Shown here piece after piece: positions 1 to 53,581 of a stretch of 53,581 nucleotides of DNA (position 1 is its first letter; each line of letters starts with the position of its first letter). The stretch covers positions 1 through 53,581 of the forward strand of contig CAIYYT010000250.1 in NCBI GenBank assembly GCA_903930455.1. The letters run 5' to 3'. The translations under genes were made by a program, and so were the position numbers. Source of the DNA: an uncultured bacterium. GTDB taxonomy: Bacteria; Zixibacteria; MSB-5A5; CAIYYT01. Below the pieces are notes generated by a model, which was not told where the DNA came from, ran no database searches, and saw nothing but the letters and a program-made list of their open reading frames with translations.

Positions 1-434
1 GCCGTCAACCGGAACCCAGTAATAGAGCGTATCGTGACAACCGTGAGTCCGATCGACATCGCTACAATAGCGGACGTTTGCGATGTCGATGACTTTATGG
101 AGGAGCGTCCCCTTTTCCCCGCAACCCGTTCGCGTTTCCGAGTGGTACTCCACCCGCAAGGGTGGGTCTGCTTTCGGATGAGTCGATCAGACTGTGTCCA
201 GAGAATCTCTTGTCCTGTCCGTGCCTTGGTTAATAACCAGGAGTGCGTGTCAGCGGCGCCGGCCATTCCCGCGAAAACGGCGACCCTGGACAATCTTTGA
301 AGGACACAGCGAGACCGCATAGACTGTTCATCCGTATCAGGAAACGCAAGTCGAGGCCCGCTCGTTCTTTGACATTGTGAATAGCATTATTCGCGCCATA
401 TCATGATATTCGCATCCTCCTGTAGCCTAACCCC
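1..434. other. Left-edge region without a confident gene
   Basis: I see no recognisable protein here. A plus-strand frame of 88 codons (34-300, GTG start) has no ribosome binding site and resembles nothing I know. The minus strand is open from 186 to the left edge (62 codons) without a clear start, so it could be the end of a gene outside the window or chance. A perfect short hairpin lies at 150-165 (CCACCC, loop GCAA, GGGTGG) and is followed on the minus strand by GC-rich sequence of intergenic-repeat character. Confidence 0.3.
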
Positions 435-461
435 TTGATGGTGGCGAACGTGCGTCTTCCC

Positions 462-489
462 TTGCTATGTGCCGCCCACCGCGTATATT
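462..489 (+). promoter_or_regulatory. Probable sigma70-type promoter of lon
   Basis: TTGCTA at 462-467 and TATATT at 484-489 are separated by 16 bases. Transcription would start around 496-498, essentially at the ATG of lon (498). That would give a leaderless or nearly leaderless mRNA. This is inferred from the sequence only. Confidence 0.5.
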
Positions 490-497
490 GGGGGCGT

Positions 498-2834
498 ATG
501 ATATACCGATACGGCACAGAAGAGATCGTTATCCGTGAATCGTTGCCGGTGTTGCCGGTACGCGACACGATCATCTTTCCCTACATGGTATCGCCGATGA
601 TTGTCGGCAGGCAGTTTTCGATTGAAGCGCTGCAAGAGGCGATGGTGCGCGACAAGCAGATATTACTTTTGGCGCAGAAAGACAAGACGATCGAGAACCC
701 CACCAATAGTGATCTCTACGGCTTCGGCACGGTGGCGCGCATTCTGCAGGTGATGAAACTCAACAACGGCACGATGAAAGTGCTGGTGGAAGGATTGTGC
801 CGCGCCAAGGCCAAGCGTCTGAGCAAGACCGAGGGCTACCTGGGGGCTACGCTGCAACTTCTGGCGGATGATCTCGGTGACAATCCTACGCGTCTGGAAG
901 CACTGGCGCGATCTGCGCTTCGTCGTTTTGGTGACTATGTGGCGCTCAATCGGCGCATTCCCGATGAAGTGATCGCCAACACCCAGGATGTTCCCAGCGC
1001 TAGTCAGCTTGCCGATGTGATCGCGGCGCATTTACAACTGTCAATCGAAAAGCGGCAGACCGTTCTGGAAGCGGTGTTTGTGCCAAGGCGGCTGGAGATG
1101 TTGGCGGAATTGTTGTCGGCCGAAATCGAGATTTTGGAACTGGAACAGAAAATTGATTCCACCGTGCGTGATTCGATGACCCAGAATCAGCGCGAATATT
1201 ACCTCCAGAACCAATTGAAAGCAATCAAGACGGAACTCGGGCAGGCCGACGATGAAGCTGATGTCGAAAGTTATCGCACCAAGATCAAGGAGTCCTCGCT
1301 GCCAGCGGAAGTTGCCAAAAAAGCGACCGAAGAAGTTGACCGTCTCGGCAAAATGCATTCCTACTCGGCTGAGGCGAATGTGATTCGCACCTATATCGAC
1401 TGGCTACTGTCGTTACCGTGGAACATTTATTCCGAGGATCGCACTTCGTTCAAGGAAGTGGAAGATATCCTCAATGCCGAGCATTACGGTCTGGAAAAAG
1501 CCAAAGCGCGAATTCTGGAACATCTGGCGGTAATCAAACTGGCGAAAAATGTCAAAGGCCCGATTTTGTGCCTGGTCGGTCCTCCAGGTGTGGGGAAAAC
1601 GTCGCTTGGCAAATCGGTCGCCAACAGTCTCAATCGCAAATTCGCACGGATGTCGCTGGGGGGCATGCGTGACGAAGCCGAGATTCGCGGCCATCGGCGG
1701 ACCTATATCGGCGCGCTGCCGGGGCGAATCATTCAGATGTTGAAGAAGGCCAAGACCGCCAACCCGGTCATGCTTCTGGATGAGGTCGACAAGATCGGCT
1801 CCGATTTTCATGGCGACCCGGCATCGGCGCTCTTGGAAGTGCTCGACCCGGAGCAGAATTCGACATTTCAGGATCACTATCTCGAATGCGAATTTGACCT
1901 TTCTAAAATCGTGTTCATCACGACCGCGAATACGACCGCCGGAATTCCGATGCCGCTTCTGGATCGGATGGAGATGATCGAACTCCCCGGTTATCTCGAA
2001 TTCGAGAAGGTCAAGATCGCCGAGGAGTTTCTCGTACCAAAGCAGAAAATGGAATGCGGGTTGGTCGAATATCGTATTGATCTGCCTGCGTCGATGTTGC
2101 AGACGATCATACGCGACTACACGCGGGAAGCGGGTGTGCGTGAGTTGGAGCGCAAGATTGGCTCGATCTTCCGGCAAATTGCGCAGCGGATTGCCCGTGG
2201 CGACAAGAAGAAACGATTCATAGTTACAAAGCCCGACCTGAAGAAATATCTTGGCGCTCGCAAGTATCATGAACTGGAAACCGGCGTCGCAGCGGCAGGC
2301 CGAGCGATCGGTCTGGCCTGGACCCGTGCCGGCGGTGAGATTCTGCCGGTGGAAGTATCCCTTACGGATGGAAGCGGAAAGGTGCTGCTGACAGGTAAGC
2401 TCGGCGAAGTTATGCAGGAATCAGCGCGTGCGGCGCTGACCTATCTCAAGTCCAATGCGGATCGGCTTAAGATTAGCAAAGACAAATTCAAGAATCTCGA
2501 CGTACATCTGCATCTGCCGGAAGGAGCCGTGCCAAAGGACGGTCCATCGGCGGGAATCACAATCTTGGTGGCGTTGACATCGGCGTTTCTGCAAAAGGCG
2601 CCCACCAAGGATCTCAGCTACACCGGTGAAATCACCCTTTCCGGTGAAGTGCTTCCGGTCGGGGGACTTAGCGCCAAGTTGATTGCAGCGGTACGTTCCG
2701 GAATCAAGACAGTTATCGCACCACAAGCGAACAAGTCGGATATTGAGGATTTGCCGAAAGAGCTGACCTCGAAGCTGAAAATCGTTCTTGTCAAGCGGGC
2801 GGCGGACGTTTTAAGACTTGCCTTTCCCAAGTAA
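498..2834 (+). CDS. lon: ATP-dependent endopeptidase La (Lon)
   Basis: Lon is a cytoplasmic homohexameric AAA+ serine protease that degrades misfolded and regulatory proteins. The product is 778 residues, the normal size of bacterial LonA. It has an N-terminal substrate-binding domain (about 1-210), a coiled-coil, an AAA+ module with Walker A GPPGVGKT at about 361-368 and Walker B LLDEVDK, and a C-terminal protease domain. The catalytic serine is Ser684 in PKDGPSAG and the catalytic lysine is Lys727 in LSAKLIAA, 43 residues apart as expected for the Ser-Lys dyad. An upstream TTG (435) is in frame, but it adds residues that do not resemble Lon and would overlap the promoter, so ATG 498 is preferred. 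The engB gene follows closely on the same strand. Confidence 0.97.
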   Translation: MIYRYGTEEIVIRESLPVLPVRDTIIFPYMVSPMIVGRQFSIEALQEAMVRDKQILLLAQKDKTIENPTNSDLYGFGTVARILQVMKLNNGTMKVLVEGLCRAKAKRLSKTEGYLGATLQLLADDLGDNPTRLEALARSALRRFGDYVALNRRIPDEVIANTQDVPSASQLADVIAAHLQLSIEKRQTVLEAVFVPRRLEMLAELLSAEIEILELEQKIDSTVRDSMTQNQREYYLQNQLKAIKTELGQADDEADVESYRTKIKESSLPAEVAKKATEEVDRLGKMHSYSAEANVIRTYIDWLLSLPWNIYSEDRTSFKEVEDILNAEHYGLEKAKARILEHLAVIKLAKNVKGPILCLVGPPGVGKTSLGKSVANSLNRKFARMSLGGMRDEAEIRGHRRTYIGALPGRIIQMLKKAKTANPVMLLDEVDKIGSDFHGDPASALLEVLDPEQNSTFQDHYLECEFDLSKIVFITTANTTAGIPMPLLDRMEMIELPGYLEFEKVKIAEEFLVPKQKMECGLVEYRIDLPASMLQTIIRDYTREAGVRELERKIGSIFRQIAQRIARGDKKKRFIVTKPDLKKYLGARKYHELETGVAAAGRAIGLAWTRAGGEILPVEVSLTDGSGKVLLTGKLGEVMQESARAALTYLKSNADRLKISKDKFKNLDVHLHLPEGAVPKDGPSAGITILVALTSAFLQKAPTKDLSYTGEITLSGEVLPVGGLSAKLIAAVRSGIKTVIAPQANKSDIEDLPKELTSKLKIVLVKRAADVLRLAFPK

Positions 2835-2875
2835 CACTCTACCTTTTGTCACCGGTGAAATTCTAAGAGGATTTT

Positions 2876-3466
2876 GTGAACCTAAAAGAGGTCAAACTGG
2901 TAACGACTGCCTACCTGCCGGATCAATTGATCCTGACAGGACCGCTGCAGGTGGCATTTGCGGGGAGATCAAATGTCGGCAAATCGTCGCTGTTAAATCG
3001 GCTGTTCAACCGCCGTGGTCTGGCAAAGGTTTCGAATTCGCCAGGCAAAACGCAGTCGGTAAACTATTTCCTCGTCAACGACCAAATCTACTTCGTCGAT
3101 CTTCCCGGCTATGGCTATGCCAAGACCAGTGCTCAAGAGCGTATCCGTTGGCAGAAGCTGCTGGAATTCTATTTCGAGAATTCGAAAGCGTTGGCCGGAC
3201 TGGCGCACCTGATCGACATTCGTCATGAACCGACCGAGCTTGATCTGATACTACACGAGTGGACACAGCCGTTGGTAAAGCGACATCTTTATGTTCTGAC
3301 CAAGTCGGACAAGGTGTCGCGAACTCGGCAGGTGCAGGCAGCTGCGGCGTTGGCAAAGCAATTCCAGATTGACAAGGAAAGCATCGTCACATTTTCCGCC
3401 GAGACCGGTGATAATAAACACCTGATTCTGCAATGGGTAACGTCGCTCTTGGAATCGAAATCATAA
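2876..3466 (+). CDS. ysxC: Ribosome biogenesis GTP-binding protein YihA/YsxC (EngB)
   Basis: This is a TRAFAC-class GTPase of the EngB/YsxC family, needed for assembly of the large ribosomal subunit. The 196 residues carry G1 GRSNVGKS at 30-37, a G2 threonine in the SPGKTQ segment, G3 DLPGYGYA and G4 TKSDK. Length and motif order match the family. The start is GTG at 2876, with TAAGAGG five bases upstream. It lies 41 bases after lon and 16 bases before purA, so the three genes may be co-transcribed. Confidence 0.95.
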   Translation: MNLKEVKLVTTAYLPDQLILTGPLQVAFAGRSNVGKSSLLNRLFNRRGLAKVSNSPGKTQSVNYFLVNDQIYFVDLPGYGYAKTSAQERIRWQKLLEFYFENSKALAGLAHLIDIRHEPTELDLILHEWTQPLVKRHLYVLTKSDKVSRTRQVQAAAALAKQFQIDKESIVTFSAETGDNKHLILQWVTSLLESKS

Positions 3467-3482
3467 CGGGAGTTGAAATATC

Positions 3483-4760
3483 ATGACTAATCGCGTGGTT
3501 TTGGGTCTGCAATGGGGTGATGAGGGTAAGGGCAAAATTGTTGATCTGCTGTCACGAGACGCCGACATCATCGCTCGCTGTCAAGGGGGGGCGAATGCCG
3601 GACACACGGTGAAAATCAATAGTCAACAGTTTATCCTGCATCTGATTCCATCGGGGATATTGCATCCCGGCAAGATTTGCCTGATCGGCAACGGTGTGGT
3701 GCTGGACCTCTTCCAACTGTTTCACGAAATGCGCGAACTGCAGGAAAAAGGTATCGACACGACCGGTCGCCTCTTTGTGTCGGGGAGAGCGCATCTGGTT
3801 ATGCCATACCATAAGGTCGTTGAAGCGGCGCAGGAATCGGCGCGTGGCAAGGAAGCGCTGAATACATCCAAACGTGGCATCGGTCCGGCATACCATGACA
3901 AAGTGGCCCGTTACGGGATTCAGTTCGCCGAAATTTTTGATGACAACCTATTGCGTGAGAAGATCAGGGCCAGTCTTCAAGAGAAACAGAGTGTGCTGGC
4001 GGCCTTGCCGGAAGATCAACGCCCGACGGTCGATATGACATTCGATGCGGTCAGGGCCAAACGCGACGAGGCGCGGCTGCTACTTTGCGATGTATCGAAG
4101 TATCTTGACGACGCCGTCGCACAGAACAAGCGCATCCTGTTTGAAGGCGCACAGGGAACGTTGCTCGACGTAGATTTTGGCACCTATCCGTTTGTTACCT
4201 CGTCCAACACAACTATCGGTGGTGTGCTGACCGGTTTGGGGATTGGTCCCAAGCATCTTGACAGAATCACCGGCGTCGTGAAGGCATACCAGACGCGTGT
4301 GGGGAATGGCCCGTTCCCGACAGAGTTGCACGATCAACTTGGCAAGGATATCCGCGAGTGGGGGCATGAATATGGCGCCACCACTGGTAGACCGCGACGC
4401 ACCGGCTGGATTGATCTGGTGCTGTTGAAGTATGCAGTGCGGCTGAATGGTGTGGATGATATCGCTCTCATGAAGATGGATGTGATGGATAAACTCAAAG
4501 AGATCAAGGTCTGTGTCGGTTATAAGTTGGATGGACAGAAGCTTGATACGCCGCCGCAGTTAGGCTCCGAGTTTGCCAGAGTTGAACCGATCTATCAAAC
4601 CCTACCGGGCTGGAAGAAGCCGGTGCATGAAGCAAAGAAGTATGGCGATCTCTGCCCGAATGCAAAAGCATACCTGAAGTTTATTGAGGATTTCGTCGGT
4701 GCGAAGATCAGCATTCTCTCAACCGGCGCCGAGCGGGATGAGACGATAGTGTTGGGATAG
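3483..4760 (+). CDS. purA: Adenylosuccinate synthetase
   Basis: PurA catalyses the GTP-dependent condensation of IMP and aspartate to adenylosuccinate, the first committed step of AMP synthesis. The product is 425 residues, the usual length. The GTP-binding loop GDEGKGK is at 12-18, followed by the conserved GGANAGHT segment containing the catalytic histidine, TTGRPRRTGWID in the second half and a C-terminal STGAERDETI segment. The ATG at 3483 is preceded by a GGGAG site. The gene follows ysxC at short spacing on the same strand. A palindromic repeat element begins directly after the stop codon. Confidence 0.97.
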   Translation: MTNRVVLGLQWGDEGKGKIVDLLSRDADIIARCQGGANAGHTVKINSQQFILHLIPSGILHPGKICLIGNGVVLDLFQLFHEMRELQEKGIDTTGRLFVSGRAHLVMPYHKVVEAAQESARGKEALNTSKRGIGPAYHDKVARYGIQFAEIFDDNLLREKIRASLQEKQSVLAALPEDQRPTVDMTFDAVRAKRDEARLLLCDVSKYLDDAVAQNKRILFEGAQGTLLDVDFGTYPFVTSSNTTIGGVLTGLGIGPKHLDRITGVVKAYQTRVGNGPFPTELHDQLGKDIREWGHEYGATTGRPRRTGWIDLVLLKYAVRLNGVDDIALMKMDVMDKLKEIKVCVGYKLDGQKLDTPPQLGSEFARVEPIYQTLPGWKKPVHEAKKYGDLCPNAKAYLKFIEDFVGAKISILSTGAERDETIVLG

Positions 4761-4762
4761 GG

Positions 4763-4836
4763 TAGGCCAAGCCCTCTCGGGGCTTGACGATGATAGTGCC
4801 TTCGGCGCGTGTCAGGAGCACAGGGCTCCTGACCTA
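4763..4836. repeat. TAGGTCA/TGACCTA-type palindromic element, copy 1
   Basis: The element starts TAGGCCA and ends TGACCTA. It holds two hairpins: CAAGCCC/GGGGCTTG around 4767-4786 and GTCAGGAG/CTCCTGAC around 4811-4833. The right half, with about 15 bases beyond it, recurs at about 5800-5852. It fills most of the gap between purA and the next gene. Confidence 0.7.
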
Positions 4837-4918
4837 CAGGACTTGAAGCTTGCGGGCAGGGCATGTGCGAGTTACCGTCAGAAGGTGTCCATAAGTATTG
4901 GAACGGGAAAGGAGATAT

Positions 4919-5344
4919 ATGTTGTCACGCGTTGTATGTTTGTTTTCACTCATGCTGATATTGGTAACGGCGGGAGCTGCTCAGAGGACAGCGGAATATG
5001 GTGTCTCAATTCCTAACCTGCCGGTTGCGCCTGGCGAATCTATCGTATCGTTTGAAATCAACGTAACCGCCGGTGCGATCCAGTCGGTCATGAATGTTCC
5101 GGTGGGATGGTATCTTGTCGTGGACAATGATGCTTCATGGCGGACCAAAATCAAGGCGAACACGACCGTTGGCGCAGCGGCCTTAAAGCCAGAAGACTTC
5201 AAACAACTCCGATTTGTGGTCAAGAAGAATGAGTTCGGGGACTTGAAGTTCAAGCTTACTGGAACTGTTTCCGTAACCAAGGATTTTCAGCAAGAGAGAC
5301 CAATACAGCTAATCACCAGCGATTTTGCAGTGACTGCCATGTGA
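4919..5344 (+). CDS. Small secreted protein of unknown function
   Basis: I do not recognise this family. The product is about 141 residues. An N-terminal signal peptide (hydrophobic CLFSLMLILVTAG followed by AAQ) predicts export. The mature part is predicted to be beta-rich, with segments such as VGWYLVVDND. It has no cysteines after the signal region. ATG 4919 is chosen over an in-frame TTG at 4898 because AAGGAGAT lies just upstream of the ATG. It stands alone between two repeat elements and has no informative neighbour. Confidence 0.7.
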   Translation: MLSRVVCLFSLMLILVTAGAAQRTAEYGVSIPNLPVAPGESIVSFEINVTAGAIQSVMNVPVGWYLVVDNDASWRTKIKANTTVGAAALKPEDFKQLRFVVKKNEFGDLKFKLTGTVSVTKDFQQERPIQLITSDFAVTAM

Positions 5345-5349
5345 AGTCG

Positions 5350-5383
5350 GGAAGGTCAGGAGCCCTTGCGCTCCTGACCTTCC
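5350..5383. repeat. Perfect inverted repeat (13-bp arms)
   Basis: Arms GGAAGGTCAGGAG (5350-5362) and CTCCTGACCTTCC (5371-5383) enclose an 8-base loop. The arms contain the GTCAGGAG/CTCCTGAC core shared with the palindromic elements at 4763-4836, 5788-5840 and 14652-14689. There is no U-run after the hairpin, so it is not a typical intrinsic terminator, although a stem this stable just past a stop codon could protect the 3' end of the mRNA. Confidence 0.7.
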
Positions 5384-5426
5384 GCCGCGGGCGGAGAGTG
5401 TCGTTGGCGCACAAAAGCGGCAAACA

Positions 5427-5783
5427 ATGAGTTTGGTTGGTGTCAGCCTCATCATCTTGATAGTAGTGCAGGGGCTTCATCTGTACGAAGAGGTGAAGCA
5501 GGATTTTCGCCGCAAGCTGCCTGTCGGCGAAATGCCGAAAGAGGTGTTCGTGGCAGCGAACATCATCGTGTTTGCATTTGCGATTGTCACGCTCTGCATG
5601 GCACAGGCAGAGATGGCGGCGGGATTTGTGATGGCGTGGATTTTCGGGATCGGGATGGTGCTCAACGGGTGTGTTCATATCGGGATGATGATATACAAGC
5701 GGGCGTATTTCCCCGGCGGCGTGACGGCACCACTGGTGTTGTTAGCAGCGGTGAATTTGGTGTATCGGCTTTGGGTGGGGTGA
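5427..5783 (+). CDS. HXXEE domain membrane protein
   Basis: The 118-residue product is strongly hydrophobic, with three or four predicted transmembrane segments (about 1-18, 43-62, 65-88 and 97-117). It has the defining HLYEE (H-x-x-E-E) motif near the end of the first segment. Later segments with NGCVHIGMM and YFPGGVTAP fit the pattern of the HXXEE family (PF13787), whose function is not known. No strong ribosome binding site precedes ATG 5427, so the start is less certain than the family call. Confidence 0.7.
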   Translation: MSLVGVSLIILIVVQGLHLYEEVKQDFRRKLPVGEMPKEVFVAANIIVFAFAIVTLCMAQAEMAAGFVMAWIFGIGMVLNGCVHIGMMIYKRAYFPGGVTAPLVLLAAVNLVYRLWVG

Positions 5784-5787
5784 TTTC

Positions 5788-5840
5788 TCCAAGCACAGCC
5801 CGCCTTCGGCGCGTGTCAGGAGCGCAGGCCTCCTGATCTA
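5788..5840. repeat. TAGGTCA/TGACCTA-type palindromic element, copy 2 (right part)
   Basis: The segment ends TGATCTA and contains GTCAGGAG/CTCCTGA arms. The stretch from CGCCTTCGGCGCGTG to CTACAGGACTT matches copy 1 over roughly 50 bases with few differences. The left hairpin of copy 1 is degenerate here. Confidence 0.6.
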
Positions 5841-5922
5841 CAGGACTTCAAAAAGAACACTCTGTGAATCGGTAATTGTGTAAATTGGGGGCGTTTGTTG
5901 TGGGGGCTAAGGAACTGGAACT

Positions 5923-8607
5923 ATGGGTGCGCATAAATTAGATTCGATATTTAATCCGCAGCGGATTGCGCTGATCGGTGTTACGACCAATCCCAACTCG
6001 GTCGGCGGCAAAGTGCTGAGCAATCTGGTCGGGGCGGGATTTATGGGGGTGGTGTATCCGGTTAATCCTGCGACCGAAGCGGTGCTTGGTATCCATTGTT
6101 TTCCCGACATTGCCAGCCTGCCGCACACGCCCGATCTCGCGGTGATCTGCACTCCGGCGACGCAAGTCCCGGCACTCGTGCGTGAGTGTGGTGAGGCAGG
6201 CATACGCGGGATGATCATCATGTCGGCGGGGTTCAAAGAAACAGGCGCCGAAGGGGCGGCTCTCGAAGAACAGATCAAGATTGAAGCAAAACAATTTCCC
6301 GAAATGCGGATCATCGGGCCGAATTGTCTCGGGATCATCGTACCGTCACTCAAGCTGAATGTCAGTTTCGCTACCGGCACGCCGAAGGCAGGCAACGTCG
6401 CCTTCATCTCACAGTCGGGAGCGCTGTGCACTTCGGTGCTCGATTGGGCGATGGAGGGGAAGATCGGATTCTCGTATTTCGTTTCGATCGGCAACACGGT
6501 CGATGTCGATTTCGGCGATCTGATCGACTACTTCGGCGACGACGAAAACACACGATCTATCATTCTATATATAGAGTCAATCAATCGCGCTCGCAAGTTT
6601 ATGGCGGCGGCGCGGGCGTTTGCACGTAGCAAACCGATCTTGGCGTACAAGGCGGGACGGTTCCCCGAATCGGCACAGGTGGCGGCATCCCACACCGGCG
6701 CCATGGCATCCGAGGATGCGGTGTATGATGCGGCATTCCAGCGAATCGGCTTGACCCGTGTGTATGACATGGGAGAGATATTCGATTGCGCGGAGTTGAT
6801 CGGGCGTGGCAAAATCCCCCAAGGGCCGAATCTCGGGATTGTCACCAACGCGGGTGGACCGGGAGTGATGGCGACCGATGCCTTGATTGCCGCTAATGGC
6901 GAACTGGCGAAGTTGTCGGAAACAACGTTGGCCAAATTGAATGAGAACCTTCCGGCATTCTGGTCGCATCGCAATCCAGTCGATGTACTCGGGGATGCAA
7001 ATTCCAAACGCATCGAAAAGGCAATTCAGATCGTGCTGGATGACAAAGGTGTCGACGCGGTGCTGGTTATCCTGACACCGCAAGCGATGACCAATCCGAC
7101 GGCAACGGCGAAGGTGATTGGCAAACTCTCGGAGACGACCAGCAAACCGATACTGGCGGCGTTTCTGGGGGGACAGACGATGCGTGAAGGACTGCAGATA
7201 CTCATCGACAAGGGTGTTGCGGCCTACAAAACGCCGGAGCAAGCCATCGGCGCGTTTATGACATTGGTCGCCTACTCGCGCAACCTCGAACGACTATATG
7301 AAACACCGGAGGATTTGCCGGTAGAGTTTCCGTTGGATCGAGAGAAGCTACGGGCATTGTACATCTCGAACAACTTTGGCGACAACGCAACACTGACGGA
7401 AGCGGTATCCAAGAGCTTGATTGAGGCGTATGGCATATCGACGACCATGCCCTATTCGGCAACAACTGCTGATGAGGCAGTGAAGCTTGCGGATGATCTG
7501 GGCTATCCGGTTGTTTTGAAAATTCATTCGTCGGAGATCACGCACAAAAGCGATGTCGGCGGTGTGCAGCTTGATCTGGAAGATGACAACATGGTGCGAT
7601 CTGCATTCGAGCGAATTGTTGCCAATGCCAAACGGATCCAGCCACAAGCGCAGGTTGAAGGCGTAACCGTGCAGAGGATGATCAGCGGCAAGGATGCCAT
7701 CGAGTTGATACTCGGTATCAAGAAAGACCCGGTGTTTGGAACAGTGATGATGGTCGGCATGGGTGGAATAGCGGCAGAACTGTTGCACGATCGCTCACTC
7801 GGATTTCCGCCTTTGAATGAGCGTTTGGCGCGGCACATGCTGGAATCGCTCAAGATTTGGCCGCTGTTAAACGGATATCGCGGCAGACCCAAGATGAATG
7901 TCAATGGACTGATTGAAGTGTTGATGCGGCTGTCATACTTGGCGGCGGATTATCCGGAGATTACCGAGTTAGATATCAACCCGCTGTTGGTGTCGCCGAC
8001 GGACGCAGTGGCGCTTGATGCCAGAATCATGATCGATCCGACGATGGTAGGCATGCCCATCGAGCAGTATTCACATCTGGCGCTAAGGCCCTATCCCGAC
8101 AAGTATGTCACTACGGCGGAACTAAAGGACGGCACGAAGATTACATTGCGTCCGATCAAACCGGAGGATGAACCGCTCTGGATGGGATTACTCGCGAGTT
8201 GCTCGAAAGAAACGATCTATTCACGGTTCCGATATTTCTTCCAGTGGCAATCGCATGAAGTGGCGACGCGCTACTGCTATATCGACTATGATCGTGAGAT
8301 TGCGATTGTGGCGGAGGTTGGCGAAGGCGACAAGCGACGGTTTTTGGGCATCGGCAGGTTGATCGCCGATCCCGATCATGAGACCGTGGAGTATGCGGTG
8401 TTGATCACCGACGCCTGGCAGAAAAAAGAACTGGGAAGCCTGATCACTGATTACTGCATGGAGATCGCCAAGCGCTGGAACCTAAAACGCATCTACGCGC
8501 AGACAACTGCCGAGAACCGCCCGATGGTTTCGGTATTCGAAAAGCGGGGCTTCAAAATCACCTACGGTGACGACTCGACGGTGGAAGTTGAGAAGGAGAT
8601 TGGGTAG
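5923..8607 (+). CDS. Acyl-CoA synthetase (NDP/ADP-forming type) fused to a GNAT acetyltransferase (Pat/YfiQ-like)
   Basis: The 894-residue product has three parts. The first is an N-terminal CoA-binding and ligase-CoA region (about 1-460), beginning FNPQRIALIGVT and with ASHTGAMASE around His257, the histidine phosphorylated in ADP-forming synthetases. The second is an ATP-grasp domain (about 490-710). The third is a C-terminal GNAT domain (about 725-894) opening with LKDGTKITLRPIKPEDE. This order is that of protein lysine acetyltransferases of the YfiQ/Pat type, which acetylate acetyl-CoA synthetase and other proteins. In Pat proteins the ligase part is often inactive, but here the histidine is present, so it may make acyl-CoA. 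A possible weak -10 element (TAAATT) lies near 5881. It appears to be transcribed alone. Confidence 0.9.
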   Translation: MGAHKLDSIFNPQRIALIGVTTNPNSVGGKVLSNLVGAGFMGVVYPVNPATEAVLGIHCFPDIASLPHTPDLAVICTPATQVPALVRECGEAGIRGMIIMSAGFKETGAEGAALEEQIKIEAKQFPEMRIIGPNCLGIIVPSLKLNVSFATGTPKAGNVAFISQSGALCTSVLDWAMEGKIGFSYFVSIGNTVDVDFGDLIDYFGDDENTRSIILYIESINRARKFMAAARAFARSKPILAYKAGRFPESAQVAASHTGAMASEDAVYDAAFQRIGLTRVYDMGEIFDCAELIGRGKIPQGPNLGIVTNAGGPGVMATDALIAANGELAKLSETTLAKLNENLPAFWSHRNPVDVLGDANSKRIEKAIQIVLDDKGVDAVLVILTPQAMTNPTATAKVIGKLSETTSKPILAAFLGGQTMREGLQILIDKGVAAYKTPEQAIGAFMTLVAYSRNLERLYETPEDLPVEFPLDREKLRALYISNNFGDNATLTEAVSKSLIEAYGISTTMPYSATTADEAVKLADDLGYPVVLKIHSSEITHKSDVGGVQLDLEDDNMVRSAFERIVANAKRIQPQAQVEGVTVQRMISGKDAIELILGIKKDPVFGTVMMVGMGGIAAELLHDRSLGFPPLNERLARHMLESLKIWPLLNGYRGRPKMNVNGLIEVLMRLSYLAADYPEITELDINPLLVSPTDAVALDARIMIDPTMVGMPIEQYSHLALRPYPDKYVTTAELKDGTKITLRPIKPEDEPLWMGLLASCSKETIYSRFRYFFQWQSHEVATRYCYIDYDREIAIVAEVGEGDKRRFLGIGRLIADPDHETVEYAVLITDAWQKKELGSLITDYCMEIAKRWNLKRIYAQTTAENRPMVSVFEKRGFKITYGDDSTVEVEKEIG

Positions 8608-8616
8608 GGGGTTGCT

Positions 8617-9492
8617 ATGTCAAAATGCTCTCTGGCCATAGGCCTGCTCTTAAGTCTCTGTATCCTGCCGACCGGCAATTGTGCCGCAGAAGTGAATGGG
8701 GATTCTCTCTATCTGTGGGAAGCATATTTCTCTTCGGATTGGTGGTATTTCAATGACATTTCAGAGGAGCGATCCGCACTCCTATTTCAGCAGAGTGGGA
8801 TCTGCGATCAATCTGATCCTCCTTTCACCCGGTTCGCTATCGCCGACTCGGTAGTTTGCAGCTGTCTGAAGTCAACTTACTATGTTCTCTTCATAAAACT
8901 CGGCGGTCGCGGACAACCGGCTCCGATCCACCGCTGGTTCGCGAAGGACAACGAGACACAGCAGGTGTTGGGTTTTGCCAATTCCCTCGAGCTGGAGGAA
9001 TACATAGGAAGAGATTTCAAAGGTAACGGCATTGTGAACGCCGCAAGCGCTCGCAACTGTGTAATTCAGATCGCAACTATCGTGTCACCGTATCTGCCGG
9101 TAATGTTCCCTGACCACCCTGGTCAGCTAGCAAAAGCCATGAATGCACTATGGAGTATGAGATTGTACGAGAAGGCCTCCCATGATGACTCTCTCTTCCT
9201 CTTGATTGGCTCGGTGGCTTTCTCGGACGGGAAGCTGGGAATATTGGCCAGCTACTCCGACACGACCGGCAAGATCAACCGAGAAGAGCACCGAGTCGAT
9301 TCTCTTGCTGCTTCGGTTTACACCTATCTGAATCACAATGGCGCCTACGAGTTCTCCCTCGGTTCTTGGTCACGGTCGGGAGGTTTGGTGTTGCACTGGA
9401 ACATCTGTGTCTCCCGGCAGGGCATTCTACGCATAGACTGGACAGAAATCGGCAGGCTCCAAACAGAACCCGGACTTGGATATTGGCGTTAA
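8617..9492 (+). CDS. Secreted protein of unknown function (paralogue 1)
   Basis: I do not recognise this family. The 291-residue product starts with a signal peptide (LAIGLLLSLCILPTGNCAAE) and is rich in aromatic residues. Its C-terminal part (LVLHWNICVSRQGILRI then IGRLQTEPGLG) resembles the end of the next gene's product (LHEWHLRFSKTGVEKV then AKRLGIGLG), so the two look like a diverged tandem pair. The ATG lies 9 bases after the stop of the preceding gene. Confidence 0.7.
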   Translation: MSKCSLAIGLLLSLCILPTGNCAAEVNGDSLYLWEAYFSSDWWYFNDISEERSALLFQQSGICDQSDPPFTRFAIADSVVCSCLKSTYYVLFIKLGGRGQPAPIHRWFAKDNETQQVLGFANSLELEEYIGRDFKGNGIVNAASARNCVIQIATIVSPYLPVMFPDHPGQLAKAMNALWSMRLYEKASHDDSLFLLIGSVAFSDGKLGILASYSDTTGKINREEHRVDSLAASVYTYLNHNGAYEFSLGSWSRSGGLVLHWNICVSRQGILRIDWTEIGRLQTEPGLGYWR

Positions 9493-9505
9493 GGAGACCA
9501 ACCGC

Positions 9506-10540
9506 ATGACAAGATTTGTTCGGCATCACGAATTTCCATTGAGACATGGCCGTGTGCGTGCAGTTCGTATCTTGATCTTGCTGCTTTTGGTGACTGGCGT
9601 CAGCAAGGCGGATAGTCTGCAGGTTCCAGCAGATTCACAGAAGTTCATTGAAGATCAAATGGATTGGCTACTCCGTGGAGGCAAGCAATTGGATCGAGAA
9701 ACCTTTGGCTCAACTCGATACCGATTCATTCGCGGTGAATGGAGTATCCTTGCAACGCGTGGTGCGCGGGAGCGTCTGTCCCCGTCAGAAATTGACAATC
9801 GTTCGGAGATCGAATTGGATTCCATCGGCCTGAGCACAATGACCATCATTGACCGTGTCGGCTTTGCCTTTTCTCCCTGTTCCTTGCTTGTCGTAAGATA
9901 CGAGCAAGACCCAAGTATTTATCCCTATGTTTCCGGCTATGGTTCGATAATGCTCACTCCAGATGATCGCAGGATTTGGAATCCGCTTTGCTGCGAGTGG
10001 GGCCGTTGGCAGCCTGAGAAACAGAACGAATTGCTGAAGATGGTCTTTCCGGCAACCGTATTTGCAGGCCTTCATACCGAGAGCGACTACGTGCGACTTG
10101 CCAAGGAAATCGTATCGGTACTAGCGGGCGTCTATCCCGTCATCTTCGTCAAGAGCGCGCATGATATTCAACTCTACTCCGATATCGTCAATTCAGAAAC
10201 TCTCTGGTGGATCGTCGAGAATGATTCGGCGTACAGCCGAATCTTCAGTTCGCCGTTCGTATACGGCACGAAGTCGATCGAAGAACTGGAACCGAAAGTG
10301 CAATCGGCCTTTGACACTCTCGCATTCTGTTTCCTCAACGGCATTGGACCGAGTGTACGCATCAGCGATGATCCCAACGGGATAACAGAAGTAGTACTGC
10401 AGACTTGGCTTCCCCTTACCGGAAACCTTCATGAATGGCATCTGAGGTTCTCTAAGACGGGTGTCGAGAAAGTACAGCACTATGTCATTGCGAAAAGGCT
10501 TGGAATTGGTTTGGGAGCGCGAGCATTCCGGGATGAGTAG
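9506..10540 (+). CDS. Secreted protein of unknown function (paralogue 2)
   Basis: The product is 344 residues with an N-terminal export signal after a basic stretch (hydrophobic RILILLLLVTGVSKADS). I do not recognise the family, but its C-terminus resembles that of the preceding protein. ATG 9506 is chosen because AAGGAG lies nine bases upstream. An in-frame ATG at 9476 would overlap the preceding gene and add only ten polar residues. The tight spacing suggests co-transcription with 8617-9492. Confidence 0.7.
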   Translation: MTRFVRHHEFPLRHGRVRAVRILILLLLVTGVSKADSLQVPADSQKFIEDQMDWLLRGGKQLDRETFGSTRYRFIRGEWSILATRGARERLSPSEIDNRSEIELDSIGLSTMTIIDRVGFAFSPCSLLVVRYEQDPSIYPYVSGYGSIMLTPDDRRIWNPLCCEWGRWQPEKQNELLKMVFPATVFAGLHTESDYVRLAKEIVSVLAGVYPVIFVKSAHDIQLYSDIVNSETLWWIVENDSAYSRIFSSPFVYGTKSIEELEPKVQSAFDTLAFCFLNGIGPSVRISDDPNGITEVVLQTWLPLTGNLHEWHLRFSKTGVEKVQHYVIAKRLGIGLGARAFRDE

Positions 10541-10602
10541 CTAATCGTGAAGAGCAACTTCATTCATCCCGAACAACATCCCTCCCGACAAGAGAGTACA
10601 AC

Positions 10603-11139
10603 ATGGCGCACGCAATTATCTTGACTCTGAATCGCACGCTGGACAGCGAAGTCAGGCAATTGTGGCATGATCTCGAAGCTGCCGGCATTGGCAAAACACC
10701 GGGTCAGTTCGATGAACCCCCGCACATAACGTTTTCATTGTTTCCCGCCGCGAATCCGGAAACGCTTATCAAACTGGTCAATTCGATGTCGATCACCGCA
10801 TCACGGGTGCGGCTTGTCCCGTTCGGGACTTTTCTCGGAAAGAAGCATGTGCTGTACTACACTGCCATTCTCTCTGAGGAATTGCTTCAAGCTCACGCGC
10901 AACACTATAATGTTCTCCGTCGCGAAAAGATCGAGCACGATCCCATCTTCTCGCCCGGCAATGTGGTCTTTCACTGCACAATGGCGGTAGATGTCGAAGA
11001 GGAGCGTTTTCTTGACGGAATCAATATTTGTCTAAGATATAAGGACATACTAGATGGTTCCGTGGAGGGCATCGAGTTGATTGAATTCTTTCCGGTCAAG
11101 GTCATTTGCAGGAGAACGCTTGTGACGACGGGAAGATAG
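10603..11139 (+). CDS. 2H phosphoesterase, 2'-5' RNA ligase (LigT/ThpR-like) family
   Basis: The 178-residue product has the two HxT motifs that define the 2H phosphoesterase superfamily: HIT at 41-43 in PPHITFSLF and HCT at 124-126 in VFHCTMAVD. Members act on 2'-5' phosphodiester or cyclic phosphate bonds in RNA or nucleotides. The physiological substrate cannot be told from sequence. It lies upstream of miaB on the same strand, but miaB appears to have its own promoter. Confidence 0.8.
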   Translation: MAHAIILTLNRTLDSEVRQLWHDLEAAGIGKTPGQFDEPPHITFSLFPAANPETLIKLVNSMSITASRVRLVPFGTFLGKKHVLYYTAILSEELLQAHAQHYNVLRREKIEHDPIFSPGNVVFHCTMAVDVEEERFLDGINICLRYKDILDGSVEGIELIEFFPVKVICRRTLVTTGR

Positions 11140-11164
11140 GCTATCAATCCGGCGACCTGAGCGG

Positions 11165-11192
11165 TTGACAAAATCTACCTTTCCCGTATATT
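11165..11192 (+). promoter_or_regulatory. Probable sigma70-type promoter of miaB
   Basis: A perfect TTGACA (11165-11170) and TATATT (11187-11192) are 16 bases apart. The predicted transcription start near 11199-11200 is only about six bases before the ATG at 11206, leaving no room for a ribosome binding site. The arrangement matches that of lon. Confidence 0.65.
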
Positions 11193-11205
11193 ATCCCGCG
11201 ACGAT

Positions 11206-12537
<1,332 letters not shown>

Positions 12538-12627
12538 GTTAAAACCGCTTCGGTTTTGACGATTCCGTCCAAGATTCTCCTTGATACCAATTCAGCTCCT
12601 TGTATCTTGTTTCGTCATGTTGACATG

Positions 12628-12670
12628 TAGGTCAAGTCCACTTTGGGCTTGACGTCTCACGGACAGGTAG
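12628..12670. repeat. TAGGTCA-type palindromic element, copy 3 (left of HNH gene)
   Basis: The element starts TAGGTCA and forms TCAAGTCC/GGGCTTGA around 12631-12651. Its right half is degenerate and ends in GGACAGGTAG. A near-matching copy lies just beyond the other end of the HNH endonuclease gene (13374-13425). Confidence 0.6.
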
Positions 12671-12678
12671 GGTGCCTT

Positions 12679-13356
12679 GTGGCTGACTATACATTCAAGC
12701 TTGATGAACTGAGAAATAGGCACTCCAAGTCGGAGATTGTGGGATCGCTCAAGCGATATGCTGAGGAGCATAAGGTCTATACATTGAGTTGTCGCGAATA
12801 TGATGGCTGGAAACACCGCCTTGTTTCGACTTGGACTATTATCCGAATCTTTGGTTCTTGGGGAAAGGCTCTCCAAGCGGCGGGTTTGAGAAGTCAAAGG
12901 ACTAAGAAGCTTCAGCTTCGGGACATGGTTGATGCCTTCAAGGCGTGTTGGAAGAAGCTGGATGCGCCGCCATCGAGAAAGCAATTGGAAGCATATCTGG
13001 AAGAACATAAGTATCCTTTTAGGTGGGCCAGCTACTACTCCGCGTATGGTGGACACTTAAGGTTGGCGCAGATGATCGTCGATGTCCAGCAAGGCCGCAT
13101 CGCTGAATCTACTCTCTACAGAAGGGTAAAGCATGCACCTGATAGGGGACCAATTTCTCCGAAATTGCGGGCGGCGGTACTCAAGCGAGATCAGTGTAGG
13201 TGCGTCAAATGTGGGGCTGACCCCAAGCGAGACAAGAGCGTGAGACTGGAAGTGGATCACATCATTCCAGCCTCGAAGAAAGGCCAAGCCGCGATGGAGA
13301 ACTTACAGACACTTTGCTTCGAATGCAATCGCGGCAAGTCCAATGACGACGATTGA
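12679..13356 (+). CDS. HNH endonuclease with two HNH-associated repeats
   Basis: The product, 225 residues from GTG 12679, ends in an HNH nuclease domain: CRCVKCGAD, then LEVDHIIPASKKG, then NLQTLCFECNRGKS. It has the paired CxxC zinc ligands and the catalytic DH. The N-terminal half has two copies of the helical homing-endonuclease-associated repeat, about 30 to 60 residues each. The first ends TIIRIFGSWGKALQAAGL and the second covers PPSRKQLEAYLEEHKYPF. The start is uncertain: upstream in-frame codons lie within the repeat element, so GTG is preferred. The gene stands alone and is bracketed by two copies of a palindromic element, which suggests mobility. Confidence 0.8.
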   Translation: MADYTFKLDELRNRHSKSEIVGSLKRYAEEHKVYTLSCREYDGWKHRLVSTWTIIRIFGSWGKALQAAGLRSQRTKKLQLRDMVDAFKACWKKLDAPPSRKQLEAYLEEHKYPFRWASYYSAYGGHLRLAQMIVDVQQGRIAESTLYRRVKHAPDRGPISPKLRAAVLKRDQCRCVKCGADPKRDKSVRLEVDHIIPASKKGQAAMENLQTLCFECNRGKSNDDD

Positions 13357-13373
13357 AGTCAGGTAAGTCAAGC

Positions 13374-13425
13374 CCACTTGGGGCTTGACGTTCCAATATA
13401 TCACGCCGCAAGTCGGCGTGACCTA
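13374..13425. repeat. TAGGTCA/TGACCTA-type palindromic element, copy 4 (right of HNH gene)
   Basis: The element starts TAAGTCA and ends TGACCTA. It forms GTCAAGCCC/GGGGCTTGAC and TCACGCCG/CGGCGTGA, two adjacent hairpins. Its left hairpin closely matches copy 3 on the far side of the HNH gene. Confidence 0.7.
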
Positions 13426-13523
13426 CAATCGGCTGTCGATTCAGGTTTCTTCTTGCTGTCGTCTTGCTTATGCTATTACATTCAGGCGTAGTCATCTTCC
13501 CAAGAGAGGTAGGCGACCAGAAT

Positions 13524-14003
13524 ATGCAGAACGAAATCATTCCCAAATCGCATTTGCAGTCCTTTGCGCGGCGGTTGCGTGCCACCAAGAAGAAAATCGT
13601 CTTCACTAACGGCGTGTTTGACATTCTTCACGCCGGACATGTCGATTATCTGACCAGAGCAAGAAAGCTCGGTGATGTGCTGGTCGTCGGGCTCAACACG
13701 GACGCTTCCGCGAAGCAGAACAAAGGCGACCTGCGGCCGATAATCCCGTACAAATATCGCGCCCCAATGCTGATAGCGCTGAGGGCCGTGGATTATGTCG
13801 TGCCTTTGGATGAAAAGACGCCGGCCAAATTGATCGAGATGATCGCCCCCGATGTGTTGGTCAAAGGCGCCGATTACAAACTGACGGAAATCGTCGGTGC
13901 GGATTTTGTCCTGGCTCATGGCGGCACGGTTGTGCGGATGAAGCTGCTGAAGGGGTTGTCGACAAGTTCGGTATTGGAGAGAATACGCAGGTCGATGAAG
14001 TGA
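13524..14003 (+). CDS. D-glycero-beta-D-manno-heptose 1-phosphate adenylyltransferase (RfaE2/HldC type)
   Basis: This is a cytidylyltransferase-like nucleotidyltransferase of about 160 residues. The signature is VFTNGVFDILHAGHVDYL with the HxGH nucleotide-binding motif, followed by VGLNTDASAKQNKG and a C-terminal LSTSSVLERIR that corresponds to the family's substrate/ATP loop. It would make ADP-heptose for the LPS inner core. In E. coli this activity is fused to the kinase as HldE. Here the adenylyltransferase stands alone and no kinase partner is next to it. ATG 13524 gives a normal N-terminus. The frame is open further upstream, but those residues are unrelated. The next gene overlaps its stop codon. 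Confidence 0.88.
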   Translation: MQNEIIPKSHLQSFARRLRATKKKIVFTNGVFDILHAGHVDYLTRARKLGDVLVVGLNTDASAKQNKGDLRPIIPYKYRAPMLIALRAVDYVVPLDEKTPAKLIEMIAPDVLVKGADYKLTEIVGADFVLAHGGTVVRMKLLKGLSTSSVLERIRRSMK

Positions 14004-14587
14004 ATCGTATCCAGAGAGTGGCGTCAGCAAGTTTAATTGCCTTGCTCTTGCTCTGTGCTTCTTGCGCTACAACGAGGGTCGTAACCTATCGACCACCGCA
14101 CGTCTTGTTGGTTGACTCCGTCTCATACGCAGTAATTGGCACTCCCAAAATTGTCTATCCTCGACACCAAGTTGGGGAAGAGGTTGACTCGGCTTTCTGG
14201 GACGATGATGGCCTCAAGTACCACGTCGGCCAGAAGTCGATACCGGATCATCTGGACTATATGGACATCGACTCTGTCAGGGCCGCCGGCGGCGGGGTCA
14301 TGGCGTTGATGTCCACGAAAACCCAGTCTGTGAGGGCAATCTATTACCATAATGGTATGATTGATCGGCCGACGCCAAGTGTGTGTGGTCAAGATCTTCT
14401 GTCCGCAGTACTACAGAGAGACTCCACCACGGAAGCGCGTCAGCACTTCGTCGCGGACGTCGACAGTATAACAGTGACCTATCGCAGAGCTGACAGAGGA
14501 GCATCAGTGCTTCTAGCGGTCGGGATGGCCGTGCTTGCCAGCCTTGGCCTTTTCATCTGGGGACTGTCGACGATGCCTTCGGAGTGA
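14000..14587 (+). CDS. Lipoprotein of unknown function
   Basis: The 195-residue product starts at a GTG that overlaps the preceding stop codon (GTGA), implying translational coupling. It has a lipoprotein-type signal (LIALLLLCASCATT) with the probable lipidated cysteine at about 22, and a C-terminal hydrophobic segment (about 168-188, LLAVGMAVLASLGLFIWGL). The body is predicted to be mostly beta strand. I do not recognise the family. The coupling to an LPS precursor enzyme hints at an envelope role but does not show it. Confidence 0.65.
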   Translation: MNRIQRVASASLIALLLLCASCATTRVVTYRPPHVLLVDSVSYAVIGTPKIVYPRHQVGEEVDSAFWDDDGLKYHVGQKSIPDHLDYMDIDSVRAAGGGVMALMSTKTQSVRAIYYHNGMIDRPTPSVCGQDLLSAVLQRDSTTEARQHFVADVDSITVTYRRADRGASVLLAVGMAVLASLGLFIWGLSTMPSE

Positions 14588-14651
14588 ACGGGCTGATGAA
14601 TGCTGCTGCTTAACAGGGATTGCTTCTTTACCAACTGCCACTTGTGATGCC

Positions 14652-14689
14652 GGTCAGGAGCCCTCATCTGATGACAGGCTCCTGATAGA
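14652..14689. repeat. Inverted repeat with GTCAGGAGCC/GGCTCCTGA arms
   Basis: GGTCAGGAGCC and GGCTCCTGATAG are separated by about 14 bases. This is the same core as the right-hand hairpin of the palindromic elements. It lies between convergent genes and could act as a bidirectional 3' end, but there is no U-run. Confidence 0.5.
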
Positions 14690-14726
14690 GAGATTGTTGC
14701 TTCGAGCCACAGATCGGCCAGCTTGG

Positions 14727-17519
14727 TCAGTCTGGGAAGCTATTGCACGGAGCCGGTCCACCTAAAAAGATGTAGTTGATAAGATAGACCATATCCGCAA
14801 TATTCGTGCGCCCATTACAGTCTGGATCACCTGTCATCGGAGGTTGTGGCGCGCCACCTCCGACGAAAATGTAGTTTATCAAAAACACAACATCAGAGAC
14901 ATTCACAATTGCATCATTGTTGGCATCACCGAGCGTCATCGTTCGGAAAGTAAACATCTGTGGCGACCAAATCTCGCCACCGTTCCCGTCGCTCGCCTTA
15001 ACATTCCACCAGTACTGTCGACCCCACTGCAGGTCGGTAGTCAATGTATAACCGGGGGCGGCTAGGTTTAGAACCTGTTGCACAAAGCTGAAATTCGAGT
15101 CAGTGGCGATGACGAGATCATATGTTACTATGTCACCCGTATTCGGATCGACTGAGTCATCCCAAGAGAAGAGAGGACGCAGAGTCGAGACTCCGACGGA
15201 AGTCGTATTTCCTGGAGTCAGGAGGGTAAAGGACAGTGGAGCGTGGTTGCTAAACGGGCAAGCCCCCATGTCATTTCGCGAGCCGTCCGAGTCATTGTAG
15301 AGAGGATCGAGATTACCGGCGTTGATGCAGGGGGACGAGCCTTTCAAGTGAAAGTTGAAAGGAATTCCGCCGAGAAAACGCGGGTCGGCAGATAGCGAAC
15401 CAGCGCCGGGAGTGATGCCGGAATAGTCCGAAGGAATGTTGGACCAACAGTCGTCATAATTGGCCATATAGCCACTACTGCCGCCCTGCCAGATGCCGTA
15501 GCCGCTGCAGTTGGTAATGATATTATTGAAGGCAGTGTCATTCGTACACGCCCAGAAAGAAATTCCACCACCGGTACTGTTTGAAGACAAACAACTGTCA
15601 ATTGTGTTGTTTGTCATCAGGATATTACTCGATGCGCCGAGATATATTGCGCCGCCAAACTCCGTGGCACTGTTGCCGACGAGAAGATTGTATCTGACAA
15701 CTACATTGCCGGCACCGAGCAAGTCTATTCCGCCTCCGCAGCGCGCCGAATTGTGGCGGAATTCGTTCCTCTCAATCAAGGTCCCTGCCGCATTCAAGAT
15801 CAGGACGCCACCTCCGTGAAGTTGACATGTGTTGTTTTTGAACCTATTGTTTCGAATTTCTGCAGCTCCCCGCACGCACACAGCTCCTGCGTCGTCAGCT
15901 GCGTTGTCTACGAAGTCATTATTATCCACAATAATCGTGCCGTCAGTGGATTCGATGCAACGCTTTCCCGAGGCACCCGAAAATCGGAAGCCTTGAATCA
16001 GGTTCGTTCTGCCGGAATTTCCATTGAGATACACGGTGTTGGCCGATGTCGAGGCAGGAAGGATAGTTGTGGTCTGCGCCCCACTCACAGAGACGACTGA
16101 AATGCTTTTTCCGGAAATGACCAGGTTCTCCGTGTACGTCCCCGGCGCTACCAACACCGTATCCCCATCCACCGCCGCATTAATCCCTGCCTGAATCGTC
16201 GGTTGATCCGTGGGAACGTGGATAACAATACTTCCACCAATATGGGTACTGAACATGTACTCAAGCCAGTCTCCCCAGCCGACGCTGTTGCTCACTTTGA
16301 TTCTCAAGAAATAGATTTGGCGATTCGCCAGTGGTAAACCTGCATAGACTGCGTCTGTGTCGGAGGATGCTACGGTGCCTGACTGCCACATTTCCGCCAC
16401 AGACCAATCAGCGTCTGTTCCGACTTCGATCTTGAACTGCGTCTGTGTTGTGGCAGCCGTGTCCAAATAGCGCCAGTAGATCGTAGGCCAGGGGACCACC
16501 ACGTAGCCATTTACACTGCCGGAGCCGAAGCCAATATCAGAGGCAACAGGCACATTGCCCACGCCACCCGGAAACGCACCCATATCATTTCTAGATCCGT
16601 CGGGATCGTTGTATTGGGAAGCTGGATCACCAGCGTTAATGCAAGGGGAACCGGGCAGCAACCTGTAGTTGTGTGCGGAAGTATCCTTGAACATTGCGTT
16701 TTGGTACATGTTTCCAATGCCAGGGGCGAAATTGTAGTCGCTAGCATTGCCGAAAGTGCAATTGTACTCCGCGAGAATCGCTCCCCCATTAGATCGCATA
16801 CCGTATGCAGGTGCGCCGAACACGATATTGTTGCGAGCGTTGACATTTCCCCCCTGTCCGTAAATGCCGCAATATGTGACCACCGAAATTGTGTTGTTAT
16901 TCACTTCGAGTTCGGACACGCTTCCCAAGACTCTTATGTCACCAACTCCGACATTCCCGTAAATGGTGTTATAGGCAATCGTATCTTGAGTACTACTTGC
17001 GTTGTCGTCCCCCACGTGTATAGCTCCACCGTATACTTCGGTGTTGTGATGAATCATGTTGCCTTTGATAACCGATCCAGTCGTGTTGTAAAGCGTGATA
17101 CCACCGCCGTAGTTGCCATAGGGACCAGTGTTTCCCGTGATAATGTTGTTTACTATTGTCGGAGACGACCCAACACAAAGAACACCTGATGCGCTTGTGC
17201 ATCCGGTAATGCCGAAGCCAGACACAACTGCGCCCTTTGGTTCACTGGCAATCAAGCTTACGGCCGGTTTGCCTCCATCGGCTGCACGGATTGTGGTGAC
17301 CTCTGGACCGTCTAAGCTTCTCAAAACCACTCTCTTGCCGTTGAACGCTACGTTTTCCGTGTACGTTCCAGGCGCCACCAATACCGTATCCCCATCCACT
17401 GCTATGTTGATCCCTGCCTGTATTGTCAGTTGGTCTGCAGGTACATGGATGGTGGCGGCATAGAGACTTGAGTAAAGCAGGAGTACGATGCCTACCAGAA
17501 AGGCATGATATCTTTTCAT
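14727..17519 (-). CDS. Secreted beta-helix (pectin-lyase-like) protein with a C-terminal dockerin-like domain
   Basis: The product is 930 residues with a signal peptide (FLVGIVLLLYSSLYAA). Two large homologous modules, about 22-330 and 435-740, each open with IHVPxDQxTIQAGIN, continue DGDTVLVAPGTYTEN and run through short beta-helix rungs rich in asparagine and glycine. Each is followed by a fibronectin-like segment. The last 65 residues carry two dockerin-type EF-hand-like repeats (LGDANNDAIVNVSD and DPDCNGRTNIADM, each followed by VxLINYIF). Beta-helix proteins of this kind bind or cleave polysaccharides, and the dockerin-like tail probably anchors the protein outside the cell. ATG 17519 is preferred because GGAGGTT lies just upstream. 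No polysaccharide lyase active site could be assigned. Confidence 0.85.
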   Translation of the reverse strand: MKRYHAFLVGIVLLLYSSLYAATIHVPADQLTIQAGINIAVDGDTVLVAPGTYTENVAFNGKRVVLRSLDGPEVTTIRAADGGKPAVSLIASEPKGAVVSGFGITGCTSASGVLCVGSSPTIVNNIITGNTGPYGNYGGGITLYNTTGSVIKGNMIHHNTEVYGGAIHVGDDNASSTQDTIAYNTIYGNVGVGDIRVLGSVSELEVNNNTISVVTYCGIYGQGGNVNARNNIVFGAPAYGMRSNGGAILAEYNCTFGNASDYNFAPGIGNMYQNAMFKDTSAHNYRLLPGSPCINAGDPASQYNDPDGSRNDMGAFPGGVGNVPVASDIGFGSGSVNGYVVVPWPTIYWRYLDTAATTQTQFKIEVGTDADWSVAEMWQSGTVASSDTDAVYAGLPLANRQIYFLRIKVSNSVGWGDWLEYMFSTHIGGSIVIHVPTDQPTIQAGINAAVDGDTVLVAPGTYTENLVISGKSISVVSVSGAQTTTILPASTSANTVYLNGNSGRTNLIQGFRFSGASGKRCIESTDGTIIVDNNDFVDNAADDAGAVCVRGAAEIRNNRFKNNTCQLHGGGVLILNAAGTLIERNEFRHNSARCGGGIDLLGAGNVVVRYNLLVGNSATEFGGAIYLGASSNILMTNNTIDSCLSSNSTGGGISFWACTNDTAFNNIITNCSGYGIWQGGSSGYMANYDDCWSNIPSDYSGITPGAGSLSADPRFLGGIPFNFHLKGSSPCINAGNLDPLYNDSDGSRNDMGACPFSNHAPLSFTLLTPGNTTSVGVSTLRPLFSWDDSVDPNTGDIVTYDLVIATDSNFSFVQQVLNLAAPGYTLTTDLQWGRQYWWNVKASDGNGGEIWSPQMFTFRTMTLGDANNDAIVNVSDVVFLINYIFVGGGAPQPPMTGDPDCNGRTNIADMVYLINYIFLGGPAPCNSFPD

Positions 17520-17915
17520 GATTGAACCTCCGTCATTTTGACAAACTACCCGAATGACCGGCCAGGAGTTGGCCGCCTGTCTGGACATCTGCACATATTA
17601 TGACTGTATGACAATGTAGTGAACAAATTCGCAAAGTCAATCGATAATTGGAGGAATTCTGTGCGGGATACATGCCCACTGACTCCGAAAAGAAGACAAT
17701 AGATGTGGTTGTTTGTCGGGCGGGGATTGAGACCGTCATGATGGACTCCTGACGGCGCAGAGAAGAGACCGCCGTAAGTGAAAGGACTCCTAATTGTCCA
17801 AAGGCTACGGGTCGCTTTTTTCCCTTGACCTACTGTAGCAGGTTTAGGTATCGTCCCTCATGGTTGGTGAGGTGGAGGCGCAGAAATCGAAACATCATGA
17901 CAATGGAAGATAGAC
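17520..17915. promoter_or_regulatory. Divergent intergenic region with alternative hairpins and a U-run
   Basis: This gap separates the beta-helix gene (minus) from the peptidase gene (plus). On the plus strand CCGTCA (17733-17738) can pair with TGACGG (17750-17755). ACGGC within that second arm (17752-17756) can instead pair with GCCGT (17771-17775), so the two hairpins exclude each other. GGAC/GTCC follows at 17784-17799, and a run of six T at 17816-17821. This is the layout of an attenuator, but no known riboswitch consensus was recognised. A weak promoter-like pair, TTGACC (17825) and TATCGT (17849), lies after the U-run. Confidence 0.35.
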
Positions 17916-19001
17916 ATGTTACAGCGAATTAAGAAACTACAGACAATCCTAAAGACCAACAACCTCGATTGTCTCATGCTACACGAGTTTGAGCAATCAA
18001 AGCCAGCTCAGATAAGATATCTGTGCGGCTATACTGGCGACAACGCATGGCTGGCAGTTCTCCCGAATGAAGCGATTCTCATCACCGATTTCCGTTACAA
18101 GACGCAAATTGCTAAGGAAGTCAAAGGCGCAAAGAAGGTTATCGCTGAGCAAAGTCTTTCCGCTGAATTGGGCAAGTTCAAGCAATTGACCGTCAAAAAT
18201 CTGAGAATTGGGTATCTGGAAGAATACCTTCCAACAAAGATGCTCGGTCTCATCAAGAAGCAACTCCCGGATGCCCTCTTGGTGCCAACCAATGGACTGG
18301 TCGAATCTTTGGCGATTATCAAGGACACTGAGGAAATTGCCAGTCTTGAGAGAGCGGTGGAAATTGCGGATGTCGCCTTTGACCGGATTCTCCAAATCAT
18401 CCGCCCAGGAATATCCGAGCTTGATGTGGCGGCAGAGCTTGAATATCAGATGAAAATGCTTGGCTCGCTAGATCCATCGTTCGAGACGATTATCGCTTCT
18501 GGATACCGAGGGGCACTGCCGCACGGGAGAGCGTCGGCCAAGAAAATCAAGAAGGGCGAATTTGTAACTCTTGATTTTGGAGCGACTTGCAACGGATACC
18601 GCTCAGACATTACCCGCACGGTTATGGTTGGCAAAGCTGATGCAAAACAGAAAAAGATCTACAGTCTGGTGCTCAAGGCGCAGACTGCCGGTTGTAGGAA
18701 GGCACGTGCCGGACTGGGAGGCCCTGAGGTTGACAAGCACGTTCGCGACATTATCAGTAAGGCAGGGTATGGTAAGCAGTTCGGGCACGGTCTCGGACAT
18801 GGAATAGGTCTCCTTATTCATGAGGGGCCAAGGCTTTCATCATTGTCGACTGATGTTCTGCAACCGAATATGGTTGTGACAATTGAACCGGGCATCTACC
18901 TTGAGGGTTGGGGTGGTGTGCGCATCGAGGACGATGTCGTGATTACCAAAACCGGTTGCCGCATAATGAACAAGGCGGAAAAACGGCTAATCGAGCTGTA
19001 A
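17916..19001 (+). CDS. Xaa-Pro aminopeptidase / M24 family metallopeptidase
   Basis: The 361-residue product has an N-terminal creatinase-like domain (about 1-130) and a C-terminal pita-bread catalytic domain. All five metal ligands of the M24B family are visible: Asp in TLDFGAT, Asp in RSDITRT, His in GHGLGHGIGL, Glu in TIEPGIYL and Glu in VRIEDDV. The enzyme would remove N-terminal residues preceding proline in the cytoplasm. In many bacteria this gene precedes efp and accB. Here accB follows directly, with about 60 bases between and no efp. Confidence 0.92.
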   Translation: MLQRIKKLQTILKTNNLDCLMLHEFEQSKPAQIRYLCGYTGDNAWLAVLPNEAILITDFRYKTQIAKEVKGAKKVIAEQSLSAELGKFKQLTVKNLRIGYLEEYLPTKMLGLIKKQLPDALLVPTNGLVESLAIIKDTEEIASLERAVEIADVAFDRILQIIRPGISELDVAAELEYQMKMLGSLDPSFETIIASGYRGALPHGRASAKKIKKGEFVTLDFGATCNGYRSDITRTVMVGKADAKQKKIYSLVLKAQTAGCRKARAGLGGPEVDKHVRDIISKAGYGKQFGHGLGHGIGLLIHEGPRLSSLSTDVLQPNMVVTIEPGIYLEGWGGVRIEDDVVITKTGCRIMNKAEKRLIEL

Positions 19002-19061
19002 GTTTTTGAGAAAATAATTCGATAATTGGAGTAGGGTCAAAACGACCCGTGAAGTAAGCCA

Positions 19062-19571
19062 ATGAGAGAAAAAACTATCCGGAAACTGGTGAAACTGGTC
19101 GAGGAAGCTGATATCGAATCTCTCACCGTACGCAACTGGTGGACGAAGGTTCAGATTATCAAGAAAGGCGGCGGGGGAAGCAACGGCGGTTCGCACGAAT
19201 CGACGATTACGATTCCGCGCGCGGCTGTGAAGCCAAGCTTGCCGCCGATGGAAGTGGCGCCTCCCGTTCAGGTAGCGCCGCAGCCACAACCTCAACCGGT
19301 CAGTGCGTCTTCCATACCGGCAGCCGCCACCGGCAAGGAGATCAAGTCGCCGATGGTGGGCACGTTTTACACCTCCCCCGAGCCCGGAGCACCCCCCTTT
19401 GTCGAGGTCGGTGCGAGGGTCAAGAAAGGGCAGACCGTCTGTATTATCGAAGCGATGAAGTTGATGAACGAAATCGAATCGGAGTACGACGGGGTGGTGA
19501 AATCACGTCTGGTGGAAAACGCGCAACCGGTGGAGTTTGGTCAGACGCTGTTTGTCGTCGAGCCGGCCTAG
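19062..19571 (+). CDS. accB: Biotin carboxyl carrier protein of acetyl-CoA carboxylase
   Basis: AccB carries the biotin that is carboxylated by AccC in the first step of fatty-acid synthesis. The 169-residue product has a helical N-terminal segment, a long Pro/Ala/Gln-rich linker (about 60-95) and a biotinyl domain with the EAMKLMNE motif. The biotinylated lysine is Lys133, 36 residues from the C-terminus as usual. The partner accC lies downstream at 20877, but a pilT homologue is inserted between the two. Confidence 0.95.
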   Translation: MREKTIRKLVKLVEEADIESLTVRNWWTKVQIIKKGGGGSNGGSHESTITIPRAAVKPSLPPMEVAPPVQVAPQPQPQPVSASSIPAAATGKEIKSPMVGTFYTSPEPGAPPFVEVGARVKKGQTVCIIEAMKLMNEIESEYDGVVKSRLVENAQPVEFGQTLFVVEPA

Positions 19572-19610
19572 CCAAAGAAGTTTCCGGGCAACTCAAGGGA
19601 GATTTGCAGC

Positions 19611-20726
19611 ATGAACCTGCGTGAAATGCTGGTGGAGATGCAACACCAGGTTGCCTCCGACCTTCATCTGCGGGTGGGGATTAAGCCTACTCTAAGAGTC
19701 CACGGCAAGCTGATTGCCCTGAACACCGATCCGATCAGCAAAGATGGGATGAACGAGATTATTGCGCAAATCCTGTCACCGGAGCAACAGAAGCGCTTCA
19801 ACGCCCGTAGCGAAATGGACTTGGCGTTGTCAGTAACCAAGCTGGGGCGTTTCCGTATCAACCTCTATCGTCAGCGCGGCACCTCCGGTATCGCCATCCG
19901 CGCGGTTAACACATCAGTGCCGACCTTTGAGGATCTCAGCCTTCCCGATTCGATTCGCGAAATCTGCGAAGCCCGGCGTGGGTTGGTGATTGTAACAGGC
20001 ACAACCGGTTCTGGTAAGTCGACGTCGCTGGCGGCGATCATCGAGCAAATCAATTCAACGCGCTACGAAAATATCCTGACAATCGAAGACCCGATCGAAT
20101 ACATCTATAAGGACAAAAAATCGGTCATTGCCCAGCGCGAGGTGGGCTCCGATACCGAGAACTTCGGAGCAGCGCTACGTCATGCATTCCGTCAAGACCC
20201 GGATGTGATCTTGATCGGTGAAATTCGGGACGCCGAAACAATGTCGATTGCGCTGGCGGCGGCGGATACGGGACATCTGGTGCTGACAACCTTGCACACG
20301 ATGAACGTGGTCGAAACGATTTCCCGTATCATTTCGTTCTTCCCGCCCCACCAGCACCAGCAAATCCGACTGTTACTGGCGGGAACGCTCAAGGCGATTA
20401 TCTGCCAACGTCTGTTACCGCGTTCCGATCAGCCGGGACGAGTGCCGGCGGTAGAGATTATGATTTCGACCGGCGCGATACGTGATGCGATTATTGATCC
20501 GATGAAGACATCACAGGTGATCGAATTTGTCGAACAGGGCGCCGTGCAATATGGAATGCAGTCCTTCGACCAATCGATCATGAAGCTCTATCGTCTGGGC
20601 GTGATCTCGTATGAGGATGCCATGCGCAATGCTACTAATCCGGATGACTTCGACCTGCGCGTCAAGGGTATTACGGCGGCATCAGACCAGACTTGGAGCC
20701 CAGTGGGGGCGGATAAGAAGTTCTAA
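19611..20726 (+). CDS. pilT: Type IV pilus retraction ATPase PilT
   Basis: PilT is a hexameric ATPase that depolymerises type IV pili at the inner membrane. The 371-residue product has the PilT N-terminal PAS-like domain (ASDLHLRVGIKPTLRVHG), Walker A GTTGSGKST at 130-138, an Asp box IEDPIE, Walker B ILIGEIRD and a His box TGHLVLTTLHT. The GEIRDAET and retraction-type C-terminal segments favour PilT over PilB/GspE. A GGGAGA site precedes ATG 19611. The gene sits 39 bases after accB and before accC, an unusual position. No other pilus gene is in the window. Confidence 0.92.
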   Translation: MNLREMLVEMQHQVASDLHLRVGIKPTLRVHGKLIALNTDPISKDGMNEIIAQILSPEQQKRFNARSEMDLALSVTKLGRFRINLYRQRGTSGIAIRAVNTSVPTFEDLSLPDSIREICEARRGLVIVTGTTGSGKSTSLAAIIEQINSTRYENILTIEDPIEYIYKDKKSVIAQREVGSDTENFGAALRHAFRQDPDVILIGEIRDAETMSIALAAADTGHLVLTTLHTMNVVETISRIISFFPPHQHQQIRLLLAGTLKAIICQRLLPRSDQPGRVPAVEIMISTGAIRDAIIDPMKTSQVIEFVEQGAVQYGMQSFDQSIMKLYRLGVISYEDAMRNATNPDDFDLRVKGITAASDQTWSPVGADKKF

Positions 20727-20876
20727 GTCGCTCTACCTAGCCTTGTTGGAAACCGGGCAGGATGATGAGTGATACCTTACCCCTTGGTCTCTCCCCGCTG
20801 GAGAGAGAAAAAGGGCAAGTTGCCATAGGAAACCGTGGTTCGCAGTTCGCCGCGGCAAGAAGGAACTGGAGAGAGA

Positions 20877-22256
20877 TTGTTCAAGAAAATTCTGATCGCC
20901 AACCGTGGCGAGATTGCCCTGCGGATTATCCGCGCCTGCCGGGAATTGGGCATTCCCACCGTGGCCGTCTATTCAACAGCAGATGCTGACTCGCTTCATG
21001 TCCGGTTCGCCGACGAAGCGGTCTGTATCGGTCCGGCCAGATCAGCCGAGAGTTATCTTGATCCCAAACGCATTATCGCCGCGGCCGAGATTACGGGTGC
21101 GGAAGCAATTCATCCCGGATATGGCTATCTGGCGGAAAACGCTGATTTCGCGGAAATCTGCGGTTCGTGCGGGCTAGTGTTTATCGGTCCGCCACCGGAG
21201 GCGATTCGCGCGATGGGAGACAAGGTTCATGCCAAGCAGACGATGAAGGCAGCCGGAGTGCCGGTAATCCCCGGAAGCGAGGGGGGGGTCGCCGATGCGA
21301 TTGTCGCTAGAAAAATAATTGACGAAATCGGTTACCCGATCATCATGAAGGCCGCCGCCGGTGGTGGTGGGCGGGGAATGAGAATTGCCCGCAATCAGGC
21401 CGAACTGGAGAGCGGATTCAAGACAGCGCAGTTGGAAGCGGCGGCGGCATTCAACAACCCGGAAATCTACATCGAGAAGTATCTGGAGCACCCCCGCCAT
21501 ATCGAGATTCAGATTCTCGCGGATCAATACGGTAACGTTATCCACCTTGGGGAACGCGACTGCACAGTGCAGCGGCGTCACCAGAAACTGTTGGAGGAGT
21601 CGCCGTCGCCGGTAGTCAGCGAAGAACTCCGTAAACGGATGGGCGCTTCAGCCGTAAAAGGCGCTAAGTCAGCAGGTTACCAGAACGCCGGAACAGTAGA
21701 ATTCCTGCTCAACGCGGACGGAAGCTACTACTTCATGGAAATGAATACACGTGTTCAGGTGGAACATCCAGTAACAGAAGAGGTTACCGATATCGATATC
21801 ATCGCGGAAATGCTACATATTGCCGCTGGCGATAAATTGAAGCTGACTCAGGACGATGTCAAGATATCGGGCTACGCGATCGAGTGCCGAATCAACGCTG
21901 AGAACCCGGACGCCAATTTTGCTCCCTCACCGGGACTGATTACGTCGTTTCATGTGCCGGGCGGGCATGGAGTGCGAGTGGATACGCATGTGTATGCGAA
22001 ATATGTGGTTCCGCAATATTATGACTCAATGATCGCCAAGCTGATCGTGCATCACAAGAACCGAGCCGATGGCATTCAGAAGATGCTGCGGGCGCTTGAT
22101 GAGTTTGTCGTCGAAGGCATTTATACGACGATTGACTTCCACAAAAAAATCCTGGCAGACCCGGTATTTCAGTCGGGAGTATTTGACACTGGCTTCGTAG
22201 AAGACTATTTTAGGCGGACAAAAGGGCTGGCTACAAACGCGGATAAGGTAGTATAG
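20877..22256 (+). CDS. accC: Biotin carboxylase of acetyl-CoA carboxylase
   Basis: AccC carboxylates biotin on AccB using ATP and bicarbonate. From TTG 20877 the product is about 459 residues and starts [20 protein letters not shown], the canonical N-terminus. The ATP-grasp glycine loop [11 protein letters not shown], the [13 protein letters not shown] active-site segment and the biotin carboxylase C-terminal domain are all present. A GGAGAG site lies a few bases before the TTG. An upstream ATG or GTG would add residues not seen in the family. The region 20780-20870 has a small inverted repeat (CTCTCC/GGAGAG). Confidence 0.94.
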
Positions 22257-22268
22257 ATTGGAGGATTT

Positions 22269-22649
22269 ATGAACATCCCAGAGGGCTTGAAATACACGCG
22301 CGAGCACGAATGGGTTAAGATCGAAGGTGACGTAGCGATTGTGGGAATTACCGAGTATGCTCAGGGCGAATTGGGCGACATCGTCTTCGTGGAATTGCCT
22401 CCGGTTGGCAAGGCAGTCAAACAGATGGAACCGTTTGGAACCATCGAAGCGGTTAAGGCGGTCAGCGAGATGTTTTCGCCGCTTTCCGGAGTTATCAAGG
22501 AAACCAACAAAAGTCTGGAAAAGGATTCAACGGTTATCAACAAGGATCCCTATGGCGCCGGTTGGATCATCAAGATCGCCAAATTCGATCCTTCGGAAGT
22601 CAACGCGCTGCTAGACGCTGCCAGCTACCGCAAGCTGCTAGAGGAATAG
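22269..22649 (+). CDS. gcvH: Glycine cleavage system H protein
   Basis: GcvH is the lipoyl carrier that shuttles the aminomethyl group between the P and T proteins of the glycine cleavage complex. The 126-residue product has the family's standard start (IPEGLKYTREHEWVKIEG), the lipoylation site Lys63 in TIEAVKAVSEM and the DPYGAGWIIKI segment. A TTGGAGGA site precedes ATG 22269, 12 bases after accC, so transcription probably reads through from the acc genes. gcvPA follows after 3 bases. Confidence 0.96.
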   Translation: MNIPEGLKYTREHEWVKIEGDVAIVGITEYAQGELGDIVFVELPPVGKAVKQMEPFGTIEAVKAVSEMFSPLSGVIKETNKSLEKDSTVINKDPYGAGWIIKIAKFDPSEVNALLDAASYRKLLEE

Positions 22650-22652
22650 GAT

Positions 22653-23990
22653 ATGACATTCGTCCCCCACTCCGATCGCGAACGTCAGGAGATGTTGCGC
22701 GATATCGGAGTCGATAGTTTTGAAGAACTGCTTCAAGGTATTCCTGAGTCGTTGCGGTTAAAGAAGCCACTGAATCTTCCTGAAGCGCTTTCGGAGTTTG
22801 AGACGGTGAAGATAATGGGGGAACTGGCCGCCAAGAACCACACGACGGCCGACTTCGCCAACTTTATGGGGGCGGGCGCTTATGATCATTTTATTCCGGC
22901 AGTAGTCGGGCATTTGCTTGACCGCTCGGAGTTTAGGACCGCATACACCCCCTATCAGGCCGAGGTATCACAGGGCACGCTGCAGGGAATCTATGAATTT
23001 CAGTCGCTGATTTGCCGGTTGACCGGTATGGATGTAGCGAACGCCTCGATGTATGACGGCGGTTCCGCTACTGCAGAAGCAGCGTTGTTGGCGTTGTCGG
23101 TGACGAACCGGCGCAAAATCGTGGTGTCGTCGCTGGTGCATCCCCATTATGTAGACTGCATCAGAATCTATCTTGGCGGGGAGGATATTGAAGTGGTGAA
23201 AGTCCGACATGACAACGGCATCATCGATGTGGATGATCTGAAAGCCAAAATCAAAGATGCCGCCTGTTTTGTCATGCAAAATCCGAATTTCTATGGCATC
23301 ATCGAACCGACCGATCACGTCCCACAGATAGTGAAGGAAGCGGGGGCGCTGTTGATCGTGGCAGTTAATCCGATTTCGCTGGCCCTCCTGAAGACGCCCG
23401 GAGAATTCGGCGCCGATGTCTGTATCGGCGAGGGACAGCCGCTGGGGAACAGTCTGAATTTCGGCGGACCTTATTTCGGTTTCTTCGCCACGAAAAAGGC
23501 ATTTGTACGGCAGCTTCCCGGTCGCCTGACGGCGATGACCAAAGATAAAAATGGAAAACGGGGATTTTGCCTGACGTTGCAGACCCGCGAACAGCATATC
23601 CGTCGCGACAAGGCGACTTCAAATATATGCACCAACGAAGCGCTCTGCGCCCTGGCCGGAACGATTTACATGGCGACGCTGGGTAAACAAGGGTTGAAGG
23701 AAGTGGCGCAGTTGTGTTTCAACAAAGCGCACTATCTAAGAGATCAGCTCTGCTCGATTCCGGGGGTGAAACTCGCGCACGACCGACCCTTCTTTATGGA
23801 ATTTGCCTTGAAGTTGCCGCAGCCCGCGGCGAGAGTCTTTGACCATCTGATCGAGAAGAAGATTTTTGCCGGCGTGCCGACTTCGCGGTTTGTGTGGGAA
23901 GATGATTGCCTGATCGTGTGCGCGACGGAGAAACGAACTAAGAGCGAAATTGATTTCTATCGTGACTCTTTGCGAGAGGTGATGGTTTAA
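22653..23990 (+). CDS. gcvPA: Glycine dehydrogenase (decarboxylating) subunit 1
   Basis: This is the N-terminal half of the split P protein, which with GcvPB decarboxylates glycine and passes the aminomethyl group to GcvH. The 445-residue product begins with the FVPHSDRERQEMLRDIG segment typical of GcvPA and contains TPYQAEVSQGTLQGIYEFQ and MYDGGSATAEA. It lacks the PLP lysine, which is in the other subunit. Its partner gcvPB is about 2.1 kb downstream instead of adjacent, with four genes between. Confidence 0.95.
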   Translation: MTFVPHSDRERQEMLRDIGVDSFEELLQGIPESLRLKKPLNLPEALSEFETVKIMGELAAKNHTTADFANFMGAGAYDHFIPAVVGHLLDRSEFRTAYTPYQAEVSQGTLQGIYEFQSLICRLTGMDVANASMYDGGSATAEAALLALSVTNRRKIVVSSLVHPHYVDCIRIYLGGEDIEVVKVRHDNGIIDVDDLKAKIKDAACFVMQNPNFYGIIEPTDHVPQIVKEAGALLIVAVNPISLALLKTPGEFGADVCIGEGQPLGNSLNFGGPYFGFFATKKAFVRQLPGRLTAMTKDKNGKRGFCLTLQTREQHIRRDKATSNICTNEALCALAGTIYMATLGKQGLKEVAQLCFNKAHYLRDQLCSIPGVKLAHDRPFFMEFALKLPQPAARVFDHLIEKKIFAGVPTSRFVWEDDCLIVCATEKRTKSEIDFYRDSLREVMV

Positions 23991-23991
23991 C

Positions 23992-24357
23992 ATGCCGTTC
24001 TGTCCAAACTGTGAGACCGAATACAAAGGCAATGTGTCTGTTTGTCCGGAATGCGGAGAGCATCTCATCGACACATCGGTGGAGGACCTCGAAGATCTGT
24101 CGGAGGAGATGGAAGATGACATGATCCTGCTATATCGCTCCAGCGGCCGCGCCAATTCAGACGCGCTGATGGATGCTTTACGGGATGCCGGGATACTCTA
24201 CGTGTTCAAGGCCTCGGAAGACACGGGCCCGCGTGGAAAGAAGACGCTCTACCGCACCGCCTTTGTGGATGGTGAATTCTTCGTGAACGAAGAGGATTAT
24301 GATACTGCCAAAGAGATCGCCGAATCAGTATTGGGTGATCTTGAAGACGATCTTTAA
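23992..24357 (+). CDS. Zinc-ribbon protein with DUF2007-like domain, paralogue 1
   Basis: The 121-residue acidic product has an N-terminal zinc ribbon (Cys4, Cys7, Cys18, Cys21: CPNC and CPEC). It is followed from about residue 42 by a domain resembling DUF2007 (putative signal-transducing family): ILLYRSSGRANSDALMDALRDAGI, then a C-terminal VNEEDYDTAKEIAESVL. It is the first of three tandem paralogues with the same cysteine spacing. It starts one base after the gcvPA stop codon, so it belongs to the gcv operon. The function is unknown; a metal- or redox-linked regulatory role is a guess. Confidence 0.8.
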   Translation: MPFCPNCETEYKGNVSVCPECGEHLIDTSVEDLEDLSEEMEDDMILLYRSSGRANSDALMDALRDAGILYVFKASEDTGPRGKKTLYRTAFVDGEFFVNEEDYDTAKEIAESVLGDLEDDL

Positions 24358-24406
24358 TAGGCCACGCCTGTCAAGAGCGATCCTGACCAGCCAGAATTGA
24401 GGTTTT

Positions 24407-24838
24407 ATGCCCTATTGCCCCGATTGTTTGATGGAATACCTCGACAGCATTGATGTCTGCCCCGATTGTGGCGCCAAGCTGTTGCCCGGTTTACCTCCGG
24501 AAAAAACGGATAACCCGGATGATGAAATCGATGCGGTCTTGCTGCTGAAGGCGGAGAACGTGATGCAGGCGAAGTTCCTTGCTGCGGCCCTCGACGATGC
24601 GGACATACCCTATGTTGCCAGAGGTATTGGGATTACCGATTCAATCGGTGGGTCGGCAGGTGGTGATGTGGCCTTCGGCGCATACTCATCCCATAGCGAT
24701 CCGGAAATATATGTTAATCCCAGTGATCTCGCGGCCGCCCAGAAAGTGCTGGACTCTATCAGCGGAAGTGAGTCTTCGGATGATCAGGACATCGACAGCG
24801 ATTCCGGGAGTTCGTCTTCAGATCCTACGCAGGCGTGA
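24407..24838 (+). CDS. Zinc-ribbon protein with DUF2007-like domain, paralogue 2
   Basis: The 143-residue product has the same zinc ribbon (Cys4, Cys7, Cys18, Cys21: CPDC and CPDC). Its DUF2007-like domain is VLLLKAENVMQAKFLAAALD, then DADIPYVA, then IYVNPSDLAAAQKVLDSI. A glycine-rich insertion (GGSAGGDVAFG) and a Ser/Asp-rich tail (about 120-143) distinguish it. GAGGTTTT precedes ATG 24407. The next paralogue overlaps its stop codon region. Confidence 0.8.
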   Translation: MPYCPDCLMEYLDSIDVCPDCGAKLLPGLPPEKTDNPDDEIDAVLLLKAENVMQAKFLAAALDDADIPYVARGIGITDSIGGSAGGDVAFGAYSSHSDPEIYVNPSDLAAAQKVLDSISGSESSDDQDIDSDSGSSSSDPTQA

Positions 24839-24846
24839 GTTTGGCC

Positions 24847-25266
24847 ATGCATCATTGCCCGAAGTGCTATTACGAGTATGAATACCGTGTCTCAGTCTGC
24901 CCGGATTGTGGCGTGTCCTTGGTTGATGGTCCGGTGCCGACAAAACAACCGGTCGTTCGCTCTTCAGATGATGATGACGATGCATTGCTACTGTTTGAGA
25001 GCCAGGACTTTCTCAAGCTGCGGTTCCTGCTTGATCTATTGGATCAAGAAGGAATTCCCTATGCTACGCAGAAGATGACGCAGTATGGCGGAGCTGCCGC
25101 TTCCGAGATTCTCACGGTAGGGTTGTCGGCGGCTTCAACCGTGGGGGGTATCGCCCGAGTCTATGTCGCCGCCGAGAACTTCGAGCAAGCGAAGGAATTA
25201 TTGGCAGCACTGGAAGGAATTGCACTTACGGGAGACGAAGATATTGATTTGGAGGATGAACCATAG
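24847..25266 (+). CDS. Zinc-ribbon protein with DUF2007-like domain, paralogue 3
   Basis: From ATG 24847 the product is 139 residues and its cysteines fall at 4, 7, 18 and 21 (CPKC and CPDC), exactly as in the two upstream paralogues. That alignment decides the start over GTG 24835, which overlaps the upstream stop codon. The DUF2007-like part reads LLLFESQDFLKLRFLLDLLD, then QEGIPYAT, then VYVAAENFEQAKELLAAL. An Asp run precedes it and the tail is acidic. The selenoprotein gene begins at the base after its stop codon. Confidence 0.78.
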   Translation: MHHCPKCYYEYEYRVSVCPDCGVSLVDGPVPTKQPVVRSSDDDDDALLLFESQDFLKLRFLLDLLDQEGIPYATQKMTQYGGAAASEILTVGLSAASTVGGIARVYVAAENFEQAKELLAALEGIALTGDEDIDLEDEP

Positions 25267-26112
25267 ATGAAATATTTGACCGTTACCATTGCGTTGATGT
25301 CGCTGTTGTTCGCGTTGCCGGCGGTTCAAGCCAATACCCGGATCGGCGATCTGCAATTTGCCGACAACTTTGATTCGCTGATGGCACAGGCGCAACAGTC
25401 GCAGAAGCTAGTCATTATCGACTGGTTCACGGATTGGTGAGTGTGGTGTAAGAAGATGGCGGATACCACGCTGCCTGATTCTTACGTTCAGAAGTTTCTG
25501 AACAACTTTGAGATTGGAAAGATCAATGCCGAGGTTGACACAATGACAGCGGCGCGCTTTGGTGTGCGAAGTTTTCCAACCGTGCTAATGCTGAAACCGA
25601 ACGGAATGGAGATTGATCGGATTGTCGGCTACCTGCCGCCGGTCGAATTCGTAACGGCGATTGTCAATGCGATGTCGGGAATCGGGACGCTGGAAGATCT
25701 GCTGAACAAGCTTGCCGGAAAGCCGAAGGATATCGAGTTGACATACGAGATCGGCCAGAAATATCGCTGGCGCGGTGATTATGATAAGGCAGCGACATAT
25801 TTCCAGGAAGTTATGATGCTGGACCTCGGCAACGGCAAGAAGATGGCGGCGCAGGCGGCGTTTAATCTGGGACACATGCAGTACAAGAAGAAGAATTATA
25901 CCGCCGCAATCGCAAACTGGCGCGATATGATTAAAGCTTACCCGCAGGACTCCGCCGGTATTGAGGCGCAACTGATGATCGCTCTGAGTTATCAGAATGC
26001 GAAAGACTTCAAGAATGCGAAGGTGGAGTTCAAAAGTTTCCTCAAGAAATATCCTGACACTGAAGAGAAAGATTGGATTAACGAGCAGTTAGCCAAGATG
26101 GAGAAGAAATAG
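25267..26112 (+). CDS. Probable selenoprotein: exported thioredoxin-fold protein (UxxC) with TPR-like C-terminus
   Basis: ATG 25267 has GGAGG 11 bases upstream and immediately follows the previous stop codon. The first 57 codons encode a signal peptide (LTVTIALMSLLFALPAVQA) and the start of a thioredoxin fold (KLVIIDWFTDW). The next codon is TGA (25438-25440). The same frame continues VWCKKMADTT and INAEVD, with the cis-Pro loop SFPTV and GYLPPVEF, then TPR-like helices from about residue 150 to TAG 26110. The TGA replaces the first Cys of the CxxC motif, giving Sec58-Val-Trp-Cys61 in a 281-residue protein. The intact frame on both sides, the exact catalytic position and the family's usual DFYTDWCxWCKKM pattern support selenocysteine. 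A Cys-to-stop mutation or sequencing error is the alternative. A standard gene caller would report only a headless fragment from about 25441. Likely role: thiol-disulfide or peroxide chemistry in the periplasm. Confidence 0.85.
25438..25440 (+). other. In-frame UGA, predicted selenocysteine codon (Sec58)
   Basis: TGA stands between GATTGG and GTGTGGTGT. Genes in this window use TGA as a normal stop, so genome-wide TGA reassignment is not the explanation and context-dependent recoding is required. The residue aligns with the nucleophilic N-terminal cysteine of the thioredoxin CxxC motif. Confidence 0.82.
25441..25475 (+). promoter_or_regulatory. Candidate bacterial SECIS stem-loop
   Basis: Directly after the UGA, GTGTGGTGT (25441-25449) can pair with ATACCACGC (25463-25471). 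This gives nine pairs including two G-U wobbles, with a 13-base loop rich in G and A (25450-25462). A smaller alternative stem, GGCGG (25458-25462) with CTGCC (25471-25475), lies about 17 bases after the UGA, within the distance usual for bacterial SECIS apical stems. Which of the two forms is not decided by sequence alone. Confidence 0.5.
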
Positions 26113-26118
26113 ATTGCG

Positions 26119-27573
26119 ATGAACAATGTTGATAGTCCGTTGATTTTCGAGCTGTCGCGTGAGGGACAGAAGGGGTACTCGCTGCCGAAATGTGACGTGC
26201 CTGAATTGGCGATGGAGAAGCTGATCGGCAGTGCCAATCTGCGCGCGCAAGACGCGGCGTTGCCGGAAGTATCCGAGAATGAGATCGCCCGTCATTACAT
26301 CCGCCTGTCGGTGATGAATCATCACATCGACAAAGCGATCTACCCGCTTGGTAGTTGCACGATGAAATACAATCCGAAAGTAAGCGAAAAGATCAGCGGC
26401 TTTCCGGGATGGACGGAACTGCATCCGTTCCAACCTGCGCGTACCGCACAGGGGGCGCTGCACCTGATGTATGATCTGGCGCGGATGCTGGCGGAAATTG
26501 CCGGGATGGAAGAAGTCACGCTGCAGCCGACTTCCGGCGCACAGGGGGAGTTTACCGGTATACAACTGGCCAAGGCACACTTCAGACATATCGGCGAGAA
26601 GCGCGTTAATGTCCTGCTTCCCGATTCGGCGCACGGCACCAATCCAGCATCGGTGGCAATGTCGGGATATAAGCCGGTGCAGATCAAGTCGAGCGATCAA
26701 GGGCTTTTGGATCCGGCGGTGCTGGAGAAAACTCTTGATGAATCGTATGCGCTCGTCATGTTGACCAATCCGAATACACTGGGGTTGTTTGAACGGGAGA
26801 TCAAACGGGTATGCGAAATTGCGCACAGCAAGGGCGCGCTGGTTTATATGGATGGCGCCAATCTCAATGCGCTGATGGGAATCGCGCGACCGGGAGATAT
26901 GGGCTTTGACATTCTGCATATCAATCTGCATAAGACGTTTTCCACGCCGCATGGTGGTGGTGGACCGGGTGGGGGCGCAGTCGGTGTCAAAAAACTGCTG
27001 GCGCCCTATCTGCCGCTGCCGGTCGTCTGCAAAAATGAAAAGCAGTATTACTTCGACTACGACCGTCCCCTGTCAATCGGCAGGTTGCATGCCTTCTATG
27101 GCAACTTCTCGATAATGGTGCGGGCCTATACATACATCCTCATGCTCGGCGGCAAAGGTTTGCGTGAAGCATCGGAAGCGGCGATCATCAACGCCAACTA
27201 TCTGAAAGAGAGGCTGCGCAAGCGGTACAAGCTGGCATACGATTATGTCTGTATGCATGAGTTCGTGTTGTCGGGTGACAACCAGAAAAAGCTTGGAGTC
27301 AAGACGTCGGATATCGCCAAGCGTTTGCTCGATTTTGGTGTGCATGCGCCGACGATTTACTTCCCGCTGATTGTGTCGGAAGCGTTGATGATCGAACCGA
27401 CCGAGACGGAGTGCAAACGTTCACTCGATGAGTTTGTGCAGATCATGTTGCAGATTGCGGATGAAGTCGAGACCAATCCCGACATCGTGAAAAACGCTCC
27501 GCAAAACACTCCGGTCGCGCGCTTGGATGAAGCGTTAGCGGCAAGAGAGCTGAATGTAAGCTATCAGGGGTGA
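26119..27573 (+). CDS. gcvPB: Glycine dehydrogenase (decarboxylating) subunit 2
   Basis: This is the C-terminal half of the split P protein, holding the PLP site. The 484-residue product contains [13 protein letters not shown]-type sequence ([13 protein letters not shown]), [25 protein letters not shown] and the PLP lysine Lys272 in [18 protein letters not shown]. It starts six bases after the selenoprotein stop codon without an obvious ribosome binding site, which suggests coupling to the upstream gene. If so, its translation might depend on read-through of the UGA. No gcvT or lpd is in the window. Confidence 0.95.
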
Positions 27574-27595
27574 TGCAATACTCTGGTGATCTTGT

Positions 27596-27627
27596 AAGGC
27601 AGGGGTCTTTGACTCCTGCCTTTTCTG
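27596..27627 (+). terminator. Intrinsic terminator after gcvPB
   Basis: AAGGCAGG (27596-27603) and CCTGCCTT (27615-27622) form a stem followed by a T-rich stretch (TTTTCTGTT). It lies 23 bases after the gcvPB stop codon and probably ends the gcv transcript. Confidence 0.6.
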
Positions 27628-27643
27628 TTGGCGACAAGTCAAG

Positions 27644-27704
27644 TAGATCAAACTGTCTCGCGGCTTGACAATTGGCGTCAAGCTTCAGGGAGGCTGGAGC
27701 CACG
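27644..27704. repeat. TAGGTCA-type palindromic element, copy 5 (degenerate)
   Basis: It starts TAGATCA and runs CAAACTGTCTCGCGGCTTGACAAT-like, matching copies at 33200 and 34368. The right hairpin (AAGCTTCAGGGAGGCTG) is diverged and the right end lacks a clear TGACCTA. Confidence 0.5.
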
Positions 27705-27747
27705 TAACTTCGAAACACCCTCTGCTGAGCAAAAAGCGAGTATCTCC

Positions 27748-27776
27748 TTGACAGATTGGTCGACGTCACGTATACT
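27748..27776 (+). promoter_or_regulatory. Strong sigma70-type promoter of the cohesin/dockerin protein gene
   Basis: TTGACA (27748-27753) and TATACT (27771-27776) have a 17-base spacer. The predicted leader is about 30 bases and includes AAGAGGA before ATG 27814. Confidence 0.75.
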
Positions 27777-27813
27777 GTAATCGTTCGTACTTACTAACGC
27801 AAAAGAGGATAAA

Positions 27814-30642
27814 ATGAAAATTGTGACTGTTCTGTCTTTCTGCTATTTGCTGGCTGTCGTGGAAATGGCGTTCGTTGCAATCAGTCCCTCGGTTGTCGTA
27901 GCGGCAGAGTGTGGGGATGCCGATGGCGACGGTGCCGTAAACATTTCTGATGCGACTTACATTCTGCAATACATATTTAGGAATGGACGGGCGCCTGCTC
28001 CCGGTACAAGCGATGTCGATCTCTGCGGCAGTACAAATGTGTCAGATGCCCTTTACATTCATCGATATATTTTTGCGGGGGGACCGGCGCCTTGCCAGGG
28101 CAGTGACCCCTGCTTTTTTCCTACCGGTGGAAACCTCGTGGAAATCCACGGCTGTCCAAAGCTAGTCTCGTCAGCAACGGGCGGAGGAATTAGATTGCCG
28201 GTCCATATTTCAAATGAGGACACCATTTCGGCGCTTTCGATCGGTTTTCGGTTGACTTCCAACGATATGACGATCATCGCTGTAGATTTCACGGGTTCTG
28301 TCCTCCGGGATGTTGACACATCGTTGGTGTCAATTTCACCATCAACAGGGGGAGCCTCGGATAGCACGGTTGTTCTTATCGGATGGTTTACGACGATGCC
28401 ATCGAAGGTACTGCGGCCTCAGCAGGACGGACTATTGGCAACCCTAACGCTTGCGGTTCCCCCGGGCACGCCGAATCAATATGTGAATCTGGACTCAGCT
28501 TTTGTACCGCCGGGCGGCGAATTCATCTTCATGCGCAAGTGGGCCGGCACAATAAGACCGCAATATATTCACTGTGACTCGGCAGATATTATTGTGGGTG
28601 ACAGTGTTTCTTGTATAGACTCTGATTCCGACGGCTGGGGCGATCCCGGACACCCAGAGAACCAGTGCGCCGACGACAATTGCCCGTTTGTATACAACCC
28701 CAATCAGGCCGACGCTGATCATGACGGCATCGGCGACACCTGCGACTACATATGTGGCGACGCCAATGGCGATGCATCAGTAGATATCACGGACGCCGTT
28801 CATATCGTGAATTATATTTTCAAAGGTGGTGGAGTTCCCGGTTTGCGTGAAGCGGACGCTGATCAGTGCGGGAGCGTCAACATGTCGGACGCCGCCTACA
28901 TCATGAATTACGTATTTGGCGGTCCGCCACCATGCCCGAGCGGACTGACTTGCCATTTGCCGACAGGAGGCAACAAGGTCGAGATCGGTGGCTGTCCACA
29001 CATTGTCATCTCGTCCTCCGGTGGGCAAGTGAGACTGCCAATTTATATTACCAATACGGATACGCTCATCGGTCTGTCACTGGGGTTTCAACTCAGTTCC
29101 TATGCAGTTGCCTTCCAGTCGGTAGATTTCGCAGGCTCTATTCTACTCAGTCCTCACAACCCCATGATTTGGGGTGCGACAGTATCCCCCACTGTCGTCA
29201 AGATTCGATATCTATCTGAGCTATCTGAGGGGCTTCCTCTGTTGCCCCAGCAACGTGGTCTTTTGGGTACTATCATAGTTGATGTCCCGCCGGGCACTTT
29301 GCCGCAAGACATAAGCATAGACTCTGCGTTTGTGGCTCCGGCTTGTGAATTCATTTTCTGTCCCCGCCGTGGGGGGACTATCACGCCGCAGTATGTCCAT
29401 TGCGGTGCAGCCGATATCAGGATTATCGACTTAGCAGTGTGCTTCGATACGGACGAGGATGATTTTGGTGATCCAGGGCATCCCGAGAACACCTGTCCGA
29501 CTGACAATTGTCCCACTCGCTATAATCCCAGTCAGCAGGACACGGACCATGATGGTATTGGAGACATTTGCGACAACTGCCCGACAGTGGCGAATATCAG
29601 CCAATTGGATGCTGACGCTGACTTGATTGGTGATGCTTGCGACAACTGCCCATCCGTGAGCAATCACGATCAGAAAGACACGGATAGTGATGGTTTGGGA
29701 GACGTCTGCGATCCGGACATCGACAATGATGGCATCTTGAATGCTTCCGACAACTGCCCCTACACGTACAACCCCGATCAGGTTGATTCTGACCACGATG
29801 GGCATGGTAATGCTTGTGACAAAGACTCGGTCAGGCTTGTCGTCACAGACGGTGAGGGCACTGGTGGTGTCAAGGACAGCAGTTTTGTCGTTCAGGTGTA
29901 CGTAACCCCAAAGATAGAGACCATAGGAGGATCATTGGGATTCAGTTGGGCGCAGGGAAACTGCTGCTGGCATCTTGAGTCAGTGGTTTTCGGGCCGGTA
30001 ATTAGCCAGTGGAGCACAAAATCATATACGCCTCGAACCGGTACTAATGGCAGTGACGCCAACTCGTGGGTTCTTATAGGTGGTTCCAACAGTCCAGGCG
30101 AGTCTTCACTAACGCCAGGCAATACCTATTTGTGGGCGGAGATGACTTTCAAAGTGAATCCAGGAGCCGCGAATTCATGGCAAGCTGGCGACCAAATGAA
30201 GTTGGATAGCATTTTTGTTCCACCAGCCGGATTTTTCCAACTGGTTCACGCCGGTATAATTCCCGCAGTTCCTGGTTTTGCAGGGCAGGTCATAGTCTTC
30301 CCTGCCGATAGCGACTCTGACGGAATAGTTGACCTTCATGACAATTGCCCATTGGTTCTTAATCCCAACCAGAGCGATTCCAACGGAAATGGTATAGGCG
30401 ACGCCTGCGATTTCGGTTGCTGCAATGTGGCTGGAGATGCCAACAATGATGGGATAGTTGACATTTCTGATGTGGTGTATCTTATTAGTTACATCTTTGC
30501 CGGTGGTCTTTCCCCGTACTGTAAGGATGAGGGCGACGCGAACGGTAGCAATCAGATAGACATTTCAGATGTTGTTTACCTGATCTACTACATTTTTGGT
30601 GGAGGAACATCTCCGAAGTGCGGTACGACAGGGTCCAGATAG
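27814..30642 (+). CDS. Large secreted protein with alternating dockerin-like, cohesin-like and thrombospondin type 3 repeats
   Basis: The 942-residue product has a signal peptide (1-33), then in order: dockerin-like pair 1 (about 35-97), cohesin-like domain 1 (105-265), a TSP3 calcium repeat (268-312), dockerin-like pair 2 (313-376), cohesin-like domain 2 (383-540), several TSP3 repeats (545-670, DxDxDGxGDxCDNCP pattern), cohesin-like domain 3 (672-830), TSP3 (830-866) and dockerin-like pair 3 (869-939). Domains 1 and 2 with their flanks form an obvious internal duplication (EIHGCPKLV and EIGGCPHIV). The dockerin and TSP3 parts are clear calcium-binding loops. The cohesin assignment is by general pattern ([20 protein letters not shown]) and less certain. 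It is probably a cell-surface scaffold. It has its own strong promoter. Confidence 0.82.
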
Positions 30643-30651
30643 CTTTCATTT

Positions 30652-30681
30652 GCGCCGTCAGGAATTCAAGCCTAACGGCGC
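30652..30681. repeat. Hairpin downstream of the cohesin/dockerin gene
   Basis: GCGCCGT (30652-30658) pairs with ACGGCGC (30675-30681), and CAGG/CCT extends the stem inside. It lies nine bases after the stop codon. No U-run follows, so it may protect the 3' end or act as a weak terminator. Confidence 0.45.
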
Positions 30682-30804
30682 GTTCCCATATGTGTCTCTA
30701 GCAACTCAAAATTCTCTATTGCGTAAGCCCCTCAAAGCGATTGCCCCGCCGACAAATCGCGGTATTGTCTCTCAATATGACAACATCATCAAGGAGAAAT
30801 CCAC

Positions 30805-31209
30805 ATGACCGACACATTCGAGGATAAGGTCAAACAAGAAGTCTGGCAGACCCTGCAAGCGTTGAATCGCACCTGGATTACAGGCAAATGCGACGGACTG
30901 AAAGAGTACTTCCACGAGAGCATGGTCGCAATTACACCTGTGGATCGGCAGCGTCGTGAAGGTAGACAGGCGTGTATTGATGGTTGGACGCAGTTTGTTG
31001 CGGGAACAACGAAAATTCACTATTGGAAAGAGCTTGATCCGCAGATTCAGATTTATGGCGACTGCGCGATCGTCACCTACTATTTCGACATGTCGTTTGA
31101 TATCGGGGGCAAGACGATTGTCTCAACCGGTCGGGACATGTTTGTGTTCATCAAAGAAGATGGCAGATGGTGGGCGGTTGCAGATCAGTTTTCGTCGTAT
31201 CCGCAATAG
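30805..31209 (+). CDS. SnoaL-like / NTF2-fold protein
   Basis: The 134-residue cytoplasmic product has the NTF2-like pattern of SnoaL/DUF4440 proteins: a helical start (EVWQTLQALNRTWITGK), a central helix and a C-terminal beta sheet with AIVTYYFDMSF and GRDMFVFIKEDGRWWAVADQFS. Such folds serve as small-molecule-binding or isomerase domains. Nothing here identifies a substrate. An AAGGAGA site precedes ATG 30805. It appears to be a single-gene unit followed by a short palindromic element. Confidence 0.72.
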   Translation: MTDTFEDKVKQEVWQTLQALNRTWITGKCDGLKEYFHESMVAITPVDRQRREGRQACIDGWTQFVAGTTKIHYWKELDPQIQIYGDCAIVTYYFDMSFDIGGKTIVSTGRDMFVFIKEDGRWWAVADQFSSYPQ

Positions 31210-31214
31210 TCGAG

Positions 31215-31243
31215 TAGGTCAAACCGTCTCGCGATCTGACCCA
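31215..31243. repeat. TAGGTCA/TGACCTA-type palindromic element, copy 6 (short form)
   Basis: TAGGTCA (31215-31221) and TGACCCA (31237-31243) flank only about 15 bases (AACCGTCTCGCGATC). It looks like a version that has lost the second hairpin. Confidence 0.5.
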
Positions 31244-31285
31244 CGAGACTGGATGGAGATGATACTAAGTCCTTCGTCGGAACCA

Positions 31286-33151
31286 TCACTTAAGCTCGAT
31301 TTCGTCGAGGCTGAAACTGAATCGTCCTGGCTTGGGGCCGGCGCTAAAGGCGATGGCAGTGACTTGAGTGCTGTCCATATTGGGGAAAGCACTGAAGGCA
31401 AATGTGAATTGCTGCCACTCGGCGCCGCAAGTAAAAGACTGGTAAGACGGCATATAGCCCGTTTCTTTAGAATAGAAAAGTATTTGATATGTTTGACCGT
31501 CACCCTTGGCCCAGAAGGTAATTCCTTTTTTCCCAGAGAGATCGGCCGGTGCAAACGGTATACTGGCAGGGAACATGATGGCGCCGCTCCAGGCAAAAGC
31601 AACGCCAGCGACCACCTCACCGGATAGTGCCAGACAATATCGACTGTTGTTTGCTCCGCCTGCTGCTATCTTAAGTTCAACCGTGGACTTACCACCCATG
31701 ATAGCGTCGGTCGTCTCTTGCCAACCGGAACCGAGACGGCTGCCGCGGGTACTATCCTCAAAATCACTGATCAGACCGGCATCCAATCCCGCGGGAGGCA
31801 AAGGCCTGGGCTCGCTTGCTGCGGCGATTCTTTCCTGGGCAATTTTCTCGCGGTAACTGGTACGGTCCAACTCCACTCCCTCTTTCCAGATTCCAGCGAT
31901 GCGGCGCGTGTCCTTTATATCGACCAGAGGGTTGCCTTCGACTAGCAGCAAGTCGGCTCGCAGTCCTTTTGCAATACGGCCGCGATCGGCGAGACCAAAG
32001 ACTTTTGCAGGCAGCGCGGTTGCCGCGTTCAAAGCTTCTGCGGGTGAGAATCCGCTCTGCACTAGAAACTCCAGCTCCTGATGCAAACTGGCGCCATAGG
32101 TGGTGCCGGGATTGGGAGCGTCGGTGCCGGCCAGAACGGGCAATCCGTTTTTCTTGAACGCCTCAGTGACCCTCTTCGCCCGGTCGAAATTCTCCTGTTT
32201 GAACGGTGACATGGGAAATTCCCGCTTCAAAACGGGTAGATCGGCGGAAGAGATAAGGGACTCGATTTGCGGATCGCTGATCAGAGCAAGTCCCGGTTTC
32301 AAACCGCAAATAGTGCTAATAACTGTTAAAGTGGGAATCAGGATGACATGGTGCTTGCGGGCCAGGGCCATCAGGGTTTCAGTAGGTTCGCTATCGTACC
32401 AGACGTGGGCTAGAATATCCGCTCCGCTCTCGATGGCATCGCTGGCGTCCTGCTGGGTGTCAATGTGAACAGCCGCCAGTTTATTGCGCTTGTGAGCGGC
32501 GCTGATCAGGGCGGCCAGGGTGGGTTTATCGAGGGAAGCATATTTCCAACCATGACCGTAAATGATCTTGATGAAATCCGACCCTTCGGCGATGCGAGCG
32601 TCCACAAAAGCTTGAGCTTCCTCGGGCTTTGACAGGGTGGGGATGGTGATCCCATATTCCGTTCCATGTCCGCCAGGCACGGTTGCCAGTGTTCCGCTGG
32701 AGACAAGGTCGGCACGGTCGGGGTTGGGTCCGGCTGCTTGCTGCTCCTTCATCGCTTTGACGATTTCGACACTGGTGAACATATCAATGTCGGTGGTAAC
32801 GCCGAACTGCACGGACTGTTGCAGCCCATCGCCAAATATATGGGTATGGGAATCAATCAGGCCGGGCAACAGAGTTTTGCCGCTGCCATTGATGACTTGG
32901 GCATCAGCCGGAATTTTCATGGCGGCAGCAACATTCTCGATTTTGCCGTCGCGCACCAGCACCGTGGCTTTCTCGATCACATTTTGCCCGTCGAACACCC
33001 GCACGTCACGGATGGCAAAACAAATGAGTTTCCCTTTGTCTTGACTGGTTTCAGCCGCAATTATGGTACTTCCGCATACTGCCATCAGCACTGCACTGAC
33101 CAGCACCTTGAATACCAACGCGCTTGCCTTGTTCTTCGCACGTTTAGTCAT
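31286..33151 (-). CDS. Exported amidohydrolase with a C-terminal CIA30-like domain
   Basis: The 621-residue product has a signal peptide (FKVLVSAVLMAVCGSTIIAA) and an imidazolonepropionase-like amidohydrolase domain (about 40-440). The metal-site motifs are LIDSHTHIFGD, FIKIIYGHG with the bridging lysine, AAVHIDT and VLAGTDAPN. The last 165 residues resemble the CIA30 family (SDFEDSTRG, GWQETTDAIMGGKSTVE, KGITFWAKGDGQTYQILF). Prolidase-like peptidases share this amidohydrolase type, but the substrate is not predictable. The CIA30-like part is a galactose-binding-like beta sandwich and may bind sugar. ATG 33151 has AAGGAG eight bases upstream. Residues of the longer open frame lie within a repeat element. 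Confidence 0.85.
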   Translation of the reverse strand: MTKRAKNKASALVFKVLVSAVLMAVCGSTIIAAETSQDKGKLICFAIRDVRVFDGQNVIEKATVLVRDGKIENVAAAMKIPADAQVINGSGKTLLPGLIDSHTHIFGDGLQQSVQFGVTTDIDMFTSVEIVKAMKEQQAAGPNPDRADLVSSGTLATVPGGHGTEYGITIPTLSKPEEAQAFVDARIAEGSDFIKIIYGHGWKYASLDKPTLAALISAAHKRNKLAAVHIDTQQDASDAIESGADILAHVWYDSEPTETLMALARKHHVILIPTLTVISTICGLKPGLALISDPQIESLISSADLPVLKREFPMSPFKQENFDRAKRVTEAFKKNGLPVLAGTDAPNPGTTYGASLHQELEFLVQSGFSPAEALNAATALPAKVFGLADRGRIAKGLRADLLLVEGNPLVDIKDTRRIAGIWKEGVELDRTSYREKIAQERIAAASEPRPLPPAGLDAGLISDFEDSTRGSRLGSGWQETTDAIMGGKSTVELKIAAGGANNSRYCLALSGEVVAGVAFAWSGAIMFPASIPFAPADLSGKKGITFWAKGDGQTYQILFYSKETGYMPSYQSFTCGAEWQQFTFAFSAFPNMDSTQVTAIAFSAGPKPGRFSFSLDEIELK

Positions 33152-33199
33152 ATTTAACTCCTTGCTGCCTTGGGTCAGCTTGATAAATCCAAAGCCAAT

Positions 33200-33259
33200 T
33201 AGGTCAAACCGCCTCGCGGCTTGACAATTGTCGGCAGGCCTCAAAGGAGGCCTGACCCA
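33200..33259. repeat. TAGGTCA/TGACCTA-type palindromic element, copy 7
   Basis: It starts TAGGTCA and ends TGACCCA. It contains two hairpins: TCAAACCG/CGGCTTGA and CAGGCCT/AGGCCTG. It is almost the same as copy 8 at 34368, over about 60 bases. Confidence 0.7.
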
Positions 33260-33264
33260 CGAAG

Positions 33265-34299
33265 CTATAGGTGTCCATGCCGATGGTGCAGGTCTGGCCA
33301 GTGTGGGTGGCGATGAGTCATTTGTTTATGACTGTGTTTGTGAGTATGGCGACCCGATACTGCTTCCAAGTGTTCATGCCCATGATGGCCATCATCGTGC
33401 CGATGAACATGCTCATGCTCCTGCTCTTGATCTTCGTGAGTATGTTCGTGCTCGTGTTTGTCACGGAACACGAGAAATAGTGACCCGGCCAGAATTGCAC
33501 TGGCTGCCAGTTGAATGATCGTAATTGCCTCGCTCAGAAAAGCGACGGACAGAACTACTCCGAAAAATGGGCTCGCTGCAAAAAACATCTGCCCGCGAGT
33601 AGCGCCGATGTTTTGCGCAGCAGTGATATACAACACGATGCTAGCGCCATAGCAGATCATCCCCACGCCGATCGCCGCAACCGTTGTTGCTGCCGTTCCC
33701 GAAAAGTCACGTGTGATCAGGCCGATAGTCAGATTGACCGACCCAGCCACCAGCCCTTTCCAAAAGGTGCTTTGCGCCGGGGTGATGCCGTCAATCAGTG
33801 CGGTAAAATTGTTGTCGAATCCCCAGCAAGCGCACGCCCCCATGACCAACAAACCTGCGGAAATTCCTGCAGCTTGCTCACCAATAGAAAGCAGTATTCC
33901 AGCGGCGAGCACACCGGCCATTCCTATCCATCCAAATCTCCCCAGGGGATCGCGGAACAAAACGGTCCCGAGAATCGCAGTGGCCACCAGTTCTAAGGGC
34001 AGCCATAGAGAGACCGATGCTGCTGAGGAGGCCTCAAGTCCCAACAACAGCAATAGCGGCGCGAGAACACCGCCGAAAAAAACCGCGCCGATAAGACGAA
34101 TCCGGTTCCTGCGGTCCATCCGCCACGGGAGGGTGTAAGGTCCCTTGTGGAAGGCCAGTCCGGAAGCTCCGATGGCTGCTCCAAGGTACAAGAGACCGGC
34201 CAGTTGGAATGCATCGAAGGACGAAAGGAGAGCTTTACTTAACGGTGTCGCCGCTCCAAACAACGCCGCTGAAAGTAATGCGAGCAGAACGTACAGCAT
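33265..34299 (-). CDS. EamA/DMT-family transporter with a histidine-rich C-terminal tail
   Basis: The 344-residue inner-membrane protein has ten predicted transmembrane segments in two EamA repeats (about 1-140 and 150-278), beginning MLYVLLALLSAALFGAATPLSK. The last 65 residues, after LVFRDKHEHEH, contain more than 20 histidines in HxH and HH runs, mixed with Asp and Glu. Drug/metabolite transporters of this type export or import small organic molecules. The tail points to binding of zinc, nickel or cobalt, so a metal or metal-chelate substrate or metal-dependent gating is a reasonable inference. No strong ribosome binding site precedes the ATG. Confidence 0.85.
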   Translation of the reverse strand: MLYVLLALLSAALFGAATPLSKALLSSFDAFQLAGLLYLGAAIGASGLAFHKGPYTLPWRMDRRNRIRLIGAVFFGGVLAPLLLLLGLEASSAASVSLWLPLELVATAILGTVLFRDPLGRFGWIGMAGVLAAGILLSIGEQAAGISAGLLVMGACACWGFDNNFTALIDGITPAQSTFWKGLVAGSVNLTIGLITRDFSGTAATTVAAIGVGMICYGASIVLYITAAQNIGATRGQMFFAASPFFGVVLSVAFLSEAITIIQLAASAILAGSLFLVFRDKHEHEHTHEDQEQEHEHVHRHDDGHHGHEHLEAVSGRHTHKHSHKQMTHRHPHWPDLHHRHGHL

Positions 34300-34367
34300 A
34301 AGTCATAAGATAGCAATTGTTCGCGCACTCAACAACATGAACTCGCCTCAGAAATTACACAGTCAAG

Positions 34368-34426
34368 TAGGTCAAGCCGCCTCGCGGCTTGACAATCGTC
34401 GTCAGGCCTCAAGGATGCCTGACCTA
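34368..34426. repeat. TAGGTCA/TGACCTA-type palindromic element, copy 8
   Basis: This is the best-preserved copy, bounded exactly by TAGGTCA (34368-34374) and TGACCTA (34420-34426). Its hairpins are GTCAAGCCG/CGGCTTGAC and GTCAGGC(CT)/GCCTGAC. It lies between the transporter gene and secA. Confidence 0.75.
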
Positions 34427-34481
34427 TGAAACTTGTTCAACGGGATGGTCAGGCAGGAATGCCCAACCTACCGAGTATCAC

Positions 34482-37400
34482 CTATTCCGTCCCGTGACAT
34501 TTCTTGTATTTCTTGCCGGAGCCGCAGGGGCAGGGATCGTTGCGGCCGACCTTGGGCATGTCACGCACGATCGGTTTGTGCTTTTCGGGCATGGTCTCCT
34601 CCGGCTGTTGTGACTCGGGGAGCACGGAGGCCATCCCACTGATACTTTCATGCACGGAACGCAGACGTGCCTGTGATTGCTGTCGTCGCTGTTGAACCTG
34701 ACTTTGATCGACCGGCTGCAATTTGAAAACCAAACTTACAGCGGTCTTGTCGATCCGGTCGACCAACTCGTTAAACATGTTGTAGGCTTCTTTCTTGTAT
34801 TCAATCAACGGGTCGCGCTGGCCATAGGCGCGCAGACCAATGCCGTCTTTCATCTGATCCATCTCGTAGAGATGCTCTTTCCATTCGGTGTCGATGGTCG
34901 ACAGCAGAGCATAGCGCTCCAGATGACGCATAACTTCATCGCCGAGAAATTGTTCTTTGCGATGATAATGCTCCAGCGCCGCTTCCTGAAGCTTCTCCGT
35001 GAGACCAAACTTAGTAAGACCGGAGTACTCCTCCGATTTGAAATCGATGCCGAGCAGGAAGGTGTTAAGACATGCCTGCGCCAGACTACCAGAGTCGAGT
35101 TCCCCGTCTTCAGGAAAGTACTCGTCCACGAGACGCTCGGCAATCTCGTTAATCAAGCGTTCAACCTCTTCCTTATGACTCGGTTTGTCAATCAGGGCAT
35201 TGCGTCGATCATAAATCGCGGAGCGCTGGTTGTTCATCACGTCGTCATACTGCACGGTATGTTTGCGGATGGAGAAGTTCTGCATCTCGATTCGCTTCTG
35301 CGCACGCTCAATCGCTTTAGTGACCAATGGATGCGCGATTACCTCCCCTTCCTTAACTCCAAGTCTATCCATCACCGAGGCGATACGATCGCTGCCGAAC
35401 AGGCGCATCAGATCATCCTCTAACGAAAGGAAAAACCGCGAAGCGCCGAAATCCCCCTGACGACCGGCACGACCTCGCAACTGCCGGTCAATACGGCGCG
35501 ATTCATGCCGCTCAGTACCGATGATGTATAAACCGAACGGTTCCTCATCGGGAGCCAGCCCCAGACCTTCCGGTTCGGGAATGTGCCTGAGAGCATCTTT
35601 GATCTCGTCGTCAAGCTGATCGCGTTTGAATGACTTGCGTTCGAGCTTGATGTCAGTACCACGACCCGCCATGTTGGTGGCGATGGTCACGGCGTTCACC
35701 CGACCGGCATCACGGACAATCTCCGCTTCCTGCTGATGATACTTTGCGTTGAGAACATGATGCGGGATGCCTTTGCGTTTGAGCATACGCGCCAGAGTTT
35801 CCGACACTTCCACCGAAATCGTACCTACCAAAACCGGCATGCCTCTCAAATGGAGCGCTTCGATTTCATCGATGATGGCATTGTATTTCTCGCGACGGGT
35901 ACGATAGATGCGATCTTCATAATCAAGACGGCGCACCGGCTTGTTCGTCGGAATTACCATGACGTCGAGTTTGTATATTTCGAAGAACTCCCCTGCTTCC
36001 GTCTCGGCGGTGCCGGTCATGCCGGCAAGTTTGAAGTAGAGACGGAAATAGTTCTGCAACGTGATGGTCGCGACCGTTTGTGTCTCGCCTTCCACGCGGA
36101 CTTTTTCCTTGGCCTCGATGGCTTGATGCAATCCGTCGGAGTAGCGGCGTCCCGGCATCAGACGACCGGTGAACTCATCGACGATCAGTACCTTGCCTTC
36201 CTGCAAGACGTACTCGACGTCCTTCTCATAGAGCGAGTAGGCCTTGAGCAGCTGATTGATGGCATGGTTTTTGTCGGCACGCTCGGCGTGAACGCGATAC
36301 AGTGTTTCCTTTTCCGCCTGCCGCTGTTCATCGGTCAGCGACTCATTGCTGTCGATCTGATGGAGTCCTTCAGTTATGTCGGGAAGAATAAACAGCGCCT
36401 TGTCTTCGGGAGAAAGAAGGTCACGCCCCATATCGGTCAGATTGATCGTGTGTTCCTTTTCGTCGATGACGAAGAAGAGTTCCTCATCCAGCTTATGCAT
36501 CCGCTTTTCGCGCAGCAGGTCGCTCTCCATATTCTGTGCGAGTCTCCGCGCTCCGCCTTCTTTGAACAATCTCATCAGCCGTTTATTTTTCGGCATCCCG
36601 CGTTGCACAGCTAACAGCCGAAAAGCCGCGTCCGCTTCATTGCCATCCTCGATCATCTTCTCGGCTTCCGATATCATCTTATTGGCCAGTTCAGTCTGCT
36701 TGCGTACCAGGCGGTCAACCAGTGGTTGCATTTCCTGATAACGCTGCGAATCGCTCTCGACGGGACCGGAGATAATCAGCGGTGTACGCGCCTCGTCGAT
36801 CAGCACGCTATCAACCTCGTCGACGATGGCGAAGAAATGACGGCGCTGTACGCGATACTCCGGCGCAATCGCCATGTTGTCGCGCAGGTAGTCGAAACCG
36901 AATTCGTTATTGGTGCCGTAGGTGACGTCGCAGGCGTACTGCGCGCGACGTTCGCCGAAATCCATGTCATGTTGGATGCAGCCGATGGTGAGACCGAGGA
37001 ACTTGTAGACTTCCCCCATCCATTCCGAGTCGCGGAGAGCGAGATAGTCGTTGACGGTCACCAAGTGAACCCCCTCGCCGACCAGCGCATTCAGATAGAT
37101 CGGCATGGTTGCCACCAGCGTCTTGCCCTCGCCGGTCGCCATCTCGGAGATTTTGCCCAGATGCAGCGCGATACCGCCGATAAGCTGCACGTCATAGGGC
37201 ACCATCTCCCAACTCAGATCAAGTCCACAGACATTCCAGGAAGTCCCGCACAGGCGTCGGCAAGCTTCTTTACACATGGCGAACGCTTCCGGCAGGATTT
37301 CGTTCAGATAGTTGTCGACCTCGGTGCGGAAGTTTTTCTTATAGGTTTCCTTATCCCACTGCTCCTGCTCGGCTGACTGATTGATTTCGTTTTTCAGCTC

Positions 37401-37568
37401 GACCAATTCGGCCTTGAACTCACTCGTGCGCTCGACAAATCTCTTGTCCGGCCAGTCTTTGAGTGTCTCAAAGATGCGATTGATTTCGGCGACCAGTGGT
37501 GTAATCGCCTTGACATCGCGGTCGAATTTGCTACCGAAAATCTTGGTTATAATTGCTGTAAACGACAT
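34482..37568 (-). CDS. secA: Preprotein translocase ATPase SecA
   Basis: SecA drives export of unfolded preproteins through SecYEG. The product is 1028 residues, longer than E. coli SecA (901), in line with FCB-group SecA proteins. Motifs include Walker [14 protein letters not shown] at about residue 143, [20 protein letters not shown], the preprotein cross-linking domain, [22 protein letters not shown] and the C-terminal zinc-binding sequence [16 protein letters not shown] that contacts SecB. ATG 37568 gives the normal start ([19 protein letters not shown]). The frame extends 23 codons upstream without family resemblance. Confidence 0.96.
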
Positions 37569-37749
37569 TGCCTGTTCCAATTCCTCTGCTGTTATACGGC
37601 GACAAGATACGCTGGTTGCGAAAGTGCGGCAAGACAATAGTAGTGCGAGTACTTACCCCGTGTCTGGCCAAATCCGGTGGTTGCCGAACAAGACCTGACC
37701 CAACGATGAAGATGACAGAGTAGAACGGCTATAATGCCGTGATACCGGT

Positions 37750-38667
37750 CTACATCTGAGGTGTCTTGGCAGCCAAAGCGAAGGTCTTGTTTACCAAGTC
37801 TTGTGCAGCTTTCTGGTCAATCCTGCCGACGACCGTACACAGCACGTTCTTGTCGAGAGCGCAGAAGATCGGCTGTCCTTGCTCGTCTTGGCCGGTCAAC
37901 GCCTGATAGCCGCAATCCAGAAGGTAGTTCGTGATCCTACCTTTATCACCGATGAACTGCTTTACCGCGATTGCAAGACCACCTTCCATTACGTCGAGTT
38001 GGAGGAACAACTGCACCGTGTCGATTCCAGAAAGATATTTCGCGCTGAAGAGATTGCTGCGCTCATTCTGGCCCTCGATGTCGTCAAGATTCACGGTTTC
38101 TGTATTTGGTACCATACCTTCACGCGGGAGCATCTGCAACTGCGTGGGCAGCAGTACACTGTCCGACAATTTGTCGAGCATCGCTTTTGCCGCCTGAATC
38201 AGATCGGTCTCGGCTTTGGGATTTGAACCGATCACGCGACCGACATGAACACCCTTGACGAAAACCAGCGTGTCCCGGTTGACATATCCCCGAGGCTTCA
38301 ATTCAATGGGGCGGGCTTCCGGTTGACGCAGGAAACCAAAAATCGCGAAGGCGCGCACCGGGTCCCTGAATTGCATGATTTCGAGCGTCAACGTGCGAGC
38401 TTTGTCGCTGGAGGCATACGTCGCCGTTGTCGCTTGCTGGAAGCCGTTGTACAGCATCTTGTCGGCGTTGGCGCCAAGATAATCCCAGGCCTTGTCGCGG
38501 TTGTAGGATATTGGCGTTGCTGTCCGGACATATCCGGATAGCTCGCTCTGGCCCGGTAGCAAACCACCCGGAGTATCATCGGAGCTCTTGGATTCTTGGC
38601 TGCTGCAAGAGACAAAAAGCAGCAGAGTCAGAGTGGCGATTTCGTATCGCAATGATGCAAATCTCAT
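37750..38667 (-). CDS. Lipoprotein resembling DUF6599 proteins
   Basis: The 305-residue product has a lipoprotein signal (TLTLLLFVSCSSQ) with the lipidated cysteine at about 21. The body has AWDYLGANADKMLYNGFQ, then RTLTLEIMQFRDPVRAFAIFGFLRQPE, then a second half with LFLQLDVMEGG and C-terminal LLDCGYQALTG. The ordering resembles DUF6599 proteins of unknown function, an assignment made from memory of the pattern. GAGGATT precedes the ATG. It is the last gene of the exosortase/polysaccharide cluster, with a 98-base gap from the UbiA-type gene. Confidence 0.65.
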   Translation of the reverse strand: MRFASLRYEIATLTLLLFVSCSSQESKSSDDTPGGLLPGQSELSGYVRTATPISYNRDKAWDYLGANADKMLYNGFQQATTATYASSDKARTLTLEIMQFRDPVRAFAIFGFLRQPEARPIELKPRGYVNRDTLVFVKGVHVGRVIGSNPKAETDLIQAAKAMLDKLSDSVLLPTQLQMLPREGMVPNTETVNLDDIEGQNERSNLFSAKYLSGIDTVQLFLQLDVMEGGLAIAVKQFIGDKGRITNYLLDCGYQALTGQDEQGQPIFCALDKNVLCTVVGRIDQKAAQDLVNKTFALAAKTPQM

Positions 38668-38765
38668 GGATCAATCCTCAGTTAAAGAAACCGATGGAAC
38701 TTTCAAGTACGCACTGTCAAGGAGTCGGTTATCTCCCTTCAGTGATGTTATGCAGGAGCCCGCCT

Positions 38766-39647
38766 TCAGTTCCCGGAAAGCAGGAATATCGCCATCACCG
38801 AAAGAAACCACAAGACAATATTGATGAGGATGGGGATATCGGACAGCAGCACCTCGGTCGGGGAACCGCCTTTTTCCTCCTGATGGATCAGGTAAAGGTA
38901 GCGGAAAACGCCATAGAGCACGAAAGGAATGGTCAGTTCCAGATGACTGACGCCAAGCTTCTGTTTGATTTCGGGGGACAGCGTATAGAACGTGTAGGCC
39001 ACCACCGTCGAGGCGGTCACGACGCCGATCAGTTGATCGAGGAAGTAAGGCGAGTATTTCTTGAGCGACACGCGGTGACTGCCGGCGTTCTCGCCGAGCG
39101 TGACCGTTTCGTGGCGCCGCTTGCCAAAACCGATAAAGAGTGCCAACAGGAAGGTGCAGGCGACCAACCATGACGAGTTGGGAACGTCGATCGCGAATGA
39201 ACCGGCAATCGCGCGAATTACGAATGACACGGCAACCGCCATAACGTCAATGATCACGATCTTCTTGAGAACCAGAGAATAGAGGACATTGAAAGCCAAG
39301 AACACAAGTGCCGTGTAGATGAAAGGTCTTGGCATTGCGGACGCCATCGCCAGCCCGATTGCACCGATAACAACAGCCATTACCCACGCGGCGGACGGCG
39401 ATATAACCCCCGCTGCCAGCGGACGGCTTTTCTTGAGCGGGTGAGAACGGTCAGAGTCGCGGTCGATGATGTCATTGACGATATATATGGTCGATGAGAG
39501 CAGGCAGAAAATTACAAAGGCATAAAACGCCCTGCTGACTTTGACCCAATCAGTAAACTCCCTCGCGAAAATCAGCGCGCCGAAGATAACGATGTTCTTG
39601 ATCCATTGGTTGGGTCTTAGCAGGGCAATGATAGAACGCAACGACAT
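38766..39647 (-). CDS. UbiA-family prenyltransferase, decaprenyl-phosphate phosphoribosyltransferase type
   Basis: The 293-residue inner-membrane protein has about eight to nine transmembrane segments. It carries the UbiA aspartate motif NDIIDRDSDRSHPLKKSRPLA and a second-loop motif (GFGKRRHE). The LRPNQWIKN start and these motifs match decaprenyl-phosphate phosphoribosyltransferase-like proteins (Rv3806c type), which join ribose-5-phosphate to polyprenyl phosphate. Such genes often lie in surface-polysaccharide loci, consistent with the neighbours here. ATG 39647 is chosen with GGAG nine bases upstream. Confidence 0.82.
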   Translation of the reverse strand: MSLRSIIALLRPNQWIKNIVIFGALIFAREFTDWVKVSRAFYAFVIFCLLSSTIYIVNDIIDRDSDRSHPLKKSRPLAAGVISPSAAWVMAVVIGAIGLAMASAMPRPFIYTALVFLAFNVLYSLVLKKIVIIDVMAVAVSFVIRAIAGSFAIDVPNSSWLVACTFLLALFIGFGKRRHETVTLGENAGSHRVSLKKYSPYFLDQLIGVVTASTVVAYTFYTLSPEIKQKLGVSHLELTIPFVLYGVFRYLYLIHQEEKGGSPTEVLLSDIPILINIVLWFLSVMAIFLLSGN

Positions 39648-39715
39648 GGTCAACTCCGAAAACCGGCTTGTACCCCCTGCTGGAAAACGCGACCCGAAGA
39701 ACGGTCGCGAGTTGC

Positions 39716-40354
39716 TCAGATCGTGGCAAACGGGAGCGACTTGCGAACATCACCCAGGATATCCTGCATAAATCTCTCGGCCACTTTCTGACATTCCGCC
39801 GGGGTTTTGCCCCGCTGCGAAACAGTCAACCGAATGATAACGGCGTCGGTCGGGGAGAACAAGAGCGAATTTCTTACGAGATCGAACTTAAGGGCATATT
39901 CGGAGGCCAAATCTCCGGAGCGCGTGTGGAACCAGTAGAACATCTGGTTGACCTCGGCTTTGTGAGCAATAGTCATCCGGTTGACTGTCACTTGTCTTGC
40001 GCCCAAATCAAATGGCACCCGCTCGAGACTCTCGACGACCCAGCCTCCTCCGGGAACGCAATGCCGAGGAGAATGGATTTGCGAGCCATATTTTTGGTCG
40101 CGGAAATAGGCAATAAACAGACCAACATATTCACCGTCAGCATTGATGAAGTCACGCAACAGCACTTCGGACGCCTGCAACACGGAGGCCGTCGCCTGGC
40201 TAACAGGGACGTCTTGACCCTTCCAGTCGCCAATCTGCAGCGGGATCGACGCCAGACTCGACGGTTGGGCCGGTTCGACCACCATATAGCGCAGAGTAAT
40301 CGCCAATAATCCAAACGGAATCAGCAGCACGAGCAGAATAACGAGTTTCCTCAT
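39716..40354 (-). CDS. Exosortase-associated EpsI-family protein
   Basis: The 212-residue product has an N-terminal membrane anchor (VILLVLLIPFGLLAITL) and an extracytoplasmic EpsI domain. The family hallmark IHSPRHCVPGGGW is present, with FIAYFRDQKYGSQ before it and NQMFYWFHTRSGD after. EpsI domains occur fused or adjacent to exosortases in exopolysaccharide loci. The exact reaction is not established. Its ATG overlaps the exosortase stop codon by four bases. Confidence 0.88.
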   Translation of the reverse strand: MRKLVILLVLLIPFGLLAITLRYMVVEPAQPSSLASIPLQIGDWKGQDVPVSQATASVLQASEVLLRDFINADGEYVGLFIAYFRDQKYGSQIHSPRHCVPGGGWVVESLERVPFDLGARQVTVNRMTIAHKAEVNQMFYWFHTRSGDLASEYALKFDLVRNSLLFSPTDAVIIRLTVSQRGKTPAECQKVAERFMQDILGDVRKSLPFATI

Positions 40355-41229
40355 TTCTTCCTCACCCGCAGAATTGAACTCAAGATCAGCAAGCAGATCA
40401 GACTAAACATGAAGACGATCGTACCGGAAAGCTCGTGCAGGAAATTCTCGGCGATCTTGCGCGAGATGCCATACGCGCCAATCGCGGTGACGCTAATGCG
40501 AAAGATATTGGCGGCGATGGCTATCGGAATAGTCGCAAAGAACAGAGTGAGCGCCTTCCATTTCGTCTTCAGTGTGAGATACGATAGCAATGCGCCGAGC
40601 GCTAGCAGTGTTACGAGCGATCGCAGACCGGAGCAAGCCTCCGCCACTTCCAGCGAGTAGTTATCGGGTAGATGGATGATATTTCCCTGCCGCAAATGCG
40701 GAATGCCGATAACGCCGAGCACACCGGCTGCGATTTTCGAGCCGAGAAGTTGCAGCGGAAAAGTCGCGCTGTAGTAGATGATGTATGGCACCGGAATCAT
40801 AAAGAGCAGGAAGAAGAAGGCGAACCAGATTTCCCGCAGAAAACGGGGTCCCGCCATGTACAGCGTAATACCGAAGAGCAAACCTACCATGGAAACCCGC
40901 GTAGTGAAGAACTCGGCGCCGGCCGTGCCCACAATAAACAAAACCAATGACGCAATCGTTACAGGCAGGCCCCATTTGCCAGTCTCCAGCGGAATGGTTT
41001 TCAGAACTGCGCGCTTCCTCCAGATCAACCACGCCGAAACCGGGATAATCAAGAAGCCGTGGCCGTAGTTGGGATCATGATACCAGTCGGAAACCAGATC
41101 GATCAGAATCGGCAGGTAGAGAATCAGAAACGCCGCGACGAGAACGAGTATTTGCCAAAGCGAAATCGCAGGCGTACTCTCCGAAGGCGCGTTGTTGTTA
41201 GCGGTACTGTTCAGGCTCTGATCAGACAC
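40351..41229 (-). CDS. xrt: Exosortase (EpsH-like transpeptidase)
   Basis: The 292-residue multipass membrane protein has about eight transmembrane segments. The three conserved exosortase residues are present: Cys in VAEACSGLRSL, Arg in AANIFRISVTA and His in ENFLHELSG. Exosortases process proteins with a PEP-CTERM-type C-terminal signal and are tied to exopolysaccharide production. No protein in this window ends in an obvious PEP-CTERM signal. The GTG start (41229) overlaps the end of the epimerase gene by eight bases. Confidence 0.92.
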   Translation of the reverse strand: MSDQSLNSTANNNAPSESTPAISLWQILVLVAAFLILYLPILIDLVSDWYHDPNYGHGFLIIPVSAWLIWRKRAVLKTIPLETGKWGLPVTIASLVLFIVGTAGAEFFTTRVSMVGLLFGITLYMAGPRFLREIWFAFFFLLFMIPVPYIIYYSATFPLQLLGSKIAAGVLGVIGIPHLRQGNIIHLPDNYSLEVAEACSGLRSLVTLLALGALLSYLTLKTKWKALTLFFATIPIAIAANIFRISVTAIGAYGISRKIAENFLHELSGTIVFMFSLICLLILSSILRVRKK

Positions 41230-42172
41230 GGCTGGTTAGCATCGCCTCGCGTTTGAAGAATGTTATTGTCTTCTCCAACCCTTCGCTGAAGTCGACGATC
41301 GGTTTGATGCCGAACTCTCGTTGAAGCTTGGATGCGTCGGCATACGAATGCTTGATGTCACCCGGACGAGTTGGTGCGATTTTCGGTTTGATATTTTTCC
41401 CAATCAATGCATTCAGTTGATCCACCAGATCGCGCAACGTGTATTGCGAGCCGCACGCCAGATTGAATTCCCCTTGCCTGACCTCTTCCGCTTTGCAGGC
41501 AGTGAGTACCGCGTCAACCACGTTGTCAATATAGGTAAAATCGCGAGACTGCAAACCATCACCGAAAAAGACCGGCGCCTCGTCATTGAGAATCGAGGTG
41601 ATGAACTTGGGGATAACCGCCGCATACTGGCTGTCCGGATTCTGATTCGGCCCAAAGACATTGAAATAGCGCATGGAGATTGCCGACATGTCGTAGAGAT
41701 TAGCGTAAACACGGCAATAGTATTCGCCGGTCAGCTTGGAGACGGCGTAGGGCGAGAGCGGGTTGGGAATCATGTCCTCGCGTTTCGGCAGAGTCGGTGT
41801 GTCGCCATAGACGGATGAGGACGACGCGAACAGCAGCTTCGCAACCCCCTGGCGACGCGCGCATTCAAGCACCGTCAGCGTTCCCGATATATTGACGTCA
41901 TTCGAGGTCAACGGGTTTTCGACTGAGCGATTGACCGATGGTAGCGCCGCCTGATGCAGCACGAAGTCAACGCCTCTGCAGGCGTCCAGCGTCACCCAGA
42001 ACTCGCGGATGTCCCCCTCGACGATTTCGATGTCAGATTGAAAATCCTTGATATTCTGACGCCGACCAGTCGAGAAGTTGTCCAGGATGCGGACCTGCTC
42101 TCCGCGGCCAACCAATTCTTTGACGAGATTAGAGCCGATAAAGCCGGCCCCTCCAGTGACCAAGTATTTCAT
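41222..42172 (-). CDS. NAD-dependent sugar epimerase (UDP-GlcNAc/glucose 4-epimerase type)
   Basis: This extended short-chain dehydrogenase has 316 residues. The Rossmann motif GGAGFIGS is at 7-14, SSSSVYGD holds the catalytic serine, and YAVSK carries the catalytic tyrosine and lysine. The RYFNVFGPNQNPDSQYAAVIPKFI segment is typical of UDP-N-acetylglucosamine 4-epimerases (WbpP/WbgU-like), so a UDP-HexNAc substrate is likely, though glucose/galactose remains possible. It feeds nucleotide sugar into the surface-polysaccharide pathway. It overlaps the exosortase start. Confidence 0.85.
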   Translation of the reverse strand: MKYLVTGGAGFIGSNLVKELVGRGEQVRILDNFSTGRRQNIKDFQSDIEIVEGDIREFWVTLDACRGVDFVLHQAALPSVNRSVENPLTSNDVNISGTLTVLECARRQGVAKLLFASSSSVYGDTPTLPKREDMIPNPLSPYAVSKLTGEYYCRVYANLYDMSAISMRYFNVFGPNQNPDSQYAAVIPKFITSILNDEAPVFFGDGLQSRDFTYIDNVVDAVLTACKAEEVRQGEFNLACGSQYTLRDLVDQLNALIGKNIKPKIAPTRPGDIKHSYADASKLQREFGIKPIVDFSEGLEKTITFFKREAMLTSRV

Positions 42173-42304
42173 ATTTCCATATCCTGTCTTTTTTGTCCTA
42201 AGCCCACAAATCGCTTTCGTTTAGGTATCGTCAGAAGTGCTGTTCGCCTTGACGTCACCAATGTCGCCTATCCGAAGCTCGCTAATCGGTTATCGAACTC
42301 TGGC

Positions 42305-43291
42305 TTACACCACATAGTCGCTGCGAACGCCAAACGGATTGGTTCGAAACCAGTCGATGGTCTGTCGCAGACCTTGTTCGAGCGGTACCAAAGGTCGCCA
42401 TAGTAATACTTGATGGGCCAGCGAATTGTTGGAAACCAGCCGTGCAACCTCGCTTGCTTCAGGTCGAACCCTGTCGGCATCCTGTTTAATCTTGAGATTC
42501 CTACCAAGCAACGCGGCGATTTGTTCCGCCAGATTGCCGATTGATATTTCGGCGCCGCTCCCCAGATTGATCGTCAAACCGACAACATCATCAACCTCTG
42601 CGCCGCGAATTATGCCTTGAACCGTGTCCGTAACATAAGTCAAATCCCGCGTCGGCGATGTCACCCCGAGCGCGATTATCTCAGACTCCAGCAATTGTGA
42701 AATGATCGTCGGAATGATCGCGCGTTGCGATTGCCGGGGGCCATAGGTATTGAATGGGCGGATAATCGTCACCGGCAGACTGAAGCTCCGGTAAAATGAT
42801 TCGGCCAACATATCGGCAGCGATCTTGGATGCGGCGTAAGGTGACTGTCCGACTTTGGGATGTTTTTCGTCAATCGGTATATACTGCGCCGTGCCGTAAA
42901 CCTCCGAGGTCGAGACCACCACGACCCGCGCGACCTGGTGCTCCCGACAACCGACTAACACATTGGTCGTGCCGACAATGTTGGTGTCGACGTATTCGCG
43001 CGGATGGATGTATGAATACGGAATACCAATCAGCGCGCCGAGATGAAAGACCTCGTTGCAGCCTTTGATAACGTCTCTGACCGCATCATTATCCCGCAGA
43101 TCTCCGGCGATGATTTTGATCTGCTGCCTGATTTTTTCAGGGAAGCCGTCAATCCAGCCGCAGGTGCCTGTCGAGGTATAGCGCACGAAGGCACGCACCT
43201 GACAACCTTTGGCAACCAACGCTTCGACAAGGTGACTACCAATAAACCCACCGGCGCCGGTGACAAGAACGGTTCTGTCTTTGAGATTCAC
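42305..43291 (-). CDS. NAD-dependent 4,6-dehydratase, LegB-like
   Basis: The 328-residue extended SDR protein has GAGGFIGSHL at about 12-21, STSEVYGTAQYIPIDEKHP and YAASK as the catalytic motif. The segments LGALIGIPYSYIHPREYVDTN and RPFNTYGPRQSQRAIIPTIISQL are characteristic of LegB, the UDP-GlcNAc 4,6-dehydratase that starts legionaminic acid synthesis. No other leg genes are present in the window, so another 4,6-dideoxy sugar is possible. GTG 43291 is the start. It leads the minus-strand polysaccharide operon. Confidence 0.8.
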   Translation of the reverse strand: MNLKDRTVLVTGAGGFIGSHLVEALVAKGCQVRAFVRYTSTGTCGWIDGFPEKIRQQIKIIAGDLRDNDAVRDVIKGCNEVFHLGALIGIPYSYIHPREYVDTNIVGTTNVLVGCREHQVARVVVVSTSEVYGTAQYIPIDEKHPKVGQSPYAASKIAADMLAESFYRSFSLPVTIIRPFNTYGPRQSQRAIIPTIISQLLESEIIALGVTSPTRDLTYVTDTVQGIIRGAEVDDVVGLTINLGSGAEISIGNLAEQIAALLGRNLKIKQDADRVRPEASEVARLVSNNSLAHQVLLWRPLVPLEQGLRQTIDWFRTNPFGVRSDYVV

Positions 43292-43420
43292 ACCGGCATT
43301 ATGGCAAGATTCCCCTGTTCACGCAAGAGTATTTCCCGCATGGTTTAGATCCACCGAACTGGCCATGGCAGACCCAACGCCAGCCAATCTGGAACCCACG
43401 GTGACGGTGCGGGAAACAAA

Positions 43421-43434
43421 ATGCAAGTTTGCAT
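43421..43434. promoter_or_regulatory. Palindrome ATGCAAgtTTGCAT in the divergent intergenic region
   Basis: A perfect inverted repeat with 6-base arms lies directly before TTGACA (43435-43440) in the gap between legB (minus) and the propeller lipoprotein gene (plus). A second possible pair is TTGCAT (43429-43434) and TTATGC (43451-43456) with a 16-base spacer. It may be an operator, but no binding factor is identified. Confidence 0.3.
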
Positions 43435-43560
43435 TTGACAAAAAGTTGAGTTATGCGTTCTTCTTAGTGACGCATTTCACCGTTGGGGACGAAATGCGGG
43501 ACGAAGTCAAATAGGAATATGCCACTGCGGGCTACGGTGGTACAAAGCATGGGAGGTCTT

Positions 43561-44517
43561 ATGAAATGTCTGTTGTTTGTTTCAGCGTTACTCATGGCGA
43601 GCTGCCAAGGTTATTCGTCAGATTTGTCCCAACCGATCTTAGTTGGGGTCGGGGCTGAAGCCAAGTGGTCGCCGAACGAGACGGCGATAGCGTTCCGGCG
43701 CGGCGACTCGCTTTATGTCAAATCTCTTTCACCTGACAAGCCGGCTCAGGGAATCTACCATGCTTCGATCGTCAGTTTCGAATGGCTGGACGATAGTACT
43801 TTGGCTACTTACGAGAAGCAGCAATATCTGGTCAAGGGAGGTACGACATGGGTTGAACGGATAGCCAAAGTGCCCTTACACGGTCTTTCGACTGAGATTG
43901 CTAAGGACAGCCTTGGTTCGTCCAGCCCGAGATTCATGCGCTTCCAGCGCTTTGCCGATGGCAGCGTCGGATATTTCGACAATTTTGGAGCCACAAAGGG
44001 GCCGCAAAGGTTGAGCCAACCACTATCTGTCGCGGGGGTGAAAGCTGACTACACGAAACCCACTCTATTCCTCAAGCCCGACCCATATCCCTCGGGTAAG
44101 ATTTCGATGTGCTATGGTAACTCCGGCAACTGCCGGGTCGTGACCAAATCTGAAAACCACTATTGTCTCCCTATGTTATCACCAACTTCTGATAGATTCG
44201 TCTGTTATGCCGAGCGAGGTGACGTTGTAGTATTCGACACTCTTGGCAATGAATTGGCCAATCTGGGGCCAATTGACTTCGAGTCTTGGAGTCCCAGCGG
44301 TGACCGGATCGCCTTCTGCGTCATCAAAGAGGCGGGTGACCCAGGAGACATCGTGGCATCAGACATTTACATTGCGAAATGGGATGGTTCCGAAAGAACG
44401 CAGATCACCAACACTCCCGATTTGGTGGAAATCGATCCGACCTTCTCGCATTCAGGAACCAAGCTTCTTTATAGAGAATACCCGTCAGATAAGCTTTTCG
44501 TGATTAGCGTGAAATAG
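43561..44517 (+). CDS. Beta-propeller-like lipoprotein, tandem paralogue 1
   Basis: From ATG 43561 (GGGAGGT upstream) the product is about 318 residues with a lipoprotein signal (LLFVSALLMASC, cysteine at about 16). The body has TolB/WD40-like blades: VGAEAKWSPNETAIAFRRGDSLY, FESWSPSGDRIAFC and the final DPTFSHSGTKLLYRE. It is highly similar over its whole length to the next gene's product. Surface or periplasmic location is likely. TolB-like propellers bind proteins, and no enzyme motif is seen. Confidence 0.78.
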   Translation: MKCLLFVSALLMASCQGYSSDLSQPILVGVGAEAKWSPNETAIAFRRGDSLYVKSLSPDKPAQGIYHASIVSFEWLDDSTLATYEKQQYLVKGGTTWVERIAKVPLHGLSTEIAKDSLGSSSPRFMRFQRFADGSVGYFDNFGATKGPQRLSQPLSVAGVKADYTKPTLFLKPDPYPSGKISMCYGNSGNCRVVTKSENHYCLPMLSPTSDRFVCYAERGDVVVFDTLGNELANLGPIDFESWSPSGDRIAFCVIKEAGDPGDIVASDIYIAKWDGSERTQITNTPDLVEIDPTFSHSGTKLLYREYPSDKLFVISVK

Positions 44518-44537
44518 GGGGCATCATGATGAAAAAA
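44518..44537 (+). repeat. Relic of the start of the downstream amidase gene
   Basis: GGGGCATCATGATGAAAAAA here nearly equals TGGGCATCAGGATGAAAAAA at 45626-45645, which begins the amidase gene, and both follow a TAG stop of a propeller paralogue. The duplicated unit therefore probably extended into the next gene, and this copy has since decayed. Confidence 0.5.
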
Positions 44538-44656
44538 CTAATTGACAGAATTGGAGTAATTGCTTTTCATAAGGCTAGCGCGGGGAGAAGATTCGCACAG
44601 CTTTATCATGACACCGCACTCGCGGTTTATAGGCATGTATCGGAGGGAGAGTTAAT

Positions 44657-45625
44657 ATGCCACGAAAGTTTTTATTGCTGATCGTTTTCCTTTGTTGCCT
44701 GTTCGCTGAGGCAGCATTGGGGCAGGTATCCGAGCCGATTTTGGTCGGGGTCGGCGCTGAAGCCAAGTGGTCGCCAAACGAGACGGCCATAGCGTTTCGT
44801 AGGGGCGACTCACTTTATGTCAAATCACTTTCCCCTGACAAGCCGGCTCAGGGTATCTACTACGCTCCAATCGTGAGCTTCGAATGGCTGGATGACAGTA
44901 CCATAGCGACTTATGAGAAGGAGTACTATCCTGTCAAAGGCGGCAGGACGAGGGTACAGCGGATCGCCAAGGTACCACTCCATGCCCCCTCAATTGAGAT
45001 CGCTAAAGATAGTCTCAATATGAATGCACCTCGTCCAAGATTCACGGGCTTTCAACGTTTCACCGACGGAAGTGTCGGCTATTTCGACAACACGAACACC
45101 GACAATCGACCTGTCCGGTTGAGTGCTCCGACGTCCAATGTTGGAAGGCAAGCTGACTCTGCAAAGCAGAGCCTCTTTCTAAGAACGATACCCGAAGGGT
45201 GGGGAAAGATATTTATCTGCTATGGGAACTCAGTCAACTGCCGTCTCGTTACCCTATCCGAGAACCACTACCTTCTCCCCTTGCTATCACCAGGACGCGA
45301 CAAACTCACGTGCCACAGTGCGCGCGGCGATCTCGTTGTGTTTGACACACTGGGAATGGAACTGGCGAACCTTGGCCGTGGGGAAATGGAGAGCTGGAGC
45401 CCTGATGGTCAGCACATTGTATTGTGTGTGACCAAAGAGGCGGGTGATCCCGGAGATATCGTGGCATCGGATATTTACATTACAAGATGGGATGGCACCG
45501 AAAAGAAGGAGATCACCAGCACTCCCAATCTCGTAGAAATCGAGCCGGCCTTCTCCCCCTCTGGAACAAAGCTCCTTTACCGAGAGCATCCGTCTGGCAG
45601 ACTGTATGTAATTGGGGTGAGATAG
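44657..45625 (+). CDS. Beta-propeller-like secreted protein, tandem paralogue 2
   Basis: The 322-residue product has an ordinary signal peptide (FLLLIVFLCCLFAEAALGQ) instead of the lipobox of its twin. The two mature sequences share long identical stretches, such as GVGAEAKWSPNETAIAFR and LYVKSLSPDKPAQGIY. GGAGGGAG precedes ATG 44657. The amidase gene starts immediately after its stop codon (the TAG at 45623-45625 shares a base with an alternative GTG), so the three genes may be one unit. The different signals suggest one copy is anchored and the other soluble. Confidence 0.8.
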   Translation: MPRKFLLLIVFLCCLFAEAALGQVSEPILVGVGAEAKWSPNETAIAFRRGDSLYVKSLSPDKPAQGIYYAPIVSFEWLDDSTIATYEKEYYPVKGGRTRVQRIAKVPLHAPSIEIAKDSLNMNAPRPRFTGFQRFTDGSVGYFDNTNTDNRPVRLSAPTSNVGRQADSAKQSLFLRTIPEGWGKIFICYGNSVNCRLVTLSENHYLLPLLSPGRDKLTCHSARGDLVVFDTLGMELANLGRGEMESWSPDGQHIVLCVTKEAGDPGDIVASDIYITRWDGTEKKEITSTPNLVEIEPAFSPSGTKLLYREHPSGRLYVIGVR

Positions 45626-45636
45626 TGGGCATCAGG

Positions 45637-47187
45637 ATGAAAAAAGTGGCTCTGATCGGACTCTTGCTTCTCTGTTGTCAAGCAAGCAGCTATTCAACCA
45701 CCGTTGTGCTTGATCCGGGGCATGGCGGTCACGGCGCGCGCAAGTTCGGGTCAAATGGCGGAGACGGAAACGGGACCGTAGGACCTACTGACACTTTGAC
45801 AGAACAGTGGGTCAATCTTCAGGTTGCTTTGTTCGCGAAAATTTCTATAGAGTGGAACTCACCCGAACCGTACGTCTTCCTCACACGAGAGGATGATACC
45901 ACGAGCATAACAATCAAAGAACGAATCCAATATGCAAAGGACCGCGATTGTGATTACTTCATTTCAATCCACCACAATGGGCTGCCGCTTGGTGCGCAGG
46001 GAACGGAAGTGTGGTGGGATAGCACTCTCCATCCAACGGAGCCCGATAGCGCCTTCTACACGCGTGTTCCAGAGGCGCGCGATTCCATCTTTGCGAAGAA
46101 GATATTTCTGAGACTGAAAGCCCAGTGGAACTATGCGAACCGTTGTTCCTCACAGCAGAGTAGCAACTGGATGCAGGGCTGCAACAGTGTGGGCAGAAGC
46201 AATTTCTATATCCTACATAATATCTACCACTGTGCCTGCGTTCTCAGTGAGGCCTCAAACCTTTACAACAATTCTGAGGAGCAGCTATTCGAGCCTGCTT
46301 CTTCACCCCATGCAAGTCAGGAAGCAATGTGCATTTGGCATGGTTGGCACAGCTACCTCGCCAATATGGGTTTCGGGCAACTCAGCAACCGATACGTGGG
46401 GAGTGGATTGGGCACAGTTACTGTAGATGCGGTGCTCTGGCCGGCGCCAGCAGAATTCTGCTGGGAAGCCCTCGAATCGCATGACCTGGTCGCGCCAAAT
46501 GACTTCTGGGAGAACGGTTATCAATACACTTTCCATCACTGGTCACACTTCACTGCTCCCCCCTTCTCTTACCCCAACGACACTTGGTGGTTTCCCAACA
46601 TAACTATTACGGTTCTGCCGGAGTGGAGCTACCACATCTACCGCGCCTATTTCACCGGCGGACCGTACTGGTGCACGATATATGAGCCATACGGGGGGGA
46701 AATCTACGGCATCGGCGATACCCTGCAAATCGTTTATACCTGCGACGCCGGTGTTGAGTCCACCACACTGGTGGACGTGTACCTTGATCGACACAGCGGT
46801 CATAGCGGATATCCGGAAGTACTTGCGCAGAATGTTCCGTATGCAAATGGCGTTCGCTGGGTTATCAACGGACCTGTATCCGATAGTTGCTTGATGAAGG
46901 TTGTGGTCCACGACGTTGCGGGAAATTCCGCCGGGGACGTTTCCGATTACGCTTTCAAAATCGTTCAATGCAGCCATTGTGGCGACGCCAACAGCGACGG
47001 CTCGATTGACATTTCCGACGTGGTGTTCTTGATTTCTCTCATCTTCGCCGGAGGTACAGTCCCGGCTGACTGCAACTATGCGAGGGGCATGGGAGACGCC
47101 AACGGCGACGGGTCAGTTGACATTTCTGACGTGGTGTACTTGATCGCGTACGTGTTCTCGGGCGGCAAGACCCCGCATTGCAAATAA
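45637..47187 (+). CDS. N-acetylmuramoyl-L-alanine amidase (Amidase_3) with dockerin-like C-terminus
   Basis: The 516-residue secreted product has a signal peptide (VALIGLLLLCCQASSYS) and an Amidase_3 zinc hydrolase domain at about 20-230, with DPGHGGHG (first His), a conserved Glu in LTEQWVNLQVA and SIHHNG (third-ligand His). It would cleave the amide bond between muramic acid and the peptide stem of peptidoglycan. The middle region (about 235-440) is not recognised. The last 70 residues form a dockerin-like pair (GDANSDGSIDISD and GDANGDGSVDISD). ATG 45637 is preferred to GTG 45625. Confidence 0.85.
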   Translation: MKKVALIGLLLLCCQASSYSTTVVLDPGHGGHGARKFGSNGGDGNGTVGPTDTLTEQWVNLQVALFAKISIEWNSPEPYVFLTREDDTTSITIKERIQYAKDRDCDYFISIHHNGLPLGAQGTEVWWDSTLHPTEPDSAFYTRVPEARDSIFAKKIFLRLKAQWNYANRCSSQQSSNWMQGCNSVGRSNFYILHNIYHCACVLSEASNLYNNSEEQLFEPASSPHASQEAMCIWHGWHSYLANMGFGQLSNRYVGSGLGTVTVDAVLWPAPAEFCWEALESHDLVAPNDFWENGYQYTFHHWSHFTAPPFSYPNDTWWFPNITITVLPEWSYHIYRAYFTGGPYWCTIYEPYGGEIYGIGDTLQIVYTCDAGVESTTLVDVYLDRHSGHSGYPEVLAQNVPYANGVRWVINGPVSDSCLMKVVVHDVAGNSAGDVSDYAFKIVQCSHCGDANSDGSIDISDVVFLISLIFAGGTVPADCNYARGMGDANGDGSVDISDVVYLIAYVFSGGKTPHCK

Positions 47188-47225
47188 TTGTAATCTGATC
47201 AGTTATAACACTACGTTGGCCCGCG

Positions 47226-49145
47226 CTATTCCCCTTTAGTGATCGTAATTCCCCAGCGTTGCGGATTGTTGGGGGGATCGGAGTTCCAGTTGCCAAAAGA
47301 GTGGCTGTCGTCGGAGACGAAACGCGCGCGGTATTTGCCGGCGTCAAGCATAACGTAAGTATCAACCAGCCGATTTTTATCCGCGCCTCCCGCCCACTTG
47401 CTTCTCCGGTAGGTCATTTCCCACACGATATCATCATCGGCGGCATTCTCGATCCAGCCGTAGTCAGCCATGTCGCTGCCAGAACCCTCTCCCAGACAGA
47501 CCACATGGACGCGCGTCGGTTTGTCGAGGACAAAGACTTGCGACTCGTCGGCGTCATCTCCGACATAGGTTATCTTCGCCAGCACATTGGCTGACGCTGT
47601 CTCTTTCGGTAACTGCTTGATGATTGTCGGATCGAAGGACTTGCTGGTGGCAAAAATGCTGATTCCATAGTTCTTCTGATCGTAGGGTGGCCCTGAGTTC
47701 CAGTCGCCGTAGGCGTGTGAGTCATCGGTAACATAGCCAAGCACGTAATTCCCCGCAGTCAGATGCACGATGTCATCAAAATCGCGGTTTTTCGAAGCGC
47801 CCCCGGCGTGATGTGTATTGCGCTCGGTCATCTCCCAATAGAGATCTTCGTCCCCCACACGTTCGATCCAGCCATAGTCAGCAAAGGCGTCGCTACTTTC
47901 GCCATACTCGCCGATTGCGTAAACGCGGACATCGCAGTCCTTGGCGACATGGAACGGTATGGTCTCAAAGAAATCATTATCGGCGCGGACGATGGCAATC
48001 AAAGCCGCCTGAGAATAGGTATCCTGATAGGGTTTGACATACTTGAGATCGTCCTTGCGGAGAGCATTGACACGGATGCCATAAGCCTGCGGATTATAAG
48101 GGGGTGCCGCATTCCAATCGTCGTATGTGTGAGAGTCGTCAGTGACGTAGTACAACAGGTAGTTGCCTTTGGGCAGATCCAGCCGTTCGGTCACCAGTTT
48201 ATTCTTTTCGGCGCCTCCAGCCGGATCGGTGGTAGCTTCGGTCATCGACCAGACGCGCTTACGTGTGTCAGCATTGACAATCCAGCCGTAATCGGCGAAA
48301 TCGTCGGCCATTCCGGCGTTTTCGCCCAAGGCTGTGATTTCGACCTGCATCGGCTGAGCCAAACTGAATCCTTTTGAAGCATAAAGGTTATTTTCCGGTT
48401 GAAGAATCTCGGCGATAACTCTGTCGGAGTTGTACGCGCACTCAATGCGGGAGATATCTTTGGCATCGCTGGTGATCTCAAGGGAATATTCTTTAATGAT
48501 TTCATCGGACACATCGCTATCACTCAGGTCGAATACATCACCGTTGATGACAATCCTGTTGGAAGGATCACTGGAGTCGGTCTTGCCCTTTTGTTCTTTC
48601 AGCTTGGCCTTCTGTTTCTCCAATTCTTTTTTCTGATCTTCAAGCTTGGCCTTCTGCTTTTCCAATTCATCTTTTTGGTCGCTAAGATCGCTAAGATTGA
48701 TCTTGAGCTTCTCTAACGCCTTTCCCAAACCGCTCAGATCAAACGAAAAGCCGGATATCGTTGAGGGGGAACCGGCGTAGAAATAGACTTCATAATCCCC
48801 CGGCTCTAACTCTTGCGTGCTTTGATACTCGCGCAGATACTTATCGCGTTTGTAGCGGTCGGTGTTGTCGATCGTCATTTCCCAAACCGGACTGAGTGAC
48901 CCGGAACGGATAATCCAACTGTAGGCTGCCATCTGGTCGCGGTTAAATGCCGACAAAGCGCCAACGGCGTGGATGTCGATCGATGTCGGTTTTGTCACTC
49001 GGAAGGCTCGGCAGAACAATTCACCTTGGTGAAAGCCGTCAATCAGGAGGATGCGGTCTTTTGCATATGTTGTAGCTGTAGATAGAATAAGAAGGGTAGC
49101 GAAAACGAGTGAACCGAGGCGTCTGCAATCAAGAGCTGTCAGCAT
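47226..49145 (-). CDS. Secreted protein with four tandem beta-rich repeats and a coiled coil
   Basis: The 639-residue product has a signal peptide (LVFATLLILSTATTYA). A degenerate first repeat (about 30-135, YSWIIRS, VWEMTIDN) precedes a Lys/Glu/Gln coiled coil (about 140-190) and three clear repeats of 135-140 residues. Each repeat reads DYGWI, then a WEMT motif, then AGGAxKNR, then a DDSHxxxxWN segment ending YGI or WGI. The DDSH motifs lie at about 341, 480 and 618. I do not recognise this domain. The conserved aspartates and histidine suggest a metal or ligand site. It follows the PfkB gene by 12 bases on the same strand. Confidence 0.75.
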   Translation of the reverse strand: MLTALDCRRLGSLVFATLLILSTATTYAKDRILLIDGFHQGELFCRAFRVTKPTSIDIHAVGALSAFNRDQMAAYSWIIRSGSLSPVWEMTIDNTDRYKRDKYLREYQSTQELEPGDYEVYFYAGSPSTISGFSFDLSGLGKALEKLKINLSDLSDQKDELEKQKAKLEDQKKELEKQKAKLKEQKGKTDSSDPSNRIVINGDVFDLSDSDVSDEIIKEYSLEITSDAKDISRIECAYNSDRVIAEILQPENNLYASKGFSLAQPMQVEITALGENAGMADDFADYGWIVNADTRKRVWSMTEATTDPAGGAEKNKLVTERLDLPKGNYLLYYVTDDSHTYDDWNAAPPYNPQAYGIRVNALRKDDLKYVKPYQDTYSQAALIAIVRADNDFFETIPFHVAKDCDVRVYAIGEYGESSDAFADYGWIERVGDEDLYWEMTERNTHHAGGASKNRDFDDIVHLTAGNYVLGYVTDDSHAYGDWNSGPPYDQKNYGISIFATSKSFDPTIIKQLPKETASANVLAKITYVGDDADESQVFVLDKPTRVHVVCLGEGSGSDMADYGWIENAADDDIVWEMTYRRSKWAGGADKNRLVDTYVMLDAGKYRARFVSDDSHSFGNWNSDPPNNPQRWGITITKGE

Positions 49146-49157
49146 AATCCCGCCAGA

Positions 49158-50138
49158 TTAAATGTTCCTCTTTGAGTTACGTAAATTGTCACCGGAAGTT
49201 TCAGTTCGCCCCTTCTTAGAAAATGCAGCCAGATCGACCTCGAAGAAATCGTTGAGACCGACACGCCAGCTTGCCAGCTTAGTAGCATAGCTCGCGGCAA
49301 CAACCTCGCTGCCGGTCGTAAGATAATTGGCGATAAATCCCGCCGAGAAGATGTCGCCGCAGCCCGTAGTGTCTGTGACTTGGGCGACACGAGGAGCTGG
49401 AATCGATCTAAATCGAATGGTTGCACCTAACCGTTGCATTATGAAACAACCCAGAGAACCGCGTGTGACTATCAAGCAGCGGGTGCGGTCGAGCTTCCGT
49501 TTCAGGAAGTCGGTACAAGATATCTCGTCGGCCTTGTGACCGCTAAGAAGTTCGAATTCCAGTTCATTCATTTGCGCAATATCGGCACAGTCCAGATACT
49601 CCTTCCAGTCGACTGGACGTCGCAAAAAGCGGCTGCCGTCACGATGTCGCCCCAGAGTGCGGGAGTGAAAATCCATGTAGATATTCCCCTCACACCGACC
49701 GCGCAACCAACACAGATTTCTGCGGCTGATGTCTGCGCCGGAGATAAAATTGATTAGGATCAACTTTGCATCGACAACTGTCTGCAACTGCCCACGACTT
49801 ACTCCACCGACCCAGCCTTTGAGAACCTCGGTTTTATTGGCCGCGTCCCGGTAACGCAAAATACAGTGATTGTTGGGCTTTGCGACAGTACGCACTCCCT
49901 GCAATTCGAGCCGGGCAAATTGCGCCAGCCTGTTTAATATCTGCTGCGAGCAGTCCCTGCCAACGTTCGTAACGGGACAAACTGTGATTCCGGAAGGAGA
50001 CAGTGCCGAGAGCGCTGCCAGATTGTACAGGATACCGCCGTATCCTTCATGACGGCTGCCGTCGGCGCGCGTAACCGTGTCGCGATTGATCGTGCCAATG
50101 ACGGCAATCTTGCGGTTGCGCCCATTCCGATTGGCCAT
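49158..50138 (-). CDS. PfkB-family carbohydrate/nucleoside kinase
   Basis: This ribokinase-like protein has 326 residues from ATG 50138. Features are the N-terminal GTINRDTVTRADG, a glycine pair in the GYGGILYNLAAL segment and the second signature DTTGCGDIFSAGFI with the catalytic Asp. It would phosphorylate a sugar or similar alcohol with ATP. The substrate is not clear, and an ADP-heptose or nucleoside pathway is possible. The frame is open further upstream, but that part would overlap the divergent glycosyltransferase gene and lacks family resemblance. The intergenic distance is about 100 bases. Confidence 0.82.
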   Translation of the reverse strand: MANRNGRNRKIAVIGTINRDTVTRADGSRHEGYGGILYNLAALSALSPSGITVCPVTNVGRDCSQQILNRLAQFARLELQGVRTVAKPNNHCILRYRDAANKTEVLKGWVGGVSRGQLQTVVDAKLILINFISGADISRRNLCWLRGRCEGNIYMDFHSRTLGRHRDGSRFLRRPVDWKEYLDCADIAQMNELEFELLSGHKADEISCTDFLKRKLDRTRCLIVTRGSLGCFIMQRLGATIRFRSIPAPRVAQVTDTTGCGDIFSAGFIANYLTTGSEVVAASYATKLASWRVGLNDFFEVDLAAFSKKGRTETSGDNLRNSKRNI

Positions 50139-50241
50139 GTTGTCAATTACGCTCTCATCCGAGCGCGACGCAACAGCGATTGTCAATTCCTGCCACCTGC
50201 GCGGTTGACTTCTTGGCGACCTGCGATTATCGTAAGTCAGC

Positions 50242-51378
50242 ATGAAACTTGGATACGATGGCAAACGCGCGGTCTTTAACATGACCGGGCTGGGCAACTA
50301 CAGCCGGACGTTGCTACGTTCGCTTAGTCTGTACTATCCCGACAACCAGTATTTCCTTTACACTCCCGCGTATGAGCATAACCAGCGGTTGGACTTCTTG
50401 CGGCAGTCGACCAACATCTCCGTGCGTACACCACAAACTCTAATGTCCCGTTCCTGCAAGCCGCTCTGGCGCAGCTATCTGGTCACCCATGATTTGGAGA
50501 ACGACGGGATAGAGCTCTTCCATGGCTTAAGCAACGAGTTGCCTTATGCGGTCAAACGTTCCGGAGTCAAATCGATCGTGACCATTCATGACCTGATTTT
50601 TTTGCGCTACCCCGAGCTATACCCACGTCTTGATCGCAAGATTTACCGCTCCAAAGTCAACTATGCTTGTCGAGCTGCCGACCGGATTGTGGCAGTCAGC
50701 GAGCAAACGCGGCAGGACATTATCGGGTTTCTTGATGTCGACCCGGCACGGATCAAGGTTGTTTACCAGTGTTGCGACCCGATCTTCTACCAAGTCGCGG
50801 ACGAAGCATACAAGCGACAAGTGCGTGAAAAGCACCGTCTGCCTTCACAATACCTATTGTACGTTGGAACTATAGAACGCCGGAAGAACCTACTGGGCAT
50901 AATCAAGGCGCTGCCGTTACTCGAACACGGTCTTGAGGCGCATCTCGTCATTATCGGACGCGGCCGAGGTTACAAAGAAGAAGTGTTGGCCTACGTTCAA
51001 GCACACGGGCTGACCGCGCGCGTTCATTTCTTAACCGATATCGCTTTCGCCGATTTCCCGGCGATTTACCAGATGGCGTCGGCATTCGTGTTGCCGTCGC
51101 TATTTGAGGGTTTCGGCATTCCGATTACTGAAGCGCTTTGGAGTAATTGCCCGGTGATAACTTCGGTGGGTGGGTGTTTTGCCGAGGCCGGCGGTCCATC
51201 AAGCATCTATATCGATCCCGAAGATGATGCCGCGCTGGCGAATGCGATAATGCAAGTGCTGGAAGATGGCGATCTTGCGAAAAAAATGCGCGCGGATGGG
51301 TATGCGTATGTGCAACGCTTTCGCGATGAAACGACCGCTGCGGTGATGATGGGGCTATATCAAGAAATTATCTCGTAA
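50242..51378 (+). CDS. Glycosyltransferase, GT4 family (group 1)
   Basis: The 378-residue product has a GT-B fold. Its N-terminal half starts KLGYDGKRAVFNMTGLGNYSR and contains TIHDLIFLRYPELYP. The C-terminal donor-binding half has LLYVGTIERRKNLLGIIKALP, then VFLTD-like HFLTDIAF, FVLPSLFEGFGIPITEAL and a nucleotide-sugar glutamate in that E-x7-E-type segment. It probably adds a sugar to a lipid-linked or protein acceptor during surface polysaccharide synthesis. It is divergent from the PfkB gene. Confidence 0.9.
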   Translation: MKLGYDGKRAVFNMTGLGNYSRTLLRSLSLYYPDNQYFLYTPAYEHNQRLDFLRQSTNISVRTPQTLMSRSCKPLWRSYLVTHDLENDGIELFHGLSNELPYAVKRSGVKSIVTIHDLIFLRYPELYPRLDRKIYRSKVNYACRAADRIVAVSEQTRQDIIGFLDVDPARIKVVYQCCDPIFYQVADEAYKRQVREKHRLPSQYLLYVGTIERRKNLLGIIKALPLLEHGLEAHLVIIGRGRGYKEEVLAYVQAHGLTARVHFLTDIAFADFPAIYQMASAFVLPSLFEGFGIPITEALWSNCPVITSVGGCFAEAGGPSSIYIDPEDDAALANAIMQVLEDGDLAKKMRADGYAYVQRFRDETTAAVMMGLYQEIIS

Positions 51379-51394
51379 ATCGGCGTGCTGCCAT

Positions 51395-51736
51395 CTAACC
51401 GAAATTCGGATTTACGTTAGAGTCACGCTGCTCTTGTAACGAAAAACGGATGACGGTCTGTAGGCCGACACGAATCAAGTCGTTGTCTTTCAACAGTGTT
51501 TGCTCGGCTTTTACTCCGTTGATCGTCGAGCCGTTACGTGACAGATTGGTGAACAAAAAGGCATCCCCACGGCGGATAACCGCAAAGTGCTCGCGACTGA
51601 CTGCGGAATCATCGTCAGATAAGACAAAATCGCATTCGTCCTCAGAGCGCCCGACCCGAAATTGCACGGCGTCGGTAGTAAACTGACGCCCCTTGTCCGG
51701 ACCTTCCTCGACTATGAGCAATGGCTTAAGTGGCAT
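51395..51736 (-). CDS. FHA domain protein
   Basis: The 113-residue product is essentially one forkhead-associated domain, which binds phosphothreonine peptides. The conserved positions are GRS at about 29-31, SREHFAVI and NLSRNGSTINGV. There is no additional domain or membrane segment. It lies convergent to the glycosyltransferase gene with 16 bases between. A partner kinase is not visible in the window. Confidence 0.88.
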   Translation of the reverse strand: MPLKPLLIVEEGPDKGRQFTTDAVQFRVGRSEDECDFVLSDDDSAVSREHFAVIRRGDAFLFTNLSRNGSTINGVKAEQTLLKDNDLIRVGLQTVIRFSLQEQRDSNVNPNFG

Positions 51737-52035
51737 AGGTAGCTATTGTAACCACCTACCGCTTCGAAATCAACGAATTTCTGGTGATGGTATCTGTCGA
51801 ACCGAAAAGCAGCCAATGTCAATCACTTGCCGGCAAAGATCGCGGCCTTTTTGCCGATCTAATTATCTAGGGACTCGAACGAGGCAACAGCCTGTGGAGC
51901 ACGATCAAGCTCGATGCAGGCAGGCGGAGATCCGGCAATGGGAAAGGACGCAGCAGCCTTCCGGAAATAGTTGACGTACTCAACGAAAATCGCAAATCAC
52001 CTTTACAGGATAAGGGAAGATAGCGGAGTATGTGA
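51737..52035. other. Intergenic region with several possible RNA hairpins
   Basis: No gene is supported. On the plus strand CGGCAAA/TTTTGCCG lies near 51830-51856. GCCTG (51890-51894) pairs with CAGGC (51917-51921) around an inner GAGC/GCTC. CCGG (51932-51935) and CCGG (51961-51964) enclose GGCAATGGGAAAGGACGCAG-like sequence. GTTGA/TCAAC follows near 51970-51984. It could be a structured leader of the downstream glycosyltransferase gene. A distant resemblance to the c-di-GMP-I core is noted but weak. Confidence 0.3.
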
Positions 52036-52995
52036 ATGAAGAAGGCACATCGGAGGGATATGAAGAAATTGACCTTTATCTGTTTGCCCGGGTTGGACTC
52101 GTTTCTACGGGATATCGCCAGAGCACTGGCGGAAGAGTACGAGGTGCGGGTCAAGGTGAGCAACAATGCGCCGGAGATACGGGCCGCGGTTAACGATACG
52201 GATATCGTATGGCTGGAATGGGCGAACGAAAGCGCCATAACCGCACTGAGCTTGCCGGAAATCATGGGCAAGCGCGTGGTGCTGCGGTTGCACTCATATG
52301 AGGCGTTATCCGGGTACTTGCCACACATTGCTTGGGAGAAGGTGAACACGCTGGTCTGTGTGGCCCCGCACATGGCGGAAATCTGTGAGATGATGCTTCC
52401 GGGGATCGCCAGGCGGGTAAACATGGTGGTTATTCCCAATGGGATTGACCTGGCAAAGCATCCGTTTACGAAGCGCGCAAAAGGGTACAATATCGCCTGG
52501 GTGTGCGATATCAGCCACAAGAAGGGACCGGAACTGGTTCCACAGGTGTTATTACCGTTGACGATAATGGACGATCGGTATCATCTCCATATTGCCGGAG
52601 CATTTCAGGAGCCGCGATATGAGATATACCTGAAACATATGTTCCACAAAATGAGGCTGGAAGAGCATGTCACGTTCCACGGCCACCTGAATGCTGAGCA
52701 GATGGAGGAGTTTTGGCGTAAGCAATATTATATCCTCTCCTGCTCACCGCACGAGGGACACCCCTATAATATCATGGAGGCCATGGCGCGGGGTATCAAG
52801 CCACTCATCCATAACTTTTATGGAGCCGACAAGTTGTATCCATTGGAACTGTTGTGGAACACGACTGCTGATGCGGTTAAGATGGCGAGTGATCGCGGTT
52901 ACGATTCAAAGGCATACCGTGAGCATGTCATTTCCCGCGGCTGGACGCTGGAAGCACAGATGGCAAGCATTCGCCGGATGTTGGAGGAACTGTGA
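52036..52995 (+). CDS. Glycosyltransferase, GT4-like
   Basis: The 319-residue product has a GT-B pattern: an N-terminal part with FICLPGLDSFLRDIARALAE, VVLRLHSYEA and VVIPNGIDLAKHPF, then a donor-binding half with NIAWVCDISHKKGPELVPQ, HLHIAGAFQEPRYEIY, VTFHGHL and SCSPHEGHPYNIMEAMARG. Substrate is unknown. Two starts are possible: ATG 52036 (GGAG nine bases upstream) and ATG 52060 (GGAGG three to four bases upstream). It overlaps the next gene by four bases (GTGA), so the two are co-translated. Confidence 0.85.
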   Translation: MKKAHRRDMKKLTFICLPGLDSFLRDIARALAEEYEVRVKVSNNAPEIRAAVNDTDIVWLEWANESAITALSLPEIMGKRVVLRLHSYEALSGYLPHIAWEKVNTLVCVAPHMAEICEMMLPGIARRVNMVVIPNGIDLAKHPFTKRAKGYNIAWVCDISHKKGPELVPQVLLPLTIMDDRYHLHIAGAFQEPRYEIYLKHMFHKMRLEEHVTFHGHLNAEQMEEFWRKQYYILSCSPHEGHPYNIMEAMARGIKPLIHNFYGADKLYPLELLWNTTADAVKMASDRGYDSKAYREHVISRGWTLEAQMASIRRMLEEL

Positions 52996-53581
52996 AGACG
53001 AATGCGGAGATCGCGGCCTGGTATGACGGGTTCTTGTCCTATATGGAGCGGGATGCAAAGGGAGTGAATCCCCGTCGCGAGCACATGAAAGAGGTGCTGC
53101 ATCAGATACTTCAGCCGGGGACGATCGTGCTGGAGCCGGGATGCGGCATCGGGCTGAACAGCATCTTTATGGCGCGGGAATTGGGGTGTAAGGTGACAGC
53201 GGTTGACATCTCGCCGAAGCTCATCGAGGCGGCTCGAAAGATGCACCCGCACGAGAACATTGAGTATGTGTGCGGGGATTTCGCCGACCAGCGGGACACT
53301 GCGGAATGGCGGCGGAACAAGTACGATTCGGTCGTGCTGTGTGATGTTCTGGAACACATACCGGAAGAGAATCTTAGTGAGTTCATTGATAGTGCGTGTT
53401 TGTATGGGAGTAAATCTGACAACCCCGTTGTTTATGTCAATCTTCCGGCGGAAGACTATCAGAATTTCATAATGCTGAATGCGCCGGGACTCAGACAGAT
53501 AATTGACACGGCAATATCACCGGACATGTTATTACGTATGTTCAAGGGGAACAATCTTCGCCCAATCCACATGAACATCTA
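52992..53581 (+). CDS. Class I SAM-dependent methyltransferase (cut by the window edge)
   Basis: The gene starts at GTG 52992, overlapping the previous stop codon, and stays open for 196 codons to the right edge, so the C-terminus is missing. The Rossmann core is clear: motif I IVLEPGCGIGLNS at about 46-58, VTAVDISPKLIEAA (acidic ribose-binding Asp), motif II CGDFADQ and DSVVLCDVLEHIPEENL. The sequence resembles small-molecule methyltransferases. With glycosyltransferases upstream, methylation of a sugar or lipid intermediate is plausible. Confidence 0.85.
   Translation, partial: MKTNAEIAAWYDGFLSYMERDAKGVNPRREHMKEVLHQILQPGTIVLEPGCGIGLNSIFMARELGCKVTAVDISPKLIEAARKMHPHENIEYVCGDFADQRDTAEWRRNKYDSVVLCDVLEHIPEENLSEFIDSACLYGSKSDNPVVYVNLPAEDYQNFIMLNAPGLRQIIDTAISPDMLLRMFKGNNLRPIHMNI

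Follow-up and report, generated by a model that had tools for sequence, protein, structure and literature searches.

Selenocysteine (Sec)-containing thioredoxins, in which Sec replaces the first cysteine of the redox motif to yield UxxC, are a listed and experimentally verified selenoprotein family (PMC9312934, PMC13188914). A second listed kind is a predicted 'thiol:disulfide interchange protein' selenoprotein, which bears its UxxC in a Thioredoxin_2 domain (PF13098; PMC13188914). Here we describe a gene in a 53,581-nucleotide stretch of DNA (the window) that very likely encodes a selenoprotein, with the UGA at 25438-25440 being read as Sec. Its product, an exported protein combining a thioredoxin domain with a TPR tail, shares with the Sec-containing thioredoxins the thioredoxin fold (PF00085) and, very probably, Sec in the place of the first cysteine and the bacterial SelB/SECIS type of decoding, but differs from them in being exported and fused to TPRs, and in that its gene lies between gcvPA and gcvPB across the phylum. 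With the thiol:disulfide interchange selenoprotein it has in common a UxxC in a Thioredoxin_2-type domain (PF13098, e-value 6e-11), but the inventory names no TPR fusion, the two being compared by description. The thioredoxin part further resembles the DsbD-like C-terminal domain of TsoB (NCBIfam NF045694; 49.8 bits), a rhodanese/DsbD fusion-like selenoprotein, but this score falls well short of the family cut-off (805 bits) and the window protein contains neither the rhodanese nor the membrane part. A DsbD transmembrane domain (NF001419/PF02683) was likewise not recovered in the window protein, its likeness to DsbD being confined to the C-terminal thioredoxin part of the latter, and among the NCBIfam models shown none reached its cut-off. 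Given that it scores 57 bits against the general thioredoxin model TIGR01068 (curated cut-off 96.8), and that it is exported and TPR-fused, we do not regard it as a classical thioredoxin.

Cysteine-containing thioredoxins from Bacteroidota, Ignavibacteriales and Hydrogenedentota metagenome-assembled genomes (L084-L093) display the same WCVWCKKM motif with Cys at 25-34% identity; nine of the ten can be aligned at residue 58, all with Cys, and the similarity falls mostly in the leader and thioredoxin part, not in the TPR tail. A term search of the text of PMC9312934 and of the 2026 selenoprotein inventory (PMC13188914) did not recover a TPR fusion, and our literature search, with most subscription journals outside its reach, found nothing specific on the protein, its architecture or the gcv link. 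The UxxC thioredoxin kind is known; the thioredoxin-TPR subfamily and its gcv setting are apparently undescribed in the searchable literature.

Gene frame and domain architecture

The gene (25267..26112, forward strand, as are all features below) is a frame of 281 codons running from an ATG at 25267 to a TAG at 26110-26112, and reading of the sequence reveals a sole in-frame TGA at 25438-25440. The ATG directly abuts the TAG of the preceding gene, and a probable ribosome-binding site, GGAGG (25251..25255), is recognizable from the sequence 11 nt 5' of it. A preliminary description of this DNA had placed the TGA at the first cysteine of a thioredoxin CxxC motif; the coordinates prove exact, with the TGA encoding residue 58 of the 281-aa product and the TGT at 25447..25449 encoding the resolving cysteine C61, as seen in both the sequence and the homologue alignment. 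The motif thus reads U58-V-W-C61, a UxxC in which the TGA occupies the first position.

The protein begins with a probable cleavable signal peptide (MKYLTVTIALMSLLFALPAVQA; 25267..25332), whose cleavage site is a sequence-based prediction. The thioredoxin domain (residues 33-125; 25363..25641) was recovered with PF00085 (e-value 3e-13) and PF13098 (6e-11), the match to the former scoring 50.1 bits in a profile search, above the curated cut-off of 23.5. This match spans the TGA, in agreement with the earlier suggestion that the signal peptide and half of the fold lie upstream in the same frame and the remainder downstream. The FPT at the expected place contains P104 (25576-25578), which, from our knowledge of the thioredoxin fold, we take to be the candidate for the cis-proline loop position. 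The C-terminal tail (about residues 153-271; 25723..26079), previously described as TPR-like, is indeed present and can now be assigned with confidence to TPR families (PF13174, PF07719 and PF13525), with helical hairpins in the predicted model. In that single-sequence structure prediction the TPR part is usable and the thioredoxin part is poor (pLDDT <50). Standard ORF calling yields just a 223-aa fragment starting with the GTG at 25441, so that the start of the gene is lost, as had been anticipated. Among the in-frame TGA candidates within the window, that at 25438-25440 has the strongest upstream coding signal; weaker candidates at 48375 and 28777 are not associated with a redox motif.

Residue 58 across the phylum and the Sec machinery

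Of 133 genomes of the phylum, whose assemblies are mostly fragmented and of uneven quality, 121 gave a match in a homologue search at a threshold of E 1e-20, and the codon aligned to residue 58 could be read in 124 homologous loci. It is TGA in 68, TGC or TGT in 53 and a serine codon in three. All 68 TGA-bearing homologues have Cys at position 61 and exactly one in-frame TGA within the aligned region, and the 56 non-TGA forms have none. Given its recurrence in one column, the TGA does not owe its placement to chance, which the preliminary description had judged improbable; likewise, the position is not taken by unrelated residues in homologues, an outcome that would have spoken against Sec, since Cys is found in 53 of the 56 non-TGA forms and Ser in three. 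Because the TGA occurs at the same residue across many relatives in the phylum, we consider the protein a true selenium enzyme of a known kind, apparently not described before.

In G002, the nearest relative carrying the gene (64% identical), residue 58 is likewise encoded by TGA. Between the two genes the nonsynonymous distance amounts to 0.40 before the TGA, 0.15 in the downstream thioredoxin part and 0.34 in the TPR part, and synonymous distances are near 2 or saturated. The nonsynonymous values being far lower than the synonymous ones, all parts of the protein, on both sides of the TGA, are under constraint. On a tree of the 124 homologues at least 18 changes between Sec and non-Sec forms are required, against a mean of 41 when the states are shuffled.

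Both redox positions are occupied by U or C and by C, respectively, in 117 of the 124 homologues. The 56 non-Sec forms comprise 49 with CxxC, four with CxxS and three with Ser at 58; the loss of one redox residue or both thus affects seven. These seven (L053, L062, L027, L054, L061, L067 and L068), with SxxS, SxxC or CxxS, retain the thioredoxin-TPR architecture beside gcvPB. As three have Ser at 58, two of them as SxxS, redox chemistry appears dispensable in some lineages, and the pattern of residue loss suggests that the protein may have a non-redox role there. A different situation is seen in the paralogues of family f2 (L073 and L075-L079), which have Sec in motifs such as UGSC or UGGC and a very strong hairpin, and for which gcv neighbors were not detected; in genomes with these Sec paralogues the gcv-linked copy has Cys, Sec and Cys being split between paralogues.

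The preliminary description also implied a Sec pathway in this lineage, and selA, selB, selC and selD are all found in the genome to which the window belongs (G000; 3.77 Mb, rated 100% complete). The tRNA-Sec gene (C99:1528-1617; anticodon TCA according to ARAGORN), selA (C99:1872-2954) and selB (C99:3014-4861) adjoin one another on a single contig. Two selD genes score above the cut-off. One of them (L081; C55:33130-34053) codes for a selenoprotein itself, with an in-frame TGA in a UxxK motif (GUASK) and a SECIS-like hairpin, GACCAA-AGUUC-UUGGUC, whose loop begins 19 nt past its UGA. The other, on contig C197, lies within a 734-aa open frame without TGA and is apparently a fusion.

Within a first set of genomes with the Sec form, 30 of 33 have a strong tRNA-Sec match; a search with the tRNA-Sec model did not find a clear one in the other three (G021, G030 and G045). 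In G030 part of selB is found where a contig ends. G021, rated 100% complete, has two TGA-bearing genes, selD and an f2 paralogue, and yielded no clear selB or tRNA-Sec match, which may reflect either a gap in the assembly or the pathway's loss. In a genome of the same genus as the window (G001) the thioredoxin-TPR gene was not found, nor selB or tRNA-Sec above the cut-off; we rejected its use as a natural gene-loss control, as it lacks a clear gcvPB match too and a gap is indistinguishable from loss.

SECIS-like hairpins and alternative readings of the TGA

In the published model of the bacterial SECIS element a stem of at least 4 bp carries a 3-9-nt loop that lies 16-37 nt after the UGA and has a G as its first or second nucleotide; some bacterial elements fall outside this model, according to a 2026 review (PMC13188914). 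Hairpins with at least six contiguous pairs, a loop G and a predicted energy of -5 kcal/mol or lower occur in 51 of the 68 Sec genes versus four of the 56 non-Sec genes (Fisher p 2.5e-15, a value that ignores the relatedness of the genes). With stems of at least 5 bp, 59 of the 68 Sec genes have a hairpin fitting the model, and complete pairing (six of six) in any one of four registers is seen in 55 of 68 Sec versus seven of 56 non-Sec genes. When genes of the first set were compared with protein-preserving synonymous recodings, unusually strong hairpins emerged in 15 of 33 Sec and none of 25 non-Sec genes. Since relatedness inflates the counts, the p-values are not to be taken as probabilities for independent events.

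The hairpins fall into distinct registers relative to the UGA. The proximal one (+11..+27), with a UGGAY or UGGCA loop, is typical of the f2 paralogues and of most members of families f4, f5 and f11, and displays compensatory changes, e.g. C-G, A-U, G-U and U-A at positions 13-25. In 31 Sec genes, most of which belong to family f7, the register is +18..+33 and the loop is invariably GGUC; another register, at +18..+35, is used by family f18 and by the window gene's own family, f1. In the window gene the candidate SECIS (25448..25485) would consist of an outer stem pairing +8..+14 with +39..+45, together with an inner hairpin, GGCGG-AUACCACG-CUGCC (25458-25475; +18..+35), which is at the same position as in relatives and has an atypical loop. 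The 45-nt segment folds with -14.7 kcal/mol, and none of 300 synonymous recodings is as stable. The inner stem GGCGG/CUGCC matches in position the GGCAGA/UCUGCC of G002, whose hairpin is predicted in local folding and absent in a 150-nt context. The position-conserved stem of the window gene forms five of the six pairs, G is absent from the first and second positions of its loop, and an alternative hairpin that fits the published model has just four weak pairs. The window gene's own SECIS is therefore the weak point, its hairpin being stable but atypical. We did not take a strong stem close to the UGA, GUGUGGUGU...AUACCACGC, for the SECIS, because the 64%-identical relative does not conserve it.

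Some Cys forms also have such hairpins. In the seven non-Sec genes mentioned above the six pairs of one register are all intact, and these genes seem to have switched from Sec to Cys recently. The sequence of the Sec-type hairpin (GACACGGTCGTG or CGATACCGTGACGTATCG) is wholly or mostly retained in the Cys forms L116, L117, L120, L126-L128, L131, L145, L146, L152 and L157, where it is likely a SECIS remnant left by recent conversion. Remnant SECIS structures following Sec-to-Cys conversion have been described earlier (PMC1794560).

These data bear on two other explanations of the TGA. TGC and TGT, codons present at this position in many relatives, are each one base away from TGA, and the gene might accordingly be a broken Cys form, either a pseudogene or the product of a base-call error. 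However, 68 separately assembled genes have TGA at this very residue and none elsewhere in their frames, a pattern that refutes this for the family and for which the base-call error against which the preliminary description had cautioned cannot account; with the protein under purifying selection before and after the TGA, a Sec pathway in the genome and hairpins mostly confined to TGA genes, such an explanation is scarcely credible. Alternatively, the UGA could be read as another amino acid, owing to a code change or a suppressor tRNA, such as a Cys- or Trp-tRNA with the anticodon UCA. The residue replaced is usually Cys, and the tRNA-Sec model weakly matches other tRNAs too, both of which would accommodate this reading; nevertheless, it is extremely improbable. 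TGA is the ordinary stop of eight of the 34 long ORFs in the window and so has not been reassigned wholesale, the two next-best tRNA-Sec matches in the genome are ordinary tRNA-Ser(TGA) and tRNA-Leu(CAA) genes, and the sole UCA tRNA seen among the part of its tRNAs that was examined is the canonical tRNA-Sec beside selA and selB. We therefore favor a selenoprotein, and infer Sec insertion in this particular strain from the sequence.

Export, the glycine cleavage neighborhood and function

In 120 of the 124 homologues a simple heuristic, used rather than SignalP, detects K or R followed by a hydrophobic leader, which upholds the proposed export of the protein; the same heuristic detects a lipobox-like motif in 35. 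The gene order in the window is accC-gcvH-gcvPA-three zinc-ribbon/DUF2007 genes-thioredoxin-TPR-gcvPB. Here gcvH (22269..22649; PF01597, 1.2e-42) codes for the glycine cleavage H protein, gcvPA (22653..23990; PF02347, 2.6e-129) for glycine dehydrogenase subunit 1, and gcvPB (26119..27573; PF21478/PF02347), which starts 6 nt past the selenoprotein stop, for subunit 2. The three small zinc-ribbon/DUF2007-type genes (23992-24357, 24407-24838 and 24835-25266) span 23992..25266, and such genes recur between gcvPA and the thioredoxin-TPR gene in relatives. Right after gcvPB, at 27814-30642, the window codes for a protein of 942 aa that combines thrombospondin type 3 repeats with several dockerin type I domains; similar repeats are encoded near the selD on C197 (L082). 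With gcvPB directly downstream in 107 of the 124 loci and gcvPA usually upstream (90 of 124, many of the remaining loci ending at contig or fetch edges), the thioredoxin-TPR gene is embedded in a glycine-cleavage cluster. Exceptions include the f2 paralogues, and in G003 the gene order is unchanged but the thioredoxin-TPR gene is missing.

This setting invites two further readings of the UGA and of the protein. Termination at the UGA, giving a 57-aa product, and read-through might both be meaningful, with selenium-dependent read-through tuning gcvPB by translational coupling, as the close spacing to gcvPB in the window and many relatives, along with the frequent linkage, would allow. However, Cys forms free of UGA hold the same position, with gcvPB downstream in 51 of the 56 non-Sec homologues, so that the UGA is unnecessary for the arrangement, and we regard such a switch as highly unlikely. 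Somewhat better placed, though still unlikely, is a selenoprotein whose main role is that of a redox sensor or scaffold acting through its TPR part, for instance in regulating glycine or one-carbon metabolism: redox-deficient homologues do persist beside gcvPB (e.g. L053 and L062 with SxxS and L027 with SxxC). Yet glycine cleavage is cytoplasmic and the thioredoxin-TPR proteins bear export signals, so the gcv link may be one of shared expression and not direct contact. Moreover, the great majority of homologues keep both redox residues, and Sec, where it is used, normally occupies a catalytic redox position (PMC13188914, PMC1794560).

We accordingly consider the protein a probable thiol-disulfide oxidoreductase of the periplasm, with a TPR tail that would serve in binding, its catalytic direction, client and reductant being deduced by analogy. 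In the mechanism we propose, the hairpin just past the UGA would guide SelB to deliver Sec-tRNA(Sec), so that the UGA at 25438-25440 is read as selenocysteine and translation proceeds to the TAG at 26110. The signal peptide would then export the product, where, going by the thioredoxin and selenoprotein families, the U58 selenolate may attack a disulfide or oxidized thiol of a client and C61 may resolve the mixed selenenylsulfide, with the TPR tail presumably binding the client or a partner. A DsbD-like membrane protein whose gene lies elsewhere in the genome would probably return the oxidized form to the reduced state; a DsbD-like protein with CANC in its C-terminal domain is encoded on contig C185. 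It is doubtful, but conceivable, that the exported selenoenzyme is functionally tied to glycine cleavage throughout the phylum, forming a selenium-dependent link of envelope thiol chemistry with glycine and one-carbon metabolism in which selenium supply feeds into gcvPB expression or activity.

With this gene a subfamily in which at least 68 members have Sec joins the known selenoproteins, and in the phylum these would be annotated as truncated proteins that lack both export signal and active-site residue. The family is also a natural experiment in Sec/Cys exchange, with at least 18 changes, Cys genes that have hairpins apparently inherited from Sec ancestors, similar constraint on the protein, and a hairpin-to-UGA distance that differs between families. 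Finally, its fixed place between gcvPA and gcvPB poses a testable question.
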